From the NCBI GenBank assembly GCA_025352685.1, contig JANXSN010000107.1:1-64000 (forward strand): a DNA stretch of 64,000 nucleotides, given 5' to 3'. The translations under genes and the position numbers were made by a program. Of the stretch, positions 1 through 64,000 are shown one piece after another. The notes beneath the pieces are model-generated. The model ran no database searches. It was not told the origin of the DNA and worked only from the letters and a program-made list of their open reading frames with translations. This DNA is from Sphingomonadales bacterium. GTDB taxonomy: Bacteria > Pseudomonadota > Alphaproteobacteria > Sphingomonadales > Sphingomonadaceae. Numbering within the stretch: position 1 is the first letter of the stretch; each line of letters opens with the position of its first letter.

Positions 1-806
1 TGGCGTCGACGATCTTGACGATCAACAAGCGCCTCGACGCGAACCTGACGACCTTTGCGCAGCGCCGGCTCGACGAGCCGTCCGCCTGTCTCATCATCGA
101 CGCCAAGTACGAGCAAGGTCCATCAGGGGGGTGTGGTTCGCTCGTGCGCCGTGCTTGTGGCGCTGGGTGTCGACTGGGAAGGACGTCGCCAGATCCTCGC
201 CGTCGAGCTTGCCAATCGCGAGAGCCGTTCGTCGTGGACGGACTTTTTGGTCGGGCTCAAGGCCCGCCGCCTGCACGGTGTCGAATATATCGTCGCCGAC
301 GATCACGCCGGCCTGCGCGCTACGGTACGCGAGGTGCTGCCCGACGCCTGGTTCCAGCGCTGCTATGTCCACTTCCTGCGCAATGCGCTCGACCATCTGG
401 CGCGCAAGGCAGACGACGACTGCCTGCAGGAGTTGCGCTGGATCTACGACCGCCGCGCGCTGTCAAAAGCCATGAGCGATCTTGCTGCGTGGCTGAAGAA
501 ATGGTCGCCGCGCTATCCCAGGCTTACCGAATGGGCGAGGAAAACATCGAGGAGACCTTCACCTTCTACACACTGCCGCGTCAGCACCACAAACACATGA
601 AGATTACCAACGTGCTCGAGCGCTTCAACGAGGAGATCAAGCACCGAACCATCATGCTGCGCATCTTCCCCAACGAGGAAAGTTGCCTGCGGCTGATCCG
701 CGCGCTCGCGGTTGAAACCCACGAGAGCTGGCTGGAAGCCAACCGCTATCTCAACATGAGTGACCTCAAGGAGATGAAGAAAACCGAACTGCGACAAGCC
801 GCGTAA
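1..806 (+). pseudogene. IS256-family transposase, cut by the window edge and frameshifted twice
   Basis: The translated pieces match the catalytic core and C-terminus of IS256-type (mutator) DDE transposases, ending in the usual NEEIKHRT, RIFPNEESCLRLIRAL and LRQAA-like blocks. The coding frame is broken. The stretch up to about base 115 is in one frame (INKRLD, then LIIDAKYE). Bases about 116-532 are in a second frame (GVVRSCAVLVALGVDWEGRR). From about 533 to the stop at 804-806 it returns to the first. This fits a one-base insertion near 115 and a one-base deletion near 533. The first ~150 residues lie outside the window. No functional transposase can be made from this copy without two frame changes. 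Confidence 0.85.
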
Positions 807-926
807 CCGCAGCATCGCCCGTTCACCAGCGTGGTGAAATCGCGCGAGCGGACGATGCTGCTCAACCAACCTGACGATCAGACCCGCCATGGACGCTATA
901 ACAATTTGCAGAACTTGACGCACACA
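1..926 (+). mobile_element. IS256-type insertion sequence remnant with putative right end
   Basis: The transposase pseudogene is followed by about 120 bases of noncoding sequence. Near 898-926 it contains a stretch (ttgcagaacttgacgcac) resembling the terminal inverted repeats of IS256-family elements. The left end is outside the window, so neither the inverted repeat pairing nor a target duplication can be confirmed; the right boundary is approximate. Confidence 0.45.
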
Positions 927-1024
927 AGCCGGCGGTCAACGGTACTGGCGTGTTGGCGCCAGCCGTCGTCGCGTTCTTCGATGTGAGCCTGACCGGTATG
1001 GCAATGCCAACCTGTACGAATAGC

Positions 1025-1352
1025 TGGTGCGGGCGGTGGGAATCGAACCCACACGGGCCAAAGCCCAACGGATTTTCATACCAGCTACGGCTTTCACCGC
1101 CGCCCCACTGCCCCTGATCGGGGTCGGGCGTTTGTGGTCTGGACTATCCCTTCACCGTGCTTCGGCAATGCCGAAGGTTAGGTGCTGCCCGTCTAGTCTC
1201 TACACCTTCCGAGCTACTTTCGTAGCGCGGCTTGGCTCGGGATCGCCATGTGAAAGGGTTCCCCGAATTTGAGCAGTTCTGCACCGCGAGTTTCCCCGCG
1301 AGCACTCAATTTGACTTAAGTCCGTTGCGTCTACCGATTCCGCCACGCCCGC
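1025..1352 (-). tRNA. tRNA-Leu(UAA) gene interrupted by a group I intron
   Basis: Read on the minus strand, exon 1 (1352-1318, 35 nt) gives acceptor GCGGGCG, a D arm and the 5' half of the anticodon stem ending CTT. Exon 2 (1076-1025, 52 nt) starts AAAATCCGT. It continues through a long variable arm typical of tRNA-Leu, a T arm with TTCGATT and acceptor CGCCCGC, and ends in discriminator A with encoded CCA. Joining the exons gives an 87-nt tRNA with anticodon stem ACGGA/TCCGT and loop CTTAAAA, so the anticodon is UAA. The interruption lies between U34 and A35, the position used by cyanobacterial and plastid tRNA-Leu introns. Exact ends were read by eye from base pairing. Confidence 0.95.
1077..1317 (-). 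ncRNA. Group I self-splicing intron in the tRNA-Leu(UAA) anticodon
   Basis: This 241-nt insertion has group I landmarks. The last exon bases ACTT can pair with intron GAGT to form P1 with the expected U·G at the splice site. The intron ends in G (base 1077). Its interior carries AATTCGGGGAACCC, then CGATCCCGAGCCAAGCC, and then a P7 pairing between GAGACTAGAC (1200-1191) and ATAGTCC (around 1148-1141). These strings closely resemble those of the cyanobacterial tRNA-Leu intron (subgroup IC3). No open frame for a homing endonuclease fits inside. Splicing is inferred from this architecture; it is required for a functional tRNA. Confidence 0.92.
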
Positions 1353-1434
1353 AAAGCCGCTTTGGTCTCTAATGGCCAAGACGGACGAAGCCAACGTTTA
1401 AGTCGGCTTTAAGTATAAAGCGTCCAAGTGTATC

Positions 1435-2871
1435 GTGATGATCGACTGCCATCCACTGGCCCTGACACTCCGAAGCCGCGTGGTCGACGCGGGTGTCGTC
1501 GCCTTGTTCGCGCTTGTCTTGATGTGGGCGGCGCTGTGGAATGGGTTTCCGCTCATTTTTCCTGACAGTGCGACCTACTTTGGGATCGCGTTCGAGCACC
1601 AGTACGCCGTCGACCGATCCAGTTTTTATGGGCTGATTCTAAAACCGATTCTCTCAACCATGCCTGTCATGGCCGGACTTTGGGTCGGCATCTTGGCTCA
1701 ATGCTGTGCGATTGCAGTTGTTGTCATGATCGCCGCACGTCGCTTGATTCCTTCATGGTCCTGCGCGCGCTTTCTACCTCTTTTTGCGCTGCTGGCGATC
1801 ACGACGTCGATTGCATGGCACGCCGGTCAATATATGCCCGATGCGTTCACGGGAGTAACGGTGTTACTCGCATGGCTTGCTGCTACTCGAGATCCGTCAG
1901 ATGACGGCGCACCCGCCCTTTGGCTGGCTGCATCAGTGTCGGCACTCATGCACTACACGCACATTCCGCTGCTCTTAGCCGTTTCCTTTGTCACTATTAT
2001 TTTCAGTCCGGCAGCAACCCGACGCTTGCACAGTCTTCTCCGACGGGGGGGTGCTGGGCTTGTTTCGGTTGGGGCGGCAGCGGCAATTCTTGTCGGCGCG
2101 AACGGCATGCTGCTCGGTCGCTGGACGCTTGCCCCGATGGCGCCTGCTTTCCTCTTTGCCAGACTTACCGAAGATGGCTTGACGAAACCCTGGCTGGACG
2201 AGAATTGCGGGACGATCGCGCCCCATGATTTGTGTGCAATCCGACACGATCTTGCCGACAACAGCCAGGTGTTGCTCTGGAATGGAGGCAGTCCTTACGC
2301 AAACCGTATCTGGCATGCCCCATCAGATAGTGAACGTTGGCGTTGGGTTGGTATGCTTGCGACGACAAATGAGGGAGCGATTGCATCGCGCCCTTTAATT
2401 TTTTTCGAGAATTCTCTGCGCGGAGCGTTCCGTCAGTTTATCAGCTTTCAGGCACTCGATGACGAGTGTCCGCATTCATGCTGGAGTCTCGACACCGGTC
2501 CTGCAAATGCACTTGCCAACTATGCGCCCGAAGCGCTTAAATTCTATCGGGGCTCGCGTCAGGTTAATGGGACGCTTCCTCGGACCATGATCCGATCGAT
2601 CACAACGCCCGTCGCGATCGCGGCGATGCTCCTCGTTCCGCTTCTTTTCTGGCAAGCCGTCAAGCGTCGAGACAGGCTGGTTCAGTCCTTGCTCGCAGCT
2701 CTTACGGTCGCCCTGATCGCCAATGCGGCCGTTGCCGGTGCGATGTCTGACGTTCACGATCGGTATCAAAGCCGGCTGGTATGGCTCGTCCCGTTGACGG
2801 TCGCCCTGATTGTCCTGCGCTGGCGTCAGACGTTGAGTCGATCGCGCATTTCTTTGCCGGGCTTGAAATAA
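1435..2871 (+). CDS. Polytopic membrane protein, possibly GT-C-like; function unknown
   Basis: This 478-residue protein is dominated by hydrophobic segments. About five lie in the first 220 residues, a soluble loop spans residues ~225-385, and further membrane helices occur at ~390-415 and ~425-465. A DSATYF motif shortly after the first helix and the loop/helix layout recall GT-C type glycosyltransferases and related polytopic enzymes, but I do not recognise a named family. The start is GTG at 1435 or ATG at 1438; no clear ribosome site separates them. Its last 46 bases overlap the 3' end of ihfB on the opposite strand. It stands alone on its strand. Confidence 0.7.
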
Positions 2872-3104
2872 GGCACGCGTTTGGCATCAATTGCGACGGC
2901 GTCACCCGTTCGCGGATTCCGTCCAGTGCGACCGCCACGGGCACGCGTCGAAAACGTTCCGAAGCCGCGCAACTCGACGCGACCGCTAGCAGCAAGCTGT
3001 CCAACGATTTCGTCGAAAAAGCACGACACAATGTTTTCAATGTCGCGGACGGTAAGACCGGGATTTTCGGCGGCCAGTTTAGTCACAAGTTCGGATCGTA
3101 TCAC
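2826..3104 (-). CDS. ihfB: Integration host factor subunit beta
   Basis: This 92-residue protein is the beta chain of IHF, a sequence-specific DNA-bending heterodimer used in transcription, replication and recombination. The whole length matches the HU/IHF fold: N-terminal helices ([14 protein letters not shown]), the [11 protein letters not shown] strand turn, and the DNA-contact arm ending in RNPRTGDAV, followed by [15 protein letters not shown] chose the GTG at 3104 because a GAGGA site lies 7 bases upstream and because longer frames add 24 non-homologous residues. It follows rpsA on the same strand, the classic rpsA-ihfB order. The IhfA partner is not in the window. Confidence 0.93.
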
Positions 3105-3195
3105 GGGGTTTCCTCGCTTTCCGTCACAAATGCTGACGGCTGCGTGCGGTGAAGGACGCCCGAACACACGAGACACCGCACGCCGAGTGTAACGT

Positions 3196-3227
3196 GGACG
3201 GCGGGATACGCAAGTTTCCCGCCGTCC
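3196..3227. other. Perfect 11-bp inverted repeat between rpsA and ihfB
   Basis: Bases 3196-3206 (GGACGGCGGGA) pair exactly with 3217-3227 across a 10-base loop. On the plus strand the hairpin is followed by GATTTTA. On the minus strand, the direction of rpsA and ihfB, no T-run follows. It sits 45 bases after the rpsA stop and may act as a transcript-end stabiliser or weak terminator between the two genes. Confidence 0.5.
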
Positions 3228-3271
3228 GATTTTACAATTGATTGCACCGCACTACGCGTGGCGCAAAAGGC

Positions 3272-4993
3272 TTACTTTTTTGTGGTGTCGCGTGCCTTCA
3301 GCGCTTCTCCAAGAATATCGCCAAGCGACGCTCCCGAGTCGGACGAACCATATTGAGCCACGGCCTGCTTCTCTTCGCTTATCTGCATTGCCTTGATCGA
3401 GAAGGTTGGCTTTTTCGACCGGTCGAAGCCTGTGACCATTGCATCGAACTTTTGTCCCGTCTGGAAGCGTTCGGCGCGCTGCTCGTCGCGGTCGCGGCCA
3501 AGGTCGCTGCGCTTGATGAAACCGGTGGCCCCATCATCACCGACCTGAACCTCAAGGCCCCCATCGCGCACCTCGAGTACGGTGACGGTGACGATGCTGT
3601 TCTTGGCAAGACTTAACTCGCCGCCGGTTGTGGTCGTTCCGCCAACAGCGGGAGCGCCCTTTTCAAGCTGCTTCATTCCAAGGGAGATACGCTCCTTGTC
3701 GGCTTCTATCGCGAGCACGATTGCTTGGACGGTCTCGCCTTTGCGATGCAGGTTAAGCGCGTCTTCTCCCGAGATTCCCCATGCAATGTCCGACATGTGG
3801 ACCATGCCGTCGACGTCGCCGTCGAGTCCGATGAACAGCCCGAATTCGGTGGAATTCTTCACTTCGCCTTCGACAGTCGAACCGACAGGATGGTCGGCAG
3901 CGAACTGCTCCCAAGGATTTGAAATTGCCTGTTTGAGGCCGAGAGAAACCCGGCGCTTCTCGCTATCTACCTCAAGGACAATGACATCGACTTCCTGTGA
4001 AGTTGAGACAATCTTGCCTGGATGAACGTTCTTCTTGGTCCACGACATTTCGCTGACGTGAACAAGACCTTCGATGCCCGGCTCCAGTTCGACGAACGCG
4101 CCGTATTCGGTGATGTTCGTGACGCGACCCGACAGTTTGGCGCCAATCGGATACTTCTCTTCAGCGCCATCCCACGGATCGCTCTCCAACTGCTTCATGC
4201 CCAGCGAGATGCGCTGCGTGTCCTTGTTGATGCGAACGATCTGTACCTTGACCGTGTCACCGATGTTGATGACCTCCGACGGATGATTGACGCGCTTGTA
4301 GCTCATGTCCGTGACATGGAGCAGTCCGTCGATTCCGCCGAGATCGACAAACGCACCGTAATCCGTGATATTTTTGACGACGCCGTCGATGATTTGACCT
4401 TCGCTCAGCGTCGAAATGAGACCGGTACGGGCTTCGGCACGGCTTTCCTCGAGGATCGCGCGACGCGACACCACGATGTTGCCGCGCTTGCGGTCCATCT
4501 TCAGGATCTGGAATGGTTGCGGAATGTCCATCAGTGGCTGGACGTCGCGCACCGGACGGATATCTACCTGCGAACCGGGCAAGAAAGCCACGGCACCGTC
4601 AAGGTCGACAGTGAAGCCGCCTTTGACGCGACCGAAGATGACACCGTCGACGCGGGCCGACTTGGTGAATTCCTGTTCGAGCTTGTCCCAGGCAGCTTCG
4701 CGGCGGGCGCGGTCGCGTGAGAGCATCGCTTCGCCGTGCATGTTTTCGACACGATCAACAAAAACTTCGACTTCGTCGCCGACTTTCAGATCCGCTTTTT
4801 GGCCGGGAGCGGCGAATTCGCTCAACCGGACGCGGCCTTCAGACTTCAGACCAACGTCAATGACGGCAAGGTCGTTCTCGATGGCGGTAACGATTCCCTT
4901 GACGACTTTGCCCTCAAAAGTGCCATCAACACCGAGGGTTTCTTCAAGGAGGGCCGCGAAATCGTCGCGTGTCGGAAGTGCGGCTGTCGCCAT
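3272..4993 (-). CDS. rpsA: 30S ribosomal protein S1
   Basis: This 573-residue protein binds mRNA on the 30S subunit and helps initiate translation of structured or leaderless-poor messages. Six S1 (OB-fold) repeats can be followed at about residues 28-95, 113-180, 199-267, 284-354, 371-441 and 455-524. Each repeat is marked by G-AFV-L or similar strands and an EGLVHVSE-type turn. Length is normal for alphaproteobacterial S1 (about 560-575). The start ATG at 4993 gives MATAALPTRDDF, a typical N-terminus. It lies downstream of cmk and upstream of ihfB on the same strand, with 177 bases of leader before it. Confidence 0.97.
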   Translation of the reverse strand: MATAALPTRDDFAALLEETLGVDGTFEGKVVKGIVTAIENDLAVIDVGLKSEGRVRLSEFAAPGQKADLKVGDEVEVFVDRVENMHGEAMLSRDRARREAAWDKLEQEFTKSARVDGVIFGRVKGGFTVDLDGAVAFLPGSQVDIRPVRDVQPLMDIPQPFQILKMDRKRGNIVVSRRAILEESRAEARTGLISTLSEGQIIDGVVKNITDYGAFVDLGGIDGLLHVTDMSYKRVNHPSEVINIGDTVKVQIVRINKDTQRISLGMKQLESDPWDGAEEKYPIGAKLSGRVTNITEYGAFVELEPGIEGLVHVSEMSWTKKNVHPGKIVSTSQEVDVIVLEVDSEKRRVSLGLKQAISNPWEQFAADHPVGSTVEGEVKNSTEFGLFIGLDGDVDGMVHMSDIAWGISGEDALNLHRKGETVQAIVLAIEADKERISLGMKQLEKGAPAVGGTTTTGGELSLAKNSIVTVTVLEVRDGGLEVQVGDDGATGFIKRSDLGRDRDEQRAERFQTGQKFDAMVTGFDRSKKPTFSIKAMQISEEKQAVAQYGSSDSGASLGDILGEALKARDTTKK

Positions 4994-5170
4994 AAAGCTT
5001 GTATTCCTGTATCAATATGTTTCCGGCCAGCCGGTTGTATCCGGCGGTCTTTGACCAGAGTGCCGCAACGACCCCGTGTCGGTGCAGCATCCCCCTGACA
5101 GTTCAAAAAATGGAGGGTAGGCAAAGCAAAAAGCGCGGACGGCCCAAGCGACTCTCAGGCTGAACGCGCT

Positions 5171-5794
5171 CTAGGGATTTACCCGAGCCTCCACCAATGC
5201 AATTGCCGAGCGGACGGCCGCGCCTATATCGAGATCGGACGTGTCGAGCAAGTCGGCATCCTCAGCCTTTCGCAATGGCGCGGTGCTCCGTCCTGAATCG
5301 CGAGTGTCACGGTCGAGAATATCGGTCAAGACATGAGCGTATTCGACGTGACTGCCTTCGCCGACGAGCTGCGCGAAGCGCCGTTTGGCACGGATTTCCG
5401 GCGCTGCGGTCACAAACAGCTTTGCGGTGGCGTTGGGCGCAATGACCGTTCCGATGTCTCGTCCGTCGAGCACTGCACCGCTCGGTTGAGCGGCAAAGCT
5501 CAGTTGCCGTTCGACTAACGCGTGTCGCACCGACGGATGAGCCGAGATGACTGATGCAGCGCGCGAGGCTGCCTCGCAACGAATATCAGGATCGTGGAGC
5601 ATCGCGTCGCTGAACCCGCAGGCGCGCAAGGCATCGATTTCGAGTGCGGGATCGCCGCCGTGGCGCAACACTGACAAACCGACCGCGCGGTAAAGCAAAC
5701 CAGTGTCCAGATGGGGCAGCGAAAAATGCCCCGCCAAGGCCCGAGCGATTGTGCCTTTGCCCGAGGCGGCCGGGCCATCGACAGCGAGGATCAC
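5171..5794 (-). CDS. cmk: Cytidylate kinase
   Basis: Cmk phosphorylates CMP and dCMP with ATP in pyrimidine nucleotide supply. The 207-residue protein opens with the P-loop GPAASGKGT (residues 7-15). It also has the LDTGLLYRAVG substrate segment, the LDGRDIGTVI motif and the DRDTRDSGRSTAPL region that closes over nucleotide. I place the start at GTG 5794 because it overlaps the stop of the upstream gene (GTGA), indicating translational coupling, and because the P-loop then falls at the usual distance from the N-terminus. The frame stays open upstream for 20 more residues that look unlike the family. Gene order aroA-x-cmk-rpsA-ihfB is conserved in related bacteria. Confidence 0.94.
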   Translation of the reverse strand: MILAVDGPAASGKGTIARALAGHFSLPHLDTGLLYRAVGLSVLRHGGDPALEIDALRACGFSDAMLHDPDIRCEAASRAASVISAHPSVRHALVERQLSFAAQPSGAVLDGRDIGTVIAPNATAKLFVTAAPEIRAKRRFAQLVGEGSHVEYAHVLTDILDRDTRDSGRSTAPLRKAEDADLLDTSDLDIGAAVRSAIALVEARVNP

Positions 5795-6045
5795 GTCCGA
5801 GTCCGACGAGCGCTTATCGCGCCGATCAACCCCGCAAACGCGATACACGCCCAAGAAACCTCAAGAACGACGGCGGCCAGATTGAAATGCACAGATAGCG
5901 AAATCAGCAAAAGCAACGCCCCAATCAGATTAAGCACATTGAACAGAATTTTGTCCATCGATGGCGAGAGATTGGCATAGCCGAACGCGCCGATGAACAG
6001 CACACTACCGCACAACCCGATAATGTCGGCAGTCAACGCGTTCAT
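5791..6045 (-). CDS. Small CBU_0592-like membrane protein
   Basis: This 84-residue protein has about three hydrophobic helices (around residues 6-22, 33-52 and 57-77) and matches the layout of the CBU_0592 family of short inner-membrane proteins of unknown function. Its ATG overlaps the aroA stop (ATGA) and its stop overlaps the cmk start (GTGA). It is therefore almost certainly translated as part of the aroA-cmk-rpsA operon. There is no evidence for a link to aromatic amino acid or nucleotide synthesis beyond position. Confidence 0.8.
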
Positions 6046-7358
6046 ACTGCGCCCAATTCTTGCAGACTGTTCTCGAAGCCGGGGAAGCTGGTCGCGACAG
6101 GCGACATATCGTCGATGGTCACCGGTGCGCGACTTACCAGCCCTGCAATCGTCATGCTCATGGCGATGCGGTGGTCTAGGTGGGTTGCCACAGTCACGCC
6201 GCCGTGTAGCAATTCGCCGCCGGTTCCGTCAACGATCAGTCCATCGGGCAGCTCTTCGACGCGGACCCCGCATGCCGCAAGGGCTGTAGCCATCGTTGCA
6301 ATGCGATCCGATTCCTTGACGCGCATTTCCTCGATGCCGCGTATGACCGTGCGGCCCTTGGCGAGCGCCGCTGCAACAAATAGGATTGGATATTCGTCGA
6401 TCATCGTCGCTGCGATCTCGGGTGGCACATCGATGCCAGTCAGCGCCGAATGCGTGACGACGAGATCGGCAACGGGTTCGCCTCCGACACTGCGGTTTCG
6501 GACGAAGGCAATGTCCGCGCCCATGTCGCACAATATTTTGTAGAGACCCGCGCGCGTCTTGTTCATGCCGACATTAGTTATGGTCGCACAGGACCCCGGA
6601 ACCAGCAACGCGGCCACAGTCGCAAATGCGGCGGACGACGGGTCGCCCGGGACCATGATTGTCTGCGGGCGCAGTTCAGCTTCGCCGCGAATTGAAATCG
6701 TCCTTACGCCGGCACTGTCGGTTTCAACGGTAACATCGGCTCCAAAGCCCATCAGCATCCGCTCGCTATGGTCACGGGTTGGGACGGGCTCGATGACGCG
6801 GGTCGTGCCCGGAGCGTTGAGCCCGGCAAGCAGAACGGCCGACTTTACCTGTGCGGACGCGACAGGCAACGTGTAACAAATCGGAACGGCCGGGCACATG
6901 CCGCGAACCATCAGCGGCAATCTTCCTCCGGGACTGGCGGTGATGTCCGCACCCATCCGTGACAGGGGGGTAATGACGCGTTCCATCGGTCGACTGCTTA
7001 ACGAGGCATCACCCGTAAAGGTCGCTGTGATCGGGTGAGTGGAGACAAGACCCATCAACAGACGCGTCGACGTTCCTGAGTTACCCATGTCGAGCGCGCC
7101 GCCTGGCTGAAGAAGTCCGCCCACACCGACGCCCCAAACGTGCCACTTGTCGCTTCGCTTTTCGATGGTTGCGCCCATCGCCCGCATCGCGGCCGCCGTG
7201 GTCAGGACGTCGTCTCCCTCCAGCAGTCCCTCGATTACCGATTCGCCGACGGCTAGCGCCGCCAGTATCAGGGCGCGGTGCGAAATGGATTTGTCGCCCG
7301 GGACCGTGATCGTACCTCGCAAAGGCGCCGATGCAGAGATAGAACGCGATGTCGCCAT
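6042..7358 (-). CDS. aroA: 3-phosphoshikimate 1-carboxyvinyltransferase (EPSP synthase)
   Basis: AroA joins phosphoenolpyruvate to shikimate-3-phosphate in the sixth step of the shikimate pathway. The 438 residues carry [10 protein letters not shown] near residue 20, the [13 protein letters not shown] block near residue 92, [17 protein letters not shown], the [11 protein letters not shown] active-site acidic motif and RVKESDRI. Spacing and motifs such as [14 protein letters not shown] resemble the class II enzymes found in Agrobacterium CP4 and many alphaproteobacteria. The key loop has Gly (NSGT), where the glyphosate-tolerant CP4 enzyme has Ala. The first gene of a minus-strand operon, it is divergent from the zinc-ribbon gene at 7470. 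Confidence 0.96.
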
Positions 7359-7469
7359 GGTCGGCGGCTTTGACAGTGGCCCATTGCTATGGCAAGGGCG
7401 CGCGCTTCATGTCGGTGCGACGGTCCTGTTGCGCTCACGAAACCAAATTTTCCGGAGCATCGAAAACCG

Positions 7470-7790
7470 ATGGTAAAGCCTGAATGGGGCACGAAGCGCA
7501 CTTGTCCGAAATGCGGAACGCGTTTTTACGATTTGACGAAGGAAGACCCGGTTGTCTGCATTAACTGCGGCAATCAGTGGATTCCCGAGCCTGCTCTCAA
7601 GTCGAAGCAGCCGCTACCCTTCGACGCACCCAAGAAAAACGAGATCAAGGACGACGTCGGTCTGGAGGCGGCTGACATTGATCTGGATGTGGTTGATGAG
7701 GATGCGGAGAAGTCACCGGACGACGAGGTTGATCTGGGAGGTGATGACGATCTTGGTGTCGATACCGCCCAAGGCGACGACGACGTTTAA
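7470..7790 (+). CDS. TIGR02300-family zinc-ribbon protein with acidic tail
   Basis: This 106-residue protein begins MVKPEWGTKRTCPKCG and has two CxxC pairs (Cys12/15 and Cys30/33) that should hold one zinc. Between them lies the FYDL stretch that characterises the TIGR02300 (FYDLN acid) family. Residues 60-106 are strongly acidic and low in complexity. The family is widespread in alphaproteobacteria; its function is unknown. I chose ATG 7470 because the zinc ribbon begins directly there and GGAG lies about 13 bases upstream, while the upstream open frame shows no homology. It is followed by tRNA-Ala. Confidence 0.9.
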   Translation: MVKPEWGTKRTCPKCGTRFYDLTKEDPVVCINCGNQWIPEPALKSKQPLPFDAPKKNEIKDDVGLEAADIDLDVVDEDAEKSPDDEVDLGGDDDLGVDTAQGDDDV

Positions 7791-7845
7791 CGACAGCACT
7801 AGAGTGTTGCACAGGCGCGCCACCTGACTTAAGGGCGCGCTAATT

Positions 7846-7921
7846 GGGGCCTTAGCTCAGCTGGGAGAGCGCAACACTGGCAGTGTTGAGGTCAGCGGTT
7901 CGATCCCGCTAGGCTCCACCA
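7846..7921 (+). tRNA. tRNA-Ala(GGC)
   Basis: A complete 76-nt cloverleaf. Acceptor GGGGCCT pairs with AGGCTCC and includes the G3·U70 pair that identifies alanine tRNAs. D-arm GCTC/GAGC, anticodon stem CAACA/TGTTG with loop CTGGCAG (anticodon GGC), T arm with TTCGATC, and encoded CCA are all present. A degraded integrase starts 94 bases downstream, so this tRNA is a plausible attachment site of a lost island; I could not find a second copy of its 3' end downstream. Confidence 0.98.
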
Positions 7922-8702
7922 CCATTTCATAACCCGCAGAAATGTGGGGAAATGGTGTAAAACATGGATATTTTGACGGCTGATTGTTACATCTGTAACA
8001 AGGTAAGAAGTCCAATGTGCACCCACTCATCCAAGCGCGGATCGACCTATTATTTCCGTCGCGTTATACCCGAAAACCTCCGTCCATGGTTCGATGGTCG
8101 GTCCGAATAGGTCCACTCCCTTCGCACGAAGGACCGCGATCAAGGCAAGCGACGGGTCGATCGCGAAACTGTAAAAACAGATGAAGCCGTCGTGGAACTG
8201 GAACGCCGCATAGTAGCCAGGGAGCATCCTGCGGGAACGGTCAGACAGTCTGTGAAGCAAGCCAGCGCAGACTATTTGGCACGCACCGATGGCGAGCTTG
8301 AACTCGCCGATGCTATAGCGCGGGCTGAGGAACGGCGGCGGGAGCGTGAGCCTTACCGACAAGAGATTGAGCAAAGGTTCAAACGCACTACGACTGCGCA
8401 GTTGACGCCAAACGACGCCGCAGCACGAGACATCTTACGCGACAGGGAATACGAGCTCGCGCTGGCCAATGACCGGGCGTTGATTGCCAACGCCGAGCTT
8501 GCAGAGCTGCGCGAAAGCGTCCCGACAAAGCAGGATCAATTGCCGCTAATCGCTGAACCGCTTGCTGTGATGCTTGACGGCGAACTGATCCACCTTTGGG
8601 CCGCAGAACGAAAGCCGACTAAAAAGAGCATTGATACTCACTGAGGTGGTCCCGCCTGTTTGGACAGTTTGGCGGCGAAGTTAAGCTAATCCCGGGTTTC
8701 GA

Positions 8703-9593
8703 TCATGCCGCCAGTTGGAGTGTTTCCGTTGCCGGGGCATGCCCCGGCAACGGAAGATTTTCGTTCGCCCGATAAGCCTCATCCGGGGTCTGGCCTGCAA
8801 GCCCCGAGTGCGGTCGGTCGGCGTTGTAATAGCCGATCCAGCGCGTCAGGCCGACCCGCAGCTCGGAACCGGTTTCGAACGCATGGAGATAGACGCATTC
8901 GTATTTGAGCGAGCGCCAAAGGCGTTCGATGAACACGTTGTCCATCCAACGGCCGCGACCGTCCATGCTAATGCGGATCTCGGCGTCCTTTAGCACGGCA
9001 GTGAAGGCGAAGCTGGTGAACTGGCTGCCTTGGTCGGTATTGAAGATGTCGGGTCGCCCGAAGCGCGCCAGCGCTTCCTCCAATGCCATGACGCAAAAAC
9101 CGACGTCCATCGTGTTCGACAGACGCCACGCCAGCACCTTACGGGTCGCCCAGTCCATGATGGCGACCAGGTACAGGAAGCCTCGGCGCATCGGGATGTA
9201 GGTGATGTCCGCGCACCAGACCTGGTTCGGCCGCTCGATAGCCATGTATCTGAGCAGATACGGGTAAATCCGGTGCTGCGGGTGCGGGTCGCTGGTGCGC
9301 GGCCGCTGGTAGATCGGCGACAGCCCCATCTTCGTCATCAGTCGTCGCACCCGACGGCGACCGATGTTGACGCCCTGACGCCGCAGATGGCGGACCATCT
9401 GCCGGCTGCCATACCAAGGCATATCGAGGAACGCCGCGTCGATCACCCGCATCAGCGCCAGCGTCTCATCAGACTCGGGCTGTGGCGCATAGTAGAACGA
9501 CGACCGGCTGATCGACAGCAGGCGGCATTGCGCCAAGATCGACAGATCGGCGTGCACCACCTCGATCATCCCGCGCCTTCGATCCACGCTCAT
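8703..9593 (-). CDS. IS3-family transposase OrfB (DDE catalytic part)
   Basis: OrfB holds the integrase-like core (rve). An HTH_21-type region (residues ~30-85, PWYGSRQMVRHLRRQG) precedes the DDE triad: Asp in WCADITYIP, Asp in FNTDQGSQF and Glu in IERLWRSLKYE. The ATG at 9593 overlaps the orfA stop (ATGA). The same frame is open upstream across orfA's last codons, as needed for an OrfAB fusion made by -1 frameshifting at 9611-9617. Some C-terminal residues repeat the nearby GHAPAT string that also appears antisense near the IS end. The protein cuts and joins DNA together with OrfA. Confidence 0.93.
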   Translation of the reverse strand: MSVDRRRGMIEVVHADLSILAQCRLLSISRSSFYYAPQPESDETLALMRVIDAAFLDMPWYGSRQMVRHLRRQGVNIGRRRVRRLMTKMGLSPIYQRPRTSDPHPQHRIYPYLLRYMAIERPNQVWCADITYIPMRRGFLYLVAIMDWATRKVLAWRLSNTMDVGFCVMALEEALARFGRPDIFNTDQGSQFTSFAFTAVLKDAEIRISMDGRGRWMDNVFIERLWRSLKYECVYLHAFETGSELRVGLTRWIGYYNADRPHSGLAGQTPDEAYRANENLPLPGHAPATETLQLAA

Positions 9594-9874
9594 CGACCGA
9601 AGGCTTTGGCTAAAAAATCCCGTTCCACAACCAGTTGCCCGATCTTGGAATGCAGCTTGTCGATCTCCGCCTCGCCGCTCGCCCGCGTCACCTCCGAGGC
9701 GCCAGCAAACGTCGAGGACATCCCGTCGATCGCCTGCCGCTTCCACGCCGCAATCATCGTGTGGTGGATGCCGTGCTTGGCCCCCAGCTCCGCCAGCGTC
9801 AGGTCCCCGCGGATCGCCTCCAGCGCAACCTTGGCCTTGAAATCAGCGCTGTAGCGCTTTCTTGTCGTCTTCAT
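9590..9874 (-). CDS. IS3-family transposase OrfA (HTH DNA-binding part)
   Basis: This 94-residue protein starts MKTTRKRYSADFKAKVALEA, the standard opening of HTH_Tnp_1 OrfA proteins. It has the helix-turn-helix at residues ~15-45 and a leucine-zipper-like C-terminal helix (EIDKLHSKIGQLVVERDFLAKAFG) used for multimer formation. I chose ATG 9874 over the longer frame because the extra 12 residues lie in the IS end. The last codons contain a slippery heptamer, so part of translation should enter orfB to make the active OrfAB transposase. Confidence 0.92.
   Translation of the reverse strand: MKTTRKRYSADFKAKVALEAIRGDLTLAELGAKHGIHHTMIAAWKRQAIDGMSSTFAGASEVTRASGEAEIDKLHSKIGQLVVERDFLAKAFGR
9611..9617 (-). 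promoter_or_regulatory. Programmed -1 frameshift heptamer T TTT TTA in orfA
   Basis: On the minus strand the zero frame reads GAT TTT TTA, which contains U UUU UUA in phase, a canonical slippery heptamer. A -1 slip joins orfA to the open orfB frame (FFSQSLRSMSV). This is the usual way IS3 elements make their transposase. Confidence 0.75.
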
Positions 9875-10193
9875 TCCCGTCCATCCTTCAGATCGGGAAT
9901 AGCTTAACACCCTGTCCAGTTTTCCGGGACCACCTCACACCGGGCAGCGGCTCGCTGGCTCTACGATTATACCGAGCGCAAGGCTGTGGCTGACATTTCC
10001 CGGAAGAACGTGCTGAGCTACAAGGCAAAATTGTTAGAGGCCGGTCAGTCCGCCGCCAATATCAAAAATGAAGCTTAGCCGCGTGCGCACGTTGTTAAAG
10101 TGGGCTTACGATAATGATTATGCGGAAGCTAACTGAGCTGCTGCCGGTTTCGCGGACACCAAGTTAGGGTGTTTTTGGAACCGGAGGATGTAA

Positions 10194-10295
10194 ATGCAAC
10201 GACGCAAGTTCAGTCGAAAGTTTAAGCCTGAGGCGGTGAAGTTGGTCCGCGATCGGGGCGTGGCGGTGGCGCAGGCCGCTCGTGTCGTGGACCTG
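10194..10295 (+). pseudogene. Truncated IS3-family OrfA fragment (second element)
   Basis: The first 34 residues (MQRRKFSRKFKPEAVKLVRD...VVDL) match the N-terminus of another IS3-type OrfA, different from the one at 9590. A GGAGGA site lies just before it and an IS-end-like stretch at about 10143-10190. After residue 34 homology stops. The frame continues to 10466 with an unrelated hydrophobic sequence (KRLTLSVVLMLFLGVLMLLALRA over several lines of codons), which looks like the tail of some membrane protein. I read this as a deletion junction between an IS and an unknown gene. Confidence 0.7.
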
Positions 10296-10480
10296 TTGAT
10301 CGCGCCCAAGCGCCTGACATTGAGCGTAGTGTTGATGCTGTTCCTTGGCGTGCTGATGCTGCTTGCTCTGCGCGCCGCGTTGACTGGCCTGGAACTGGGT
10401 CGGGATGCCATCGACGGCATCGCTACCGCTAAATATGACTCCGCGTGCCACCGTCGATTGGTTTGAGTTGGTTTTGTGCG

Positions 10481-10984
10481 CTACTTTTGCGTGTCGAGGT
10501 AGGCGATTACGTTAGCGCGCTGTTGTGGATCTTTGACACCTGTATAGGTCATCTTGGTTCCGGGAATAACGCGCTGAGGTGATTCAAGATACTGGAACAT
10601 TTTCTCATCGCTCCAAACGATTCCGCTTTTCTTGTTGGCAGTCGAATAGCTGAAGCCAGCAACTTCCCCCGAATGACGGCCTCGGATCGCGTGCAGCGAC
10701 GGACCGACCATATTCTTACCCGCTTCTAACAAGTGGCAGTTCTTGCACGCCAAGAAAACCCCTTCACCGGCTGTGGGATCGCCCGTAAAGCTCGCGAACT
10801 TGCTGCCGTCGAGTGTGTCGGTGTTATCGGCTGCCGGGGCTGTCGCTGCAGCACTGCCTGTGGCCGCCGGGGTCGCCGCCGCAGGCGCCGTTTCATCGTC
10901 TGATGCCTTTTTCGAACAAGCTGGCAGGGCCAGCAACGCTACAACTGCCAGCGTGACGCCGAGGCGCCCTTTCACACTCGCCAT
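10481..10984 (-). CDS. Lipoprotein class I cytochrome c
   Basis: This exported electron carrier has a signal peptide with lipobox LPAC (Cys23), an Ala/Thr/Pro-rich linker (residues ~27-58) and a class I cytochrome c domain. The haem site CKNCH is at residues 80-84, with a later PGTKM supplying the likely methionine ligand. The whole protein is 167 residues from ATG 10984, chosen because GGAG stands about seven bases before it; an in-frame ATG four codons upstream is possible. It should sit lipid-anchored facing the periplasm and pass electrons between respiratory complexes. It stands alone, bordering the IS scar on one side and divergent from DUF3422. Confidence 0.9.
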   Translation of the reverse strand: MASVKGRLGVTLAVVALLALPACSKKASDDETAPAAATPAATGSAAATAPAADNTDTLDGSKFASFTGDPTAGEGVFLACKNCHLLEAGKNMVGPSLHAIRGRHSGEVAGFSYSTANKKSGIVWSDEKMFQYLESPQRVIPGTKMTYTGVKDPQQRANVIAYLDTQK

Positions 10985-11118
10985 GTGCTTCTCCATCCAG
11001 AGGTTTTGCTGACTTTATAATCAGGCTGCGGAAATTGCATGAAAGCTTTCCGCACGCAATCAGAATGCTTGTGTGCCCAACGAGTTGCGCTACCCTTTAA
11101 AAGGCTGGGAGGACAAAG

Positions 11119-12420
11119 GTGGAAAAAGTGGCTTCGGCGCACCCGATTGCGAGGGGACTTCGTTTTACATGGCACGCCGAGCGTGACCGTCTTTTGGCGG
11201 AAGCTCATGCACGCCCGTCTACGCCGCTCGAGGCGCCTGTTGTGGCCATCCGGCTTGCGAATGTATCGGGCCAGGAAGCAGCTGACGCCGACCGTTCCCA
11301 CATGGCGGTGTTGTGCGCGCGCTTTGGCGAGCGGATGCCCGATCGGCGTGCACGCTGGTGGGCGCTTGAAGGGCCTGGCTGGTCGCTGCGCTGGGAGCGC
11401 CATACCGAGTTTTCCAGCTGGACTTTGTTCTGCCCGCCACCAACTGCCACCGATCCGCGTAGTCCGTTCGAGCGGCTGCCAGTGGACTGGTTAAGTTCTT
11501 TCCCGAGCGATGTCTTGGTTGCCACGATGCTGGAGCTGCGGCGGGACGATACCGGCGATTTGAGCCCGCCGATGGCGTCGGACGGCGTCCAGATTGGTGC
11601 GCAGGTGCTGGAGGGAGCAGCGCGGATATTCACGGACTTCCGCGCAGACGACAGTGGCATGACGCGGTTCCGGCTTTTGTTGCACTCGCGCGATGCCGCG
11701 TTAGCCGGTCGACTGGCGCTGATGCTGCTCGAAATTGAAACGTATCGGATGATGGCACTGCTTGCGTTTCCGCTGGCGGGCGAAGCGACTGTGCAGTTGC
11801 GGTCCATCGAGGCGGAAGCCGGTAATCTGGCTTCCAAGCTAGCTGCTGAAGAAGGCGTCGAGGCAGACCGGGCCCTCCTGTCGCGCCTCATTACCTTGTC
11901 GGGCGAAGCAGAAGGATTGAGCGCTCGAACGACGTTTCGATTTGCCGCGGCGAATGCCTATCACGATCTGGTGCGCGACCGCGTCGCAAGCCTGCGCGAG
12001 GTCAAGATCTCAGGGGTCCAGACGATCGAGGAGTTCATGGACCGTCGCCTCGCTCCGGCGATGCGCACGTGCAATTCAGTGGCCGATCGGGAGCGCGAAG
12101 TGATCGCCCGAATCGCTCGGGCGGGTGCTATGCTCGATACAAGGATAAAAGTTGCCGACGAAGAAACGAGCGCCGCGTTGTTGAGCTCCATGAACCAGCG
12201 CGCTGATGCGTCACTCCGGTTGCAGCGCACCGTGGAAGGGCTGTCGGTCGCTGCCATCAGCTATTATTCGCTTATGCTGCTGTCGTATCCGATGAAGGCG
12301 GTGGAACATGTTGACGCCGGGTTCGACGCAACGATGGCCCTCGGCATTGGGGCACCGGTAATCGCCATTTTCGTTTGGCTGACGCTCCGGGCAATTCGCC
12401 GTCGGATCGAAGGGCATTAA
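11119..12420 (+). CDS. DUF3422 family membrane protein
   Basis: This 433-residue protein follows the DUF3422 pattern. The N-terminal block contains LLAEAHARP, then WERHTEFSSWTLF and FTDFRADDSGMTRF. A long helical region follows (residues ~235-370), and two C-terminal membrane helices lie near 375-393 and 405-425. Its biochemical role is unknown. The GTG at 11119 has GGGAGGA 5 bases upstream, which fixes the start. It is single-gene on the plus strand, divergent from the cytochrome c gene. Confidence 0.88.
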   Translation: MEKVASAHPIARGLRFTWHAERDRLLAEAHARPSTPLEAPVVAIRLANVSGQEAADADRSHMAVLCARFGERMPDRRARWWALEGPGWSLRWERHTEFSSWTLFCPPPTATDPRSPFERLPVDWLSSFPSDVLVATMLELRRDDTGDLSPPMASDGVQIGAQVLEGAARIFTDFRADDSGMTRFRLLLHSRDAALAGRLALMLLEIETYRMMALLAFPLAGEATVQLRSIEAEAGNLASKLAAEEGVEADRALLSRLITLSGEAEGLSARTTFRFAAANAYHDLVRDRVASLREVKISGVQTIEEFMDRRLAPAMRTCNSVADREREVIARIARAGAMLDTRIKVADEETSAALLSSMNQRADASLRLQRTVEGLSVAAISYYSLMLLSYPMKAVEHVDAGFDATMALGIGAPVIAIFVWLTLRAIRRRIEGH

Positions 12421-12502
12421 GCGGCGTCCCGTTTCAAGACATTCGATTTTTAACCACGAAATGTGCTGGTCACGATGGTCAATGCGGCGTTTACGTTTCG
12501 CA

Positions 12503-12676
12503 ATGAAAAAACGTCGTCTTGTTCTGACCAACGAGTCAGCCCGCCATCCTTTTCGCCAGATGTTGCCGCCCCCGGCCGCGATGATTTCGCGCGGCGGTGA
12601 GCCGCTGTCAGACGGGGCCTTGTTCTTGATGACATTCGTGTCGGCGTTTCTCGCCTTTTCAACATTCCTCGCGTGA
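12503..12676 (+). CDS. Possible small protein with C-terminal membrane helix
   Basis: An open frame of 57 codons gives a basic N-terminus (MKKRRLVLTNESARH) and a hydrophobic C-terminal stretch (LFLMTFVSAFLAFSTFLA). This resembles the small single-helix proteins often seen in sphingomonads. No ribosome site is visible before the ATG, and the opposite strand is open as well, so the call is tentative. It lies in the 340-base gap between DUF3422 and the ECF sigma gene. Confidence 0.35.
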   Translation: MKKRRLVLTNESARHPFRQMLPPPAAMISRGGEPLSDGALFLMTFVSAFLAFSTFLA

Positions 12677-12759
12677 AGCGAAGGGATTTGCTTACCCGCG
12701 CGTAGTATCGCCAACAGGATTGGCATTTCGATCGGGCCGGCGGGCCAGATAGCGGGGAC

Positions 12760-13341
12760 GTGGCGCAGTCGAGAATGGCAGTCCGAGGCGATGACGCCGA
12801 CAGTGATGACGCACTGATGGTGCGCGTGTGTGCGCGCGATCCAGTGGCGTTCCGGATACTCGTCGATCGGCACGTCCGGATGCTGCATCGGATCGCTTAT
12901 CGCATGATTGCTGATCCGACGGAGGCGGAGGATATCTCGCAGGAAGCAATGTTACGGCTGTGGCGCGATGCCGCGCGGTGGCAGGGGGGAAACGCCGGTA
13001 CCGGCGCATGGCTTAACCGCGTGGTAGTCAACCTGTGCCTCGACAGGCTGCGTCGTCGACGCTTTGCCAGCGACGAAGCAGTGCCCCAACGCGCCGACGA
13101 GACGCCCTTGGCGCCGGAGGAACTGGACGCCGCGCGGATGCGGTCGGCAACGGTTGCTGCGATAGGGGCGCTGCCCGACCGGCAGCGTGCGGCCATCGTA
13201 CTGACCTATTACGAAGAGGTTTCGAACCAGGTGGCGGCAGAAACGTTGGACATGAACCTCAAGGCGTTCGAGTCGCTGCTGTTGCGTGCGCGATCTGCAT
13301 TGCGGGCAGCGTTGACCCCGATGAAGGATGCGGCGCAATGA
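12760..13341 (+). CDS. ECF-type RNA polymerase sigma factor
   Basis: The 193-residue protein has region 2 (residues ~20-80; AFRILVDRHVRMLHRIAYRM, then AEDISQEAMLRLWRD) and region 4 with its helix-turn-helix (residues ~128-185; LPDRQRAAIVLTYYEEVSN...AFESLLLRARSAL). The short linker of a group 4 sigma joins them. It would direct RNA polymerase to a small stress or surface regulon. The start is GTG 12760 or ATG 12775; neither has an ideal ribosome site. Its stop overlaps the start of the next gene (ATGA), a membrane protein likely to be its anti-sigma partner. Confidence 0.9.
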   Translation: MAQSRMAVRGDDADSDDALMVRVCARDPVAFRILVDRHVRMLHRIAYRMIADPTEAEDISQEAMLRLWRDAARWQGGNAGTGAWLNRVVVNLCLDRLRRRRFASDEAVPQRADETPLAPEELDAARMRSATVAAIGALPDRQRAAIVLTYYEEVSNQVAAETLDMNLKAFESLLLRARSALRAALTPMKDAAQ

Positions 13342-14321
13342 CTGACGCCGTAAATTTCACGCTCGCCAAGGAGCTTGACCGGTTCGAGGTACCGCCGCTG
13401 TCAACCGGGCTGGCGGACCGGATCGTGGCCGCAACTATGACGTCGATCAGCGCGCCGTCGGGAGCGCCTCGGCGTGATCGACGCGGCATGTGGCGGCGTG
13501 GGCGGCAGGTTTTGCTCGGCACACTGGCGGTGGGCCTGCTTAGTGCAGGTGCCGTTGCGTCGGGCTTCCTCGGACGTGTCGGCATCGAAGTTCCCGTTCT
13601 TACCGCAATGCTGGCACCAAAGCCGAAGCCAGTTACCAAGCGCCTTCACGTCGCGCCCAAGCCGCCGGAGACGCGCACCGCCACCGTCGTGTTACCAGCA
13701 CTGATCGCGGAACCGACGCCTGTTGGCGCCGATCGTCCGTTGCCCCCGGCCGAACGCCTGGCGATGCGCAAGGAACGACGTGAACGACGTTTGGAATTCG
13801 CTGCCAAGCACCCTGTCGCAGCGACAATGATCGGCGCGCGCGTCCATGTGCGACTACAACGGCGCGCCTTGTTGCGTCACAAGGCCCTGATGACGCCTGG
13901 TATTGATAACGCGCTTGCGGGTCTGCCCTCGACGGTTTTTGCCGATCGCGCGGCATTGGCGCGCGCGGCGCGCCACGACCGTGCCGTCTCCGAGAGGATG
14001 ATTGACCGACGCATCCTTGCCCGCCAGGCGCAGGGATCAAAAAAGCAGATTGCCGCAGACGCAAGCGGACCGTCAACTCTGTCGACCCCGTCAACGGTGT
14101 TCCGTGCCCCCCCCCGCCGAGGCGAAGTCGATCCGATTGCGCTTGCGCACGAAGACGGGTTCTCGCAACGAATGCTGCAGGCGACTCCCGAGCAGCGCGC
14201 TGCTCGTCGGGCGCACTTCCAGCAAATGTCGTCTGGACAACGCGCCGAGTTTCGCGACCGCATGCAGGAACGCAGGGCGATGCGCTTCGGCCGCAACCGG
14301 CATAATCCGCGCCGAAAATAG
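13338..14321 (+). CDS. Putative anti-sigma factor / membrane regulator
   Basis: This 327-residue protein has a short cytoplasmic N-terminus (ELDRFEVPPLSTGLADRIVA), one membrane helix at about residues 57-78, and a long Arg/Ala-rich periplasmic part with repeated RRA...R motifs. The C-terminus (MLQATPEQRAARRAHFQQMSSGQRAEF) resembles the periplasmic metal-sensor/DUF3106 type of basic helical tails. It is translationally coupled to the ECF sigma gene, the normal place for an anti-sigma factor. No zinc-binding HxxxCxxC motif is present. A run of nine C occurs at 14107-14115 and could slip. Function is inferred from position. Confidence 0.65.
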   Translation: MTDAVNFTLAKELDRFEVPPLSTGLADRIVAATMTSISAPSGAPRRDRRGMWRRGRQVLLGTLAVGLLSAGAVASGFLGRVGIEVPVLTAMLAPKPKPVTKRLHVAPKPPETRTATVVLPALIAEPTPVGADRPLPPAERLAMRKERRERRLEFAAKHPVAATMIGARVHVRLQRRALLRHKALMTPGIDNALAGLPSTVFADRAALARAARHDRAVSERMIDRRILARQAQGSKKQIAADASGPSTLSTPSTVFRAPPRRGEVDPIALAHEDGFSQRMLQATPEQRAARRAHFQQMSSGQRAEFRDRMQERRAMRFGRNRHNPRRK

Positions 14322-14843
14322 GATGCCGAAGGATTGGCGCGCGTGCCGCGTTGAACAGCCGGGCAATCAGTCGGTACTCTGGTATCGAGAGCTCCAACGG
14401 TTGGGAATTATTCGGGAACAGCACGATGAGAATCAGGCATCACGGCGCGGTCGAGAAGTTTTCATTTTCTGGCGCGGCCTTTGCCTGTTGCGCAAGGTGC
14501 CCGATAGGCCTTGCCGTCCTTGGTGATGGGTCGACCCATGCAGGAAATCGATGAATTGCGGGCAGGCAGACGGGCGATAGCGCGTCGTGATCCTCGTCTA
14601 CCGTCCCGGAGCGAGGAAAGACGGACACGTCTGGGTGAAGGGCAACCCTCTGATCAGGGCTTGATCATTCAGTTGGATTCCCGGCATGCTCCGTTCTCAG
14701 GCGCGCATGGTCGGGTTGATCCGATGGTCGCATAACCAAGCCCAAAATTTCATGTTTAAAAGTTCGGCCGCGGCCGGCGACATTCGACCATCGCCGGGGC
14801 AGTCGGTCGGCGCAATGCACCCTGCACCCGGTCGACCGCCGAG
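14322..14843. other. Gene-free stretch
   Basis: About 520 bases between the anti-sigma-like gene and the 3' end of the LplT-like transporter. Frames here are short, lack homology I can recognise and have no ribosome sites. I see no RNA fold or repeat. Confidence 0.5.
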
Positions 14844-16136
14844 TTATCCGCATTGAGACCGGTCGTTGTCGGGGCAAGCCATATGGAGCTTCCAGGCGAG
14901 CCACGCCGACACCAGACACATTGCCGCCGTCATGATAAATTGATCGGTCGCTGACACCCCGACAGCGCTCAATCCAACGGCGAGCACCGATCCGACAACC
15001 ATGCATCCGGCATTGACCAGATTGTTGGCGCCGACCGTCCGGGCTGTGTCGCTCTTTGCAACCGTCGTCGTCAGGAAGGCATAGAGAGGCACCACGAACA
15101 TCCCGCCGGTGATCGCGATTGCAAGCAGACAGCCGAGCAGAATCGGTGCCATCGGATGATGCGCAAACTCAGTCAGATTATAGAGCGTTCCCTTGGGGCC
15201 TTGCACCCAAAACTTCGCGATGAAATGGAAGCCAAGGATGAAAACCCCCATGAAGATTACGGATGCTGGTGCAAAGCGCGCAGACACTTGGCCCTTCAAC
15301 AATCGGTTGATCCAGACCGATCCTATGGCAATGCCGATCGAAAAAACAGCGAGGAAGAGGCTGGCGACGCTTTTGTCGGCTTGAAGCACGTTCTTCACCA
15401 GCGGCGGAAACTGCACGAACAACACGGCGCCAATGGTCCAAAAAAAACTGATCGACACAATGGCGAGGAACAGGTGGCGGATGTGCATGGTTGCACTCAC
15501 CAGCCGATACGACGCGCGAAAAATATTCCAATCGATTGTGTGATTATCACCAACAGGCGGGGCAGGGGGCACTTCGCGGCCTGCAAACCAGCCCATAATG
15601 GCCATCACGATCACGGCGGCTGCGGCGACCCTGTGACTGATGAACCCGGCAAGGATCGTGCCTGCAAGGATGGCGATATAAGTCCCGGCTTCGACCAATC
15701 CCGTGCCGCCGAGCACTTCGTCTGAACCAAGGTGTTGTGGCAGGATTGCATATTTGATCGGGCCGAAAAATGTCGAATGTACGCCCATCGCAAACAGCGC
15801 GATCATCATCAGTGCGATATTTCCGAGAAGGAGACCCGCACCGCCGACAATCATGATGGCAATTTCGACGGTCTTCACGATCCGCACCATCCGAGCCTTG
15901 TCATATGCATCGGCGAGTTGGCCCGCGACGGCCGACAGCAGAAAAAACGGTACGATAAACACCGCAGAGGCGATCGCGCTGAACAGCTCTTCCTTCTTGG
16001 GATCATTATAGATGTTGTAAATTACAAACAGGATCATTGCGGTCTTGAACAGGTTATCGTTCATCGCGCCGAGAAATTGAGTGACGAACAACGGCAGGAA
16101 ACGACGCCGGCTCATCAGCGCGAGTGACATCTGCAT
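14844..16136 (-). CDS. MFS transporter related to lysophospholipid transporter LplT
   Basis: The 430-residue protein has about twelve membrane helices. It begins with the LPLFVTQFLGAMNDNLFKTA signature shared by LplT and the transporter part of Aas-type fusion proteins, which flip lysophospholipids across the inner membrane. FGPIKYAILPQHL and the mid-protein loop fit the same group. No acyltransferase domain is fused or adjacent; pgsA, another phospholipid gene, lies divergently 82 bases away. ATGs at residues 1, 3 and 8 all could start the protein. Substrate is inferred from family only. Confidence 0.82.
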   Translation of the reverse strand: MQMSLALMSRRRFLPLFVTQFLGAMNDNLFKTAMILFVIYNIYNDPKKEELFSAIASAVFIVPFFLLSAVAGQLADAYDKARMVRIVKTVEIAIMIVGGAGLLLGNIALMMIALFAMGVHSTFFGPIKYAILPQHLGSDEVLGGTGLVEAGTYIAILAGTILAGFISHRVAAAAVIVMAIMGWFAGREVPPAPPVGDNHTIDWNIFRASYRLVSATMHIRHLFLAIVSISFFWTIGAVLFVQFPPLVKNVLQADKSVASLFLAVFSIGIAIGSVWINRLLKGQVSARFAPASVIFMGVFILGFHFIAKFWVQGPKGTLYNLTEFAHHPMAPILLGCLLAIAITGGMFVVPLYAFLTTTVAKSDTARTVGANNLVNAGCMVVGSVLAVGLSAVGVSATDQFIMTAAMCLVSAWLAWKLHMACPDNDRSQCG

Positions 16137-16218
16137 GGGGGTACGGCGATCCTCTGACGACTTGGCCGCGCCTTAGCGGGCTTTGCGCGCACGTCCAATG
16201 CCGTCTAGAGGTATCACT

Positions 16219-16782
16219 GTGCTGAGCCTGCCTAACATATTGACGCTATCGCGCATCGTGACCGTCCCCCTGCTGGTGGCGTTCCTGTGGTACCCTGGCT
16301 GGGTACTTGGCTATGCCCTGGGCTTTGCGCTGTACTGCCTGATGGGCGTGACCGACTATTTCGATGGCTATCTGGCGCGTGCGCAGGGGACGGTGTCCAA
16401 GCTCGGACAGTTCCTCGATCCCATTGCCGACAAGATCATGATCGCGGCGGTTATCTTGATGTTGGTCGGCACTCGGCACGAGGCAGCATCGATTACCGGC
16501 ATTCATCTTATCCCGGCGCTCGTGATCTTGTTGCGGGAAATTGCGGTTTCGGGGCTGCGTGAGTTCATGGCCGGATTACAAGTATCCGTGCCCGTATCGC
16601 AGCTCGCCAAGTGGAAAACCACGTTGCAGATTGTCGCGTTGGGCGCGCTCATCCTTGCTGGCGCGTTGCCTCAGCTGCACTGGATCAAGCAGGTTGGCAT
16701 TGTCTCTTTATGGGCTGCCGCGGCGCTGACACTCCTGACCGGCTGGGACTATCTACGCGTTGGCCTGAAGCATATGGACTGA
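16219..16782 (+). CDS. pgsA: CDP-diacylglycerol--glycerol-3-phosphate 3-phosphatidyltransferase
   Basis: PgsA makes phosphatidylglycerophosphate, the precursor of phosphatidylglycerol and cardiolipin, in the inner membrane. The 187 residues include the CDP-alcohol phosphotransferase motif (DYFDGYLARAQG, then GQFLDPIADK; the D-G-AR-G-D-D pattern) at about residues 52-77, and four to five helices. The start is GTG 16219, preceded by AGAGGT at a spacing of six; a longer frame exists but lacks a site. moaD follows after 4 bases, so the three genes pgsA-moaD-moaE form one transcript, as in many sphingomonads. Confidence 0.93.
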   Translation: MLSLPNILTLSRIVTVPLLVAFLWYPGWVLGYALGFALYCLMGVTDYFDGYLARAQGTVSKLGQFLDPIADKIMIAAVILMLVGTRHEAASITGIHLIPALVILLREIAVSGLREFMAGLQVSVPVSQLAKWKTTLQIVALGALILAGALPQLHWIKQVGIVSLWAAAALTLLTGWDYLRVGLKHMD

Positions 16783-16786
16783 GTCT

Positions 16787-17029
16787 GTGGTCACGTTGCT
16801 GTACTTTGCCAAGGTTCGCGAGGCAGTCGGGATGGGCGAAGAGCGCATCGAGCTCCCCGACGGGCTGTCAACCATTGCCGATCTCGCTGACTGGCTCACG
16901 GTGCGCTACCCGATCTTCGGCGACCGGGAGCGGCTGCGCGTCGCTGTGGATCAGGTTATGGCAAAATTCGACACAAGGATCGGTGCAGCCAAGGAGATCG
17001 CGTTTTTTCCGCCGGTGACCGGTGGATGA
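16787..17029 (+). CDS. moaD: Molybdopterin synthase sulfur carrier subunit
   Basis: MoaD is a ubiquitin-like sulfur carrier. Its C-terminal thiocarboxylate donates sulfur to precursor Z in molybdenum cofactor synthesis. The 80-residue protein has the beta-grasp pattern and ends in the required Gly-Gly (FFPPVTGG). The GTG at 16787 starts it. The stop overlaps the ATG of moaE (ATGA), so the two subunits are made together. Confidence 0.94.
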   Translation: MVTLLYFAKVREAVGMGEERIELPDGLSTIADLADWLTVRYPIFGDRERLRVAVDQVMAKFDTRIGAAKEIAFFPPVTGG

Positions 17030-17466
17030 TCACAATCCGTATCTCGCGAGAACCGTTTGAAGTGGACGCCGCGTTGGCGGCGCTCAGCCGTGAGGGAATC
17101 GGCGCGGTTGCAAGTTTCGTTGGCATCGTGCGCGGTAACGGCGGGTTGGTCGCGCTGACCCTCGAACATTATCCGTCGATGACGGAGGCGGCACTTCACG
17201 ATCTTGCCAAGGAGGCGGTCGCGCGCTGGTCGCTCGGCGGCGTTACCATCTATCACCGCGTCGGGCGACTGGTACCTGGCAATCCTATCGTTTTTGTCGC
17301 GTGCGCGAGCGCGCACCGCAGGGCTGCGCTCGAAGCATGTACCTTCGTCATCGACCGGCTAAAAACCGGAGCACCGTTTTGGAAGCAGGAGAGTTTCACC
17401 GACGGACGCGACGTGTGGGTCGAGGCCCATGAAAGCGATGACGCGGCGGCCGCGCGTTGGGGTTAG
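17026..17466 (+). CDS. moaE: Molybdopterin synthase catalytic subunit
   Basis: MoaE forms a heterotetramer with MoaD and converts precursor Z to molybdopterin. The 146-residue sequence has the family marks: AVASFVGIVRG near residue 27, LEHYPSMTE, IYHRVGRL, and the catalytic lysine region KTGAPFWKQE near residue 115. It is coupled to moaD by a four-base overlap. Other moa genes are not in the window. Confidence 0.95.
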   Translation: MITIRISREPFEVDAALAALSREGIGAVASFVGIVRGNGGLVALTLEHYPSMTEAALHDLAKEAVARWSLGGVTIYHRVGRLVPGNPIVFVACASAHRRAALEACTFVIDRLKTGAPFWKQESFTDGRDVWVEAHESDDAAAARWG

Positions 17467-17817
17467 CAAATGCTACTGCGGATGCGTGTGCTGGTTGCTG
17501 CCAATATGATCGTCACCAGACAACCGAGCAAGAGAGTGGCCTGTGGCCGATGCGAAGCACGGGAAGCGGCAGAGCCGCTTGGCAAGGTGTGAAAATTTGG
17601 TTTCGCGTCGTAACGGCGGTCGCACGAAGTGTGGTGACCCGAGAAGTTGGGCCGTGAATGCCAGCAAGCGCTCAGCTGCGTTGGCGTCACCGAAAAGCAG
17701 GAGGCCTTCTTGCACAGGTTAGTGTCGGGCGGCGAAAGCCTAGCGATTTGCTTAGGTTTGAAACCCGACCGAAGCGGTCCTAACTTCCGGGATCTTGTGA
17801 AGGCCGGGGGTGCACAT
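17467..17817. other. Gene-free leader stretch before the serine acetyltransferase
   Basis: This 351-base region has open but unconvincing frames on both strands and no homology I recognise. The last ~100 bases must hold the promoter of the downstream gene. A short inverted repeat (TTAGGTTTG...CGGTCCTAAC) is visible near 17752-17783, but it does not match a known riboswitch consensus. Confidence 0.4.
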
Positions 17818-18498
17818 ATGGCTAACGGACTGATTTCCTACCTCGACTCGGTCAAAGCGCGCGATCCAGCGGCTAGATCGCGCTGGGAAGTGTTGCTTTA
17901 TCCCGGAGCCTGGGCGCTGGCGTTTCACCGGCTCGCGCATTGGCTTTTTATCGGCGAATTGTTCTGGGTAGCGCGGCTGGTCAACCACATCGGCCGATTT
18001 TTTACTGCGATAGACATTCATCCCGGCGCCAAGATCGGCCGCAATTTTTTTATTGATCACGGATTTACAGTCATCGGCGAGACGGCGGAGGTTGGCGATG
18101 ACGTTACCATTTACCAGTGCGTGACGCTTGGCGGGACAAACCCTGCAGACGGCACGCCCGGCAAACGGCACCCAACGATCTCCGACGGCGTCATTATAGG
18201 ATCAGGCGCCCAGGTACTGGGACCGATCACGGTCGGCCCGCGCGCACGGATCGGCGCAAATTCGGTGGTGACCAAGGATGTGGCCGAAGGTGCAACGATG
18301 GTCGGCATTCCGGCGCGCTCCACCCTTATCGAGGCGACCGACTACCAAAAGGGGTTTATGCCTTACGGTACTCCGTGCAGCGAACGCTTCGACCCGGCGA
18401 CGCAACAACTTGAAATTTTGAGATGCGAAGTCGAGACGCTACGCGCGAAACTGGCGGCGTACGTCGAGGAGCGTCAGGAAGGGCGCAAGTCAGCTTAG
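17818..18498 (+). CDS. cysE: Serine O-acetyltransferase (EpsC/CysE type)
   Basis: The enzyme acetylates L-serine with acetyl-CoA, the first step of cysteine synthesis. This 226-residue form is the short EpsC type: a helical N-terminus ([10 protein letters not shown]) and then left-handed beta-helix repeats from about residue 65 ([52 protein letters not shown]). A coiled C-terminal tail follows. The catalytic His in IDHG and the lysine loop GKRHP are present. ATG 17818 has a GGGGG stretch a few bases upstream; the open frame extends 57 codons further upstream without homology. Confidence 0.92.
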
Positions 18499-18599
18499 TT
18501 TTGCTCAAGCTAGGATGAAGCTGCGACGCGATGCCGTCGACGCCATCCTCTTGACAAACGACTGCCTCGACTTCGTTTAGGAATGGAGTTTAGTTTCGA

Positions 18600-18938
18600 G
18601 TGGTGGCAATTCTCGCTTTCCCAAATCGGACGTCGATGCAAATTGGCTTCGACCGCGCCGAACTCACGCGCATTCTCGATCTCTACGGTCGCATGGTTGC
18701 CGCAGGACATTGGCGCGACTACGCGATGGACCTCGGTAGGGACGCCGCCGTCTTTTCCGCTTTTCGTCGCGCCACCGAGCGTCCCGAGATCCGGATCGAA
18801 AAACGTCCCGCGCAGCGCAACCGCCAAGGACAATGGGCGCTGATCGGAGAAGCGGGCATGGTCCTCAAGCGCGGTCACGAACTTGCGCCCGTGCTCGCAC
18901 CAGTTGAACGGCGGCTTATGAAGCTGGTTGCAGAGTAG
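18600..18938 (+). CDS. DUF2794 family protein
   Basis: The 112-residue protein matches DUF2794, a small family conserved in alphaproteobacteria and often found beside recombination or cell-cycle genes. Motifs include FDRAELTRILDLYGRMV, AVFSAFRRATERPEIRIEK and LILKRG-like VLKRGHEL. No catalytic residues are known. Translation starts at GTG 18600 or the next GTG 18603. It overlaps the convergent membrane-protein gene by 23 bases at its 3' end. Confidence 0.87.
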   Translation: MVAILAFPNRTSMQIGFDRAELTRILDLYGRMVAAGHWRDYAMDLGRDAAVFSAFRRATERPEIRIEKRPAQRNRQGQWALIGEAGMVLKRGHELAPVLAPVERRLMKLVAE

Positions 18939-19965
18939 GCGTAATCCCGGTGGGGGGTAGGCGTCCGCCGAGGTGTGTGGGCAGCAAGTCGACTGCCCAC
19001 GCGCGCGCACTTTGCCAGAATGCGGAGAGCAGCAGAAGCGCGGATCCGATGATGATCACCGTCAAGGCAATATTGATTCCCACCGCGCCGAATTCGCGGA
19101 ACAAGGCACCGACCGCAATTAGCAAATAGGCAAGTGCAGAAACCATCAGGGCCCGCCGGTCGATCGCGAGCGCGACGAAGCCGATGGCCACATAGAGCGT
19201 GAGGACGGCCACTGCGCTGGCGACCGTGCCGCTTTTGCCGAGCACCCCCAGCTGGTTGAATACCGGGTGCACGATCAAGGGCGCGGCCAGCAGGTGCAGC
19301 CAGAAAGCAACGTCCGACCGACGGGTGCGGCGGTCGCGATCTGACATGTCCCACCACATCGCAAGCGTGAAGATCGCAACGCCGGAAACGGCCATCAGGG
19401 GAAACTGGATCACGGAAACGTCGGGCACCACGGCCAGAACGAGTGCGGATGCCGTTGCGGCAACGGCGGCGGCCCCTGCCGCCACCGTAATCGGCACCAT
19501 GAAGCGCCGCCAGTGGAAATAGGCTGCGCCGGCAGCTACCGCACCCGCGACGGCCAGCCAAATCGCACCCAGGACATCACCGTCGTGATAACCAGTCGTG
19601 CCTAATAACGTCGTTGAAACGGCGGCAAACACGCCGCCGACGAAAGCCAGCAGGAAGATGATCGAGGGGAGCGCCATGCGCCGGACCCGCGTGAAATATT
19701 CTGACAGACCCCAGCCCGCCGCAGCGACGAATGCGGCACCCAAGGCCGGGTGCAACGCGCTGCCGACCCAGGCGAGCCCCACCAACAGCAAGAGGCCCGC
19801 AATCGCGACAAAAATGTCATTGAATCCGCTCAGCAGCCGGAACTGTTCCTCATCAACCATCGGCGTCGCGCGCATACTGCTCACATGACGGCGAAGAGCG
19901 TCGACAGTGTTACGGGTCAAAACGCCTGCATTCACAGCATTGTCGAGACCAATATCGCTGTACAT
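18916..19965 (-). CDS. Multi-pass membrane protein of unknown function
   Basis: This 349-residue protein has a short N-terminal soluble part with a helical segment (VLTRNTVDALRRHV) and then about ten closely spaced hydrophobic helices from residue ~50 to ~330. The layout (N-terminal helix pair then many helices) recalls DUF2157-type proteins, but the match is not certain. It is alone on its strand and overlaps DUF2794 convergently. No transport or enzyme motif is visible. Confidence 0.75.
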   Translation of the reverse strand: MYSDIGLDNAVNAGVLTRNTVDALRRHVSSMRATPMVDEEQFRLLSGFNDIFVAIAGLLLLVGLAWVGSALHPALGAAFVAAAGWGLSEYFTRVRRMALPSIIFLLAFVGGVFAAVSTTLLGTTGYHDGDVLGAIWLAVAGAVAAGAAYFHWRRFMVPITVAAGAAAVAATASALVLAVVPDVSVIQFPLMAVSGVAIFTLAMWWDMSDRDRRTRRSDVAFWLHLLAAPLIVHPVFNQLGVLGKSGTVASAVAVLTLYVAIGFVALAIDRRALMVSALAYLLIAVGALFREFGAVGINIALTVIIIGSALLLLSAFWQSARAWAVDLLPTHLGGRLPPTGITPTLQPAS

Positions 19966-20036
19966 TGTGCGTCTCCCTGACGCTTCGATAGCACAACTGT
20001 ATTATACTAGCAATACACTGCCGTTGCCGGGCGATC

Positions 20037-20474
20037 TTAAACGTAGAGAACAACAAGCGGCACAATGGCGCCCAGTGCCAGCATTAATAGGGAAAATCCC
20101 CGCGACGTTTTCGTATTGATGGCGATCGTCGCGCCCAATAGCGCCGACAATGCAAGTCCGGCAGCAAGCAGTGCGACGAACGCCTTGAGCATGGTCGTCG
20201 AGCGCCGAGGTGAAGCCTTGGCCGTGGTCGGATACTCAGAAAGCGCAGATTTGTGGGCTGGCGCAGCGCTGCCGCGCGGCAGGCGCTGGTCCTTATGAAT
20301 GCTCGCCAGCCACACAATCCATGACGGAGGCGTGCCGCCATAACCGCTGGTTTCCTGTAGCCGGTAGGTTTGCATGCCGCCACTGACGGAGAACAGCAGG
20401 ATCGCGGGCGTAAAAAAGAGCCCGAGATAGCGATGCCACTGGCGGAGCTTCCGTAGCGTCTGGGCTCTCATCAT
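20037..20474 (-). CDS. PepSY-type membrane protein, short form
   Basis: This 145-residue protein starts with RKLRQWHRYLGLFFTPAILLFSVSGGMQTYRL. This is the first-helix signature of PepSY-associated transmembrane proteins, which usually accompany iron or haem uptake. Two more helices lie near residues 95-115 and 125-145. The large periplasmic PepSY domain of full-length members is absent; a 45-residue polar loop takes its place. The ATG is one base after the SDR stop, so it is co-transcribed with that gene. Role unknown. Confidence 0.7.
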   Translation of the reverse strand: MMRAQTLRKLRQWHRYLGLFFTPAILLFSVSGGMQTYRLQETSGYGGTPPSWIVWLASIHKDQRLPRGSAAPAHKSALSEYPTTAKASPRRSTTMLKAFVALLAAGLALSALLGATIAINTKTSRGFSLLMLALGAIVPLVVLYV

Positions 20475-20475
20475 C

Positions 20476-21375
20476 TTAGCCCGCCTGAAGTGTTTTAAAG
20501 ATCAGGGCCGACTGTTCATTGCCCGATTGCGGCACGATTTCGTTGGTTCGGTCTGTAATCTTGTCCCACAGCCGCGCCACCGCTTCCGGTGTACGGTCGT
20601 TCTCCGGGAGCAATGCCCCTGGGGTGAGCGTGACGTAGGACGTCTGCACCACGCCAGCGCCGGCGCCTACAATGACGTTCGACGGCGCGTCGTCGCTGAC
20701 GAGGTAAAGCGCAGCGGGAACGACATTCTCCGGGGCAAAAGCCTTGAAAGCGTCTGCGGGGAACAAGTCTTCGGTCATACGCGTGCCGGCAACCGGGACA
20801 ATGGTATTAACCCGGACATTATATTTGGCGCCTTCGAGATGCAGGGTCTTGGCAAATCCCACGAGTCCGAGCTTGGCGGCACCATAGTTCGCCTGTCCGA
20901 AATTGCCGAAGAGACCGGTCGACGATGCCGTCATCAGGATTCGACCATAGGCCTGCTGACGCATCGTATCCCATACGGCCTTGGTCACATTCGCACTGCC
21001 GACCAGGTGGACCTGGACCACCCGATCGAAATCGCCGGGTTCCATTTTAGCAAAGCTCTTGTCACGCAGAATGCCCGCATTGTTGATCAAGATATCAACG
21101 CGACCCCATTGTGCCTTGGCTTGTTCGACCATCGCGACCATCTGGTCGTACTCGGTAACGCTGCCGCCGTTTGAGATGGCAATGCCGCCTTCAGCGCGGA
21201 TCTGCTCGACAACCGCCAGTGCGGCGTCCGAATGACCGGTCCCGTCTCGAGCGACGCCCAGATCGTTGACGACAACTTTCGCGCCGCGCCTTGCGAGCCC
21301 AAGCGCATAGGCGCGGCCCAGACCGCCGCCCGCACCGGTGACAATGGCTACGCGATTTTCGAATGAGATTGTCAT
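20476..21375 (-). CDS. SDR-family NAD(P)-dependent oxidoreductase
   Basis: A 299-residue classical short-chain dehydrogenase. The Rossmann glycine motif is TGAGGGLG (residues ~13-20), followed by NNAG (residues ~95-98) and the catalytic Ser...Tyr-x3-Lys (SSTGLFGNFGQANYGAAK). The length and the C-terminal part (LTPGALLPENDRTPEAVARLW) resemble the dehydrogenase domain of peroxisomal multifunctional enzyme type 2, which oxidises 3-hydroxyacyl-CoA. Beta-oxidation or a sterol-like substrate is therefore plausible but unproved. ATG 21375 starts the homologous part; 41 upstream codons are also open but unlike the family. Confidence 0.88.
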   Translation of the reverse strand: MTISFENRVAIVTGAGGGLGRAYALGLARRGAKVVVNDLGVARDGTGHSDAALAVVEQIRAEGGIAISNGGSVTEYDQMVAMVEQAKAQWGRVDILINNAGILRDKSFAKMEPGDFDRVVQVHLVGSANVTKAVWDTMRQQAYGRILMTASSTGLFGNFGQANYGAAKLGLVGFAKTLHLEGAKYNVRVNTIVPVAGTRMTEDLFPADAFKAFAPENVVPAALYLVSDDAPSNVIVGAGAGVVQTSYVTLTPGALLPENDRTPEAVARLWDKITDRTNEIVPQSGNEQSALIFKTLQAG

Positions 21376-21436
21376 GGTCGGATCCCCGGATGCAAAGGCC
21401 AAGTCGCACTGCCGATGCACCGGGGTTCCGTTTACG

Positions 21437-21769
21437 TCAACCGCGCTTACGACGATGCTTTGGCGGTCCGCCCTTGCTGTCCGACTCGCGCGCCGCACTC
21501 TGACGGCACTGGTCTGTTACCGTCGCTGAACAGCGGGGGTAGCTTGCCTGCGCAACGGGTTGGGCTGCTGGGGCAGAACTCGGCATTGGTGCCGCAGTGG
21601 TACTCGGTGCAGACGTAGCGGGCGGGGTCATCGTGTCGTTGCTGGGCGGCGCAGATGGCATCGGTGCCGTCATATCGGCGGGAGGCGTTGCTGGGGCGAC
21701 CGGCATCGTCTGCGCAACAGCGGCCGTGCTGACAAGCAGCGCAGCGGCAAGGGCAATCATTTTCATCAT
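21437..21769 (-). CDS. Small secreted Pro/Ala/Thr-rich protein
   Basis: The 110-residue protein has a Sec signal peptide (MKMIALAAALLVSTAAVAQ) and a low-complexity Pro/Ala/Ser/Thr-rich middle (residues ~22-72). A short conserved-looking tail contains SYPRCSATVTDQCRQ with two cysteines and ends in a basic stretch. Similar tails occur on short uncharacterised proteins of sphingomonads. A GGAGATCG site precedes the paired ATGs at 21769/21766. It lies between phoB and the SDR gene; no function can be assigned. Confidence 0.72.
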   Translation of the reverse strand: MMKMIALAAALLVSTAAVAQTMPVAPATPPADMTAPMPSAPPSNDTMTPPATSAPSTTAAPMPSSAPAAQPVAQASYPRCSATVTDQCRQSAARESDSKGGPPKHRRKRG

Positions 21770-21885
21770 CGATCTCCAATGTCGGAAACGCGAGCGGAAG
21801 CATGCGCCGACTTGATATAAATGCGTATGGCGACGAATGTATCCGTGCCTTGCCCTGCCAACCTTTCGCTTCGTCGAGACCCATC

Positions 21886-22584
21886 TTAGAGCCGACCCTC
21901 GGCATCGAGGGCATAGCCTGCGGAACGGACTGTTCGGATGATGTCTGCATGACCCCCGTCGTTGATCGCTTTGCGCAGCCTGCGAATGTGGACGTCAACG
22001 GTTCGCGGCTCAATGTCGCTGTCGTGACCCCAAACGCTGTCGAGCAGACGTTCGCGCGAGAACACATGGGCGGGGTGTTCCAGGAAATGTTTCAAGAGCC
22101 GAAATTCGGTTGGGCCGAGCGGGACCATCTTTCCCGATCGCTTCACCTTATGCCCGACGGTATCCATTTCGATGTCGGCATAAATCAGCGCTTCGCCTGC
22201 CAGCGCCGGGCGGACGCGACGCAGCACGGCGCCGACACGCGCGACCAATTCTCGAGGGCTGAAAGGTTTTGTGACATAATCGTCGGCTCCGGTCTCAAGC
22301 CCGCGCACGCGGTCCTCTTCCTCGCCGCGTGCAGTCAGCATGATGATTGGTACGTTTGCCGTTTCGGGCATCCGGCGCAGGCGGCGGCAGACTTCGATGC
22401 CGGATAATCCTTCGACCATCCAGTCAAGCAGGACAATGTCGGGTGGACTTTCCTGCGCGAGCAATAACGCTTCCTCGCCGTCGGGTGTCTGTTTGACGTC
22501 GAAATCCTCGCGCCGGAAATGATAGACGAGCAATTCGGCCAACGCCGCATCGTCCTCAACCAACAGCATCTTTGCGCGCGCCAT
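21886..22584 (-). CDS. phoB: Phosphate regulon response regulator
   Basis: PhoB is the DNA-binding regulator that activates phosphate-starvation genes when phosphorylated by PhoR. The 232-residue protein has a receiver domain with acidic pair Glu10-Asp11-Asp12, phospho-acceptor Asp54 (LLDWMV) and Lys106 (TKPF). An OmpR-type winged helix follows, with PTEFRLLKHFLEHP and RTVDVHIRRLRKAI. ATG 22584 follows the phoU stop by four bases and has GAGGGAG before it. The last gene of the pst-pho cluster. Confidence 0.96.
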   Translation of the reverse strand: MARAKMLLVEDDAALAELLVYHFRREDFDVKQTPDGEEALLLAQESPPDIVLLDWMVEGLSGIEVCRRLRRMPETANVPIIMLTARGEEEDRVRGLETGADDYVTKPFSPRELVARVGAVLRRVRPALAGEALIYADIEMDTVGHKVKRSGKMVPLGPTEFRLLKHFLEHPAHVFSRERLLDSVWGHDSDIEPRTVDVHIRRLRKAINDGGHADIIRTVRSAGYALDAEGRL

Positions 22585-22588
22585 GGCG

Positions 22589-23296
22589 TTAGGCTCCCTC
22601 ATACTCGGCGAAAGGATCTGTCTTGTCTCGCTCAGTCATGTATTCACCGGTCGCCGCAAAATAGACCATTTCAGCGACATTGGTCGCATGGTCTCCAACG
22701 CGTTCTAGGTTCTTGGCAACAAACAGCAGGTGAGCAGCGTTCCCGATGCTTTGCGGGTTCTCATACATGTAGGTCACGAGCGTGCGGAAGATCGAGTTGT
22801 AAAAGTCGTCGACGAGCTTGTCGCGCTCGTTGACAGCAAGCGCCAACGCCGCGTCGCGCGCCGCATAAGCGTTCAGCACGTCGTGCACCATTTCAGTCGC
22901 GATTTTGGCCATGGAAGGGAGCAGCGAGATCGGCTCGATCTTGCGCTTGTCCTCGAGCGCACCGACACGTTTGGCGATGTTCTTGGCATAATCCCCGATA
23001 CGTTCGAGTACGGCGGCGATCTTGAGCGCAGCAATGACGTCGCGCAAATCGTCGGCCATCGGGGCCCTGAGCGCGATGATTTTAACTGCCAGCTTTTCAA
23101 CTTCACTTTCGAGCCGGTCAATCGCGCGATCCTCGTCGATGATCTTGCGTGCAAGGTCGCGGTCGCGTTTGATCAAGGCCTCCATCGCGCCATTGATTGC
23201 CGCTTCCGCCCGGCCGCCCATTTCGGCGATATGTCCGCGAAGTTCACCGATCTCATTATCGAACGCCTTGACGGTGTGTTCGGTCCCGATAGCCAT
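22589..23296 (-). CDS. phoU: Phosphate-specific transport accessory protein
   Basis: PhoU is the cytoplasmic negative regulator that links PstB activity to PhoR signalling. The 235-residue protein shows the two three-helix repeats with the metal-binding motifs (E-x3-D-type RIGDYAKNIAKR and RVGDHATNVAEM). The ATG shares a base with the pstB stop (TGATG), showing tight coupling; a longer upstream open frame is the antisense-like shadow of pstB. phoB follows. Confidence 0.95.
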   Translation of the reverse strand: MAIGTEHTVKAFDNEIGELRGHIAEMGGRAEAAINGAMEALIKRDRDLARKIIDEDRAIDRLESEVEKLAVKIIALRAPMADDLRDVIAALKIAAVLERIGDYAKNIAKRVGALEDKRKIEPISLLPSMAKIATEMVHDVLNAYAARDAALALAVNERDKLVDDFYNSIFRTLVTYMYENPQSIGNAAHLLFVAKNLERVGDHATNVAEMVYFAATGEYMTERDKTDPFAEYEGA

Positions 23297-24066
23297 CAGC
23301 CGTACCTTCCGGTGATATAATCCTTGGTGCGTTCCGCCTTCGGATTGGTGAAGATGTCCGAAGTGACACCGTACTCGACGAGTGTGCCGAGGTGGAAGAA
23401 TGCCGTCCGCTGCGACACACGCGCGGCTTGCTGCATATTGTGCGTGACGATGACGATGGCGTAGCGCCCGCGCAAAGCGTGAATGAGTTCCTCGATACGG
23501 GCCGTCGCAATCGGATCGAGCGCCGAGCATGGTTCGTCCATCAAGATGACTTCGGGGTCCACAGCAATGGCGCGAGCGATGCACAGCCGTTGCTGTTGTC
23601 CGCCTGAAAGCGCGGTGCCGCTTGCCTCAAGCCGATCCTTCACCTCGTCCCACAAGCCAGCACGCACCAAAGACTCCTCGACGATACGGTCCATGTCAGC
23701 CTTCGCTGAGGCGAGCCCGTGGATGCGCGGGCCATAAGCGACGTTTTCGTAGATCGACTTGGGAAAGGGGTTTGGCTTCTGAAACACCATGCCGACGCGC
23801 GCGCGCAGCTGAACCACGTCCATTGACGGCGCGTAGATGCTTTCCCCGTCAAGCGTGATTTCGCCTTCGAAGCGGGCCGAGGCGACGGTGTCGTTCATCC
23901 GATTTAGCGTGCGGAGAAACGTCGATTTTCCGCAACCCGACGGACCGATGAACGCCGTGACGTTTTCGGAACCGACATCGATCGATACATTGTCGATCGC
24001 CATTTTCTCGCCGTACCACACCGAGACATTGCGGGCAGACATTTTGGTTTGGTCGGTCATATTCAC
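23296..24066 (-). CDS. pstB: Phosphate ABC transporter ATP-binding protein
   Basis: PstB powers high-affinity phosphate import through PstA/PstC. The 256 residues carry Walker [10 protein letters not shown] (41-49), the signature LSGGQQQRL, Walker B VILMDEP and the switch His in VTHNM. The GTG at 24066 overlaps the pstA stop (GTGA); an ATG two codons on is an alternative. PhoU is encoded immediately after. Confidence 0.97.
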
Positions 24067-25322
24067 CAGCGGGTTTCAAAACGGTTGCGCAGGTAGATGG
24101 CCGCGCCGTTCATCGTGAGTAGAAACGCTAAAAGGACAATAATCGCTGCTGAAGTCTTCTCGATGAAGCCGCGGCTGATTTCGTCCGACCATAGAAAAAT
24201 CTGTACCGGAAGAACGCTCGACGGATCGCTGATTCCGCTAGGCGGCGTTGCAACGAAGGCGCGCATCCCGATCATCAACAGGGGGGCCGTCTCGCCGAGC
24301 GCGCGCGCCATGCCGATAATCGTGCCAGTCATTATACCGGGAAGCGCCAGCGGTAACACGTGATGGAACACGACCTGGATCGGCGAAGCGCCCACGCCAA
24401 GCGCGGCATCGCGGATCGACGGCGGTACCGATTTGATCGCATTGCGTCCCGCGATAACGATGACGGGCATCGTCATCAGTGCGAGCGTCAGGCCCCCGAC
24501 AAGCGGTGCCGAGCGAGGCAAGTTGAAGGTGTTGAGGAAAACGGCAAGTCCGAGCAATCCGAATATGATCGACGGCACCGCTGCAAGATTGTTTATCGAA
24601 ACCTCGATCAGGTCCGTCCAGCGGTTCCGTGGCGCATATTCTTCCAGGTAAACTGCTGATAACACGCCAACTGGGAAGGCAAGGATCAGAGTGACAAGCA
24701 TCGTCAGCAGCGACCCTTTAAATGCGCCCCAAATACCTGCCTGCGTCGGGTCGGTCGCATCGCTGTCGGTAAGGAACGCAAGATTGAAGTCGCGTGAGAC
24801 GGCGTCCTTGGCTTTCAGGTTGCGGTAAAGCGCCCGCATCGCCGGGTCACCGTGTCCGCTCTCGGCAACATCGAGAGCGGGGGAGCCGGGAATGGCAAGC
24901 GTCGCCTTGCGGAACAGAATCGACGGATCATTCTTGATGGCTGCGCGCAGTGTCAACCAACCACTGTCAGAAACTGTCGCGGCGCCATTCGGGCCAAAGG
25001 CGGCCTGAGCCGCACGGGTCACAGCACCGGGCAGGTCTGCCGCGCCAAATTGCGAGTCGACATCGCCACCGCCCGTGAGCGCGGCAGGAGACAGGGGGAT
25101 TGCAAGTTTGGGAAAGTCGAACGGTAGCTCGACGTTGCTGCGAGTAAATCCGCGCGCGCCGTTCCACGCCATCGTGATTACCAGAAATGCCAGGAACCCA
25201 GCCGACAATAGGATGGCCAATATCCCGAGCAACTTGAAATTGCGTTCCGACGTGTAGCGTCGCCGTATGCGGCGTTGCATTGCGTCGGACCGCCAATCGG
25301 TCGGAAGGCGCATATCAGTCAT
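24063..25322 (-). CDS. pstA: Phosphate ABC transporter permease PstA
   Basis: PstA is one of two membrane subunits of the Pst importer. The 419-residue protein is longer than the ~290-residue E. coli form. It has an N-terminal cytoplasmic stretch, a first helix near residue 35-55, and then a ~130-residue periplasmic insertion before the permease core ([15 protein letters not shown] onward). The ABC loop [27 protein letters not shown] is near residue 305. Such insertions are common in alphaproteobacteria. ATG 25322 overlaps the end of pstC by eight bases. Confidence 0.95.
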
Positions 25323-26682
25323 AGGCTTCTCGATACCGTTTGACGACGCCCAGTGCGACGATGTTGAGCAAGAGCGTAACGACAAACAGAACCAACCCAA
25401 GGGCGAAAGCGGCGAGCGTCTTGGCGCTCTCGAACTCCTGGTCTCCAGTCAGCAACTGGATAATCTGAACGGTAACGGTGGTGACGCTGGCGAACGGATT
25501 GGCGGTCAGCTTGGCGGCAAGCCCTGCCGCCATAACAACGATCATGGTCTCGCCGATCGCACGGCTGACCGCGAGCAATACCCCGCCGACAATGCCCGGG
25601 AGCGCAGCAGGAACAAGAACCCGACGGATCGTCTCCGACTTTGTCGCGCCCATCGCGAGGCTGCCGTCGCGCATCGCTTGTGGTACTGCGGCAAGTGAGT
25701 CATCCGCCATCGACGAAACGAACGGGATAATCATGATGCCCATGACCAGCCCGGCGGCAAGTGCGCTTTCCGAACTCGTTCCCGGAATTCTGAGCATGTC
25801 GCCCAGATGGCGGACGATGGGCGCCACGGTCAGCGCGGCGAAATAGCCATAGACGACAGTGGGCACGCCGGCGAGTATTTCGAGGAGCGGCTTCATCCAT
25901 CGCCGCGTTGCGGCGCCGGCATATTGCGTAAGATAGATCGCACTCATCAGGCCCAGCGGGATGGCGACGAGCATCGCAATGATTGCGCCGATGAAAATCG
26001 TTCCCCAGAACAGGGGTATCGCGCCGAGCGCCTTCATGTCGCCGCCGCTCGCCGCCTGTGGGCTCCAGCGGGTGCCAAACAGAAAATCGAGCACGCCGAC
26101 CTTGTTGAAGAAGCGCACTGATTCGAACAGAAGCGAGGCAACAATTCCGATCGTGGTGAGGATGGCAATGAGCGAGGCCACGAGTAACGTGATCGTGATC
26201 GCCCGCTCCACGTGCGTTCGCGCCCGAAAGTCCGGTCGGACACGCGAGAAGGCATAGACCCCACCCGCCAACGCCAGCAGTGCGGCCACTGCGAGGCCGA
26301 TCACGCCGTAGTGAAGCCTGGCTACCCTGTACTCGGGTGCCAACAGCTCCGCCGATGGGTTGAATGCACTGTGCAGCGTTCCCTCTGCCAGCCCGCGCGC
26401 TTCGGACAGAACAGCGCGCCGCTCAATGGGATCCGCGGCAAGACTGTTGGCGGCAGGGCTTGCAATGACGCTGCGGGTTACAAGCCCGGGCGACACACCG
26501 ACCCACAAGGCCGAAAAAAGCAGGGCAGGCAGAGCGGTCCAGAGCGCCACATAGGCGGCGTGATACCCGGGCAGCGAGTGGGCGCGCGCGAGGACGGCAA
26601 AACGTCCCGCCCGCGCCCGCCCGACAAGCCACGCTACCGCACCAAGCCCGAGCGCCATGAAAAAAAGCAGTGTCAGTGACAC
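25315..26682 (-). CDS. pstC: Phosphate ABC transporter permease PstC
   Basis: PstC pairs with PstA in the inner-membrane channel. The 455 residues include an extra N-terminal pair of helices and a periplasmic loop (to residue ~165) not found in short PstC proteins. The standard core follows (GLMSAIYLTQYA, then the EAA-type loop RDGSLAMGATKSETIRRVLVPAALPGIVGG). The GTG at 26682 has AAGGA nine bases upstream. It is the second gene of the operon after pstS. Confidence 0.95.
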   Translation of the reverse strand: MSLTLLFFMALGLGAVAWLVGRARAGRFAVLARAHSLPGYHAAYVALWTALPALLFSALWVGVSPGLVTRSVIASPAANSLAADPIERRAVLSEARGLAEGTLHSAFNPSAELLAPEYRVARLHYGVIGLAVAALLALAGGVYAFSRVRPDFRARTHVERAITITLLVASLIAILTTIGIVASLLFESVRFFNKVGVLDFLFGTRWSPQAASGGDMKALGAIPLFWGTIFIGAIIAMLVAIPLGLMSAIYLTQYAGAATRRWMKPLLEILAGVPTVVYGYFAALTVAPIVRHLGDMLRIPGTSSESALAAGLVMGIMIIPFVSSMADDSLAAVPQAMRDGSLAMGATKSETIRRVLVPAALPGIVGGVLLAVSRAIGETMIVVMAAGLAAKLTANPFASVTTVTVQIIQLLTGDQEFESAKTLAAFALGLVLFVVTLLLNIVALGVVKRYREAYD

Positions 26683-26702
26683 CGGTGGAGTTCCTTAGGT
26701 GC

Positions 26703-27749
26703 TTATTTCAACCCGGCGGGGTCGAGCAGCTTGAAATCGCGAGCCGTCGCTGCCGCTTCTGCCCGGACTGCGTCCGACGAAATCACCATTCCCTTTTTGA
26801 CGAGCAGACCGTCCGGTCCCCAAGCTTTCACAAATTCACCGACGAACTCCTTGAGACCCGGAATAACGTTCAGATGCGCTGCCTTTACATAGATAAAGAG
26901 CGGGCGTGCACCCGGGTAGCTGAAGTCCGAAATCGTCGCATAAGTCGGCGAGATCCCGTTCAGCGTGTTCGCGATAAGTTTGTCCTTATTTTCTTCGGCG
27001 AACGAGTAACCAAAAATCCCGAGAGCCTTGGTATCAGCCTCGATCTTCTGGACGATCAAATTGTCGTTTTCGCCTGCATCGACGAACGCGCCGTCTTCAC
27101 GAATGGTCGTGCAGATTTTCTTATGCTCGGCTTCATTGGACTTTTTGAGCGCCATCATTGCTGGGTCGCTGTCGCAGCCTTTTGCCAGGATCAGTTCAGC
27201 CAGCGCGTCGCGAGTTCCAGACGTGGAGGGCGGCCCGTACACCTTGATCGCTTCGTCCGGGAGCGCAGGGTTGACGTCTTTCCATGTCTTGGCAGTCTGC
27301 GGCTTACCAAACGGGGTCGCTGCAAGTGCTTTGTAAAGGTCGGCGGTGGTCAGCGGTATTTTCAATCCCTTGTTCGATTGCGCAAAGGCAATGCCGTCAA
27401 GGCCAATTTGGATCTCGACGATCTTGGTTACGCCTTTGGCAGCGCAGGTCTCGTACTCCGATTTCTTGAGCCGTCGCGACGCGTCCGAGATGTCTGGAAA
27501 TGCAGCGCCCACGCCAGCGCAGAATAACTTGAAACCGGCGCCGGTTCCGGTTGATTCGATGATCGGTGACTTGAACTTGGGGTTAGCGTTGACGAACTGC
27601 TCGGCGATCGCGGTCGCGAAGGGGTAAACCGTCGACGAACCGACCGCACGCACCTGATTACGCGATTCGCCGCCTCCAGCTGTTGAATCGCAGCCCGAAA
27701 GCGTTGCCAACGCCAGCGTCAACGCGGCAGTTGCGCGGAAAAAAGCCAT
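26703..27749 (-). CDS. pstS: Phosphate-binding lipoprotein/periplasmic protein
   Basis: PstS captures phosphate for the Pst importer. The 348-residue protein has a signal peptide with lipobox LSGC (Cys20). It also has the phosphate-binding motifs VRAVGSSTVYPF, ESTGTGAGF, and GPPSTSGTRDALAEL near residue 185. Unlike the E. coli protein it is probably lipid-anchored. ATG 27749 is chosen because the lipobox then falls at the usual position; 15 upstream codons are open but not signal-like. A Pho box lies 76-104 bases upstream. Confidence 0.95.
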   Translation of the reverse strand: MAFFRATAALTLALATLSGCDSTAGGGESRNQVRAVGSSTVYPFATAIAEQFVNANPKFKSPIIESTGTGAGFKLFCAGVGAAFPDISDASRRLKKSEYETCAAKGVTKIVEIQIGLDGIAFAQSNKGLKIPLTTADLYKALAATPFGKPQTAKTWKDVNPALPDEAIKVYGPPSTSGTRDALAELILAKGCDSDPAMMALKKSNEAEHKKICTTIREDGAFVDAGENDNLIVQKIEADTKALGIFGYSFAEENKDKLIANTLNGISPTYATISDFSYPGARPLFIYVKAAHLNVIPGLKEFVGEFVKAWGPDGLLVKKGMVISSDAVRAEAAATARDFKLLDPAGLK

Positions 27750-27824
27750 TTTAACTCCCAAAATCATAATGGGCGAACTCGCCCGGATTGCCACTGCCTC
27801 TAGCAGCGCTTCGGCGTCTCTTAA

Positions 27825-27853
27825 GTTTCAGTTTGATGACATTTTGATGACAG
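27825..27853 (-). promoter_or_regulatory. Pho box of the pstS operon
   Basis: On the minus strand the sequence reads CTGTCAT CAAA ATGTCAT CAAA CTGAAAC: three 7-base direct repeats at an 11-base period. The first two are near-perfect matches to the PhoB consensus (CTGTCAT). It overlaps the last eight codons and stop of phoR and is 76 bases upstream of the pstS ATG. PhoB bound here should switch on pstSCAB-phoU-phoB. Confidence 0.85.
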
Positions 27854-29048
27854 ACGTTGGTATTACAGGGGGCAGTATTGCTACCGGCAACAAGATTGAC
27901 ACTGTCGTCCCGATTCCTGGCGTACTCGCAATGTCGAGCCGTCCCCGGTGTCGCTCGACGATATGTTTAACGATTGCCAGGCCGAGCCCTGTACCGCCCT
28001 GAGCACGACTGCGCCCGGGATCGACGCGATAAAATCGCTCGGTCAGGCGTGGCAAATGTTCAGCGGCAATGCCGTCTCCCTCGTCAGCTACCGAGAGGCA
28101 GATCAACGTTTCACCGTCACGGCGCAGGCCGATCGTGACAGGCGTACCGCGTTTCCCATATTTAAAAGCATTACCGACAAGATTGTGGATCACTTGCGAC
28201 AATTGTGTCGCGTCGCCTGTGACGGGCGGGATATCTTGCGCGATGGCGAGATGAAGGTCTGCTCTCGCCTGTCCGTCACTGTCTCGGAGGTCAGCCGTGA
28301 CTTCTTCGATTAACGTTCCCAATTGCACCGGTGTTTCGGGCAGACGATATTTGTCTGCTTCGATGCGGCTCAGCGAAATGAGATCATCGATCAAGCGCTG
28401 CATCCGCCGCGCCTCCTTCATCATGACAGATAGAAATCGCTCACGGACCTCGGGGTCGGCACCGGCGTTGTCGTCGTCGAGTGTTTCGATGAACCCGATG
28501 ATCGCAGCGAGCGGCGTGCGCAGTTCGTGACTCGAATTGGCGACAAAATCGACCCGAGCGCGCTCGGCGGCATAGCTTGTCGTTCGGTCGATCAGATGGA
28601 CGATCCGCCGCCCCGGCGCGATCGTCGCGACCTCCATCTGCACGCGCTGGTCCCGCCCTCCGAGGCCTACCAGCTCAGTGCTGCCGTCGCTGCCGGTGAG
28701 GGCGAGTCGTTCGGCTGCCGCCGGGTGACGAATTGCCAATCGAACATCCTCACCTAGAATATGCGTGCCCAAAAGGGCGAGCGCGGCGGCATTGGCGATA
28801 CGGACGCGACCGTCAACGACAAGCAGAACAGGTTCGGCGATCGCATCAATGACGGCGCGCTCGGAGGTTGCGACCGGCAGTATTGGGGGACGCTCGGCGG
28901 GGGCAGGGCGCTCCACGGGCTTAGTTGCGGTGACCGCGACGGCGGCGGTCCCGCTGATCAATATGACGGCAATTCGCGCATCAGGGATCACCGCTGCAAT
29001 GACGGCCGCCACACCAACGATCGATAACGCCACGATAATTCGGATCAT
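27828..29048 (-). CDS. phoR: Phosphate regulon sensor histidine kinase
   Basis: PhoR senses phosphate limitation through the Pst/PhoU complex and phosphorylates PhoB. The 406-residue protein has one or two N-terminal helices (residues ~3-45), a PAS-like domain (~62-155), and the HisKA domain with phospho-acceptor His174 (NSSHELRTPLAAI). A HATPase domain follows (N box around LVGNAFKYG, G boxes DEGDGIA and GGTGLGLAIVKHI). It lies upstream of pstS on the same strand; its last codons contain the Pho box. Confidence 0.96.
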   Translation of the reverse strand: MIRIIVALSIVGVAAVIAAVIPDARIAVILISGTAAVAVTATKPVERPAPAERPPILPVATSERAVIDAIAEPVLLVVDGRVRIANAAALALLGTHILGEDVRLAIRHPAAAERLALTGSDGSTELVGLGGRDQRVQMEVATIAPGRRIVHLIDRTTSYAAERARVDFVANSSHELRTPLAAIIGFIETLDDDNAGADPEVRERFLSVMMKEARRMQRLIDDLISLSRIEADKYRLPETPVQLGTLIEEVTADLRDSDGQARADLHLAIAQDIPPVTGDATQLSQVIHNLVGNAFKYGKRGTPVTIGLRRDGETLICLSVADEGDGIAAEHLPRLTERFYRVDPGRSRAQGGTGLGLAIVKHIVERHRGRLDIASTPGIGTTVSILLPVAILPPVIPTSVIKMSSN

Positions 29049-29203
29049 GCCAGCGTGTATCCCGAGCGGCCCGAATCATGCGGGCATAGTTTCCGACTAG
29101 TCGTGGAGTGCATCCATGTTAACCAATCATCATCGCCACATGGCTAAAAGGACCTTATGGAGCAGTTCTGCGTCCAAACGAAGACAGGCGGGCACTCGAA
29201 AAA

Positions 29204-29629
29204 ATGGCCGGACACGACGAGTTCGAGGACCAAAAGCCCGTAACCGACGGCACGGCCGACGGCACGGCCGACCGTCGCCACGTGCTTCGGCTCGGCGGGT
29301 TGGGTGTGGCGGCCGTTGTCACAATCCGTCCAGCCATTGCGCAAGCTGCAACCTCGGTTTTGGCTTGCCAGATTCCCGTTCCGGATGCCGCAAGGACGGG
29401 CAGCTACATTGCACCTGATGGTCAGGTAGTGCCTTCGGGTACGGTGGGCGCTTTTCCGGGTGCCTCCGGGCCCCTCAAGGGTCCTGACGTCAAGGCGGCT
29501 CTCAGTGGACGCTCCTTCCCCGGTGCCGACCCGGCGCAGGGCCAAGCTTGGACCAACTACATCCGTCGCCTCCAGCATGGGCAGAGCGGCTTCACATGCT
29601 ACGCCTCGCTCCAGACGCCCGGGCGCTGA
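29204..29629 (+). CDS. Small Tat-exported protein, candidate substrate of the HprK/PqqD system
   Basis: This 141-residue protein has a polar N-terminus with a twin arginine followed by a hydrophobic stretch ending in an AQA-like cleavage site (DRRHVLRLGGLGVAAVV...AIAQA), typical of Tat export. The mature part (~90 residues) is rich in Gly, Ser and Pro, with a repeated SGxSFPGADP-like flavour, and has two cysteines. I know no named family. It ends 10 bases before the PqqD-like gene and so heads a tight four-gene operon. This makes it the best candidate for the peptide or protein the operon modifies. A 12-base tandem repeat (GACGGCACGGCC, twice) lies near its start. Confidence 0.7.
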   Translation: MAGHDEFEDQKPVTDGTADGTADRRHVLRLGGLGVAAVVTIRPAIAQAATSVLACQIPVPDAARTGSYIAPDGQVVPSGTVGAFPGASGPLKGPDVKAALSGRSFPGADPAQGQAWTNYIRRLQHGQSGFTCYASLQTPGR

Positions 29630-29639
29630 GTAAACGCCT

Positions 29640-29888
29640 GTGACGTTCCGTGCGCCCGCTGCAGGCGTACTGCGTGCTGTACGGCTTGATGCGATGACCG
29701 CGCTTTACGACCGTCGTTCGGGTACGACCCATCTTGTCGCCGAGGTCGTGCCAGCGATCCTCGAGGCGCTTGGTGCCGGCGACGCCGATGTCGACGCGCT
29801 GGCACTGCGGCTTGATACGACTGAGTACGCCGCGCTGACCGAACGGCTTGATGAACTCGCTGTCACTGGACTGGTCGAACGCCTGTGA
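29640..29888 (+). CDS. HPr-rel-A system PqqD-family protein
   Basis: This 82-residue protein has the PqqD/RRE pattern: a short N-terminal strand pair (VRLDAMTALYDRRSGTTHLV), then helices and a compact winged-helix end (YAALTERLDELAVTGLVERL). PqqD-like domains bind leader or substrate peptides for modifying enzymes. The start is GTG 29640. Its stop overlaps the start of the HprK-related kinase (GTGA), so the two are coupled. This matches the PqqD-like member described with HprK-related kinase A. Confidence 0.82.
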   Translation: MTFRAPAAGVLRAVRLDAMTALYDRRSGTTHLVAEVVPAILEALGAGDADVDALALRLDTTEYAALTERLDELAVTGLVERL

Positions 29889-30742
29889 AGTACTGTTTCG
29901 ACGTTCAAGTTGGGCCGGTTGCATTTCGAATCGGTGCTGCTTGGCGCGCACCAATCGCGGCGATGGAAGCGCTGTACCGCGACTATCCCAAACCGCAGGG
30001 CGTGCCTGATTTTACTGTCAGGCTTGAACCAGCGCGACCGTGGCGTCGCTGGTTACGACCTTCAGTCGCCATTGCCGGAGACTTTACCTTGCCCGAGGCC
30101 GCTCCCCTACCGCTTCGCCTCGGCTTGCTCGCCGCGGAAATGGGGATGAACCTGCAACTTGCGCTTGGCGAACGCCGTTTTCTTTTGCTTCACGCCGCCA
30201 GCGTCGAACGTCAGGGTCGCGCTCTCATCTTGACTGGCGAAAGTGGCGCGGGCAAATCGACGCTCGCAACACTGCTGGGTGCGGATAGCTGGCGCTTTAT
30301 GGGCGATGAATTTGCGCTCATCGAACCAGCGACTGGCATGGTGTACCCGTTCCCGCGTCCGTCGAGCTTGAAAAATGCTTCAATCGAAGCCGCATCGGCA
30401 GCGATTGATCCTCAACGCTTTGGCCCTGTCTTGGAAAATACGCCCAAGGGTCGCATTCGCCATGTCGTGCCGCCCGCCGATGCCATCGCCGGTATGGCGA
30501 CCGCTGCCACGCCTGCGCTGGTGTTGTTCCCACGCTTCGGCCTACCCGAGGCAGCGCGGTCCGTTGCGCCGAGCGAAGCATTTGTGCGACTTACGCAAGC
30601 CTCGACGAACTATGTGGCGCTTGGTGAAGCCGGGTTCTGCGCGCTGACGAGGCTGGTTGAAACTGTGCCATCAGTGGCTGTCGACTATCCGGATATGGCG
30701 ACGGCACTGCGCTTGATCGACAGTCTGTGGGCCGCGTTGTGA
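29885..30742 (+). CDS. HprK-related kinase A
   Basis: The 285-residue protein shows the fold of the C-terminal part of HPr kinase/phosphorylase. It has the P-loop GESGAGKST at residues 118-126, MGDEFALIEP as a Walker B-like strand, and a KGRIRHVVPP segment. It lacks the N-terminal domain of true HprK and the phosphotransfer system is not nearby, so the substrate is probably not HPr. Relatives encoded with PqqD and a nucleotidyltransferase are grouped as HprK-related kinase A. In some lasso-peptide clusters a related kinase phosphorylates the peptide's C-terminus. Here a peptide or protein target is inferred. Confidence 0.85.
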   Translation: MKYCFDVQVGPVAFRIGAAWRAPIAAMEALYRDYPKPQGVPDFTVRLEPARPWRRWLRPSVAIAGDFTLPEAAPLPLRLGLLAAEMGMNLQLALGERRFLLLHAASVERQGRALILTGESGAGKSTLATLLGADSWRFMGDEFALIEPATGMVYPFPRPSSLKNASIEAASAAIDPQRFGPVLENTPKGRIRHVVPPADAIAGMATAATPALVLFPRFGLPEAARSVAPSEAFVRLTQASTNYVALGEAGFCALTRLVETVPSVAVDYPDMATALRLIDSLWAAL

Positions 30743-31734
30743 GCGCCGCAGCGCTCGTGGCTTTATTGGTTGAACCGTCAGGGGCGTCGGACCTCGATAC
30801 CGGTGCCTGGAAAGCAATCCTGTGCGCGGCTCGCGCCGAACGGTTGCTGGGCAGCCTTGCGTGTCGTCTCAATAACTTTGACGTGCCCGACGGTGTTGCG
30901 TCGGTACTCAATAGCGCGCGGCTCGATGCCAAGATTGGGCGGACTGCGGCGTTGTGGGAAGCTGAAATGGCACGGCGCGCGCTGGCGCCGCTTGGCATTC
31001 CACTCGTGCTGCTGAAGGGAACGGCTTATGTTTCGGCCGGATTGAGCGCTGGGCATGGACGCACTATCGGCGACCTCGACATCCTCGTCCCCCGCGATCG
31101 GCTAGTTGATGTCGAGACGGCGTTGCTCGAGGCAGGGTGGGAGTGGGTAAAGCCTGACGCTTATGACGATGCCTATTATCGCCGTTGGATGCATGAGTTG
31201 CCCCCCTTGATCCACCGCGATCGCGATCGGATGATCGACGTGCATCACACGATTTTGCCGCTGACCGCTCGTCCACATCCTGATGCGGAAGAACTGATCG
31301 CGCAGAGCCTGACCCTCGAGAACGGTCTGCGCGTGCTGTCGCCGGAGGACATGGTCGTTCACGCAGCGGCGCATCTCTTGGCGGATGGCGACTTGGGTGG
31401 GGGGTTGCGCAACCTATGGGACATCGACTGTCTCGTTGGAGAATTCAGTGACAAGGGGTTTGTCAGACGGTTGCGCGACCGCGCAAAATTGCACGGACTG
31501 TCAAAGGCCGTCGATTTGGCCTTACGATTACGCCAAGACGTCTTTGTCGAAGTCGACTCCGGTCATCGTCGAGTTAACTCCTTTTATGCCGCACGTCTGC
31601 TTGCTCGCGACGGCTGGGGTCGTCCGACGCGCCCGTTGCTGCGCTTCGTCTTTTACGTTCGCTCGCATTGGCTTCGGATGCCGCCTCTGATGCTGGCGCG
31701 GCATTTGTGGATCAAGTGGCGCAAAGCGTCCTGA
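30739..31734 (+). CDS. Nucleotidyltransferase family protein (NTP_transf_5 type)
   Basis: The 331-residue protein has the nucleotidyltransferase-beta core: LLKGTAYVSAGL, then GRTIGDLDILVPRDRL, where the Asp-x-Asp pair binds metal, and further IDVHHTILP and VVHAAAHLLADGDLGGGLRNLWDID motifs of the PF14907 family. I chose GTG 30739 because it overlaps the kinase stop (GTGA); GTG 30727 is also in frame. Its stop lies 23 bases inside the convergent gph gene. It may add a nucleotide or phosphate group to the product of the upstream genes; the substrate is unknown. Confidence 0.83.
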   Translation: MSAAALVALLVEPSGASDLDTGAWKAILCAARAERLLGSLACRLNNFDVPDGVASVLNSARLDAKIGRTAALWEAEMARRALAPLGIPLVLLKGTAYVSAGLSAGHGRTIGDLDILVPRDRLVDVETALLEAGWEWVKPDAYDDAYYRRWMHELPPLIHRDRDRMIDVHHTILPLTARPHPDAEELIAQSLTLENGLRVLSPEDMVVHAAAHLLADGDLGGGLRNLWDIDCLVGEFSDKGFVRRLRDRAKLHGLSKAVDLALRLRQDVFVEVDSGHRRVNSFYAARLLARDGWGRPTRPLLRFVFYVRSHWLRMPPLMLARHLWIKWRKAS

Positions 31735-32392
31735 GAGTCGGGATCAATTCATCATACCGGTTGATGATTGCATCGGCGCAGAGCTCCTCAACGGGTTGCA
31801 GCAGGAACCCGAACGAAACGGCGATATTGGGCACGTTTGCGTTCTTTGCAGCCATCATATCGTCAATCGAGTCGCCGATGAATGCGGCCCTGCCGCCACC
31901 CGACCGTGCGACCATTTCCAGGATCGGGTCGCCTGCGGGTTTGGCTTTGCCCGGCCCGAGCGTGTCGCCGCCGATCACCGTCGCGAACCGGTCGATCAAA
32001 CCCAGATCGGTCAGCAGCTTTCGCGCCAGGTTCTCGAATTTGTTCGTGACCACGGCCGTTTTCACGCCGAGCCCGTCAAGCGCGTCCAGTGCTGCCAACG
32101 CGCCCGGGAACGGGCGCGAATAGGTTGAGATGTTTGCTTCGTAATAGCCTAGCATCGCCTTGTAGTAGCTTCGGAATTCCAGCGCCTCGCAACCGCCGGT
32201 CGTCGCGAATCCGTGTTGCAGCATGACCTTGGCGCCGCCGCCGATCATCGTTTTGACGGTTTCGGGAATCAGCGCAGGCCGGCCGGCCTCCTTCAACGTG
32301 TAATTTACCGCCGCCGCCAAATCGCCTGACGTATCAATAAGCGTACCGTCGAGGTCGAAACCAACGATGTCGAAAGGAAAGTCTGCCATCAC
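31712..32392 (-). CDS. gph: Phosphoglycolate phosphatase
   Basis: This 226-residue HAD-family hydrolase removes phosphate from 2-phosphoglycolate, a by-product of DNA repair and oxygenation. Motif I is FDLDGTLIDT (nucleophile and acid Asp), motif II VVTNK, motif III KPAGDP, and motif IV GDSIDDM. The helical cap lies between residues ~20 and 90. ATG 32392 or the next ATG starts it. glmU is divergent, 78 bases away. Confidence 0.88.
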   Translation of the reverse strand: MMADFPFDIVGFDLDGTLIDTSGDLAAAVNYTLKEAGRPALIPETVKTMIGGGAKVMLQHGFATTGGCEALEFRSYYKAMLGYYEANISTYSRPFPGALAALDALDGLGVKTAVVTNKFENLARKLLTDLGLIDRFATVIGGDTLGPGKAKPAGDPILEMVARSGGGRAAFIGDSIDDMMAAKNANVPNIAVSFGFLLQPVEELCADAIINRYDELIPTLRTLCAT

Positions 32393-32470
32393 AACTCCCC
32401 TTCGGCGAAGAGGCTGGCAGTGGCAAGCCGGCAGGGCTAAACGCGCTCGAACTTAGAATGGAGAAGCATT

Positions 32471-33817
32471 TTGCGGCAAGTTGCGATCGTAATTCTGGCG
32501 GCCGGCCAAGGCACGCGCATGAAGTCGGACCTCCACAAGGTTTTGCATCCCATTGCCGGTCGACCGATGTTGTTACATCTGCTTGCAAGCGCCGCCGAAA
32601 TTTCACCTGCCCATATTGTCGTGATCGCCGGTGCGCAGCGCGAACAAATCGAAGCTGCAGTCGAACCACTAGGCGTTCAGGTCGTCGTTCAGGCCGAGCA
32701 ACTCGGAACAGGCCATGCCGTGCTGCAGGCACAAGAAGCGCTCGCCGATTTCGACGGCGATGTGCTCATCCTTTACGGCGATGTCCCCTTGGTGCGCGCC
32801 GGAACAATGGAGCGGATGCTCGAACGGCTGCGCGACAAAGACGCTCCGCCTGCCGTTGTGCTCGGGTTTCGTCCTGCCGATCCTGCTGCTTATGGCCGCA
32901 TCGTCAGTGATGATAATCGGACCATCGCCAAGATGGTCGAATTCAAGGACGCGACCCCCGCGGAGCGGCGAGTGAATCTGTGCAACTCCGGTCTGATGGC
33001 AGTCAAGAGCAGCGATTTGTTCACGCTCCTCGCCCAAGTCGGCAACGATAATGCGGCAGCCGAATACTATTTACCTGACATCGTCATGCACGCGCTCGAT
33101 CGGGGCCGGGTCAGCGCCTTTATCGAAACCGCCGCGGCCGAGGTTGCTGGGGTAAACAGTCGCGCCGAGCTGGCGGCGGTCGAGGCTTATTGGCAGGCTG
33201 CGCGGCGGACCGAAGTGATGACCAGCGGCGCAACCCTGATAGTCCCTGAAACGGTTTGGTTTGCCTGGGACACACAGGTCGGCCGCGACGTCGTTCTCGA
33301 ACCGAATATCTACTTCGGTCCTGGCGTTACCCTGGCCGATAAGGTGACGATCCGTGCCTTCAGCCATCTCGAGGGAGCCACTATCGGTAAGGGTGCCGAA
33401 GTCGGTCCGTTCGCGCGCCTTCGCCCCGGTACCGTGCTTGGTGAAAAGGCCAAGGTCGGCAATTTCGTCGAGATAAAGAAAACGACGATGGGTCCAGGCG
33501 CCAAGGCCAACCATCTGACATATCTTGGTGACGCCAACGTCGGCGCAGGCGCCAACGTCGGCGCAGGAACGATTACCTGCAACTATGATGGCTTCTTCAA
33601 GCACAAGACCGAGATCGGCGCCGGTGCGTTTGTCGGATCCAACAGCGCGCTGGTCGCGCCCGTCACGATCGGCGCTGGTGCGATCGTTGCCGCAGGAAGT
33701 GTGATCACGGCTGACGTCGCGCCCGACGCTCTGGCTGTCGCCCGCGGCAAACAAGAATCCAAACCCGGATGGGCAAGGGGTTTTCGCACGATGATGGGCG
33801 CTCGCAAAAAATCATGA
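32471..33817 (+). CDS. glmU: Bifunctional UDP-GlcNAc pyrophosphorylase / glucosamine-1-P acetyltransferase
   Basis: GlmU makes UDP-N-acetylglucosamine for peptidoglycan and lipid A in two steps. The N-terminal uridylyltransferase has LAAGQGTRMKS (residues ~8-18), KVLHPIAGRPM and GDVPL. The C-terminal left-handed beta-helix acetyltransferase follows from about residue 245 (GPGVTLADKVTI, GPFARLRPGT, NFVEIKKTT, GAGTITCNYDG). The start is TTG at 32471, supported by GGAGAAG just upstream. glmS, the preceding step of the pathway, is 480 bases downstream. Confidence 0.96.
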   Translation: MRQVAIVILAAGQGTRMKSDLHKVLHPIAGRPMLLHLLASAAEISPAHIVVIAGAQREQIEAAVEPLGVQVVVQAEQLGTGHAVLQAQEALADFDGDVLILYGDVPLVRAGTMERMLERLRDKDAPPAVVLGFRPADPAAYGRIVSDDNRTIAKMVEFKDATPAERRVNLCNSGLMAVKSSDLFTLLAQVGNDNAAAEYYLPDIVMHALDRGRVSAFIETAAAEVAGVNSRAELAAVEAYWQAARRTEVMTSGATLIVPETVWFAWDTQVGRDVVLEPNIYFGPGVTLADKVTIRAFSHLEGATIGKGAEVGPFARLRPGTVLGEKAKVGNFVEIKKTTMGPGAKANHLTYLGDANVGAGANVGAGTITCNYDGFFKHKTEIGAGAFVGSNSALVAPVTIGAGAIVAAGSVITADVAPDALAVARGKQESKPGWARGFRTMMGARKKS

Positions 33818-33842
33818 TACGATATCATCAGATGATTTCGGC

Positions 33843-34021
33843 ATGCCGCGCGGTGTCTGGCAGACATACCCGATGATGACGTCAAGTGGCTTGACGAACT
33901 TTCTCGCCAGCACGGCAAGTCTTGCGCGTCAGCCGTGCGCAACGCTGTGTCGGCATTTTGTCACTACGAAGACAAGGCGGCCATGGATCGAACCTCGGCG
34001 CACGAGTCGCGCCTCGATTAG
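33843..34021 (+). pseudogene. RHH antitoxin remnant (VapB-like)
   Basis: From about 33864 one frame reads DIPDDDVKWLDELSRQHGKSCASAVRNAVSAF, the ribbon-helix-helix pattern of plasmid-type antitoxins. The in-frame ATG opening (MPR-) at 33843 is in another frame, so at least one indel separates start from domain. The frame ends early at a TAG (34019-34021), before the toxin-binding tail. It is followed by remnants of a PIN toxin. Confidence 0.6.
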
Positions 34022-34073
34022 CCGAATGACATGGATCGAAGTTCCTGCCGGTGCCCCCGACGCCGCCCGCTGT

Positions 34074-34279
34074 GGAACCGAAGCGTTTCTTCGCCGGTTT
34101 GCGGTGAGAGAAATCGGCGAGGAGGTGTCGCATCGATCCGTCATCAGCGCCGGACGCTCAAAACGCCAGGCGCGATCATTTTTGCTTGTGCACAAGTGCG
34201 TGGGCGTATCTCCGTGACGCGCAATACCAAAGACTTCCCGGCGAAAACACCGGGTATACCCGTTCTGTATCAACTCTAG
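34074..34279 (+). pseudogene. PIN-domain toxin remnant (VapC-like)
   Basis: Two frames hold pieces of a VapC-type ribonuclease. One has EAFLRRFAVREIGEEVSHRSV at about 34074-34145. The other has RTLKTPGAIIFACAQVRGRISVTRNTKDFPAKTPGIPVLY up to the TAG at 34277-34279. The conserved Asp of the LPDAII motif is replaced (TPGAII). The N-terminal third with the first catalytic Asp is missing. The pair lies between glmU and glmS, so this is a dead toxin-antitoxin insertion. Confidence 0.65.
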
Positions 34280-34297
34280 AAAAGGTTAGTATCAGCC

Positions 34298-36121
34298 ATG
34301 TGCGGCATTATCGGTATCGTCGGGCGCGAAAATGTAGCTGATCGGCTGCTCGATGGGCTCAAACGGATGGAATATCGCGGGTATGATTCCGCCGGGATCT
34401 GTACAGTTGAGAACAACCAGCTGATCAGACGCCGCGCGGAAGGCAAGTTGGTTAATCTGGCGCGTGTCCTTGCTGGCGACCCGGCGCCGGGGACGACCGG
34501 TATTGCACATACGCGTTGGGCAACGCACGGCGTGCCGAATACTGCGAATGCACACCCCCATGCGACGCAGGAAGTTGCATTGGTTCACAACGGGATTATC
34601 GAAAATTTCAAGACCTTGCGCGAAGAATTGGAAGGACGGGGGCGGGTCTTCGAAAGTCAGACCGATACAGAAGTTGTCGCGCATCTGGTCAGCGAACAGG
34701 TGGAGGCTGGCAAGTCGCCGCAGGACGCAGTGAAGGCAGTGCTTCCAAGATTGCGCGGCGCTTTTGCGCTTGCCATTGCGTTCCGCCAACATCCCGAAAT
34801 GCTGATCGGCGCCCGACTGGGTTCGCCGCTGGTCGTAGGGTTTGGTGAGGGCGAGACCTATCTTGGCTCGGATGCGCTTGCGCTCGCGCCGCTAACCCAG
34901 CGGATCGCTTACCTTGAGGAGGGCGATTGGGTTGTCATTACCCGAGGCGGTGCCGAGATATTTGACGTCGAAAACAATCATGTAAAGCGCGATACCACCT
35001 TGTCGGGCGTGTCGGCGGCGTTGATGGAAAAGGGAAAATTCCGTCACTTCATGCTCAAGGAAATTTACGAACAGCCTACGGTCTTGGCTCAGACCTTGCG
35101 CAGCTACCTGCGACCGCTCGAGGACCAAGTTGGTCTGCCCCAGATGGGCTTCGATCTGTCTTCCATCGACCGCGTCGTCATCGTGGGATGTGGCACCGCT
35201 TCTTATGTCGGGATGATCGGGAAATACTGGATCGAACAGCTGGCGCGCGTCCCTGTCGAGGTCGATGTCGCCTCCGAATACCGCTACCGCGACCCTGTTC
35301 TGCTTCCCAACATGCTGGGAGTCGTCGTGTCGCAATCCGGGGAAACGGCGGACACGTTGGCGGCGCTGCGTCATATGAAGAAAGGTGGTCTGACCACAGC
35401 GGGGATCATTAATGTGCCGACCAGCAGCATGGCCCGCGAGGTCGACCTGTTGCTCCCAACCCATGCTGGCCCCGAAATCGGGGTTGCCTCGACCAAGGCT
35501 TTCACGTGTCAGTTGGCGGTCATGGCGGCGCTCGCGGTCAATCTTGCACGCGCCAAGGGTAAGCTGTCCGGACCCCAAGAGCGCGAGATCGTCCACCACC
35601 TGACTGAAGTGCCTGCCGCAATCAATGCCGCGCTCAGCCACGACGCCGAGATCGAGGCGGTGGCGGGATCGATCGCGAGCGCGCGCGATGTCCTCTACCT
35701 TGGGCGTGGTCAGGACTACCCTCTCGCTCTTGAGGGGGCGCTCAAGCTCAAGGAAATCAGCTATATTCATGCTGAAGGGTATGCGTCTGGTGAGATGAAG
35801 CATGGTCCCATTGCGCTCATCGATGAAAACGTTCCGCTAATCGTCATCGCGCCATCCGGGCCGCTGTTCGAAAAGACGGTGAGCAACATGCACGAAGCGA
35901 TGGCGCGCGGCGCGAAAGTGGTCCTTATCAGCGATGCAGAGGGAATTGCAGAGGCTGGCGGCGACGCCATGGCGACGATCGAAATGCCGAAGGTTCACCC
36001 GTTGATTTCACCGCTCGTGTACGCTGTTCCCATACAGTTGCTGGCCTATCACGTCGCGGTAGCAAAGGGCACCGACGTCGATCAGCCGCGCAATTTGGCA
36101 AAGTCGGTGACGGTGGAGTGA
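34298..36121 (+). CDS. glmS: Glutamine--fructose-6-phosphate aminotransferase (isomerizing)
   Basis: GlmS makes glucosamine-6-phosphate from fructose-6-phosphate and glutamine, the entry to amino sugar synthesis. The 607-residue protein starts MCGIIGIVG, with Cys2 as the glutaminase nucleophile. It has the HTRWATHG and NGIIEN motifs, then two SIS sugar-isomerase domains (CGTASYVGM, VSQSGETADT, GPEIGVASTKAFT) and ends DVDQPRNLAKSVTVE. The length is standard. With glmU it gives two of the steps of UDP-GlcNAc synthesis. Confidence 0.97.
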   Translation: MCGIIGIVGRENVADRLLDGLKRMEYRGYDSAGICTVENNQLIRRRAEGKLVNLARVLAGDPAPGTTGIAHTRWATHGVPNTANAHPHATQEVALVHNGIIENFKTLREELEGRGRVFESQTDTEVVAHLVSEQVEAGKSPQDAVKAVLPRLRGAFALAIAFRQHPEMLIGARLGSPLVVGFGEGETYLGSDALALAPLTQRIAYLEEGDWVVITRGGAEIFDVENNHVKRDTTLSGVSAALMEKGKFRHFMLKEIYEQPTVLAQTLRSYLRPLEDQVGLPQMGFDLSSIDRVVIVGCGTASYVGMIGKYWIEQLARVPVEVDVASEYRYRDPVLLPNMLGVVVSQSGETADTLAALRHMKKGGLTTAGIINVPTSSMAREVDLLLPTHAGPEIGVASTKAFTCQLAVMAALAVNLARAKGKLSGPQEREIVHHLTEVPAAINAALSHDAEIEAVAGSIASARDVLYLGRGQDYPLALEGALKLKEISYIHAEGYASGEMKHGPIALIDENVPLIVIAPSGPLFEKTVSNMHEAMARGAKVVLISDAEGIAEAGGDAMATIEMPKVHPLISPLVYAVPIQLLAYHVAVAKGTDVDQPRNLAKSVTVE

Positions 36122-36749
36122 CGGCAACCGGTGGCTGCTGCTCCTGCAGCGGATCAAAACAGGTGTTCCCAACGACATCAAGAACCTCCGTCACGGTTTG
36201 GTTGTTACACACAGAATTCCCAAGGGGTTTGGCGAACGGTGAGAGTGAATGGCGCTGGCAGCGGAGGAACGGCGTGGCACTGCCAACAGGATGGCTGCGG
36301 CGCGCATGATGCCGGTCTGCCACGCGAGGCGGCGACTGCTATCACCTATTCGACAGCTGCGGATCGGCAATGGGACGCCACTTACGAACTCGGCATGCGC
36401 ACGACGGCTGCGGCACCTGCAATCGCGATGAAGACTCCGATTGCGGCAACATCTCCTTGCCTTTGGCGGCAGCCAGCGCAACGTCGGGGTTCAATGTACG
36501 GCAATTTCGGCTTGATCTCTTGCTCTGTTGCTTCTCTTCGTCGCGACCATCTTGGTCGCCATTGGGCAGAACGCCACTCATCGCTCTGTTCAGGTGCGCC
36601 AAGCCAGCTCTGCAGGTCAGAGCGCTGGTGCAACGATCATGCCGTTTGACGGTCAAAACAGGGAAACGGCACGCCCGCCACGTGATCAAGGACGCGTTCC
36701 GCTTGCCCGGACTACCCTTCACACCCTAGGGTTGGCACAGGGGGCGTGC
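36122..36749. other. Gene-free stretch after glmS
   Basis: About 630 bases. The frame of the downstream transporter is open upstream to 36528 but has no homology there, and no other frame on either strand resembles a protein family. I see no terminator with a T-run and no repeat; the promoter of the MHS transporter should lie near its end. Confidence 0.5.
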
Positions 36750-38354
36750 ATGACCGATACGACATCAGACGCGGCACCAGGGCCCACCACCCTCGATGCC
36801 AAACGCGACCGTTTGGTCATCCTGGCGTCGTCACTCGGCACAGTATTCGAATGGTATGACTTTTTTGTCTATGGCATCCTCGCGCCGTTGCTGGGTACCC
36901 TATTTTTTCCTTCAACCAACGCGACGGCGGCGACCTTGGCCAGCCTTGCCGTATTTGGCGCAGGGTTTGGGGTCCGGCCGGTCGGTGCGTTGGTGTTCGG
37001 CTATTTTGGCGATTTGATCGGACGCAAATACACCTTCCTGGTCACCATTACGCTGATGGGCGGCGCCACGGCGGCGATTGGCTTTCTCCCGACATACGCC
37101 AGTGCAGGAATATGGGCGACGGCACTCCTGGTCGGGTTGCGTCTGTTGCAGGGATTGGCGCTCGGCGGTGAATATGGCGGCGCCGCAATTTATGTCGCCG
37201 AACACGCCCCCGACCGCAAGCGTGGTCAATATACCAGCTGGATCCAGGTGTCGGTAGTCGGCGGATTTCTGCTTAGTCTCATCGTCGTGCTGACCTGCCG
37301 GCACAACCTGACGAAGGAAGCGTTCGCAGCATGGGGCTGGAGAATTCCTTTCCTCGCTTCACTCGCGATGCTGGCGATCTCGCTCTACATCCGGATGAAA
37401 CTGTCCGAGAGCCCCGTGTTCAAAGCGATGAAGGAAGCGGGCACCGTCTCGCGCAACCCGATCCTCGATTCAATCCGTGAACCTGGCAACCTGGGTCGTG
37501 TTCTGGTTGCGCTATTCGGCGTCGCGGCTGGGCTGACGGTTGTCTATTACACATCGCAATTCGCGACGCTTTCCTTCTTGCGAGACACAGCTCGGCTCGC
37601 CGAGGAAGATGCATTGCTGTACATGGCGATCGGGGCCTGCCTTGCAGCGCCGCTTTACGTGCTATTTGGCGCGCTTAGTGACCGCATTGGTCGCAAGAAG
37701 ATCTTGCTAACCGGCTATGCACTATCCGCACTCTTCGTCTTTCCGATCTTTCACATGATGGCTGATGCGGCCAACCCGGCGCTAGCCCGCGCCAATGCCA
37801 CGTCGCCGGTCCGACTCGAATTGCCTGATTGCGACTTCAGTATTTTCGCACCCAGACAGGAACAACCCTGCGCCAAGGCGCTCGGTTATCTCGCCAAGCG
37901 CGGGATTGGTTACGAAAAGGTCACACCTTATGCATCGGGCAGCGTCGCGATCAACGTCGGAAACAAGCGGATCGCCGGCTTCGACGAAAAGACCTATACC
38001 GCGGCACTTGTTGCGGCCGGCTACCCCGACAAAGCCGATAATCGGGAGAAACAACCGTGGAAGATCATTCTCGCCGTCGCACTCATGGTTGGACTTTCGG
38101 CGATGACCTACGGACAGGTCGCCGCAATACTGGTTGAAATGTTTCCCGCCCGTATCCGTTACACGTCAATGTCGGTGCCGTATCATATCGGGTCAGGCTA
38201 TTTTGGCGGATTCCTGCCGTTTATCTCACAGCTGATCGTCATCAAGAGCGGCGATCCATATGCCGGGTTGTGGTATACGGTCGTCGTGGTGGTGTTAGCG
38301 TTCTTTGTCAGTCTGTTCTTCCTCGAGGAGCGGGCCGGCGATCCGCTCGATTAA
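36750..38354 (+). CDS. MHS-family MFS transporter
   Basis: The 534-residue protein belongs to the metabolite:H+ symporter (MHS) branch of the major facilitators, like ProP and shikimate or alpha-ketoglutarate permeases. Near residue 25 is GTVFEWYDFFVYG, near 75 RPVGALVFGYFGDLIGRKYTF, and GLRLLQGLALGGEYGGA follows. A ~95-residue hydrophilic insert with two cysteines lies between helices 8 and 9 (residues ~345-435), seen in some relatives. ATG 36750 has GGGGGCG at a good spacing. Nine bases separate it from alr. Substrate unknown. Confidence 0.9.
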   Translation: MTDTTSDAAPGPTTLDAKRDRLVILASSLGTVFEWYDFFVYGILAPLLGTLFFPSTNATAATLASLAVFGAGFGVRPVGALVFGYFGDLIGRKYTFLVTITLMGGATAAIGFLPTYASAGIWATALLVGLRLLQGLALGGEYGGAAIYVAEHAPDRKRGQYTSWIQVSVVGGFLLSLIVVLTCRHNLTKEAFAAWGWRIPFLASLAMLAISLYIRMKLSESPVFKAMKEAGTVSRNPILDSIREPGNLGRVLVALFGVAAGLTVVYYTSQFATLSFLRDTARLAEEDALLYMAIGACLAAPLYVLFGALSDRIGRKKILLTGYALSALFVFPIFHMMADAANPALARANATSPVRLELPDCDFSIFAPRQEQPCAKALGYLAKRGIGYEKVTPYASGSVAINVGNKRIAGFDEKTYTAALVAAGYPDKADNREKQPWKIILAVALMVGLSAMTYGQVAAILVEMFPARIRYTSMSVPYHIGSGYFGGFLPFISQLIVIKSGDPYAGLWYTVVVVVLAFFVSLFFLEERAGDPLD

Positions 38355-38363
38355 CTGCCGCCG

Positions 38364-39380
38364 GTGGATGATCCCCTGCGCCTGCGCCTCGACGGCAATG
38401 CGTTGACCGCGAACTGGCGTTGGTTGGCGATGAGAAGCGGTCCTGCGGCGTGTGGAGCTGCGGTTAAAGCCGATGGTTATGGTCTCGGCGCTCGAGCCGT
38501 CGTTCGGCGGCTGTCGCTGGCAGGATGTCGCGATTTTTTTGTGGCCAATTGGGGCGAGGTTGCGGGAATTTCGCCGATTGTTCCCGACAGCGGTGTGTCA
38601 GTCCTTCATGGCATTCGGCCGGACGACATGCCCTATGCTTTGCGCACGTCGGCCCGCCCCGTGCTCAATACACCCGAACAAGTCGTTCGCTGGCGACTTA
38701 CCCAACGACCCTGCGATGTGATGATTGACACCGGCATGAACCGGCTGGGTCTGTCGGTGCAGGATGTGGCCGACGGCGTACTCGACGGGCTCGAGATCGA
38801 TACGCTGATGAGTCACCTTGCCTGTGCCGATGAGGACAGCCCCATGAACGCAGCCCAGTTGGCAGCATTCAGTGCCATCAAAGCGTCCGCGCGACGCCGA
38901 AGTTTGGCCAACTCGGCGGGCATTTGTCTCGGGAACAGTTATACCTTCGATCTGACCCGCCCCGGTCTCGCGCTCTATGGCGGAATCCCGCGAAGCGAAG
39001 CGGTTGGACATATCAAGCAAGTGGCCTTCCCCGAAGCGCAGGTCGTACAGGTGCGCTGTGTCAGAGCAGGCGACAGTGTTGGTTACGGGGCGAGCTTTGT
39101 GGCACCGAGCGACACCGATGTGGCGATCCTCAACATCGGCTATGCCGATGGCTATCTGCGCGGGTTTGCGGGCGCCGGAACATGCGGGCAAGGGCGGTTC
39201 CCAGTACTCGGCCGCGTATCGATGGATCTTGTCGCGGTCGACGTCAGCGGCAGTGACGTGGGCGAGGGAGACTGGGTCAGTGTCGATTACGATTTGCCAG
39301 CTGCCAGCGCGGCGTCGGGATTGTCACAATATGAACTGCTGACCGGGCTTGGCGCGAGATACGAGCGTCGAGGGTTTTAG
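38364..39380 (+). CDS. alr: Alanine racemase
   Basis: Alr interconverts L- and D-alanine with PLP, supplying D-Ala for peptidoglycan. The 338-residue protein has the PLP lysine at residue 35 ([12 protein letters not shown]), a DTGMNRLG segment, and the second-base tyrosine in [10 protein letters not shown]. The C-terminal [16 protein letters not shown] completes the pattern. The start is GTG 38364. It is a little shorter than E. coli Alr. Its stop overlaps the stop of the convergent thiolase gene by four bases. Confidence 0.92.
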
Positions 39381-40552
39381 CCCCGCTCGACGGCCAGCGC
39401 GACGCCCATGCCGCCGCCGATGCATAAAGTTGCGAGGCCCCGCTTGGCATTGCGACGACCCATTTCGTGCAGCAGTGTTGTCAGGACACGCGCACCACTC
39501 GCGCCGATCGGGTGCCCGATGGCGATGGCGCCCCCGTTGACATTGACCTTGTCCGGATCCCAACCGAGTGCCTTGCCGACGGCCAGCGCCTGTGCGGCAA
39601 ACGCCTCGTTAGCTTCAATCAGGTCGAGATCGGCGATCGACCATCCGGCGCGTTCAAGTGCGCGCCGCGTTGCCGGCACAGGGCCGATTCCCATGATCGA
39701 CGGATCGACGCCCGCGCTTGCCCATCCGGCGATCCGGGCGAGAATAGGGGAGCCACGCCGAGCGGCCTCGTCAGCGGACATGAGCACAAGAGCTGCTGCG
39801 CCATCGTTGAGGCCGCTGGCATTGGCCGCCGTAACCGTGCCATCCTTTTTGAAGGCGGGACGAAGACCGGCGAGCGATTCAACAGTCACGCCGTCGCGAA
39901 TAAACTCATCGCTCTCAACGATTGTGTCCCCCTTGCGGCCCTTGATCGTCACGGCAGCAATTTCGTCGCGGAAAATTCCGTTGGCGCGCGCCGCGGAGGC
40001 CAGGTTTTGCGATCGCGCAGCAAAGCTGTCCTGCATCTCGCGTGTGATCTGATACTGTTCGGCCAGGTTTTCGGCGGTGATGCCCATATGATAACCATTG
40101 AAGACATCGGTGAGGCCGTCCTTGATCATGGTATCGACGAGCTCAAGATTACCCATCTTTGCCCCGGCGCGCAGTGATTGGGCGTGAGGGCTGAGCGACA
40201 TGCTTTCTTGGCCGCCCGCGACGACGATGCTTGCGTCGCCAGCCTTGATCGCCTGCATTGCCAGCGCGACTGCGCGCAACCCGGATCCGCAGACCTGGTT
40301 AATGCCGAATGCCGAGACTTCCTTGGGAATGCCGGCAGCCATCGATGCCTGCCGCGCCGGATTTTGGCCTTGGGCTGCGGTCAGTACCTGGCCGAGGATG
40401 ACATCGGATATTTCCGCCGGAGCAACGCCTGCGCTCTCCAGCGCGGCAACGATGGCAACGCGCCCAAGTTCGTGCGCAGGTACCGAAGCGAAGCTGCCGA
40501 GAAAGCTGCCGACCGGCGTGCGCCGGGCAGCGGTAATGACGACGTCGCTCAT
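39377..40552 (-). CDS. phaA: Acetyl-CoA C-acetyltransferase (beta-ketothiolase)
   Basis: The enzyme condenses two acetyl-CoA to acetoacetyl-CoA, the first step of polyhydroxybutyrate synthesis, or degrades acetoacetyl-CoA. The 391 residues contain the nucleophile Cys88 ([11 protein letters not shown]), the [15 protein letters not shown] block and the C-terminal CIGGGMG motif. ATG 40552 is preceded by GGAGAGCCTGAT. It is divergent from phaR, the PHB regulator, supporting a storage role; atoB is an alternative name. Confidence 0.9.
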
Positions 40553-40623
40553 ATCAGGCTCTCCACGCGCATAATGTCGAGGTTCTTTACGCAATCGCAT
40601 GCTGCAATGCCACACTGATGTGT

Positions 40624-40635
40624 TGCTGTGCAGCA
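40624..40635. promoter_or_regulatory. Palindrome in the phaA-phaR divergent promoter region
   Basis: TGCTG-TG-CAGCA is a perfect two-arm palindrome lying between the divergent phaA and phaR starts. PhaR proteins are reported to bind GC-rich TGC/GCA repeats and autoregulate, so this is a candidate operator. The match to a published consensus is not exact. Confidence 0.3.
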
Positions 40636-40679
40636 TAGCGGCGTGTAGGGAGTTTTTTTCCCGTCGAGGACTCCGAGAT

Positions 40680-41225
40680 ATGGCCCGCCCGGCACTGAGC
40701 GATGACGGCAGCGAAAAGCCGTCCGTTATTGTAAAAAAATATGCCAACCGTCGTCTCTATAACACCGAAACGTCGAGCTATATTACTTTGGAGCACCTTG
40801 CGGCGCTGACCCGAGAAGGGCGCGAGTTCAAAGTGCTGGACGCCAAAACCGACGAGGACATCACGCATAGCGTTTTGACCCAGATCATCATGGACGAGGA
40901 AAGCCGCGGCGCAACATTGCTGCCGCCGACCTTTCTTCGCCAGCTTATTTCCATGTATGGCGATTCGATGCAGGCCATGGTGCCGCAATATCTTGAAGCG
41001 TCAATGGATGCATTCCGTTTGAATCAGACGAAGTTCAACGATGCCATGAAGACTGCCTTCACCGGTGGCCCTTTTGCTGAGATGGCCAAGCGAAACATGG
41101 AAATGTTTCAGGCCGCGACGAGTGCATTCGTGCCCGGAAGCAAGGCTGAGAAGGCGAACGAGGTTGCCGCGTTAAAAGCACAAATAGCCGAGCTTCAAGC
41201 TAAGGTGGACAAGCTCGGGAACTGA
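40680..41225 (+). CDS. phaR: Polyhydroxyalkanoate synthesis repressor
   Basis: PhaR binds PHB granules and the DNA of phasin genes, and releases DNA when polymer is present. The 181-residue protein has the N-terminal PHB/PHA accumulation regulator DNA-binding block ([26 protein letters not shown]) and the [11 protein letters not shown] segment. A helical C-terminus ends in a coiled coil ([16 protein letters not shown]). ATG 40680 follows GAGGAC; an upstream open frame is not homologous. Its stop abuts the stop of the convergent methyltransferase gene with no gap. Confidence 0.94.
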
Positions 41226-42059
41226 CTACTTCCGCGGTTTGATGAACTTCAAAGTCATCCGGTCGCTTTCGCCGATCGCAGCGTAGCGCGCACGATCGAT
41301 ATCCTTGTCCGCGTAGGTGGGGGGAAGGGTCCAGACACCATTGGGATAGTTGTGCGTATCGCGCGGGTTCGCATTGATCTCGCTCGCGCCTGCCAGCAGA
41401 AAGCCCGCCTTTGTCGCGAGCATGCGGATGGTCGAGACTTTCATGTAGCCACTCGACTGTTCAAGGGCCGAGTCCATAGCTTCGGGGAGCCGATGATCCT
41501 CGATACCAAGTACGCCGCCTGGCTTCAGCATCGCGTAAATTTCGCGAAATGCAGCTTCGGCATAATTGCGCTTGTCATTTGTGAGATAGCCCATTTGCCA
41601 ATTATGAACGTTTCGGAAAGTCAGCACGGCATCGACTGAGCCCGAAGCGACGCTGGCACCGCCCAGCGCAAGGGGGAAGTTTGCGCGCCCGACCTTCCGG
41701 TAAGCAGCCGGATCGGCATCAAGCTTTTTACCAATACTGGCGGTCGCGGCGCCCGGTGGCGTAGCGACGATGAGGTGTCCCTGATCGCGCAAATAAGGCG
41801 CCAGAATCTCGGTATACCATCCACCGCCTGGCCATATCTCGACGACCGTGTCTGTTGGCTTTACGCCGAAGAAAGTAAGCGTTGCGGCTGGGTTGCGGTA
41901 TTTGTCGCGTGCGACGTTGACTGCCGTGCGCGTGGGTGCTGCAACGGCTGCAGCAAGCTCTGTCTTTACCGAGGGTATCGCCGTTTTGGCGCTTGACGAG
42001 ACGGTTGCAAACGGTCCGGTACCCATGACGAGCAAGACAGTGATCAAAAATCGGCGCAT
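41226..42059 (-). CDS. Exported methyltransferase-like protein
   Basis: This 277-residue protein has a signal peptide (MRRFLITVLLVMGTGPFATV) and then a class I SAM-methyltransferase-like core with VVEIWPGGGWYTEILAPYL and VDAVLTFRNVHNWQ. The glycine motif I is intact, which suggests SAM binding, although periplasmic SAM is not generally available. Related exported proteins occur in many alphaproteobacteria and their function is unknown. ATG 42059 is preceded by GGAGAT at a spacing of five. The gene is alone on its strand. Confidence 0.8.
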   Translation of the reverse strand: MRRFLITVLLVMGTGPFATVSSSAKTAIPSVKTELAAAVAAPTRTAVNVARDKYRNPAATLTFFGVKPTDTVVEIWPGGGWYTEILAPYLRDQGHLIVATPPGAATASIGKKLDADPAAYRKVGRANFPLALGGASVASGSVDAVLTFRNVHNWQMGYLTNDKRNYAEAAFREIYAMLKPGGVLGIEDHRLPEAMDSALEQSSGYMKVSTIRMLATKAGFLLAGASEINANPRDTHNYPNGVWTLPPTYADKDIDRARYAAIGESDRMTLKFIKPRK

Positions 42060-42155
42060 GAAAAGATCTCCGCGAGCAAGAAGAATTTGAACGACCAGGA
42101 TGCGACGCGGCAGCGCCCGATGCAAGCCATGCTGACGACGACGGCGCGTTAGATT

Positions 42156-43688
42156 TTACAGGCAAGCTTCGAGGAACGGCTGGTCGAAGCCATATTGTTT
42201 GGCTTTTTCCAGCGTATAGGGGCGCAGGCCCATCGCCCGATATTCGCCGATGATCTTGCCGTCGGCATCTTCGTCGAGATATTCGAATTTGAAGAGCTGC
42301 TGCGTTACGATCACGGGACCCTCCATACCGATGACTTCGGTAATGTCGGTCACGCGGCGCGAACCGTCGCGCAGGCGTTTAACCTGTACGATGAGATCGA
42401 CTGAATCGGCGATCTGGCGCGAAATCGCTTCCTTGGGCATCTTGATGTCGCCCATCATCACCATGTTTTCCATACGCGCTATCGCTTCGCGCGGGGAGTT
42501 CGAGTGAAGCGTACACATTGATCCGTCATGGCCGGTGTTCATGGCAGCGAGCATGTCGAAACACTCCGAGCCGCGAATTTCGCCCAAGATGATGCGATCT
42601 GGGCGCATACGCAAGGCGTTGATGACAAGATCCCGGATCGTGATAGCGCCGTGTCCCTCGAGGTTTGCGGGACGCGTTTCGAGCGGCAGCCAGTGCGGCT
42701 GCTGGAGACGAAGTTCGGCTGCATCCTCGATCGTGAGCACCCGTTCGCCCGGATCGATCATTTTCGACAGAGCGTTGAGCATTGTGGTTTTACCCGAGCC
42801 CGTTCCCCCCGAAATGACGATATTGAAACGGGCTGCACCAGCAATTTTGAGTGCGGTTGCCATCTTGTCGCTCATCGACCCGCCCTTGGCCATCATGTCG
42901 AGCGTAATCGGTTTGGCAGAGAACTTACGAATGGAGATCGCGGTCCCGCGCAACGAAAGCGGCGGGACAATGACGTTGACACGTGAGCCGTCTTTCAACC
43001 GGGCATCGGCAAGTGGCGTCGTTTGATCGACCCGCCGACCGACCGAGTTGCAGATCCGTTGCGCAATCTGGAAGAGATGTTCTTCATCGCGAAACTGGAT
43101 TGGCGCGATCGTCAGCTTGCCTTTCCGTTCGATGTAGGTTTGGTCCGGGCCGTTGACCATGATATCGGTAATTGTCGGATCGTTAAGCAGCTCTTCGAGA
43201 GGTCCGAGACCCAAAAGCTCGTCAACTAATACCTTTTCGAGCGCGAACTGCTCACGACGGTTGAGTGTGAATTTGAGCTCTGCGAGCACTTCGCCGATGA
43301 TCGGGCGGAACTCTTCGGCCAGTTCGTCCTTATTGAGCGTCGCCGCTGCTTCGGGATCAATGCGTTCGAGCAGGCGCGGTAGCACCTGCTCCTTGATCTT
43401 GTGCACGCTTGCCTCAAAGCCTTCGGCCCTCGGCTGAATTTCCATTTCGCTATTCTGGCGTTCCGACAGCCGTGCCATCGCGTCCGACATTGGCGTCGAT
43501 GGACCGTTTTGTTCCATCTCCGCGGCATGGAACGATCGAGGATCGATCGGTGGGAACTGACTTCCGCCGTCAAGTGCGGAAGGGGCGGGAGCGGCGCCGC
43601 CTGGACCCTGCATAGGACGCGCAACGCCAAACGCAGGCCGGGAGGGACCCGTGCCGCCAATACCGCCGCGTTTGCCGAATGCACTCAT
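42156..43688 (-). CDS. cpaF: CpaF-family ATPase (TadA-like secretion ATPase)
   Basis: CpaF powers assembly of Flp/Tad pili. The 510-residue protein has a disordered Gly/Pro-rich N-terminus (~80 residues), an N-terminal domain, and the type II/IV secretion ATPase core. In the core Walker A is GGTGSGKTT, Walker B lies in ILGEIRGSECFD, and HDGSMCTLHSNSP follows. No other cpa/tad genes flank it, so it is either the detached member of a pilus locus elsewhere or has a different use. Confidence 0.93.
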   Translation of the reverse strand: MSAFGKRGGIGGTGPSRPAFGVARPMQGPGGAAPAPSALDGGSQFPPIDPRSFHAAEMEQNGPSTPMSDAMARLSERQNSEMEIQPRAEGFEASVHKIKEQVLPRLLERIDPEAAATLNKDELAEEFRPIIGEVLAELKFTLNRREQFALEKVLVDELLGLGPLEELLNDPTITDIMVNGPDQTYIERKGKLTIAPIQFRDEEHLFQIAQRICNSVGRRVDQTTPLADARLKDGSRVNVIVPPLSLRGTAISIRKFSAKPITLDMMAKGGSMSDKMATALKIAGAARFNIVISGGTGSGKTTMLNALSKMIDPGERVLTIEDAAELRLQQPHWLPLETRPANLEGHGAITIRDLVINALRMRPDRIILGEIRGSECFDMLAAMNTGHDGSMCTLHSNSPREAIARMENMVMMGDIKMPKEAISRQIADSVDLIVQVKRLRDGSRRVTDITEVIGMEGPVIVTQQLFKFEYLDEDADGKIIGEYRAMGLRPYTLEKAKQYGFDQPFLEACL

Positions 43689-43923
43689 CTATCTGTCCCG
43701 TAACAAGGGTATCCACTCAACACTGTGTGGCTAGATAGGGTGAATAACGAGTAAACTTTGAAGAAAAGCTAATCGTTTGAACGCTTGTGACGGTGCAGGG
43801 GCGCGCTTGGATGCACTGATCGGACGCTAGGCAACCGCGATGCGTCAATTTCGGCGGTAGGCCGCAACGGAACCCAGCCTCGGACGCTCTTCCCGCTGCC
43901 CCACACACCGCAGGAGACCTCCG

Positions 43924-44366
43924 ATGGAAATCACGAGAGCCCTGAAACAAGACTATAATGTGCGCTAGTTCATGTTGGATACCATCAACCCGAGCGCCGA
44001 CGCGGCCGAAATTTGCTAGATATTTGAACAGTTTGGCGCTTTGCTCTGCAAACATTCCAAGGCTGAAGAAAGGGTTGTGTGCGACGCGCTCATCGCGACT
44101 GGCGATGACAAGACCGAAGTAGATGCTGATGAAGGATATACCGAACGCATGCTCGCCGACACGCTGCTCAAGAAGATGAAGCGGGCACTGACCCGCTGTC
44201 GGTAAAATGGCGTGCCGAGGTGCATGTGATGCAGGAAACGGTCGGGCATCACACCAAAGAGGAAGAAGACACGATCTTTGACGATGTGAGAGACAATTTT
44301 GACAGTCCCGAGCGCGACGAAATGGGTGAGGCGTTCGAGAAGCTCAAGCTTGAGGCAGCAGTCTAG
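43924..44366 (+). pseudogene. Hemerythrin (HHE cation-binding) domain protein, decayed
   Basis: One frame reads MEITRALKQDYN, then LDTINPSADAAEI, LLCKHSKAEERVVCDALIATGDD and DEGYTERMLADTLLKKM. This is the pattern of HHE hemerythrin proteins. It is interrupted by TAG codons at 43966-43968 and 44017-44019. A frame change near 44180 leads to DPLSVKWRAEVHVMQETVGHHTKEEEDTIFDDV and the natural stop at 44364-44366. The first iron-binding His (usually in QDHD) has become Tyr. The gene is clearly dead; its end overlaps the stop of atpC. Confidence 0.85.
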
Positions 44367-44629
44367 ACGGCAAAGTCTGCGCGCTCGGCGAGGACGGTGA
44401 GACCGTTCTCTCCAATCTCTGCAAACCCGCCCCGAACAGCGATATGCTGCGGCGTCGATCCGTCCTTTGCATAGACGCGGATCTCGCCATCGCGGAGGGT
44501 GGTCATGACCGGCGCATGTCCCGCCAGTACGCCCATATCGCCCTCAGAGCCCGGGATCTCGACCATATATGCCTCGGTGCTCAGCACCGCGCGTTCGGGC
44601 GTCACCAGCTCGAAGTGAATCGTTGCCAC
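44363..44629 (-). CDS. atpC: F1 ATP synthase subunit epsilon
   Basis: Epsilon is the rotor-end subunit that couples and inhibits F1. The 88-residue protein covers the N-terminal beta-sandwich (FELVTPERAVLSTEAYMVEIPGSEGDMGVL...HAPVMTTL) and stops just after it; the C-terminal helical inhibitory hairpin of E. coli epsilon is absent, as is common in alphaproteobacteria. Its ATG is next to the atpD stop. It is the last gene of atpHAGDC. Confidence 0.94.
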   Translation of the reverse strand: MATIHFELVTPERAVLSTEAYMVEIPGSEGDMGVLAGHAPVMTTLRDGEIRVYAKDGSTPQHIAVRGGFAEIGENGLTVLAERADFAV

Positions 44630-46189
<1,560 letters not shown>

Positions 46190-47071
46190 CTAAAGCGCTT
46201 CTGCGCCGGCGATGATTTCGATGAGTTCAGTGGTGATCGCGGCTTGACGGGTTCGGTTATAGAGTACCGTGAGTTTATTGATCATATCACCAGCGTTGCG
46301 CGTCGCATTATCCATTGCGGTCATGCGACTACCTTGTTCGGACGCGGCATTTTCGAGCAGTGCGCGAAAAATCTGGATCGCGACGTTGCGGGGAAGAAGC
46401 TCGGCCAGAATCTCTTCCTCGTCGGGTTCGTATTCCACTGCGGCCTTCGCGCCGACCGGGGCTGCAATGGCCGCGGGTGCGAGTGGCACTGGTATGATCT
46501 GGATCCCTGTGGGCTCCTGGACCAGCGCCGAGCGGAACTTGGCGAAGAACAGGTGCGCGACGTCAAATTCACCGGCCTCGAACCTGGCGATCAGGTCTTC
46601 GGCGACGATCTGCGCATCGGTGAAGGCAACGTTTTTGATATGGCCGATTTCCTGGTCGTGCAGGATCTGCCTCGGATAAAAGCGGCGCAAAACGCGCCCC
46701 TTCTTTCCCGCCAGATAAAAGAGCACGGTTTTGCCTGCCGCTTCCAGCTCCGCGGCCTTTGCGCGAGCGGCACGGACGATGTTGGTGTTGAACGCTCCCG
46801 CCAGGCCCCGTTCGGATGTTGCCACGACCAGGAGGTGGACGAGGTCCTTGCCTGTACCGACGAGGAGTTTGGGCGAACCTTCACTCGCCGTCACCTTGGC
46901 CGCCAGGCGAGACATTACCGCTTCGAGACGCTCGGCATAAGGGCGTCCGGCGACGGCGGCCTCCTGCGCCCGGCGCAGTTTTGCTGCCGCGACCATCTTC
47001 ATCGCTTTGGTGATTTTCTGCGTCGACTTCACGGAGCCGATTCGCATTTTGAGGGCTTTGAGGCTCGCCAT
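46190..47071 (-). CDS. atpG: F1 ATP synthase subunit gamma
   Basis: Gamma is the central shaft that rotates inside the alpha-beta ring. The 293-residue protein starts [33 protein letters not shown], the conserved N-terminal helix, and ends with the matching helix [32 protein letters not shown]. Length is normal. It follows atpA by four bases. Confidence 0.97.
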
Positions 47072-47075
47072 TTAC

Positions 47076-48605
47076 TTACGCAAACGTCTTTGCGAATGCG
47101 TCGAGTGCTTTGACAAGACCGCCTTTGGCCTCTTCGCCCAAGTCTTTAGTATCGCGAATTGTCTTGAGCACACCGGTGTGGTTTGCACGCAGGTCAGCAA
47201 GCATGGCTTCCTCGTAGCGTGTGACGTCGGTCACGGCGACGGCGTCGAGATAACCGTTGGTCCCCGCGAAGATCGACGCGGTCTGCTCCTCGAACGGCAT
47301 CGGCGCATATTGCTTCTGCTTGAGCAGCTCAGTGAGACGGGCGCCGCGGTTGAGCAACTTTTGGGTCGATGCGTCGAGGTCCGAGCCGAACTGCGCAAAC
47401 GCCGCCATTTCGCGATACTGTGCTAGTTCAAGCTTGATACTGCCAGATACCTTTTTCATTGCCTTGGTCTGAGCGGCAGAACCGACACGGCTAACCGAGA
47501 GTCCAACGTTAATTGCCGGACGGATACCTTGGTAGAACAGATCGGTTTCAAGGAAGATCTGTCCGTCGGTGATCGAAATCACATTGGTCGGAATATAGGC
47601 CGAGACATCGCCAGCCTGGGTTTCGATGATCGGGAGCGCCGTCAGCGAACCATTGCCGTTCGCCTCGTTCATCTTGGCGGCGCGCTCGAGCAAGCGACTG
47701 TGCAGATAAAAAACGTCACCAGGATAAGCTTCTCGGCCTGGCGGACGCCGCAGGAGAAGCGACATCTGGCGATAGGCGACGGCTTGCTTGGACAAATCGT
47801 CATAGACGATCAGGGCGTGCATGCCGTTGTCGCGAAAATATTCACCCATCGCGCAGCCTGTGTAGGGCGCGAGGAACTGCAGCGGGGCAGGCTCCGACGC
47901 GGTCGCAGCGACAACGATTGTATAGTCCATCGCACCGCTCTCCTCGAGCGCGCGGACAATCTGTGCAACTGTCGAGCGTTTCTGACCGATGGCGACGTAG
48001 ATGCAATAGAGCTTTTGGCTCTCGTCCGTGCCCGTGTGGCCCGCCTTCTGGTTTATGAAGGTGTCGATCGCGACGGCCGTCTTGCCGGTTTGACGGTCTC
48101 CGATGATCAGCTCGCGCTGTCCACGGCCGACAGGAACGAGCGCGTCGAGCGCTTTTAGACCGGTCTGGACCGGCTCGTGGACCGATTTGCGTGGGATGAT
48201 GCCGGGGGCTTTTACTTCAACGCGACTGCGCTGGTCAGTAACGATCGGCCCCTTGCCGTCAATCGGATTGCCGAGACCGTCAACGACCCGGCCCAAAAGT
48301 CCCTTGCCGACCGGCACGTCGACGATCGTCCCCGTCCGCTTGACGACATCGCCTTCCTTGATTTCCGAGTCCGATCCGAAAATCACGACGCCGACATTGT
48401 CGGCCTCGAGATTAAGCGCCATGCCCTGGACGCCGTTGGCGAATGCGACCATCTCCCCAGCCTGGACATTGTCAAGACCGTGGATGCGCGCAATTCCGTC
48501 GCCGACAGACAGCACTTGTCCGGTTTCGGAAATTTCTGCTTCCGTGCCAAAGGATGCAATCTGATCCTTGATAACACGGGAGATTTCAGCGGCGCGGATA
48601 TCCAT
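47076..48605 (-). CDS. atpA: F1 ATP synthase subunit alpha
   Basis: Alpha alternates with beta in the F1 ring and binds regulatory nucleotide. The 509-residue protein has P-loop [30 protein letters not shown], and [21 protein letters not shown] 48605 gives the standard [16 protein letters not shown] start. Gene order H-A-G-D-C is typical of alphaproteobacteria, where the Fo genes lie elsewhere. Confidence 0.98.
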
Positions 48606-48614
48606 TTGAGTAAC

Positions 48615-49169
48615 TCAGCCTTTCATCGCGTGCGCGAGGGTGTTCAGTTTTGTGCGGATCGACCCGTCGATCATCTGGCTGCCGATTTTTACGATCAGGC
48701 CGCCGAGAATCGCGGGGTCGGTTTTCATGTCGACCGCGACATCGCGCCCTACACGTGTTTTAAGCTTGGCCTTCAACGCCTTGATCTGATCGGCGTTTAG
48801 CGGATGCGCTGTCGTGACGAGCGCGGTCGTTTCGCCCCGGTAGTTAGCGACCATCGCGCGGAACGCGGCGATGACCAAGGGGGCCTGACGCAGGCGGCGG
48901 TTCGTGGCGAGGACGCCCAAAAACTTTATCGTCAACGTGTCGAGCTTCAACGCGGTGCCGACCGCGTTGATGGCTGCTGCTGCTGCATTGCGGCCAATGA
49001 GCGGGCTGTTGATGAGCCGCTTCAGATCTGGCGACTGGTTCAGTGCAGATTCGAGCGTCTTAAAGCTTGTTTCAACCGCCTCGATACTCTTGCCAGCGCA
49101 GGCGAGATCGAACAGCGCGGCCGCGTAACGCCCTGCAAGGCTAGCCTGAATACCGCCGGAATTCTCCAC
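48615..49169 (-). CDS. atpH: F1 ATP synthase subunit delta
   Basis: Delta (OSCP) ties F1 to the stator. The 184-residue protein has an N-terminal helical bundle (SLAGRYAAALFDLA) and the C-terminal region with TTAHPLNADQIKALKAKL and DPAILGGLIVKIGSQMIDGSI. GTG 49169 is chosen because GGAGA precedes it and the homology starts there; 21 further codons upstream are open. It is the first gene of atpHAGDC, divergent from the dienelactone hydrolase. Confidence 0.94.
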   Translation of the reverse strand: MENSGGIQASLAGRYAAALFDLACAGKSIEAVETSFKTLESALNQSPDLKRLINSPLIGRNAAAAAINAVGTALKLDTLTIKFLGVLATNRRLRQAPLVIAAFRAMVANYRGETTALVTTAHPLNADQIKALKAKLKTRVGRDVAVDMKTDPAILGGLIVKIGSQMIDGSIRTKLNTLAHAMKG

Positions 49170-49320
49170 GCGCGAACGTCTCCAAAGACCTGTTGAACCC
49201 GCGCGGTAGCACTTCAGGAAGCGCCTCTGCATCGGAATGGCGCGCGCCTAGCATCGGCATTGCTGCGATGCAAGGCGGCGCTTATGGCGAGCGACCGACT
49301 TGCCGCACAAGGAGACAGCG

Positions 49321-50037
49321 ATGACCGGATTTTATGCTGACTATGTGGATGGTGATGATGTGTGTGAAGCCTATGTGGCGCTTCCAGCTGGGGATGGGCC
49401 GCATTCATGCGTTCTCGTGGCGCATCAGTGGTCGGGCCAGAGCGATCACGAGCGCGCAACTGCCGACAAGTTGGCCGCGCTTGGTTACGCCGGGATTGCT
49501 ATCGACGTGTATGGCAAGGGCAACCGTGGCGCTTCCGATTCATCCGATCATAGCGCGCTGATGATGCCTTGGGCGGCAAACCGCGCAGCCCTGCGTCAAC
49601 GGCTCATGGCAGCAGTCGCATTCGCGGCAGGCCATGCCGCGATCGATGCCAGCCGCATTGCCATAATGGGCTACTGCTTTGGCGGCCTTTGCGCGCTCGA
49701 TGTCGCGCGGTCCGGGACGACAGACGTCAAAGGGGCGGTCAGCGTCCACGGCGTGTTCGGAGCGCCGGACATCGGCCCGCAGGCCAATATTATGTCCAAG
49801 GTTCTGATCCTGCATGGTTGGGCAGACCCGATGGCGAAACCCGCCGATGTTGACATGATCGCTAACGAACTGACCGCGGCAAAGGCTGACTGGCAACTCC
49901 ATGCCTACGGCCACGTAATGCATGCTTTCACCGCCATTGAGGCCAACATGCCCGAACGCGGCATGAAATACGACGCCAATGCCGACCGGAGGTCGTGGGC
50001 AGCGACGACTGCGTTTATGGCAGAGGTTTTGGCCTGA
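49321..50037 (+). CDS. Dienelactone hydrolase family protein
   Basis: This 238-residue alpha/beta hydrolase has nucleophile Cys119 in GYCFGG, a catalytic Asp in HGWADPM and a His in GHVMHAF. This is the Cys-Asp-His triad of dienelactone hydrolases. ATG 49321 has AAGGAG seven bases upstream; an earlier TTG is less likely. No aromatic-degradation genes are nearby, so the real substrate is uncertain. Confidence 0.9.
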   Translation: MTGFYADYVDGDDVCEAYVALPAGDGPHSCVLVAHQWSGQSDHERATADKLAALGYAGIAIDVYGKGNRGASDSSDHSALMMPWAANRAALRQRLMAAVAFAAGHAAIDASRIAIMGYCFGGLCALDVARSGTTDVKGAVSVHGVFGAPDIGPQANIMSKVLILHGWADPMAKPADVDMIANELTAAKADWQLHAYGHVMHAFTAIEANMPERGMKYDANADRRSWAATTAFMAEVLA

Positions 50038-50093
50038 CCTTTGACCGCAAGCTTCGGGATGCCGGCGCATGCGCACGGGACTAGCTAGCTTGC

Positions 50094-51119
50094 ATGAACA
50101 TTGACGCTGATCTCGCCTGGACCGCCTTCATGGCCCGCGACCGTTCGCACGACGGCCGGTTCGTGGGTGCGGTCAAAACAACGGGTATCTATTGCAAGCC
50201 TTCCTGTCCCGCGCGACACCCGAAGCGCGAGAACCTGGAATTCTTTGCCGATGCCGCAGCGGCGCAGACAGCGGGCTACCGCGCCTGTCGGCGTTGCAAA
50301 CCCGATGAGGTCGGTCGCGACCGCCTGGCCGTTGCCCGTGCGCTGACACTCATCGCAGCAGCCGAGGACTTACCTGCACTCGACCAACTCGCCCGTGCGG
50401 TCGGGTATGCGCCCCATCATTTTCACCGCCTGTTTAAACGCGACGTCGGTGTGACACCTGCCGCTTATGCCCGCGCGCTCCGGGCAAAAAGGATTGAAAC
50501 CATGCTGACTGAATCACCAAGCGTGACTGCGGCGCTCTACGACGCCGGGTTTCAGAGCCCGGGCCGCTTTTACGCAGCGACCCCCGATCGCCTCGGCATG
50601 ACGCCTTCGGCTTGGAAACGCGGCGGGGCAGGGGTGACGATCCGATATGCCATCGTCGACACTGTGCTCGGCAAGATGCTGCTGGCCGCAACGCAAAAGG
50701 GCATCTGTCGCTTGTCGTTCGACGAAGACGAACGCGAACTTCAACGTCGGTTTCCCAACGCAATCGTCGAGCCAGGGGGGCCGGCAATGGCTGATCTGGT
50801 AGCCGGTGCGATTGCTGCCTGCGCTGACCCCGCGCACATGGCCGACCTGCCGCTCGATGTTGCCGGAACTGCGTTTCAACAAGCAGTATGGAACGAGCTC
50901 CGGCGGATCCCGCCGGGCGAAACGCGCAGCTACGCTGCCATTGCGGCGGCCATCGGCAAGCCTTCCGCCGTTCGGGCCACGGGTTCGGCGAACGGCGCGA
51001 ATAACGTGGCCGTGCTCATCCCGTGCCACCGTGTCATCCGCACCGACGGCGCGCTCGGTGGCTATGCCTATGGACTGGCGCGCAAGATCGAGCTGTTAAA
51101 GCGCGAATCTAAGGTTTAG
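50094..51119 (+). CDS. ada: Bifunctional Ada: methylated-DNA repair protein and transcriptional regulator
   Basis: Ada repairs methyl-phosphotriesters and O6-methylguanine and activates the adaptive response. The 341 residues hold the zinc N-terminal domain with Cys34, Cys38, Cys65 and Cys68 (GIYCKPSC, CRRC). An AraC-type helix-turn-helix follows (residues ~90-170, YAPHHFHRLFKRDVGVTP), and then the O6-alkylguanine transferase with active Cys311 (IPCHRV). All four domain cysteines are present. The stop overlaps the convergent protease gene by 11 bases. Confidence 0.95.
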   Translation: MNIDADLAWTAFMARDRSHDGRFVGAVKTTGIYCKPSCPARHPKRENLEFFADAAAAQTAGYRACRRCKPDEVGRDRLAVARALTLIAAAEDLPALDQLARAVGYAPHHFHRLFKRDVGVTPAAYARALRAKRIETMLTESPSVTAALYDAGFQSPGRFYAATPDRLGMTPSAWKRGGAGVTIRYAIVDTVLGKMLLAATQKGICRLSFDEDERELQRRFPNAIVEPGGPAMADLVAGAIAACADPAHMADLPLDVAGTAFQQAVWNELRRIPPGETRSYAAIAAAIGKPSAVRATGSANGANNVAVLIPCHRVIRTDGALGGYAYGLARKIELLKRESKV

Positions 51120-52638
51120 ATTGGTCAGGGGTGCAGTTGTAAACCAACCGCTCGTTGGGTTGGGCAGGCAGAACAGTCCGGATTGCGCCTTCCATGTCGG
51201 CGACTGACCGACGCTGACCCGGATCGGCGGTACAGGCCTGATTCTTGTAGCCGGCCCGAATTTGGCGCGCCCGCTCCATGGCATCGGCGCCCATCAGGAA
51301 TCGTTCTACGGCATATCGTGATTTCGAGGGGTCATAGCTCTGGATTGTCACCGTCGCTTCGGATCTGGGGACGAAAGTACGGCTATAAGTGCCCGCATTA
51401 GCCCCGTATTGCGTCTCGCCGTTGACGCAGCCGTCATCGCGCCAATCGAGCGAGACATCTCTGGTCTTTGACAGTTTCACCACGCTGCGCGCGGTGTCGA
51501 TCGTGCAAAGCTTCGCTCCGTTTCCCTTGTCGCCACCGAGTATGACGCTGGATTTTGCCGGGTGTAGCGTCGCGTAGCGGTCTTGCGTTTCGGACATTTT
51601 GGGGCGCGCCAAGAAGACTACAACAGCCCCGAGAAGCAAGCTGCCTCCCAACCCGAGCGTGGCCCATGCCGCGCGCTTGCCTGAGCGCCGACCGTCGCTG
51701 AGCAGAATCATCCCACCCACACCGCTCAGTGCGCCGAGCACAACCAGTCCCGCCGCCAGTGCCATGCCATTGTCACGTTCGCCGGCGATGTCGTCGCGGA
51801 TTTTTTGCTTCTCGATGGTCGCCCGTTCGGTTTCGCCCGCTGCGCGCTTGGCGATTTGCGCTGCGGCATCGGTTTCTGCCTGCGACAGCGCACCATTGCG
51901 TGCGGAAAGTTCGTCTGCACTCAGACAAGGTGTTGTAACCAGCGTCGGCTGGATCTTGGATTTGACAAGAAACACGCTCAACTCATGGGCCGACAATGCA
52001 AAGGCAAAGGGCGAATCGATCCCCTCGCTGACCGACAGAAACGAATTGATGCCGATCACGCGCCCGCAAGCATCGACCAGTGGCCCGCCCGAACTGCCGC
52101 GCCCGATATTGGCATCATGCAGCACCGTGTCATAGCGCGCGTTGGTCCGTCGTCCGCCAACATGACCAAGTGATTTCACGGGTGCCTGGGGGCGGATGAG
52201 TTCGTCAAGTCCCGATGCCATCGCACGATCGACGCCGTACGGGTAACCAAGTGCGGCGACCGCCGACCCGTCGGCGACCGTGCCGCTGAAAAGCACCGCC
52301 GGTTCGATCCTCCCATTAGAAATCGAGATAATTGCCAGGTCGATGTCAGGCGCATAGACAAGAACTGTGCCTTGGTATCGCTTTCGCCCCTCGCTCGGGA
52401 CGACGCCGACGAACCCACCGTTTTCGACCGCTCGCTCGACGACGTGGGCATTGGTCACGATACGTGTCGGCGTGATCGCCACGCCCGAACCCATGTCGAC
52501 CCCACTATCATTGCCATTGTCGGTAACGACAATCCGCACGACACTGCGGGCTGCGGCATCTAAATCGGCACTTTGCTGGGCTGACGCGGCCACGGGAGCG
52601 AGAGCCAACGCACAAATCAAGGTCAACCGACGTATCAT
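51109..52638 (-). CDS. Exported trypsin-like serine protease with C-terminal membrane helices
   Basis: This 509-residue protein has a signal peptide (MIRRLTLICALALAPVAASAQ) and a trypsin/HtrA-like domain with His in NAHVVE, Asp in DIDLAI and Ser in GRGSSGGPL, residues ~20-250. A helical charged stretch and two membrane helices (~300-320, ~340-360) precede a C-terminal extracytoplasmic part of unknown fold. It has no PDZ domain. ATG 52638 is the signal-peptide start; longer frames exist. It probably cleaves or senses envelope proteins. Confidence 0.85.
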   Translation of the reverse strand: MIRRLTLICALALAPVAASAQQSADLDAAARSVVRIVVTDNGNDSGVDMGSGVAITPTRIVTNAHVVERAVENGGFVGVVPSEGRKRYQGTVLVYAPDIDLAIISISNGRIEPAVLFSGTVADGSAVAALGYPYGVDRAMASGLDELIRPQAPVKSLGHVGGRRTNARYDTVLHDANIGRGSSGGPLVDACGRVIGINSFLSVSEGIDSPFAFALSAHELSVFLVKSKIQPTLVTTPCLSADELSARNGALSQAETDAAAQIAKRAAGETERATIEKQKIRDDIAGERDNGMALAAGLVVLGALSGVGGMILLSDGRRSGKRAAWATLGLGGSLLLGAVVVFLARPKMSETQDRYATLHPAKSSVILGGDKGNGAKLCTIDTARSVVKLSKTRDVSLDWRDDGCVNGETQYGANAGTYSRTFVPRSEATVTIQSYDPSKSRYAVERFLMGADAMERARQIRAGYKNQACTADPGQRRSVADMEGAIRTVLPAQPNERLVYNCTPDQSKP

Positions 52639-52667
52639 GGGATCCACCGCTAGCGCTATAATGAGCA

Positions 52668-54836
52668 TCATACGAACGAGTAGGGATCGATATCGACCGC
52701 CACCCGAACCCCACGTGGCCACTCGAAAGCGCCGAGCCAACCCCTGATGACATCCTGAACGTCGAGCGCGCGACGCGCGTGGATGAGCAGGCGGACACGG
52801 TGGCGGCCACGGAGCATCGCCAGCGGGGCGGGCGCGGGGCCAAAGACTTCCATACCGTCTACAGTCGGCGCGCCGTTGGCAATACGTTGCGCCGTGTCGG
52901 CGGCATCGCGGAGGGTTTCTGAGGAGACGATGATCGCGGCGAGGCGTCCGAAAGGCGGGGCGCCGGCCTCCCGGCGACCTTGCGTTTCGGCCGCGTAGAA
53001 AGCGTCAGCATCGCCAGAGATCAATGCTTCGATGACAGGCGCACCAGGCTCGTGCGTTTGAACATAAACGTGACCCGGTTTGGTCGCACGACCGGCGCGA
53101 CCCGCGACCTGGGCAATCTGCTGAAAGCTCCGCTCCGCAGCGCGAAGGTCGCCACCCTGGAGGCCAAGATCGGCATCGATCACCCCAACCAGCGTCAGAT
53201 TGGGGAAGTGATATCCCTTGGTTACCAATTGGGTGCCGATAACGATGTCGATCTCGCCCGCATCCATCTTGTTCACAAATTCCGCGGCCTTGGCGGGCGA
53301 CCAAAGCGTGTCGGATGTGACAATGGCGCGCCGTGCGTCAGGGAACAGTTCGGCGACCTCGTCAGCAATGCGCTCGACGCCTGGACCGCAGGCCACGAGC
53401 GAGTCTTCCTCACTGCACTCGGGGCACGTCTTTGGCCGCGCGAGGACATGGCCGCAATGATGACATTGCAGCCGCGCCAGCAATCGATGTTCGACCATCC
53501 ATGCGGTACAGTTGGGGCATTGGAAGCGGTGCCCGCAGTGCCTGCAGATCGTCAGTGGCGCATAACCGCGCCGGTTGAGAAACAGCAGCGCTTGTTCCTG
53601 GCGATCAAGCACGTTTTGCAGCGCGGTCACGAGTGTTGGTGCAAGCCAGCGTCCGCGCGGCGGGACGTCCTGGGTCAGATCAATGGCAGAGATCGTCGGC
53701 ATCTGCGCCGCCCCATAACGGCCAGGAAGTTTCAGTTCTTTGTAATTACCAAGGGCAACTTGTTGTCGCGTCTCGATTGCGGGGGTCGCGCTAGCGAGGA
53801 TGACGGGGCACCCCTCGAACCGCGCGCGCATCACGGCGACATCGCGGGCATGGTAGTGGACGCCGTCCTCTTGTTTGAAGCTGGTCTCATGCGCCTCGTC
53901 AACGACGATCAGCGCGAGGGCGCAATAGGGCAGGAAGAGCGCCGATCGCGCACCTACGGTGACCATCGCTTCGCCCGACCCAATCGCCCGCCACGCGCGG
54001 CGGCGCTGCGACTGACGCAGGCCGGAATGCCAGGCAACCGGCTGATGGCCGAAGCGCAGTTCGAACCTACGTAAAAACGGTTCCGTGAGCGCGATTTCGG
54101 GGAGGAGGACCAGCGACTGCCGGCCCTGCCGGATTGCCTCGGCAATTGCTTCAAAATACACTTCGGTCTTGCCTGAACCCGTAACGCCGTCGAGCAGGGT
54201 CGGTGCAAACGTGCGGCCCCCGACATCGTAGACCAGCGCAGTGGCCGCGGCGGTTTGTGCTTTGGACATGATAGGGGGCGCGTGGTCCGGGTCGGGCTGG
54301 GGATAGCGATCGTCGAGTGTCACTTCGACCGCTTCGATCGCACCGGTTTTAACGAGGCCGCGAATCACACTGTCGGAAACATCAGCGATTATGGCGAGTT
54401 CGCGGACGAGACCTTGACGCTCACCAATTCGTTCGAGCGCCTGAATACGTTTGGGCGTCAGTCGATCCGGGACGGTTTTGGTCGCGCGATACTCCATCAC
54501 TGAGCGTCGGTCGTCGAGCGCAGAGGCGCTGGCCAAGGTCATTCTCAACACGGCGGCGGGTGGGCTCAGGTAGTAGTCCGCCGTCCATTCTATCAGTCGC
54601 CGCAGGGGCGCAGCGATCGGTGGGAGATCATATGCTGACACAAGATTGCGCAACCGATTGTCACCGACCTCAGCATCAGAAGGCATCCGGTCGGGTTCCC
54701 AGACCACGCCTGCTAATTGGCGAGGACCAAGCGGTGCAAGGATGATGCTACCCGCCTCGACATCCATGCCGTGCGGCACACGGTAATCGAGTGGGCCGAG
54801 AGCGGCGTTGAGCGTAAGGACGCGGACACGTGACAT
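52668..54836 (-). CDS. priA: Primosomal replication protein N' (helicase)
   Basis: PriA restarts stalled replication forks. The 722-residue protein has Walker A TGSGKTEVYFEAI, the DEAH box VDEAHE, and helicase motif segments GYAPLTICRHCGH. The zinc-binding CRHC...CPNC...CHHC...CPEC array lies near residues ~455-500. Motif VI region QVAGRAGRATKPG completes the SF2 helicase. ATG 54836 starts MSRVRVLTLNAAL. The following plus-strand gene is divergent. Confidence 0.96.
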   Translation of the reverse strand: MSRVRVLTLNAALGPLDYRVPHGMDVEAGSIILAPLGPRQLAGVVWEPDRMPSDAEVGDNRLRNLVSAYDLPPIAAPLRRLIEWTADYYLSPPAAVLRMTLASASALDDRRSVMEYRATKTVPDRLTPKRIQALERIGERQGLVRELAIIADVSDSVIRGLVKTGAIEAVEVTLDDRYPQPDPDHAPPIMSKAQTAAATALVYDVGGRTFAPTLLDGVTGSGKTEVYFEAIAEAIRQGRQSLVLLPEIALTEPFLRRFELRFGHQPVAWHSGLRQSQRRRAWRAIGSGEAMVTVGARSALFLPYCALALIVVDEAHETSFKQEDGVHYHARDVAVMRARFEGCPVILASATPAIETRQQVALGNYKELKLPGRYGAAQMPTISAIDLTQDVPPRGRWLAPTLVTALQNVLDRQEQALLFLNRRGYAPLTICRHCGHRFQCPNCTAWMVEHRLLARLQCHHCGHVLARPKTCPECSEEDSLVACGPGVERIADEVAELFPDARRAIVTSDTLWSPAKAAEFVNKMDAGEIDIVIGTQLVTKGYHFPNLTLVGVIDADLGLQGGDLRAAERSFQQIAQVAGRAGRATKPGHVYVQTHEPGAPVIEALISGDADAFYAAETQGRREAGAPPFGRLAAIIVSSETLRDAADTAQRIANGAPTVDGMEVFGPAPAPLAMLRGRHRVRLLIHARRALDVQDVIRGWLGAFEWPRGVRVAVDIDPYSFV

Positions 54837-54888
54837 GGTCTGTTCCTAGACGGGCGTTACCGATATGGTAACCCGCAAGGGGTTGGAC

Positions 54889-55344
54889 ATGGCTACATTC
54901 GGCGATACGGCACTAGCCGGGTTCATCGCGAAATTCTCACCCGCCGTTGCTGCGCTAAGCCATGCGCTGCTGGCGAACGCCCGGGCGCAATTCCCAGACG
55001 AGGTGCTGCTTGTTTGCGACAATTATAATGTGCTGGTGATCGGGTTCGGGCCGACCGACAGGGTCAAGGATGTCGTCTTTTCACTCGCGATAATGCCGCG
55101 TTGGGTAACGTTGTTCTTTACCTCGAGCGTCAAGGTTGCCGACCCCAAAAAAGTCCTCGATGGCGCAGGTCTTCAAGTACGCCATGTTTACTTGCTTATG
55201 GCCGAAGCGTTCGATGCGCCAATCGTCCAGCACCTCATTGCTCAGGCTGTTGTCAACGCCGAGCCACCGATCGGGCATGCGGTGACCGGCGGGATTGTAA
55301 TGAAGTCGATCTCGGCCAAGAAGCCACCGCGGCGCCCTAAAGAC
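54889..55344 (+). pseudogene. DUF1801-type protein without its own stop codon
   Basis: The first ~150 codons from ATG 54889 (with AAGGGG eight bases upstream) resemble small DUF1801/YdhG-like proteins: [17 protein letters not shown], then [20 protein letters not shown] and MPRWVTLFF, and the usual end [11 protein letters not shown]. There, where family members stop, the frame stays open. It runs in register through an antisense gene and into fructose-6-phosphate aldolase, stopping only at 56430. Either the stop has been lost or a readthrough product exists. The coordinate given is the end of the recognisable domain. Confidence 0.6.
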
Positions 55345-55347
55345 CGA

Positions 55348-55683
55348 TCAAAAAGGTTTCGGTACGCTGTTGGGGCCCCGCACACGGTTATGTTTAAGGC
55401 GATTGATGTGCGCTTGCGAGCGATCGAGCATTGCCATGATCAGACCCTGTTCCCGATTGCTGAATCGACCACCACTGTTGCGATAACGCGCTTCCTGCCG
55501 TTTGATAGCTCGCTGTTCATTGGTCAAAATCTCCCGCTCGCGCAGCGACAGCTTGCCGGAGCGCTTGCCCGCGTCGATCTGGCGCTGCTGATTTATCTGG
55601 CGGATGTCAATGCCAATGTCGGCGCGCACCGCAGTGCCGATCGCAAGACTTGCCAGCACGGTGATGACGGTCAGTTTTCGCAT
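55348..55683 (-). CDS. Small exported basic protein
   Basis: The 111-residue protein has a signal peptide ([21 protein letters not shown]) and a basic, Gln/Arg-rich mature part ([31 protein letters not shown], then [13 protein letters not shown]). A strong AAGGAGAAATCG site precedes ATG 55683. It lies wholly opposite the open extension of the DUF1801-type frame, so that frame is probably not translated through it. Function unknown; relatives look like small periplasmic proteins of sphingomonads. Confidence 0.8.
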
Positions 55684-55776
55684 CGATTTCTCCTTCGGCG
55701 AGCTGTACACACCCATTGTAACGCGCAGGCGTCGGTTTGGTGCCATCCACAACGATCAGCAAAGGTTACACAAGAC

Positions 55777-56430
55777 ATGAAATTTTTTGTCGATACTGCC
55801 GATACTGCCGATATCGCCGAGCTGGCTGCGACGGGATTGCTAGACGGCGTTACCACCAATCCTTCGCTGATCGCCAAGTCCGGGCGCCAGTTCCTCGATG
55901 TCGTCAAGGAGATCTGCAAGATCGTTGACGGTCCAGTGTCGGCCGAGGTTGTCGCGCTCGACCATCCGACAATGATGCTTGAGGCTAACATTTTGCGGAA
56001 AGTGGCAGACAATATCTGCGTGAAGGTGCCGTTGACGATTGACGGTCTTAAGACGTGCAAGGCGCTGACCAGCGACGGGGCCGCGGTGAATGTAACGCTC
56101 TGTTTTTCTGCCAATCAGGCGTTGCTTGCGGCAAAGGCCGGCGCGACGTTCGTATCGCCGTTCGTAGGACGGCTTGACGACGTTGGGTCCGACGGCATGG
56201 ATTTAATTCGAGATATCCGCCTGATCTACGACAATTATGCGTTCGCAACCGAGATTCTCGTTGCAAGCGTTCGCCACCCGATCCACGTCCTCGAAAGCGC
56301 GCGCATAGGGGCAGATGTCATGACCGCGCCGCCAAATGTCATAAAAGCGCTGTTCAACCACCCGCTGACCGAGAAGGGGATTGCCGGCTTCATGGCGGAT
56401 TGGGCAAAGACGGGCCAAAGCATTGTCTGA
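55777..56430 (+). CDS. fsa: Fructose-6-phosphate aldolase / transaldolase-like enzyme
   Basis: The 217-residue protein belongs to the short transaldolase group. It begins [16 protein letters not shown], with GVTTNPSLI and the Schiff-base lysine at residue 83 (CVKVPLT). [29 protein letters not shown] then follows. Members of this size are either fructose-6-phosphate aldolases or true transaldolases; sequence alone does not decide. ATG 55777 has AAAGG 11 bases upstream. Its last eight bases overlap the recombinase start. Confidence 0.92.
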
Positions 56431-57277
56431 CAGCGTTGCGGCATTTGGGGCCTTTCTCGCCCGCGACCGCCGTCGGTCGCCGCATACCGTCCGCGCCTAT
56501 GTTGCGACGGCCGAGCGGCTCATCGAGCATATCGGTAACTCCACGATTCCCGATGCTCGCCAACTCCGTGACTACCTCTCCACGCGACGAGCTGATGGGC
56601 TGTGCAACGCAAGCGCCGCCCGCGAATTGTCGGCGGTCCGCGCCTTTATCCACTTCACCGGCGGTGAGGACTCGATGCCTCGGATCCGCGGGCCCAAGGT
56701 CAAGCGCGGCGTCCCGCGTCCCGTTTCGCCGGCCGAAGCGATCGCCTTGGCCGAGGACGTTGCGGCGCAGGGACGCCAAGCGTGGATTTCGGCGCGCGAT
56801 TGGGCGATCCTGATGCTGCTTTACGGCGCCGGGTTGCGCATCGGCGAAGCATTGAGCCTCACCGGCGCGGTGCTACCACTCGGGAGAGTCATGGCAGTGA
56901 CGGGCAAGCGCGACAAGACGCGCATGGTGCCCCTTCTCCCGCAGGTAAATGAGGCGATCGAGACTTACGTGGCCGCGTGCCCACACGTCTGCGAACGGAC
57001 AATGCCACTTTTTCGTGGCTTGCGTGGCGGACCGCTTGACCCTTCGACGGTTCGGCGTTCGGTGCGGATTGCAAGGGAACGGCTGGGCCTGGCCGAAAGG
57101 ACCACACCTCACGCCTTGCGCCATAGCTTTGCGACTCATTTACTGGCGCGCGGCGTGGATTTGCGATCGCTGCAAGAATTACTCGGACATGCCAGCTTGA
57201 CCTCAACGCAAATTTATACTTCGGTCGACGCCGCTCATCTCCTCGATGTTTACCGGAACGCTCATCCCCGAGCTTAG
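56423..57277 (+). CDS. xerC: Tyrosine recombinase XerC
   Basis: XerC, with XerD, resolves chromosome dimers at dif. The 284-residue protein has the SAM-like core-binding domain (residues ~1-85) and the catalytic domain with Arg in [10 protein letters not shown], Lys in [12 protein letters not shown], HxxR in [12 protein letters not shown], and [14 protein letters not shown] with the nucleophile Tyr. The start is placed at TTG 56423, overlapping fsa by eight bases; an upstream TTG would add 14 residues of fsa shadow. XerD is not in the window. Confidence 0.93.
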
Positions 57278-57655
57278 CTGGACAGCAGGGTTCCCAGTCG
57301 CTTCGCGTAGACCTGAAGCACCGTAACGACCTGCGCCTCGACTAATTTTGCGAATTCGTCTTTCATAACACGCCCTTACAGCTGCCCGCCTGGGGCGTTC
57401 ACATCGCAGTGGCAATGATGTGCCGTTTCGTGCGCGTTTGCCCCCTCTCACCGAACCGCCGCTCGAACGCTCGTGCAGCTTGCCGCAGGTCAGCGTATTC
57501 GGCGGCCAGCTCGCAACTCCTGGCGCCAGATATCCCTTGCGATCTACCCGGCGACCGCCAGGAGCGACGCTTGGTTCTAAGCGCTTTGGGTCCCAGCAGC
57601 GATTTCCCGGTACCCACCCAGCAACTGCGCGCTGGTGACCGCCATCGTCTCGGCC
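57278..57655. other. Stretch without a recognised gene
   Basis: About 380 bases between xerC and gshB. A minus-strand frame of 30 codons (57274-57366, MKDEFAKLVEAQVVTVLQVYAKRLG) with AAGGG upstream could encode a tiny peptide. A second minus-strand frame upstream of it (to about 57530) looks helical but has no homology I recognise. Both are reported as possibilities only. Confidence 0.35.
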
Positions 57656-58606
57656 TCAGTGCGCGAGCCTCCTCTCTACAGCGTCCCAAATCATCGCCGC
57701 CGTATTCGTTCCGTTGAACCGGTCGATCGCAACAATTCCCGTCGGTGATGTGACGTTGATCTCGGTCAGCCATTCGCCCCCGATTACGTCGATACCGACA
57801 AAGATCAGGCCGCGCGCCTTCAATTCCGGACCCATTGCTGCACAGATGTCAAGCTCGCGCGGCGTGAGGATCGTCTTGGCTGCCGTGCCGCCGACTGCGA
57901 GGTTGGAGCGGATTTCGCCCTTGCCAGGGATGCGGTTCACAGCGCCCGCGATCTTGCCGTCAACGAGCACGATCCGCTTATCACCAGCCGCCACGCTTGG
58001 CAGGAAAGCCTGGATCATGTGGGGCTCAACATAGGCGGTGTTAAATACTTCCAGCAACGAAGATAGGTTAGCGCCGTCGCTCCCGATCTTGAAGATCGCT
58101 TTGCCACCATTGCCGTGCAGAGGTTTCAACACGATTTCGCTGTGCTGGGCTAGGAATTCACGCGCCGCCCCAAGTGAACGTGTAATCATTGTCGGCGGCA
58201 TGAAGCGGGCATAGTCGAGCACAAATAGCTTTTCGGGTGCGTTGCGCACGCTCGCGGGGTCATTGGCGACTAATGTTTCGTGCTGAATACGTTCGAGCAG
58301 ATGTGTCGCAGTGATGTAGTTCAGGTCGAACGGTGGGTCCTGCCGCATCCACACGACATCGATGTCGCGACCAAGATCAAGCAGGACAGGCTCACCGGGC
58401 GTGAAATGATTGCCTGCTTCGCGCCGAACCGTCACCGGCGTGGCCATGGTGTAAAGCCGATCACCCTCCCACGTTAAATCGGGGGCCCGATAATGAAAAC
58501 AGGCGTAACCCCGCGCTTGCGCCGCGAGCATCAAGGCAAAGGTCGAATCTCCGGCAATGTTGAGACCCTCCATCGGGTCCATTTGGAAGGCGATTCGCAA
58601 GCTCAT
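57656..58606 (-). CDS. gshB: Glutathione synthase
   Basis: GshB adds glycine to gamma-glutamylcysteine with ATP. The 316-residue protein has the N-terminal MDPMEGLNIAGDSTFALM segment, ATP-grasp motifs (EIVLKPLHGNGGKAIFKI, RIVLVDGKIAGAVNRIPGKGEIRSNLAVGG), and the metal-binding end GIDVIGGEWLTEINVTSPTGI. It is the last gene of the rsmI-yraN-gshB set, a common order, and starts one base after the yraN remnant. Confidence 0.96.
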   Translation of the reverse strand: MSLRIAFQMDPMEGLNIAGDSTFALMLAAQARGYACFHYRAPDLTWEGDRLYTMATPVTVRREAGNHFTPGEPVLLDLGRDIDVVWMRQDPPFDLNYITATHLLERIQHETLVANDPASVRNAPEKLFVLDYARFMPPTMITRSLGAAREFLAQHSEIVLKPLHGNGGKAIFKIGSDGANLSSLLEVFNTAYVEPHMIQAFLPSVAAGDKRIVLVDGKIAGAVNRIPGKGEIRSNLAVGGTAAKTILTPRELDICAAMGPELKARGLIFVGIDVIGGEWLTEINVTSPTGIVAIDRFNGTNTAAMIWDAVERRLAH

Positions 58607-58607
58607 G

Positions 58608-58869
58608 CTATAGGTCCCAAGCGTTGGAGAGGTTTTCTGGTCGGCGTTCGGGCGCCATCAGGATCATGTCGCTGCCCGTCGATTTGAACAGGCCAGTCCC
58701 ACGCCTTGACCTTGACGAGCGCGGTCGTGCCAGATTTTCGCACCATGCGGGCGTCATGGACGGGGGTACGGCCACGCGGATTGACGATGCGCCGTCCCCG
58801 CATCTGGCGATACCGGGAAGCAACGCGTTGGGCATGGCGGCCGCGCGCTGCAAGCGCAGCCCAACTCAC
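58608..58869 (-). pseudogene. yraN: YraN (UPF0102) nuclease-like protein, decayed
   Basis: Between rsmI and gshB, the usual place of yraN, one frame gives AALAARGRHAQRVASRYRQ...RGRTPVHDARMVRKSGTTALVKVKA, matching the YraN N-terminal half. Near 58690 it shifts to another frame reading TGSDMILMAPERRPENLSNAW, the YraN C-terminus. About 30-40 residues between them are missing. The catalytic positions (EIDLV and VEVK in the family) are changed to DARMV and VKVK. GTG 58869 overlaps the rsmI stop (GTGA), so the gene is transcribed but not functional. Confidence 0.8.
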
Positions 58870-59699
58870 GCGGCGCCCTTCAGCTCGAGCGCGCGCGCAT
58901 AGAGCGTGCGCCGGTCGAGGCCTGTCGCTTCAGCGACTTCGCTGGCGGCACGACCTGGCGGCAGGCGGGATAGCGCGTCGCGCAGCGCGGCGTCGCAATC
59001 GATGGCGACTTCGCGCACCGCAGGTGGCCCAACAAGGACGACGATCTCGCCCTTAGGGGGGGCGTCGGCATAGCGTTTTGCCAATGTGGTGAGGGTTCCC
59101 GTCACGCATTCCTCATAGGCCTTGGTCAGCTCGCGCGCGACTGCTGCTTCACGATCGCCCAGAACCTCGCGTAATGCAGCCAGCGTCGCGCCGAGACGAG
59201 GGCCAGATTCGTAGAAAACGAGTGTGGCCGGCACATGGGCAAGGTCGGCTATGGCATCAGCCTTCGCCTTTGCCTTCGAAGGCAGGAACCCGCCGAAGAG
59301 GAAGCGGTCGGTAGGTAGACCAGCGAGCGTCAAACCGGCGATCGCGGCGCACGCGCCCGGCACTGTAAAGACGCTATGGCCTGCCAGCCGCGCCTCGCGG
59401 ACCAGCTTGTATCCGGGGTCCGAGATCAGCGGTGTTCCCGCGTCCGATACCAGAGCGACAGAATCGTTCCCCATGCGTGCAATAAGGCCGGGGCGTACGG
59501 AATCGGCGTTGTGATCATGATACGGTGTCATGGGACGTTTTACACCAAGGTGATTGAGCAGCTTTCCCGTAACCCGGCTGTCTTCGACACAAAGTACAGA
59601 GGCGTGGATCAGCACCGCCGCTGCACGGGGCGTGAGGTCGCCGAGATTGCCGATTGGCGTGGCGACGATATAGAGTCCTGGCGCGAGTGTTGCGTTCAT
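58866..59699 (-). CDS. rsmI: 16S rRNA 2'-O-methyltransferase RsmI
   Basis: RsmI 2'-O-methylates C1402 of 16S rRNA. The protein (277 residues from ATG 59699) has the SAM-binding GLYIVATPIGNLGD and LCVEDSRVT segments, then SDAGTPLISDPG and RFLFGGFLPSK. A C-terminal helix-turn-helix-like end (LPPGRAASEVAEATGLDRRTLYARAL) completes it. ATG 59717 would add six residues and overlap the divergent lipoprotein gene. yraN and gshB follow on the same strand. Confidence 0.94.
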   Translation of the reverse strand: MNATLAPGLYIVATPIGNLGDLTPRAAAVLIHASVLCVEDSRVTGKLLNHLGVKRPMTPYHDHNADSVRPGLIARMGNDSVALVSDAGTPLISDPGYKLVREARLAGHSVFTVPGACAAIAGLTLAGLPTDRFLFGGFLPSKAKAKADAIADLAHVPATLVFYESGPRLGATLAALREVLGDREAAVARELTKAYEECVTGTLTTLAKRYADAPPKGEIVVLVGPPAVREVAIDCDAALRDALSRLPPGRAASEVAEATGLDRRTLYARALELKGAA

Positions 59700-59715
59700 A
59701 AGGAAAAATGGTTTC

Positions 59716-60891
59716 ATGGCAGAGGTGACGGCGCTGGGGCAAATCGGCCGCGCGAGCAAGTGGCTTGCATTATTGGGAGCGGCGATGCTTTCGGCCTGTC
59801 AGGTTGTCCCAAAGGGAGCACCCCGTCCCGTCGGACCTGCAGCAAAGCCGCCGATCCAGGAACCTGTCGGTCAATTACCGACTGACACCCAGCGCAACCG
59901 GGTTGCCCTGCTGGTGCCGCTGACCGGGCCGAACGCGGGCGTCGGCGAATCAATCGCCAATGCGGCCAACATGGCCGTGCTCGATACCGGCGGTAAAACC
60001 ATCCGAATGACGATGTATGACACAGCGACAGGCGCAGCGGCGGCGGCGCAGAAAGCCGTGGCCGAAGGCAACCGCCTCATCCTTGGTCCGTTGCTGGCCG
60101 AAGATGTTCGCAGCGTCGCACCGATTGCGCGCGCGGCGCGCGTCCCGGTTATCAGCTTTTCAAACGATGTCGGGGTTGCCGGAAACGGCGTCTTTGTCAT
60201 GGGCTTTGCACCCGCGCAATCGATCGAGCGCATCGTTGCCTACGCCAAATCGAGGGGCGCAACCAAGTTCGCCGGGCTCGTGCCAGCCGGTCTTTACGGT
60301 CAACGCGCGTCGACAGCCCTCCTGCGCAGTGTCGAAGCAGAGGGTGGGCAGGTCGTTTCACTCCAGACTTTCGACCGCAGCGCCGGGTCGATCAACGCCG
60401 CCATCACAAGAATGTCGAATGCTTCAGCCTACGACGCTGTTCTCATTGCAGATTCGGCACGTGTCGCGGTGCAGGCCGCGCCGATTATTCGCGCCAGAGG
60501 CGGATCATCAACCCGATTGCTCGGGACCGAATTGTGGAACACCGAGAAGTCGCTTGCATCGAATCCGGCGATCAAGGGTGCGGTGTTCGCGAGCGTGTCG
60601 GATGGTCTCTACAAACAGCTCGCAAGCAAGTACCGCGTGCGCTTTGGAAAGGGACCCTACAGACTTTCGAGCCTCGGCTATGACGCGGTTCTGCTCGTCA
60701 CGCGCATTGGGAGTGACTGGAAATTCGGCAGCCTTTTTCCGGTGGGGCGCCTGACTGATCCTGGGGGCTTTACCGGCATCGACGGGGCGTTCCGCTTCGG
60801 TCGCGACGGTATTGCCGATCGTGCACTTGAAGTCCAGCAGGCGGGACCTGGCGGATTCGTGGTCTTGGACGGCGCTCCCCGCGGGTTCTAG
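59716..60891 (+). CDS. LpoA-like lipoprotein, penicillin-binding protein activator
   Basis: The 391-residue protein has a lipoprotein signal (lipobox LSAC) and then a type 1 periplasmic-binding fold (VALLVPLTGPNAGVGESIANAANMAV, then LILGPLLAEDV and VISFSNDVGVAGNGVFVMGF). This matches the C-terminal domain of LpoA, the outer-membrane activator of PBP1a, and the common neighbour of rsmI and yraN. The N-terminal TPR domain of E. coli LpoA is absent. The start ATG 59716 overlaps rsmI's alternative start. Confidence 0.88.
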   Translation: MAEVTALGQIGRASKWLALLGAAMLSACQVVPKGAPRPVGPAAKPPIQEPVGQLPTDTQRNRVALLVPLTGPNAGVGESIANAANMAVLDTGGKTIRMTMYDTATGAAAAAQKAVAEGNRLILGPLLAEDVRSVAPIARAARVPVISFSNDVGVAGNGVFVMGFAPAQSIERIVAYAKSRGATKFAGLVPAGLYGQRASTALLRSVEAEGGQVVSLQTFDRSAGSINAAITRMSNASAYDAVLIADSARVAVQAAPIIRARGGSSTRLLGTELWNTEKSLASNPAIKGAVFASVSDGLYKQLASKYRVRFGKGPYRLSSLGYDAVLLVTRIGSDWKFGSLFPVGRLTDPGGFTGIDGAFRFGRDGIADRALEVQQAGPGGFVVLDGAPRGF

Positions 60892-62078
60892 TCTGCTACG
60901 ACTTCGGTCAGGATCGCGTCGAGAACGCAGAAGCCAGCGTCGGTAACTCTCAGTTGTGCGCCTGCAAAGTCGATCAGGCCGAGCGCGGCAAGGCGCTCGA
61001 TAGCGGCTCGATCAACCGGATCGGCAACACCGCTGCGCAGGGAAATTCGGTCGATATCGACGCCTTCACGAAGCCTGAGCCCCATGACCAGCGCTTCGAC
61101 GGCGTGGTCGCGATCGCTCAGAACGTCTTCGGTGGCAATGCCGTGACCGTTACGGGCGACGGCGTTCATCCAATTTTCCGGTTTTTTGTGGCGGACTGTC
61201 GCCACGCCTTTACGTCGTCCATGGGCGCCCGGCCCGACGCCAGCGTAATCGCCGTAGCGCCAGTAGGTCAGGTTGTGGCGGCTTTCTGCGCCCGGTCGAG
61301 CGTGGTTGGAAATTTCGTACGCGGGCAGACCGGCGCCCGCCGTCCGCGCGCGGGTCAGGTCGAACAGATCGGCAGCCGCATCGGCGTCGAGAGGGATGAG
61401 TTTGCCCTGAGCTGCAAGTGTTGCAAACCGGGTGCCGGGTTCGATCGTGAGTTGGTAAAGCGAGAGATGCTCGGTGCCGTATCCCAGCGCACGGGCGAGT
61501 TCGGCATCCCATTCTTCGATTGTCTGATCGGGACGGGCATAGATGAGGTCGAAGCTGACCCGCTTGAACGTCGACTGCGCTGTGTTGAGTGCAGATAGTC
61601 CCTCGTCAACGTCGTGCGCGCGACCGAGGAAAGTGAGGGCGGCATTGTCGAGTGCCTGCAGGCCCAGCGACACCCGGTTAACGCCAACCCGGGCGAGATC
61701 GGCGAAACGCAGGACCTCGACCGATGACGGGTTGGCCTCGAGGGTGATTTCGATGTCGCTCGCGATCGGCCAATGGCCTGTTGCCGCGTCAATGATCGCC
61801 GCAACCGTCTCTGGCGGCATCAGCGAGGGCGTTCCCCCACCAAAAAAGATCGATCCCAGTCTGCGTCCCGGCAACTTTGAGGCCTCGTGAGCCAAATCAG
61901 CCAGCAACGCAGCACGCCACGCGCCCTGATCGACGCTTTCACGGACGTGGCTGTTGAAGTCACAATAAGGACATTTCGAGACGCAAAACGGCCAGTGGAC
62001 GTAGAGCGCGAACGGCTCATCGGAATCGGGGCGCGCTCGCGTTGCGTTAAAAGCAGGATGGGTAAGAGCAGTGGCCAT
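60888..62078 (-). CDS. hemW: Radical SAM heme chaperone HemW
   Basis: HemW inserts heme into respiratory enzymes; it was long named as a coproporphyrinogen III oxidase-like protein. The 396 residues have the radical SAM cluster Cys32-x3-Cys36-x2-Cys39 (CVSKCPYC), IFFGGGTPSLM, the RVSLGLQAL segment, and the HemN C-terminal domain. True HemN also has an extra cysteine, absent here. It overlaps the lipoprotein gene by four bases and is divergent from the CAP gene. Confidence 0.93.
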   Translation of the reverse strand: MATALTHPAFNATRARPDSDEPFALYVHWPFCVSKCPYCDFNSHVRESVDQGAWRAALLADLAHEASKLPGRRLGSIFFGGGTPSLMPPETVAAIIDAATGHWPIASDIEITLEANPSSVEVLRFADLARVGVNRVSLGLQALDNAALTFLGRAHDVDEGLSALNTAQSTFKRVSFDLIYARPDQTIEEWDAELARALGYGTEHLSLYQLTIEPGTRFATLAAQGKLIPLDADAAADLFDLTRARTAGAGLPAYEISNHARPGAESRHNLTYWRYGDYAGVGPGAHGRRKGVATVRHKKPENWMNAVARNGHGIATEDVLSDRDHAVEALVMGLRLREGVDIDRISLRSGVADPVDRAAIERLAALGLIDFAGAQLRVTDAGFCVLDAILTEVVAD

Positions 62079-62643
62079 GATGTCTCGCGTCCTCCTTACT
62101 GCCTCTGCGCTTGTCGCGCCAATTGCATTCCCGATCGTTATTTTGGCGCAGGAGAAATCAATTACTGAGCGCTGGGACGGTCGCTACCGGCCGCGCGGCG
62201 ACGCGTTGATGCGCGCGACAATTCTGGATGCACATAACCGCGAGCGGGCAGCATACGGGTCGAACCCGCTGGTGTGGGACAATGGGCTTGAGGCCGACGC
62301 GCTGGCCTACGCCCGCCGGCTCGCTGCAGTCGCCCGGTTTGCACATGATCCACAGACCGGCGTCCGCCTGCGCCAAGGCGAGAATTTATGGATGGGGACA
62401 CGCCGAGCATTCAGTTATGCGACCATGGCGGGGAGCTGGGTCGACGAGCGCGGGCACTTCAAATCCGGTCAGTTTCCCGACATCAGCCGAACCGGTAATT
62501 GGAAGGCCGTCGGTCACTACACCCAGATGGTCTGGTCGCAGACGAACCGGGTAGGGTGCGCAATTTCGAGCAATACCGGCGACGACTATCTCGTATGTCG
62601 GTACTTTCCGGCTGGCAACGTGTTCGGCGTGGCGATGCGCTAA
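62077..62643 (+). CDS. Exported CAP-domain protein
   Basis: The 188-residue protein has a signal peptide ([24 protein letters not shown]) and a CAP/SCP domain. Motifs are [38 protein letters not shown] and [11 protein letters not shown]. Bacterial members resemble plant pathogenesis-related proteins and may act outside the cell on lipids or walls; the substrate is unknown. ATG 62077 or 62080. It overlaps hemW's start on the other strand and rdgB's stop at the 3' end. Confidence 0.88.
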
Positions 62644-63248
62644 AATGCCAGCTCAACCAAGCGCGCGAACGCATGTGCGCGGTGGCTGATCGCGTGTTTC
62701 CTCGATGGGTCCATTTCGCCGAACGTCTCGGTATGGCCGAGCGGGACGAATACCGGGTCATACCCGAACCCCTTTTTGCCGCGTGGAGGCCATACCAAAG
62801 TGCCCTCGACGCGTCCTTCACAAAACAGGTCGCTGCCATCAGGCCAGACCAGTGCCAGTGTGCAGGTAAAATGCGCCGAGCGCGAGACGCTTGGTCCTAG
62901 CGCCCGCAGCCGGTCCTCGACTTTACGCATCGCCAGCTTCCAGTCGCGCAAGCCGTCTTCGGTTTCCGCCCAGTTCGCCGTGTAGACGCCCGGTTCACCG
63001 CCGAGCGCTTCGACGACCAGCCCGCTGTCGTCGGCCAAAGCCGGCAAGCCGGACTGGTCGGCCGCCGAGCGAGCCTTGATCATCGCATTGGCGACGAACG
63101 TCGTTCCGGTTTCGTCGGGCTCTGGCAGGTCGAGCGCCTTGGCCGACACCGGCGCCATGCCGAATGGCGCAAGCAGCATACGGATTTCGCGCACCTTGCC
63201 CTCGTTATGGCTCGCGATAACAAGGCGGCCGGCGGCCAGTTTCCTCAC
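62640..63248 (-). CDS. rdgB: RdgB/HAM1 family non-canonical purine NTP pyrophosphatase
   Basis: RdgB hydrolyses dITP and XTP to keep them out of DNA. The 202-residue protein has [14 protein letters not shown] near residue 9, ADDSGL near 70, and the [13 protein letters not shown]-like end with [15 protein letters not shown]. Its ATG overlaps the rph stop (ATGA). The order rph-rdgB-hemW is common in alphaproteobacteria. Confidence 0.95.
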
Positions 63249-63961
63249 CGTCCCACCGCCGCCTTTTGTGCAGCGAATATTTCAGTGCAGCCGATTCGCG
63301 CCAGCCGCAGCAACCGCAGCAACGCTTCCTCGTCGTATGTTGCCCCCTCGGCGGTTGCCTGCGCCTCGGCGATGTTCCCATCATCGAGCAGGACAAAATT
63401 CGCATCGGCATGCGCGTTGGAATCCTCGATGTAGTCGAGATCAAGCACGGGTACTCCGTTATAAATCCCGCAACTTATTGCCGCTACCTGTTGCCTGATC
63501 GGGTCGGTGGTGAGATTGCCTTCGGTAATCAGCTTGTCGACAGCGAGGCGGAGTGCGACCCACCCGCCCGAAATCGACGCTGTACGGGTGCCCCCGTCCG
63601 CCTGGATGACGTCGCAGTCGATCGTAATTTGGCGTTCTCCAAGCAACTTCATGTCGACAACGGCACGTAAGCTGCGTCCAATCAGCCGTTGAATTTCCTG
63701 AGTACGACCCGATTGCTTGCCCTTGGCGGCTTCGCGCGAACTGCGCGTGTGGGTGGCGCGGGGCAGCATGCCGTATTCGGCAGTTACCCAGCCCTCACCC
63801 TTGCCGCGCAGGAACGGGGGAACGCGTTCCTCGATGCTGGCAGTCACGAGCACGCGCGTGTCGCCGAAACTGACGAGCACCGAGCCTTCGGCATGCTTTG
63901 TGAAACCGGGTTCGATGCTGATCGTTCGCATCTGGTCGGGGGCGCGGCCGGATGGGCGCAT
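63245..63961 (-). CDS. rph: Ribonuclease PH
   Basis: RNase PH trims the 3' ends of tRNA precursors by phosphorolysis. The 238-residue protein starts [20 protein letters not shown], and has [54 protein letters not shown], and the conserved Arg-rich binding loop. ATG 63961 gives the family N-terminus; a longer frame runs to the window edge. It is coupled to rdgB. Confidence 0.96.
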
Positions 63962-64000
63962 GTGGGGCTGTCCTTCGATGATGAAAGCGGGCATCTAGCG

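Follow-up and report, generated by a model that had tools for sequence, protein, structure and literature searches.

The tRNA-Leu(UAA) gene of a Sphingomonadales bacterium (Alphaproteobacteria) is interrupted by a group I intron, and our reading, to which we give a probability of about two in three, is that an integrative mobilizable element once carried it as a rescue tRNA gene; an intron inside the attachment (att) core would hide such a copy from the integrase, and splicing would restore the tRNA. The gene lies in a stretch of 64,000 nucleotides, which is called the window below.

The steps envisaged are as follows. In relatives, a dedicated tyrosine integrase would recombine a short core, GACTTAAAAT, which forms part of the anticodon loop of the host's own tRNA-Leu(UAA), and the two halves of that gene, 5' and 3', would come to lie at opposite ends of the element. 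With a core of only about 10 nt the host gene would not be rebuilt, so the element must bring a working tRNA-Leu(UAA), which it would supply as a complete gene near its integrase. With an unaltered core this spare copy would be open to the integrase as well, and two solutions would serve, namely a changed loop base, or a self-splicing intron in the core that leaves the mature tRNA unchanged. With the intron placed between CTT and AAAA, within the core, splicing would give a normal tRNA, and the integrase should not recognise the rescue copy because the intron sits inside the core. In the lineage of the window the integrase would have been lost, and the rescue gene would remain at the old hupB locus.

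The window gene and its intron

The interrupted gene occupies positions 1352-1025 on the minus strand. Its 5' exon (1318..1352, -) terminates in ACGGACTT, the last base of which is U34, and its 3' exon (1025..1076, -) begins with AAAATCCG and continues through the encoded CCA. Between them lies a 241-nt intron (1077..1317, -) whose last base is G and which is overlapped by two open reading frames (ORFs) of 81 aa and 64 aa. The boundaries (1352-1318, 1317-1077 and 1076-1025) agree with the original prediction of a 241-nt insertion between U34 and A35, and the joined exons form an 87-nt tRNA-Leu with the anticodon loop CUUAAAA and the anticodon UAA. The Rfam model RF00028 matches positions 1077-1317 over the full length of the intron with 42.4 bits (E 2.3e-9, 801 bases searched); in the whole genome (3.2 Mb) this is the sole RF00028 match reported (E 2.2e-9), and no other group I intron was reported by that search. 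The gathering score of RF00028 is 50, and a default Rfam scan of the window omits the intron because its score falls below that value. ARAGORN run on the window also missed the interrupted gene, and that both programs did so is a warning for annotation.

Together with this sub-gathering match, a fold of 146 introns (the window and 145 relatives) confirms the predicted group I intron in the tRNA-Leu(UAA) of an alphaproteobacterium. The fold yielded one common structure with double-sided changes at many pairs; these were seen in P1, P2, P3 and the helices that stand where P6, P8 and P9 belong, and none in P4. The window forms all listed helices but for one pair, including P3 and the P1 with U34.G at the splice site that had been pointed out beforehand. 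One listed helix, which uses GACUA, is probably an artefact, because the folding program cannot draw the P7 pseudoknot. The strings of P7, which had likewise been noticed, recur as AGACTA...TAGTC in 160 of 161 introns, checked as strings only. The exon core GACTT|AAAA is present in 161/161 introns, GACTT having been required in advance by the locus patterns and AAAA by the splice-site rule. Intron lengths range from 195 to 281 nt across the 161 measured, and the window intron contains no homing endonuclease gene, for which these lengths are too short. Five of the 166 introns, those whose 3' splice site was not located by the rule, were left out of the tree, and four were left out of the fold. 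The window intron combines a conserved core, a U.G pair of P1 at the 5' splice site and a terminal G with its Rfam score below the gathering score, and it is apparently sound and of the self-splicing type.

In the assembly, whose 116 contigs may leave gaps, no second tRNA-Leu(UAA) was found: the 38 tRNA matches have other anticodons, and blastn with the joined exons and a pattern for the intact gene gave no further UAA-Leu gene. Since none was found, the reading of UUA in this host should depend on splicing, as the original prediction held. A simple sigma-70 scan found no promoter for the window tRNA gene.

Genomic neighbourhood of the window gene

The gene hupB, encoding an HU-type DNA-binding protein (2826..3176, -; Pfam PF00216, E 2e-28), often precedes tRNA-Leu(UAA) in the family, with the intron present or absent, in the loci compared. 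Upstream of hupB, in a conserved position, is a 573-aa ORF (3272..4993, -), presumably ribosomal protein S1-like. Between hupB and the tRNA lies a 478-aa ORF (1435..2871, +) that has no Pfam match and no tblastn match in the other intron loci compared; it takes the place expected of an integrase. A frame at the contig start (3..806, +) contains the C-terminal part of an IS256/Mutator-type transposase (PF00872, E 4.3e-25, profile positions 296-379 of 379). The IS256-type scar that had been announced beyond the 3' end of the tRNA is accordingly present as this C-terminal part only (E 4e-25), the frame ending at 806, 219 nt past the tRNA. The contig stops at this insertion sequence, on the side on which the body of an element would be expected. 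The window locus contains no integrase and no native 5' half, and an orphan 3' half was not found in its genome; the features of tRNA-dependent integration are absent from the window's own locus, where the contig ends on the element side.

Two related integrases lie elsewhere in the same genome (G000) beside tRNA-Leu(CAA) rescue genes, at C12:108681-110265 (L059) and C112:3-656 (L229), and the C12 locus also keeps a broken native CAA 5' half. A 5'-half match at C12:108681 had been a candidate second UAA gene and was rejected, as it is the half of a tRNA-Leu(CAA) left by the related integrase.

Native tRNA genes split at integrase-linked loci

In genome G148, hupB is followed by a tRNA-Leu(UAA) 5' half ending after GACTTAAAAT, a tyrosine integrase and a complete intron-bearing tRNA-Leu(UAA); the native 3' half starts at GACTTAAAAT, 26.9 kb downstream on the same strand. 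Genome G340 has the same arrangement with its halves 20.4 kb apart. An integrase of this family precedes the gene in the same orientation at 41 of 146 intron loci, which is not an unbiased rate, because most intron loci were found by the intron pattern, and the 146 contain six pairs of identical loci. The end of the integrase is usually 96-206 nt ahead of the GTAGAC of the tRNA. No such integrase was seen in 83 of the 146 loci, all with at least 1500 nt upstream, and the other 22 have less than 1500 nt.

In 23 of the 41 loci the integrase comes after a 5' half that is left of a broken native tRNA-Leu(UAA). For 22 of these 23 halves the match to a tRNA stops at most a few bases from GACTTAAAA; in L188 it stops further on, and the break in the native gene of L188/L220 (G018) lies past the variable arm. 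When the 23 genomes with a 5' half were searched with the core and the 3' half, 19 gave matches, at 22 places; 20 of these places are without a complete 5' half and represent orphan 3' halves, in 18 of the 23 genomes, and the other two are intact genes. Four genomes had no match in this search and one had an intact gene only. The orphan halves L302 and L309 retain an additional piece of the 5' half, about 12 nt long. Taking one pair of native halves per genome and allowing G-U, the acceptor and anticodon stems pair at 12/12 positions in 14 of 18 genomes and at 11/12 in the other four. As controls, halves from different genomes gave 12/12 pairing in 20 of 306 combinations, and native 5' halves with the 3' exon of the rescue copy in 1 of 18. 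In eight genomes (G148, G340, G624, G626, G629, G631, G633 and G636) a single contig holds both integrase and orphan half, on the same strand and separated by about 6 to 48 kb. Among the relatives are thus found a tyrosine integrase, a short intragenic core, a tRNA that is not rebuilt and a cognate tRNA carried along, which are the marks of tRNA-dependent integration. Judged by this gene order, tRNA-Leu(UAA) is broken in the anticodon loop by mobile elements that bring a complete copy. No such integrase was present in the stretches examined around eight intact UAA loci.

Two further arrangements were noted. In locus L125, from an Erythrobacter metagenome-assembled genome (MAG), one integrase is preceded by two tRNA-Leu(UAA) 5' halves in succession, which lie 1382 and 1617 nt ahead of the intron gene, as if the site had been hit twice. 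In Sphingobium cupriresistens, the genome of L081, two orphan 3' halves (L310 and L314) lie 22 kb apart on one contig and are identical over the matched stretch, which suggests tandem elements.

The integrase and the content of the elements

The integrase matches PHROG 1 (E 5.5e-32) and, weakly and slightly below the cut-off, the phage integrase family PF00589 of Pfam; it had no match in NCBIfam and no meaningful match among solved structures. A phage origin was rejected, as 50,697 phage records gave 0 matches. In a search reaching close relatives only, one IMG/VR contig matched. Matches were found in 24 plasmid records, three of which were searched for a rescue tRNA-Leu by regular expression, and none was found in them. 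On plasmids of Rhizobium sp. (L263) and Asticcacaulis excentricus (L265), an orphan-like 3' half, of tRNA-Lys in the first and of tRNA-Met in the second, was seen by eye upstream of a related integrase.

The elements of G148 and G340, delimited in full (27 and 20 kb), both encode a MobA/VirD2-like relaxase (PF03432) and a coupling protein. That of G148 also carries a Fic protein, an SNF2 helicase weakly like DISARM DrmD, GmrSD and an ArdC antirestriction protein, and that of G340 a type I restriction system and AbiEii. Phage structural genes were absent from the subset of ORFs scanned in the two elements. From this gene content we call them putative integrative mobilizable elements, and a transfer apparatus may lie among the ORFs outside the scan.

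Surveys starting from the integrase

Searches were run from the integrase side to avoid selecting by the intron. The integrase was found in 13 of 199 genomes of the host family, 14 of 385 of the class and 65 of 390 of the family of a Caulobacter MAG, on which the third sample was centred because that MAG carries such an element. A total of 118 integrase loci were classified, which come in part from related genomes and are non-independent; the partial matches L230, L231, L253 and two or more further fragments were left unclassified. In the class sample, integrase and intron gene occur together in 7 genomes (14 and 11 of 385, respectively; Fisher 4.5e-9). In G000, G355 and G598, however, the integrase does not lie beside the intron gene.

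A broken UAA half is present at 34 of the loci, of which 33 are resolvable (L370 runs into a contig edge), and an intron-bearing copy accompanies 32 of these 33. The intron-bearing gene follows the integrase in 25 of the 34 and was found on a wider look in seven more: about 4 kb downstream in L348 and L356, likewise downstream in L353 and L354 (via the contig loci L066, on a contig of equal length, and L123), and in L364, L378 and L384 only at a second integrase 11-24 kb on in the same contig (L326, L325 and L324). The exception, L374 in genome G948, has an intronless tRNA-Leu(UAA) with the core GATTTAAAA in place of GACTTAAAA.

Elements that break tRNA-Leu(CAA) were not seen to have an intron. 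Their rescue core, GATTCAAAA or CACTCAAAA, differs from the broken core in 15 of the 15 readable pairs, the pair of L375 having been read by eye. The script recognised no rescue gene for 15 of 30 CAA halves, among which L320 has one 1.2 kb on and L322 a degraded one. A UAA-tRNA can read UUG by the wobble rule, and for this reason CAA halves without a recognised rescue gene fit a dispensable CAA-tRNA. The CAA-type rescue gene of L222 (G031) is in turn broken just behind its anticodon loop, as though a further element had struck it.

Further integrases of the family are located at tRNA-Leu(UAG), Met, Arg and Lys genes, and 13 of the 118 loci lie behind an intact Met, Arg or Lys tRNA. At 20 of the 118, no 5' half, rescue tRNA or other tRNA was recognised before the integrase; these include L222, a CAA case by eye, and L242, with an intron gene 2.1 kb on. 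The gene upstream in L240 is a decayed tRNA.

Distribution of the interrupted gene and kinship of the window copy

A pattern combining the 5' exon and the intron core matched at least 118 contig stretches. Among the matches listed, nearly all are Alphaproteobacteria or unspecified Proteobacteria according to the record titles, the exceptions being Tahibacter, two Porisulfidus, two gammaproteobacterial MAGs, one Burkholderiales MAG and two MAGs labelled Acidobacteria. With the own genome counted, the interrupted gene is present in 15 of 199 genomes of the family sample and the pattern matches in 11 of 385 of the class sample; genome G250 carries the interrupted gene and escaped the pattern, so that pattern counts miss at least one. 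These numbers speak against the initial impression that this pairing of host and gene is unusual, and the suggested transfer or independent lineage explains it less well than an element's rescue tRNA, which the interrupted gene is in many relatives. An intact pattern occurs in 130 of the 199 family genomes, both forms in none and neither in 54.

Presence and absence of the intron alternate inside genera g1, g2 and g16. In g2, the intact gene of G200 and intron-bearing exons share 83 identities in 88 columns, a near match that suggests precise intron loss. The interrupted gene of G153, in the family sample, is identical to that of Zymomonas mobilis (L129) over the 250 nt compared. Eight IMG/VR viral contigs (L255-L262) contain an interrupted tRNA-Leu(UAA) with the same pattern, and in the stretches of them that were examined an integrase of this kind is absent. 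Group I introns were also seen by eye in other tRNA genes of the order, namely tRNA-Lys(UUU) in L033 (G086) and tRNA-Arg(UCU) in L032 (G090), and there are group I matches apparently outside tRNA genes in L042 and L041 (G030 and G032, same family); the examined stretches of these four loci have no such integrase.

By tree path, the introns nearest to that of the window are L215 (same genus, 88% identity) and then L125 from Erythrobacter, both linked to an integrase, that of L215 being incomplete; third is L214 of G002, which is not integrase-linked. Support in this tree is weak, and no branch with good support contains the intron of the window. The joined exons of the window match L215, L125 and the integrase-less G002 at 84/87 positions each and the intact gene of G003, of the same genus, at only 72/87, so that probably the whole gene was replaced in the window's lineage, rather than an intron inserted alone. 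The joined native gene of G148, whose sequence had been truncated, was left out of this exon comparison. Integrase-linked and unlinked loci are mixed on the intron tree, with at least 30 label changes, the weak support leaving gain and loss indistinguishable; such mixing is expected if integrases were lost repeatedly. Linked introns also cluster more than shuffled labels do. The copy in the window is probably a stranded rescue gene whose integrase is gone.

Discussion

Alternative readings of the interrupted gene were considered. The gene and its insertion site are shared with cyanobacteria, which could point to a tRNA-Leu intron that the window's lineage alone acquired recently, from a cyanobacterium or a plastid; given intron relatives in the genus, the family and the class of the host, we find this scarcely credible. 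Almost as improbable is a decayed pseudogene, with another tRNA decoding UUA. The helices are intact save for one pair, the exons are intact with their CCA and no other UAA gene was found, which together outweigh the Rfam score below the gathering threshold, the lack of a promoter in the simple sigma-70 scan and the incomplete assembly.

A more serious alternative, which we nevertheless hold to be unlikely, is that alphaproteobacterial tRNA-Leu(UAA) genes have long harboured the intron and that the elements took their tRNA from an intron-bearing host. Its position in the att core would then be a coincidence, because intron and integrase both use the conserved anticodon loop. The intron is widely distributed, many of its loci are without an integrase, and the insertion site is the same in cyanobacteria, so the intron may predate the elements. 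Anticodon loops are also common att sites, according to PMC8371274. Against this alternative stand the changed cores of the intronless rescue genes (15/15 CAA pairs and the one UAA exception), which one would expect to see were an unaltered core not tolerated, and the intron-bearing copy at 32 of the 33 resolvable broken-UAA loci found through the integrase. From the position of the intron and the consistent core changes in intronless rescue genes, we infer that the intron may shield the spare copy from the integrase.

A wider proposal, on which our judgement is evenly divided, extends the rescue reading. Mobilizable elements would break an essential tRNA and carry a spare guarded by a self-splicing intron in the integrase core, a form of immunity at the DNA level whose cost would be erased in the RNA; they would have spread endonuclease-less tRNA-Leu introns through the Alphaproteobacteria, and a stranded copy would vaccinate its host against further such elements. 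This touches two old puzzles, the spread of group I introns without homing endonucleases among tRNA genes and the choice of the anticodon loop. If masking is true, the intron has a selectable job, the element can land in an essential tRNA without exposing its own spare, and the host depends on the element's ribozyme for reading UUA.

The intron itself has known counterparts. Cyanobacterial tRNA-Leu(UAA) has a group I intron at the same insertion site, and Xu in 1990, Zaug in 1993 and Rudi in 2002 are said, to go by their titles, to have treated the tRNA-Leu intron of the cyanobacterial type. Introns in tRNA-Arg of alpha-purple bacteria were reportedly described by Paquin in 1999, and a tRNA-Leu intron in a gammaproteobacterium by Vepritskiy in 2002. 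The gene, the site and the group I fold are alike in the cyanobacterial case, whereas here an integrase and the replacement of a tRNA gene go with the intron. A report of a tRNA-Leu intron beside an integrase was not found in the open-licence literature searched, which most subscription journals lie outside. The description of tRNAscan-SE 2.0 states that some bacterial tRNA genes seem missing owing to group I introns outside the design of the program (PMC8450103).

Archaeal tRNA introns have been proposed to act as masks of viral attB sites (PMC4090602, in the part describing Randau and Soll 2008), and the attP of mobile genetic elements to act as an intron vector (PMC8371274, in the part describing Sugahara 2012). 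As far as these passages go, the proposals are like ours in that an intron of the anticodon loop breaks the target of an integrase and mobile elements serve as intron vectors. The archaeal introns, in contrast, are removed by proteins and were proposed to protect the host (PMC4090602), whereas the intron here is of the self-splicing type and lies in the element's own rescue gene.

The closest parallel is tRNA-dependent lysogeny, described for phages of Actinobacteria by Guerrero-Bustamante and Hatfull in 2024 (PMC10865867), in which a tRNA carried by the element compensates for a host tRNA that is not restored; phage Gaia, for instance, encodes a tRNA-Leu-CAA downstream of int. In the portions of that article available, the shared features are a tyrosine integrase, a core of ~10 bp in a tRNA gene and an element tRNA of the same isotype, and the word 'intron' occurs once, in a reference title. 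Unlike those phages, the two delimited elements encode a relaxase together with a coupling protein, and their scanned ORFs include no phage structural gene; moreover, a group I intron here interrupts the rescue gene within the core, and the hosts are mostly alphaproteobacterial. The integration logic is therefore already known, and what is new here is a rescue tRNA, apparently borne by an element, with a group I intron in the core of the integrase.
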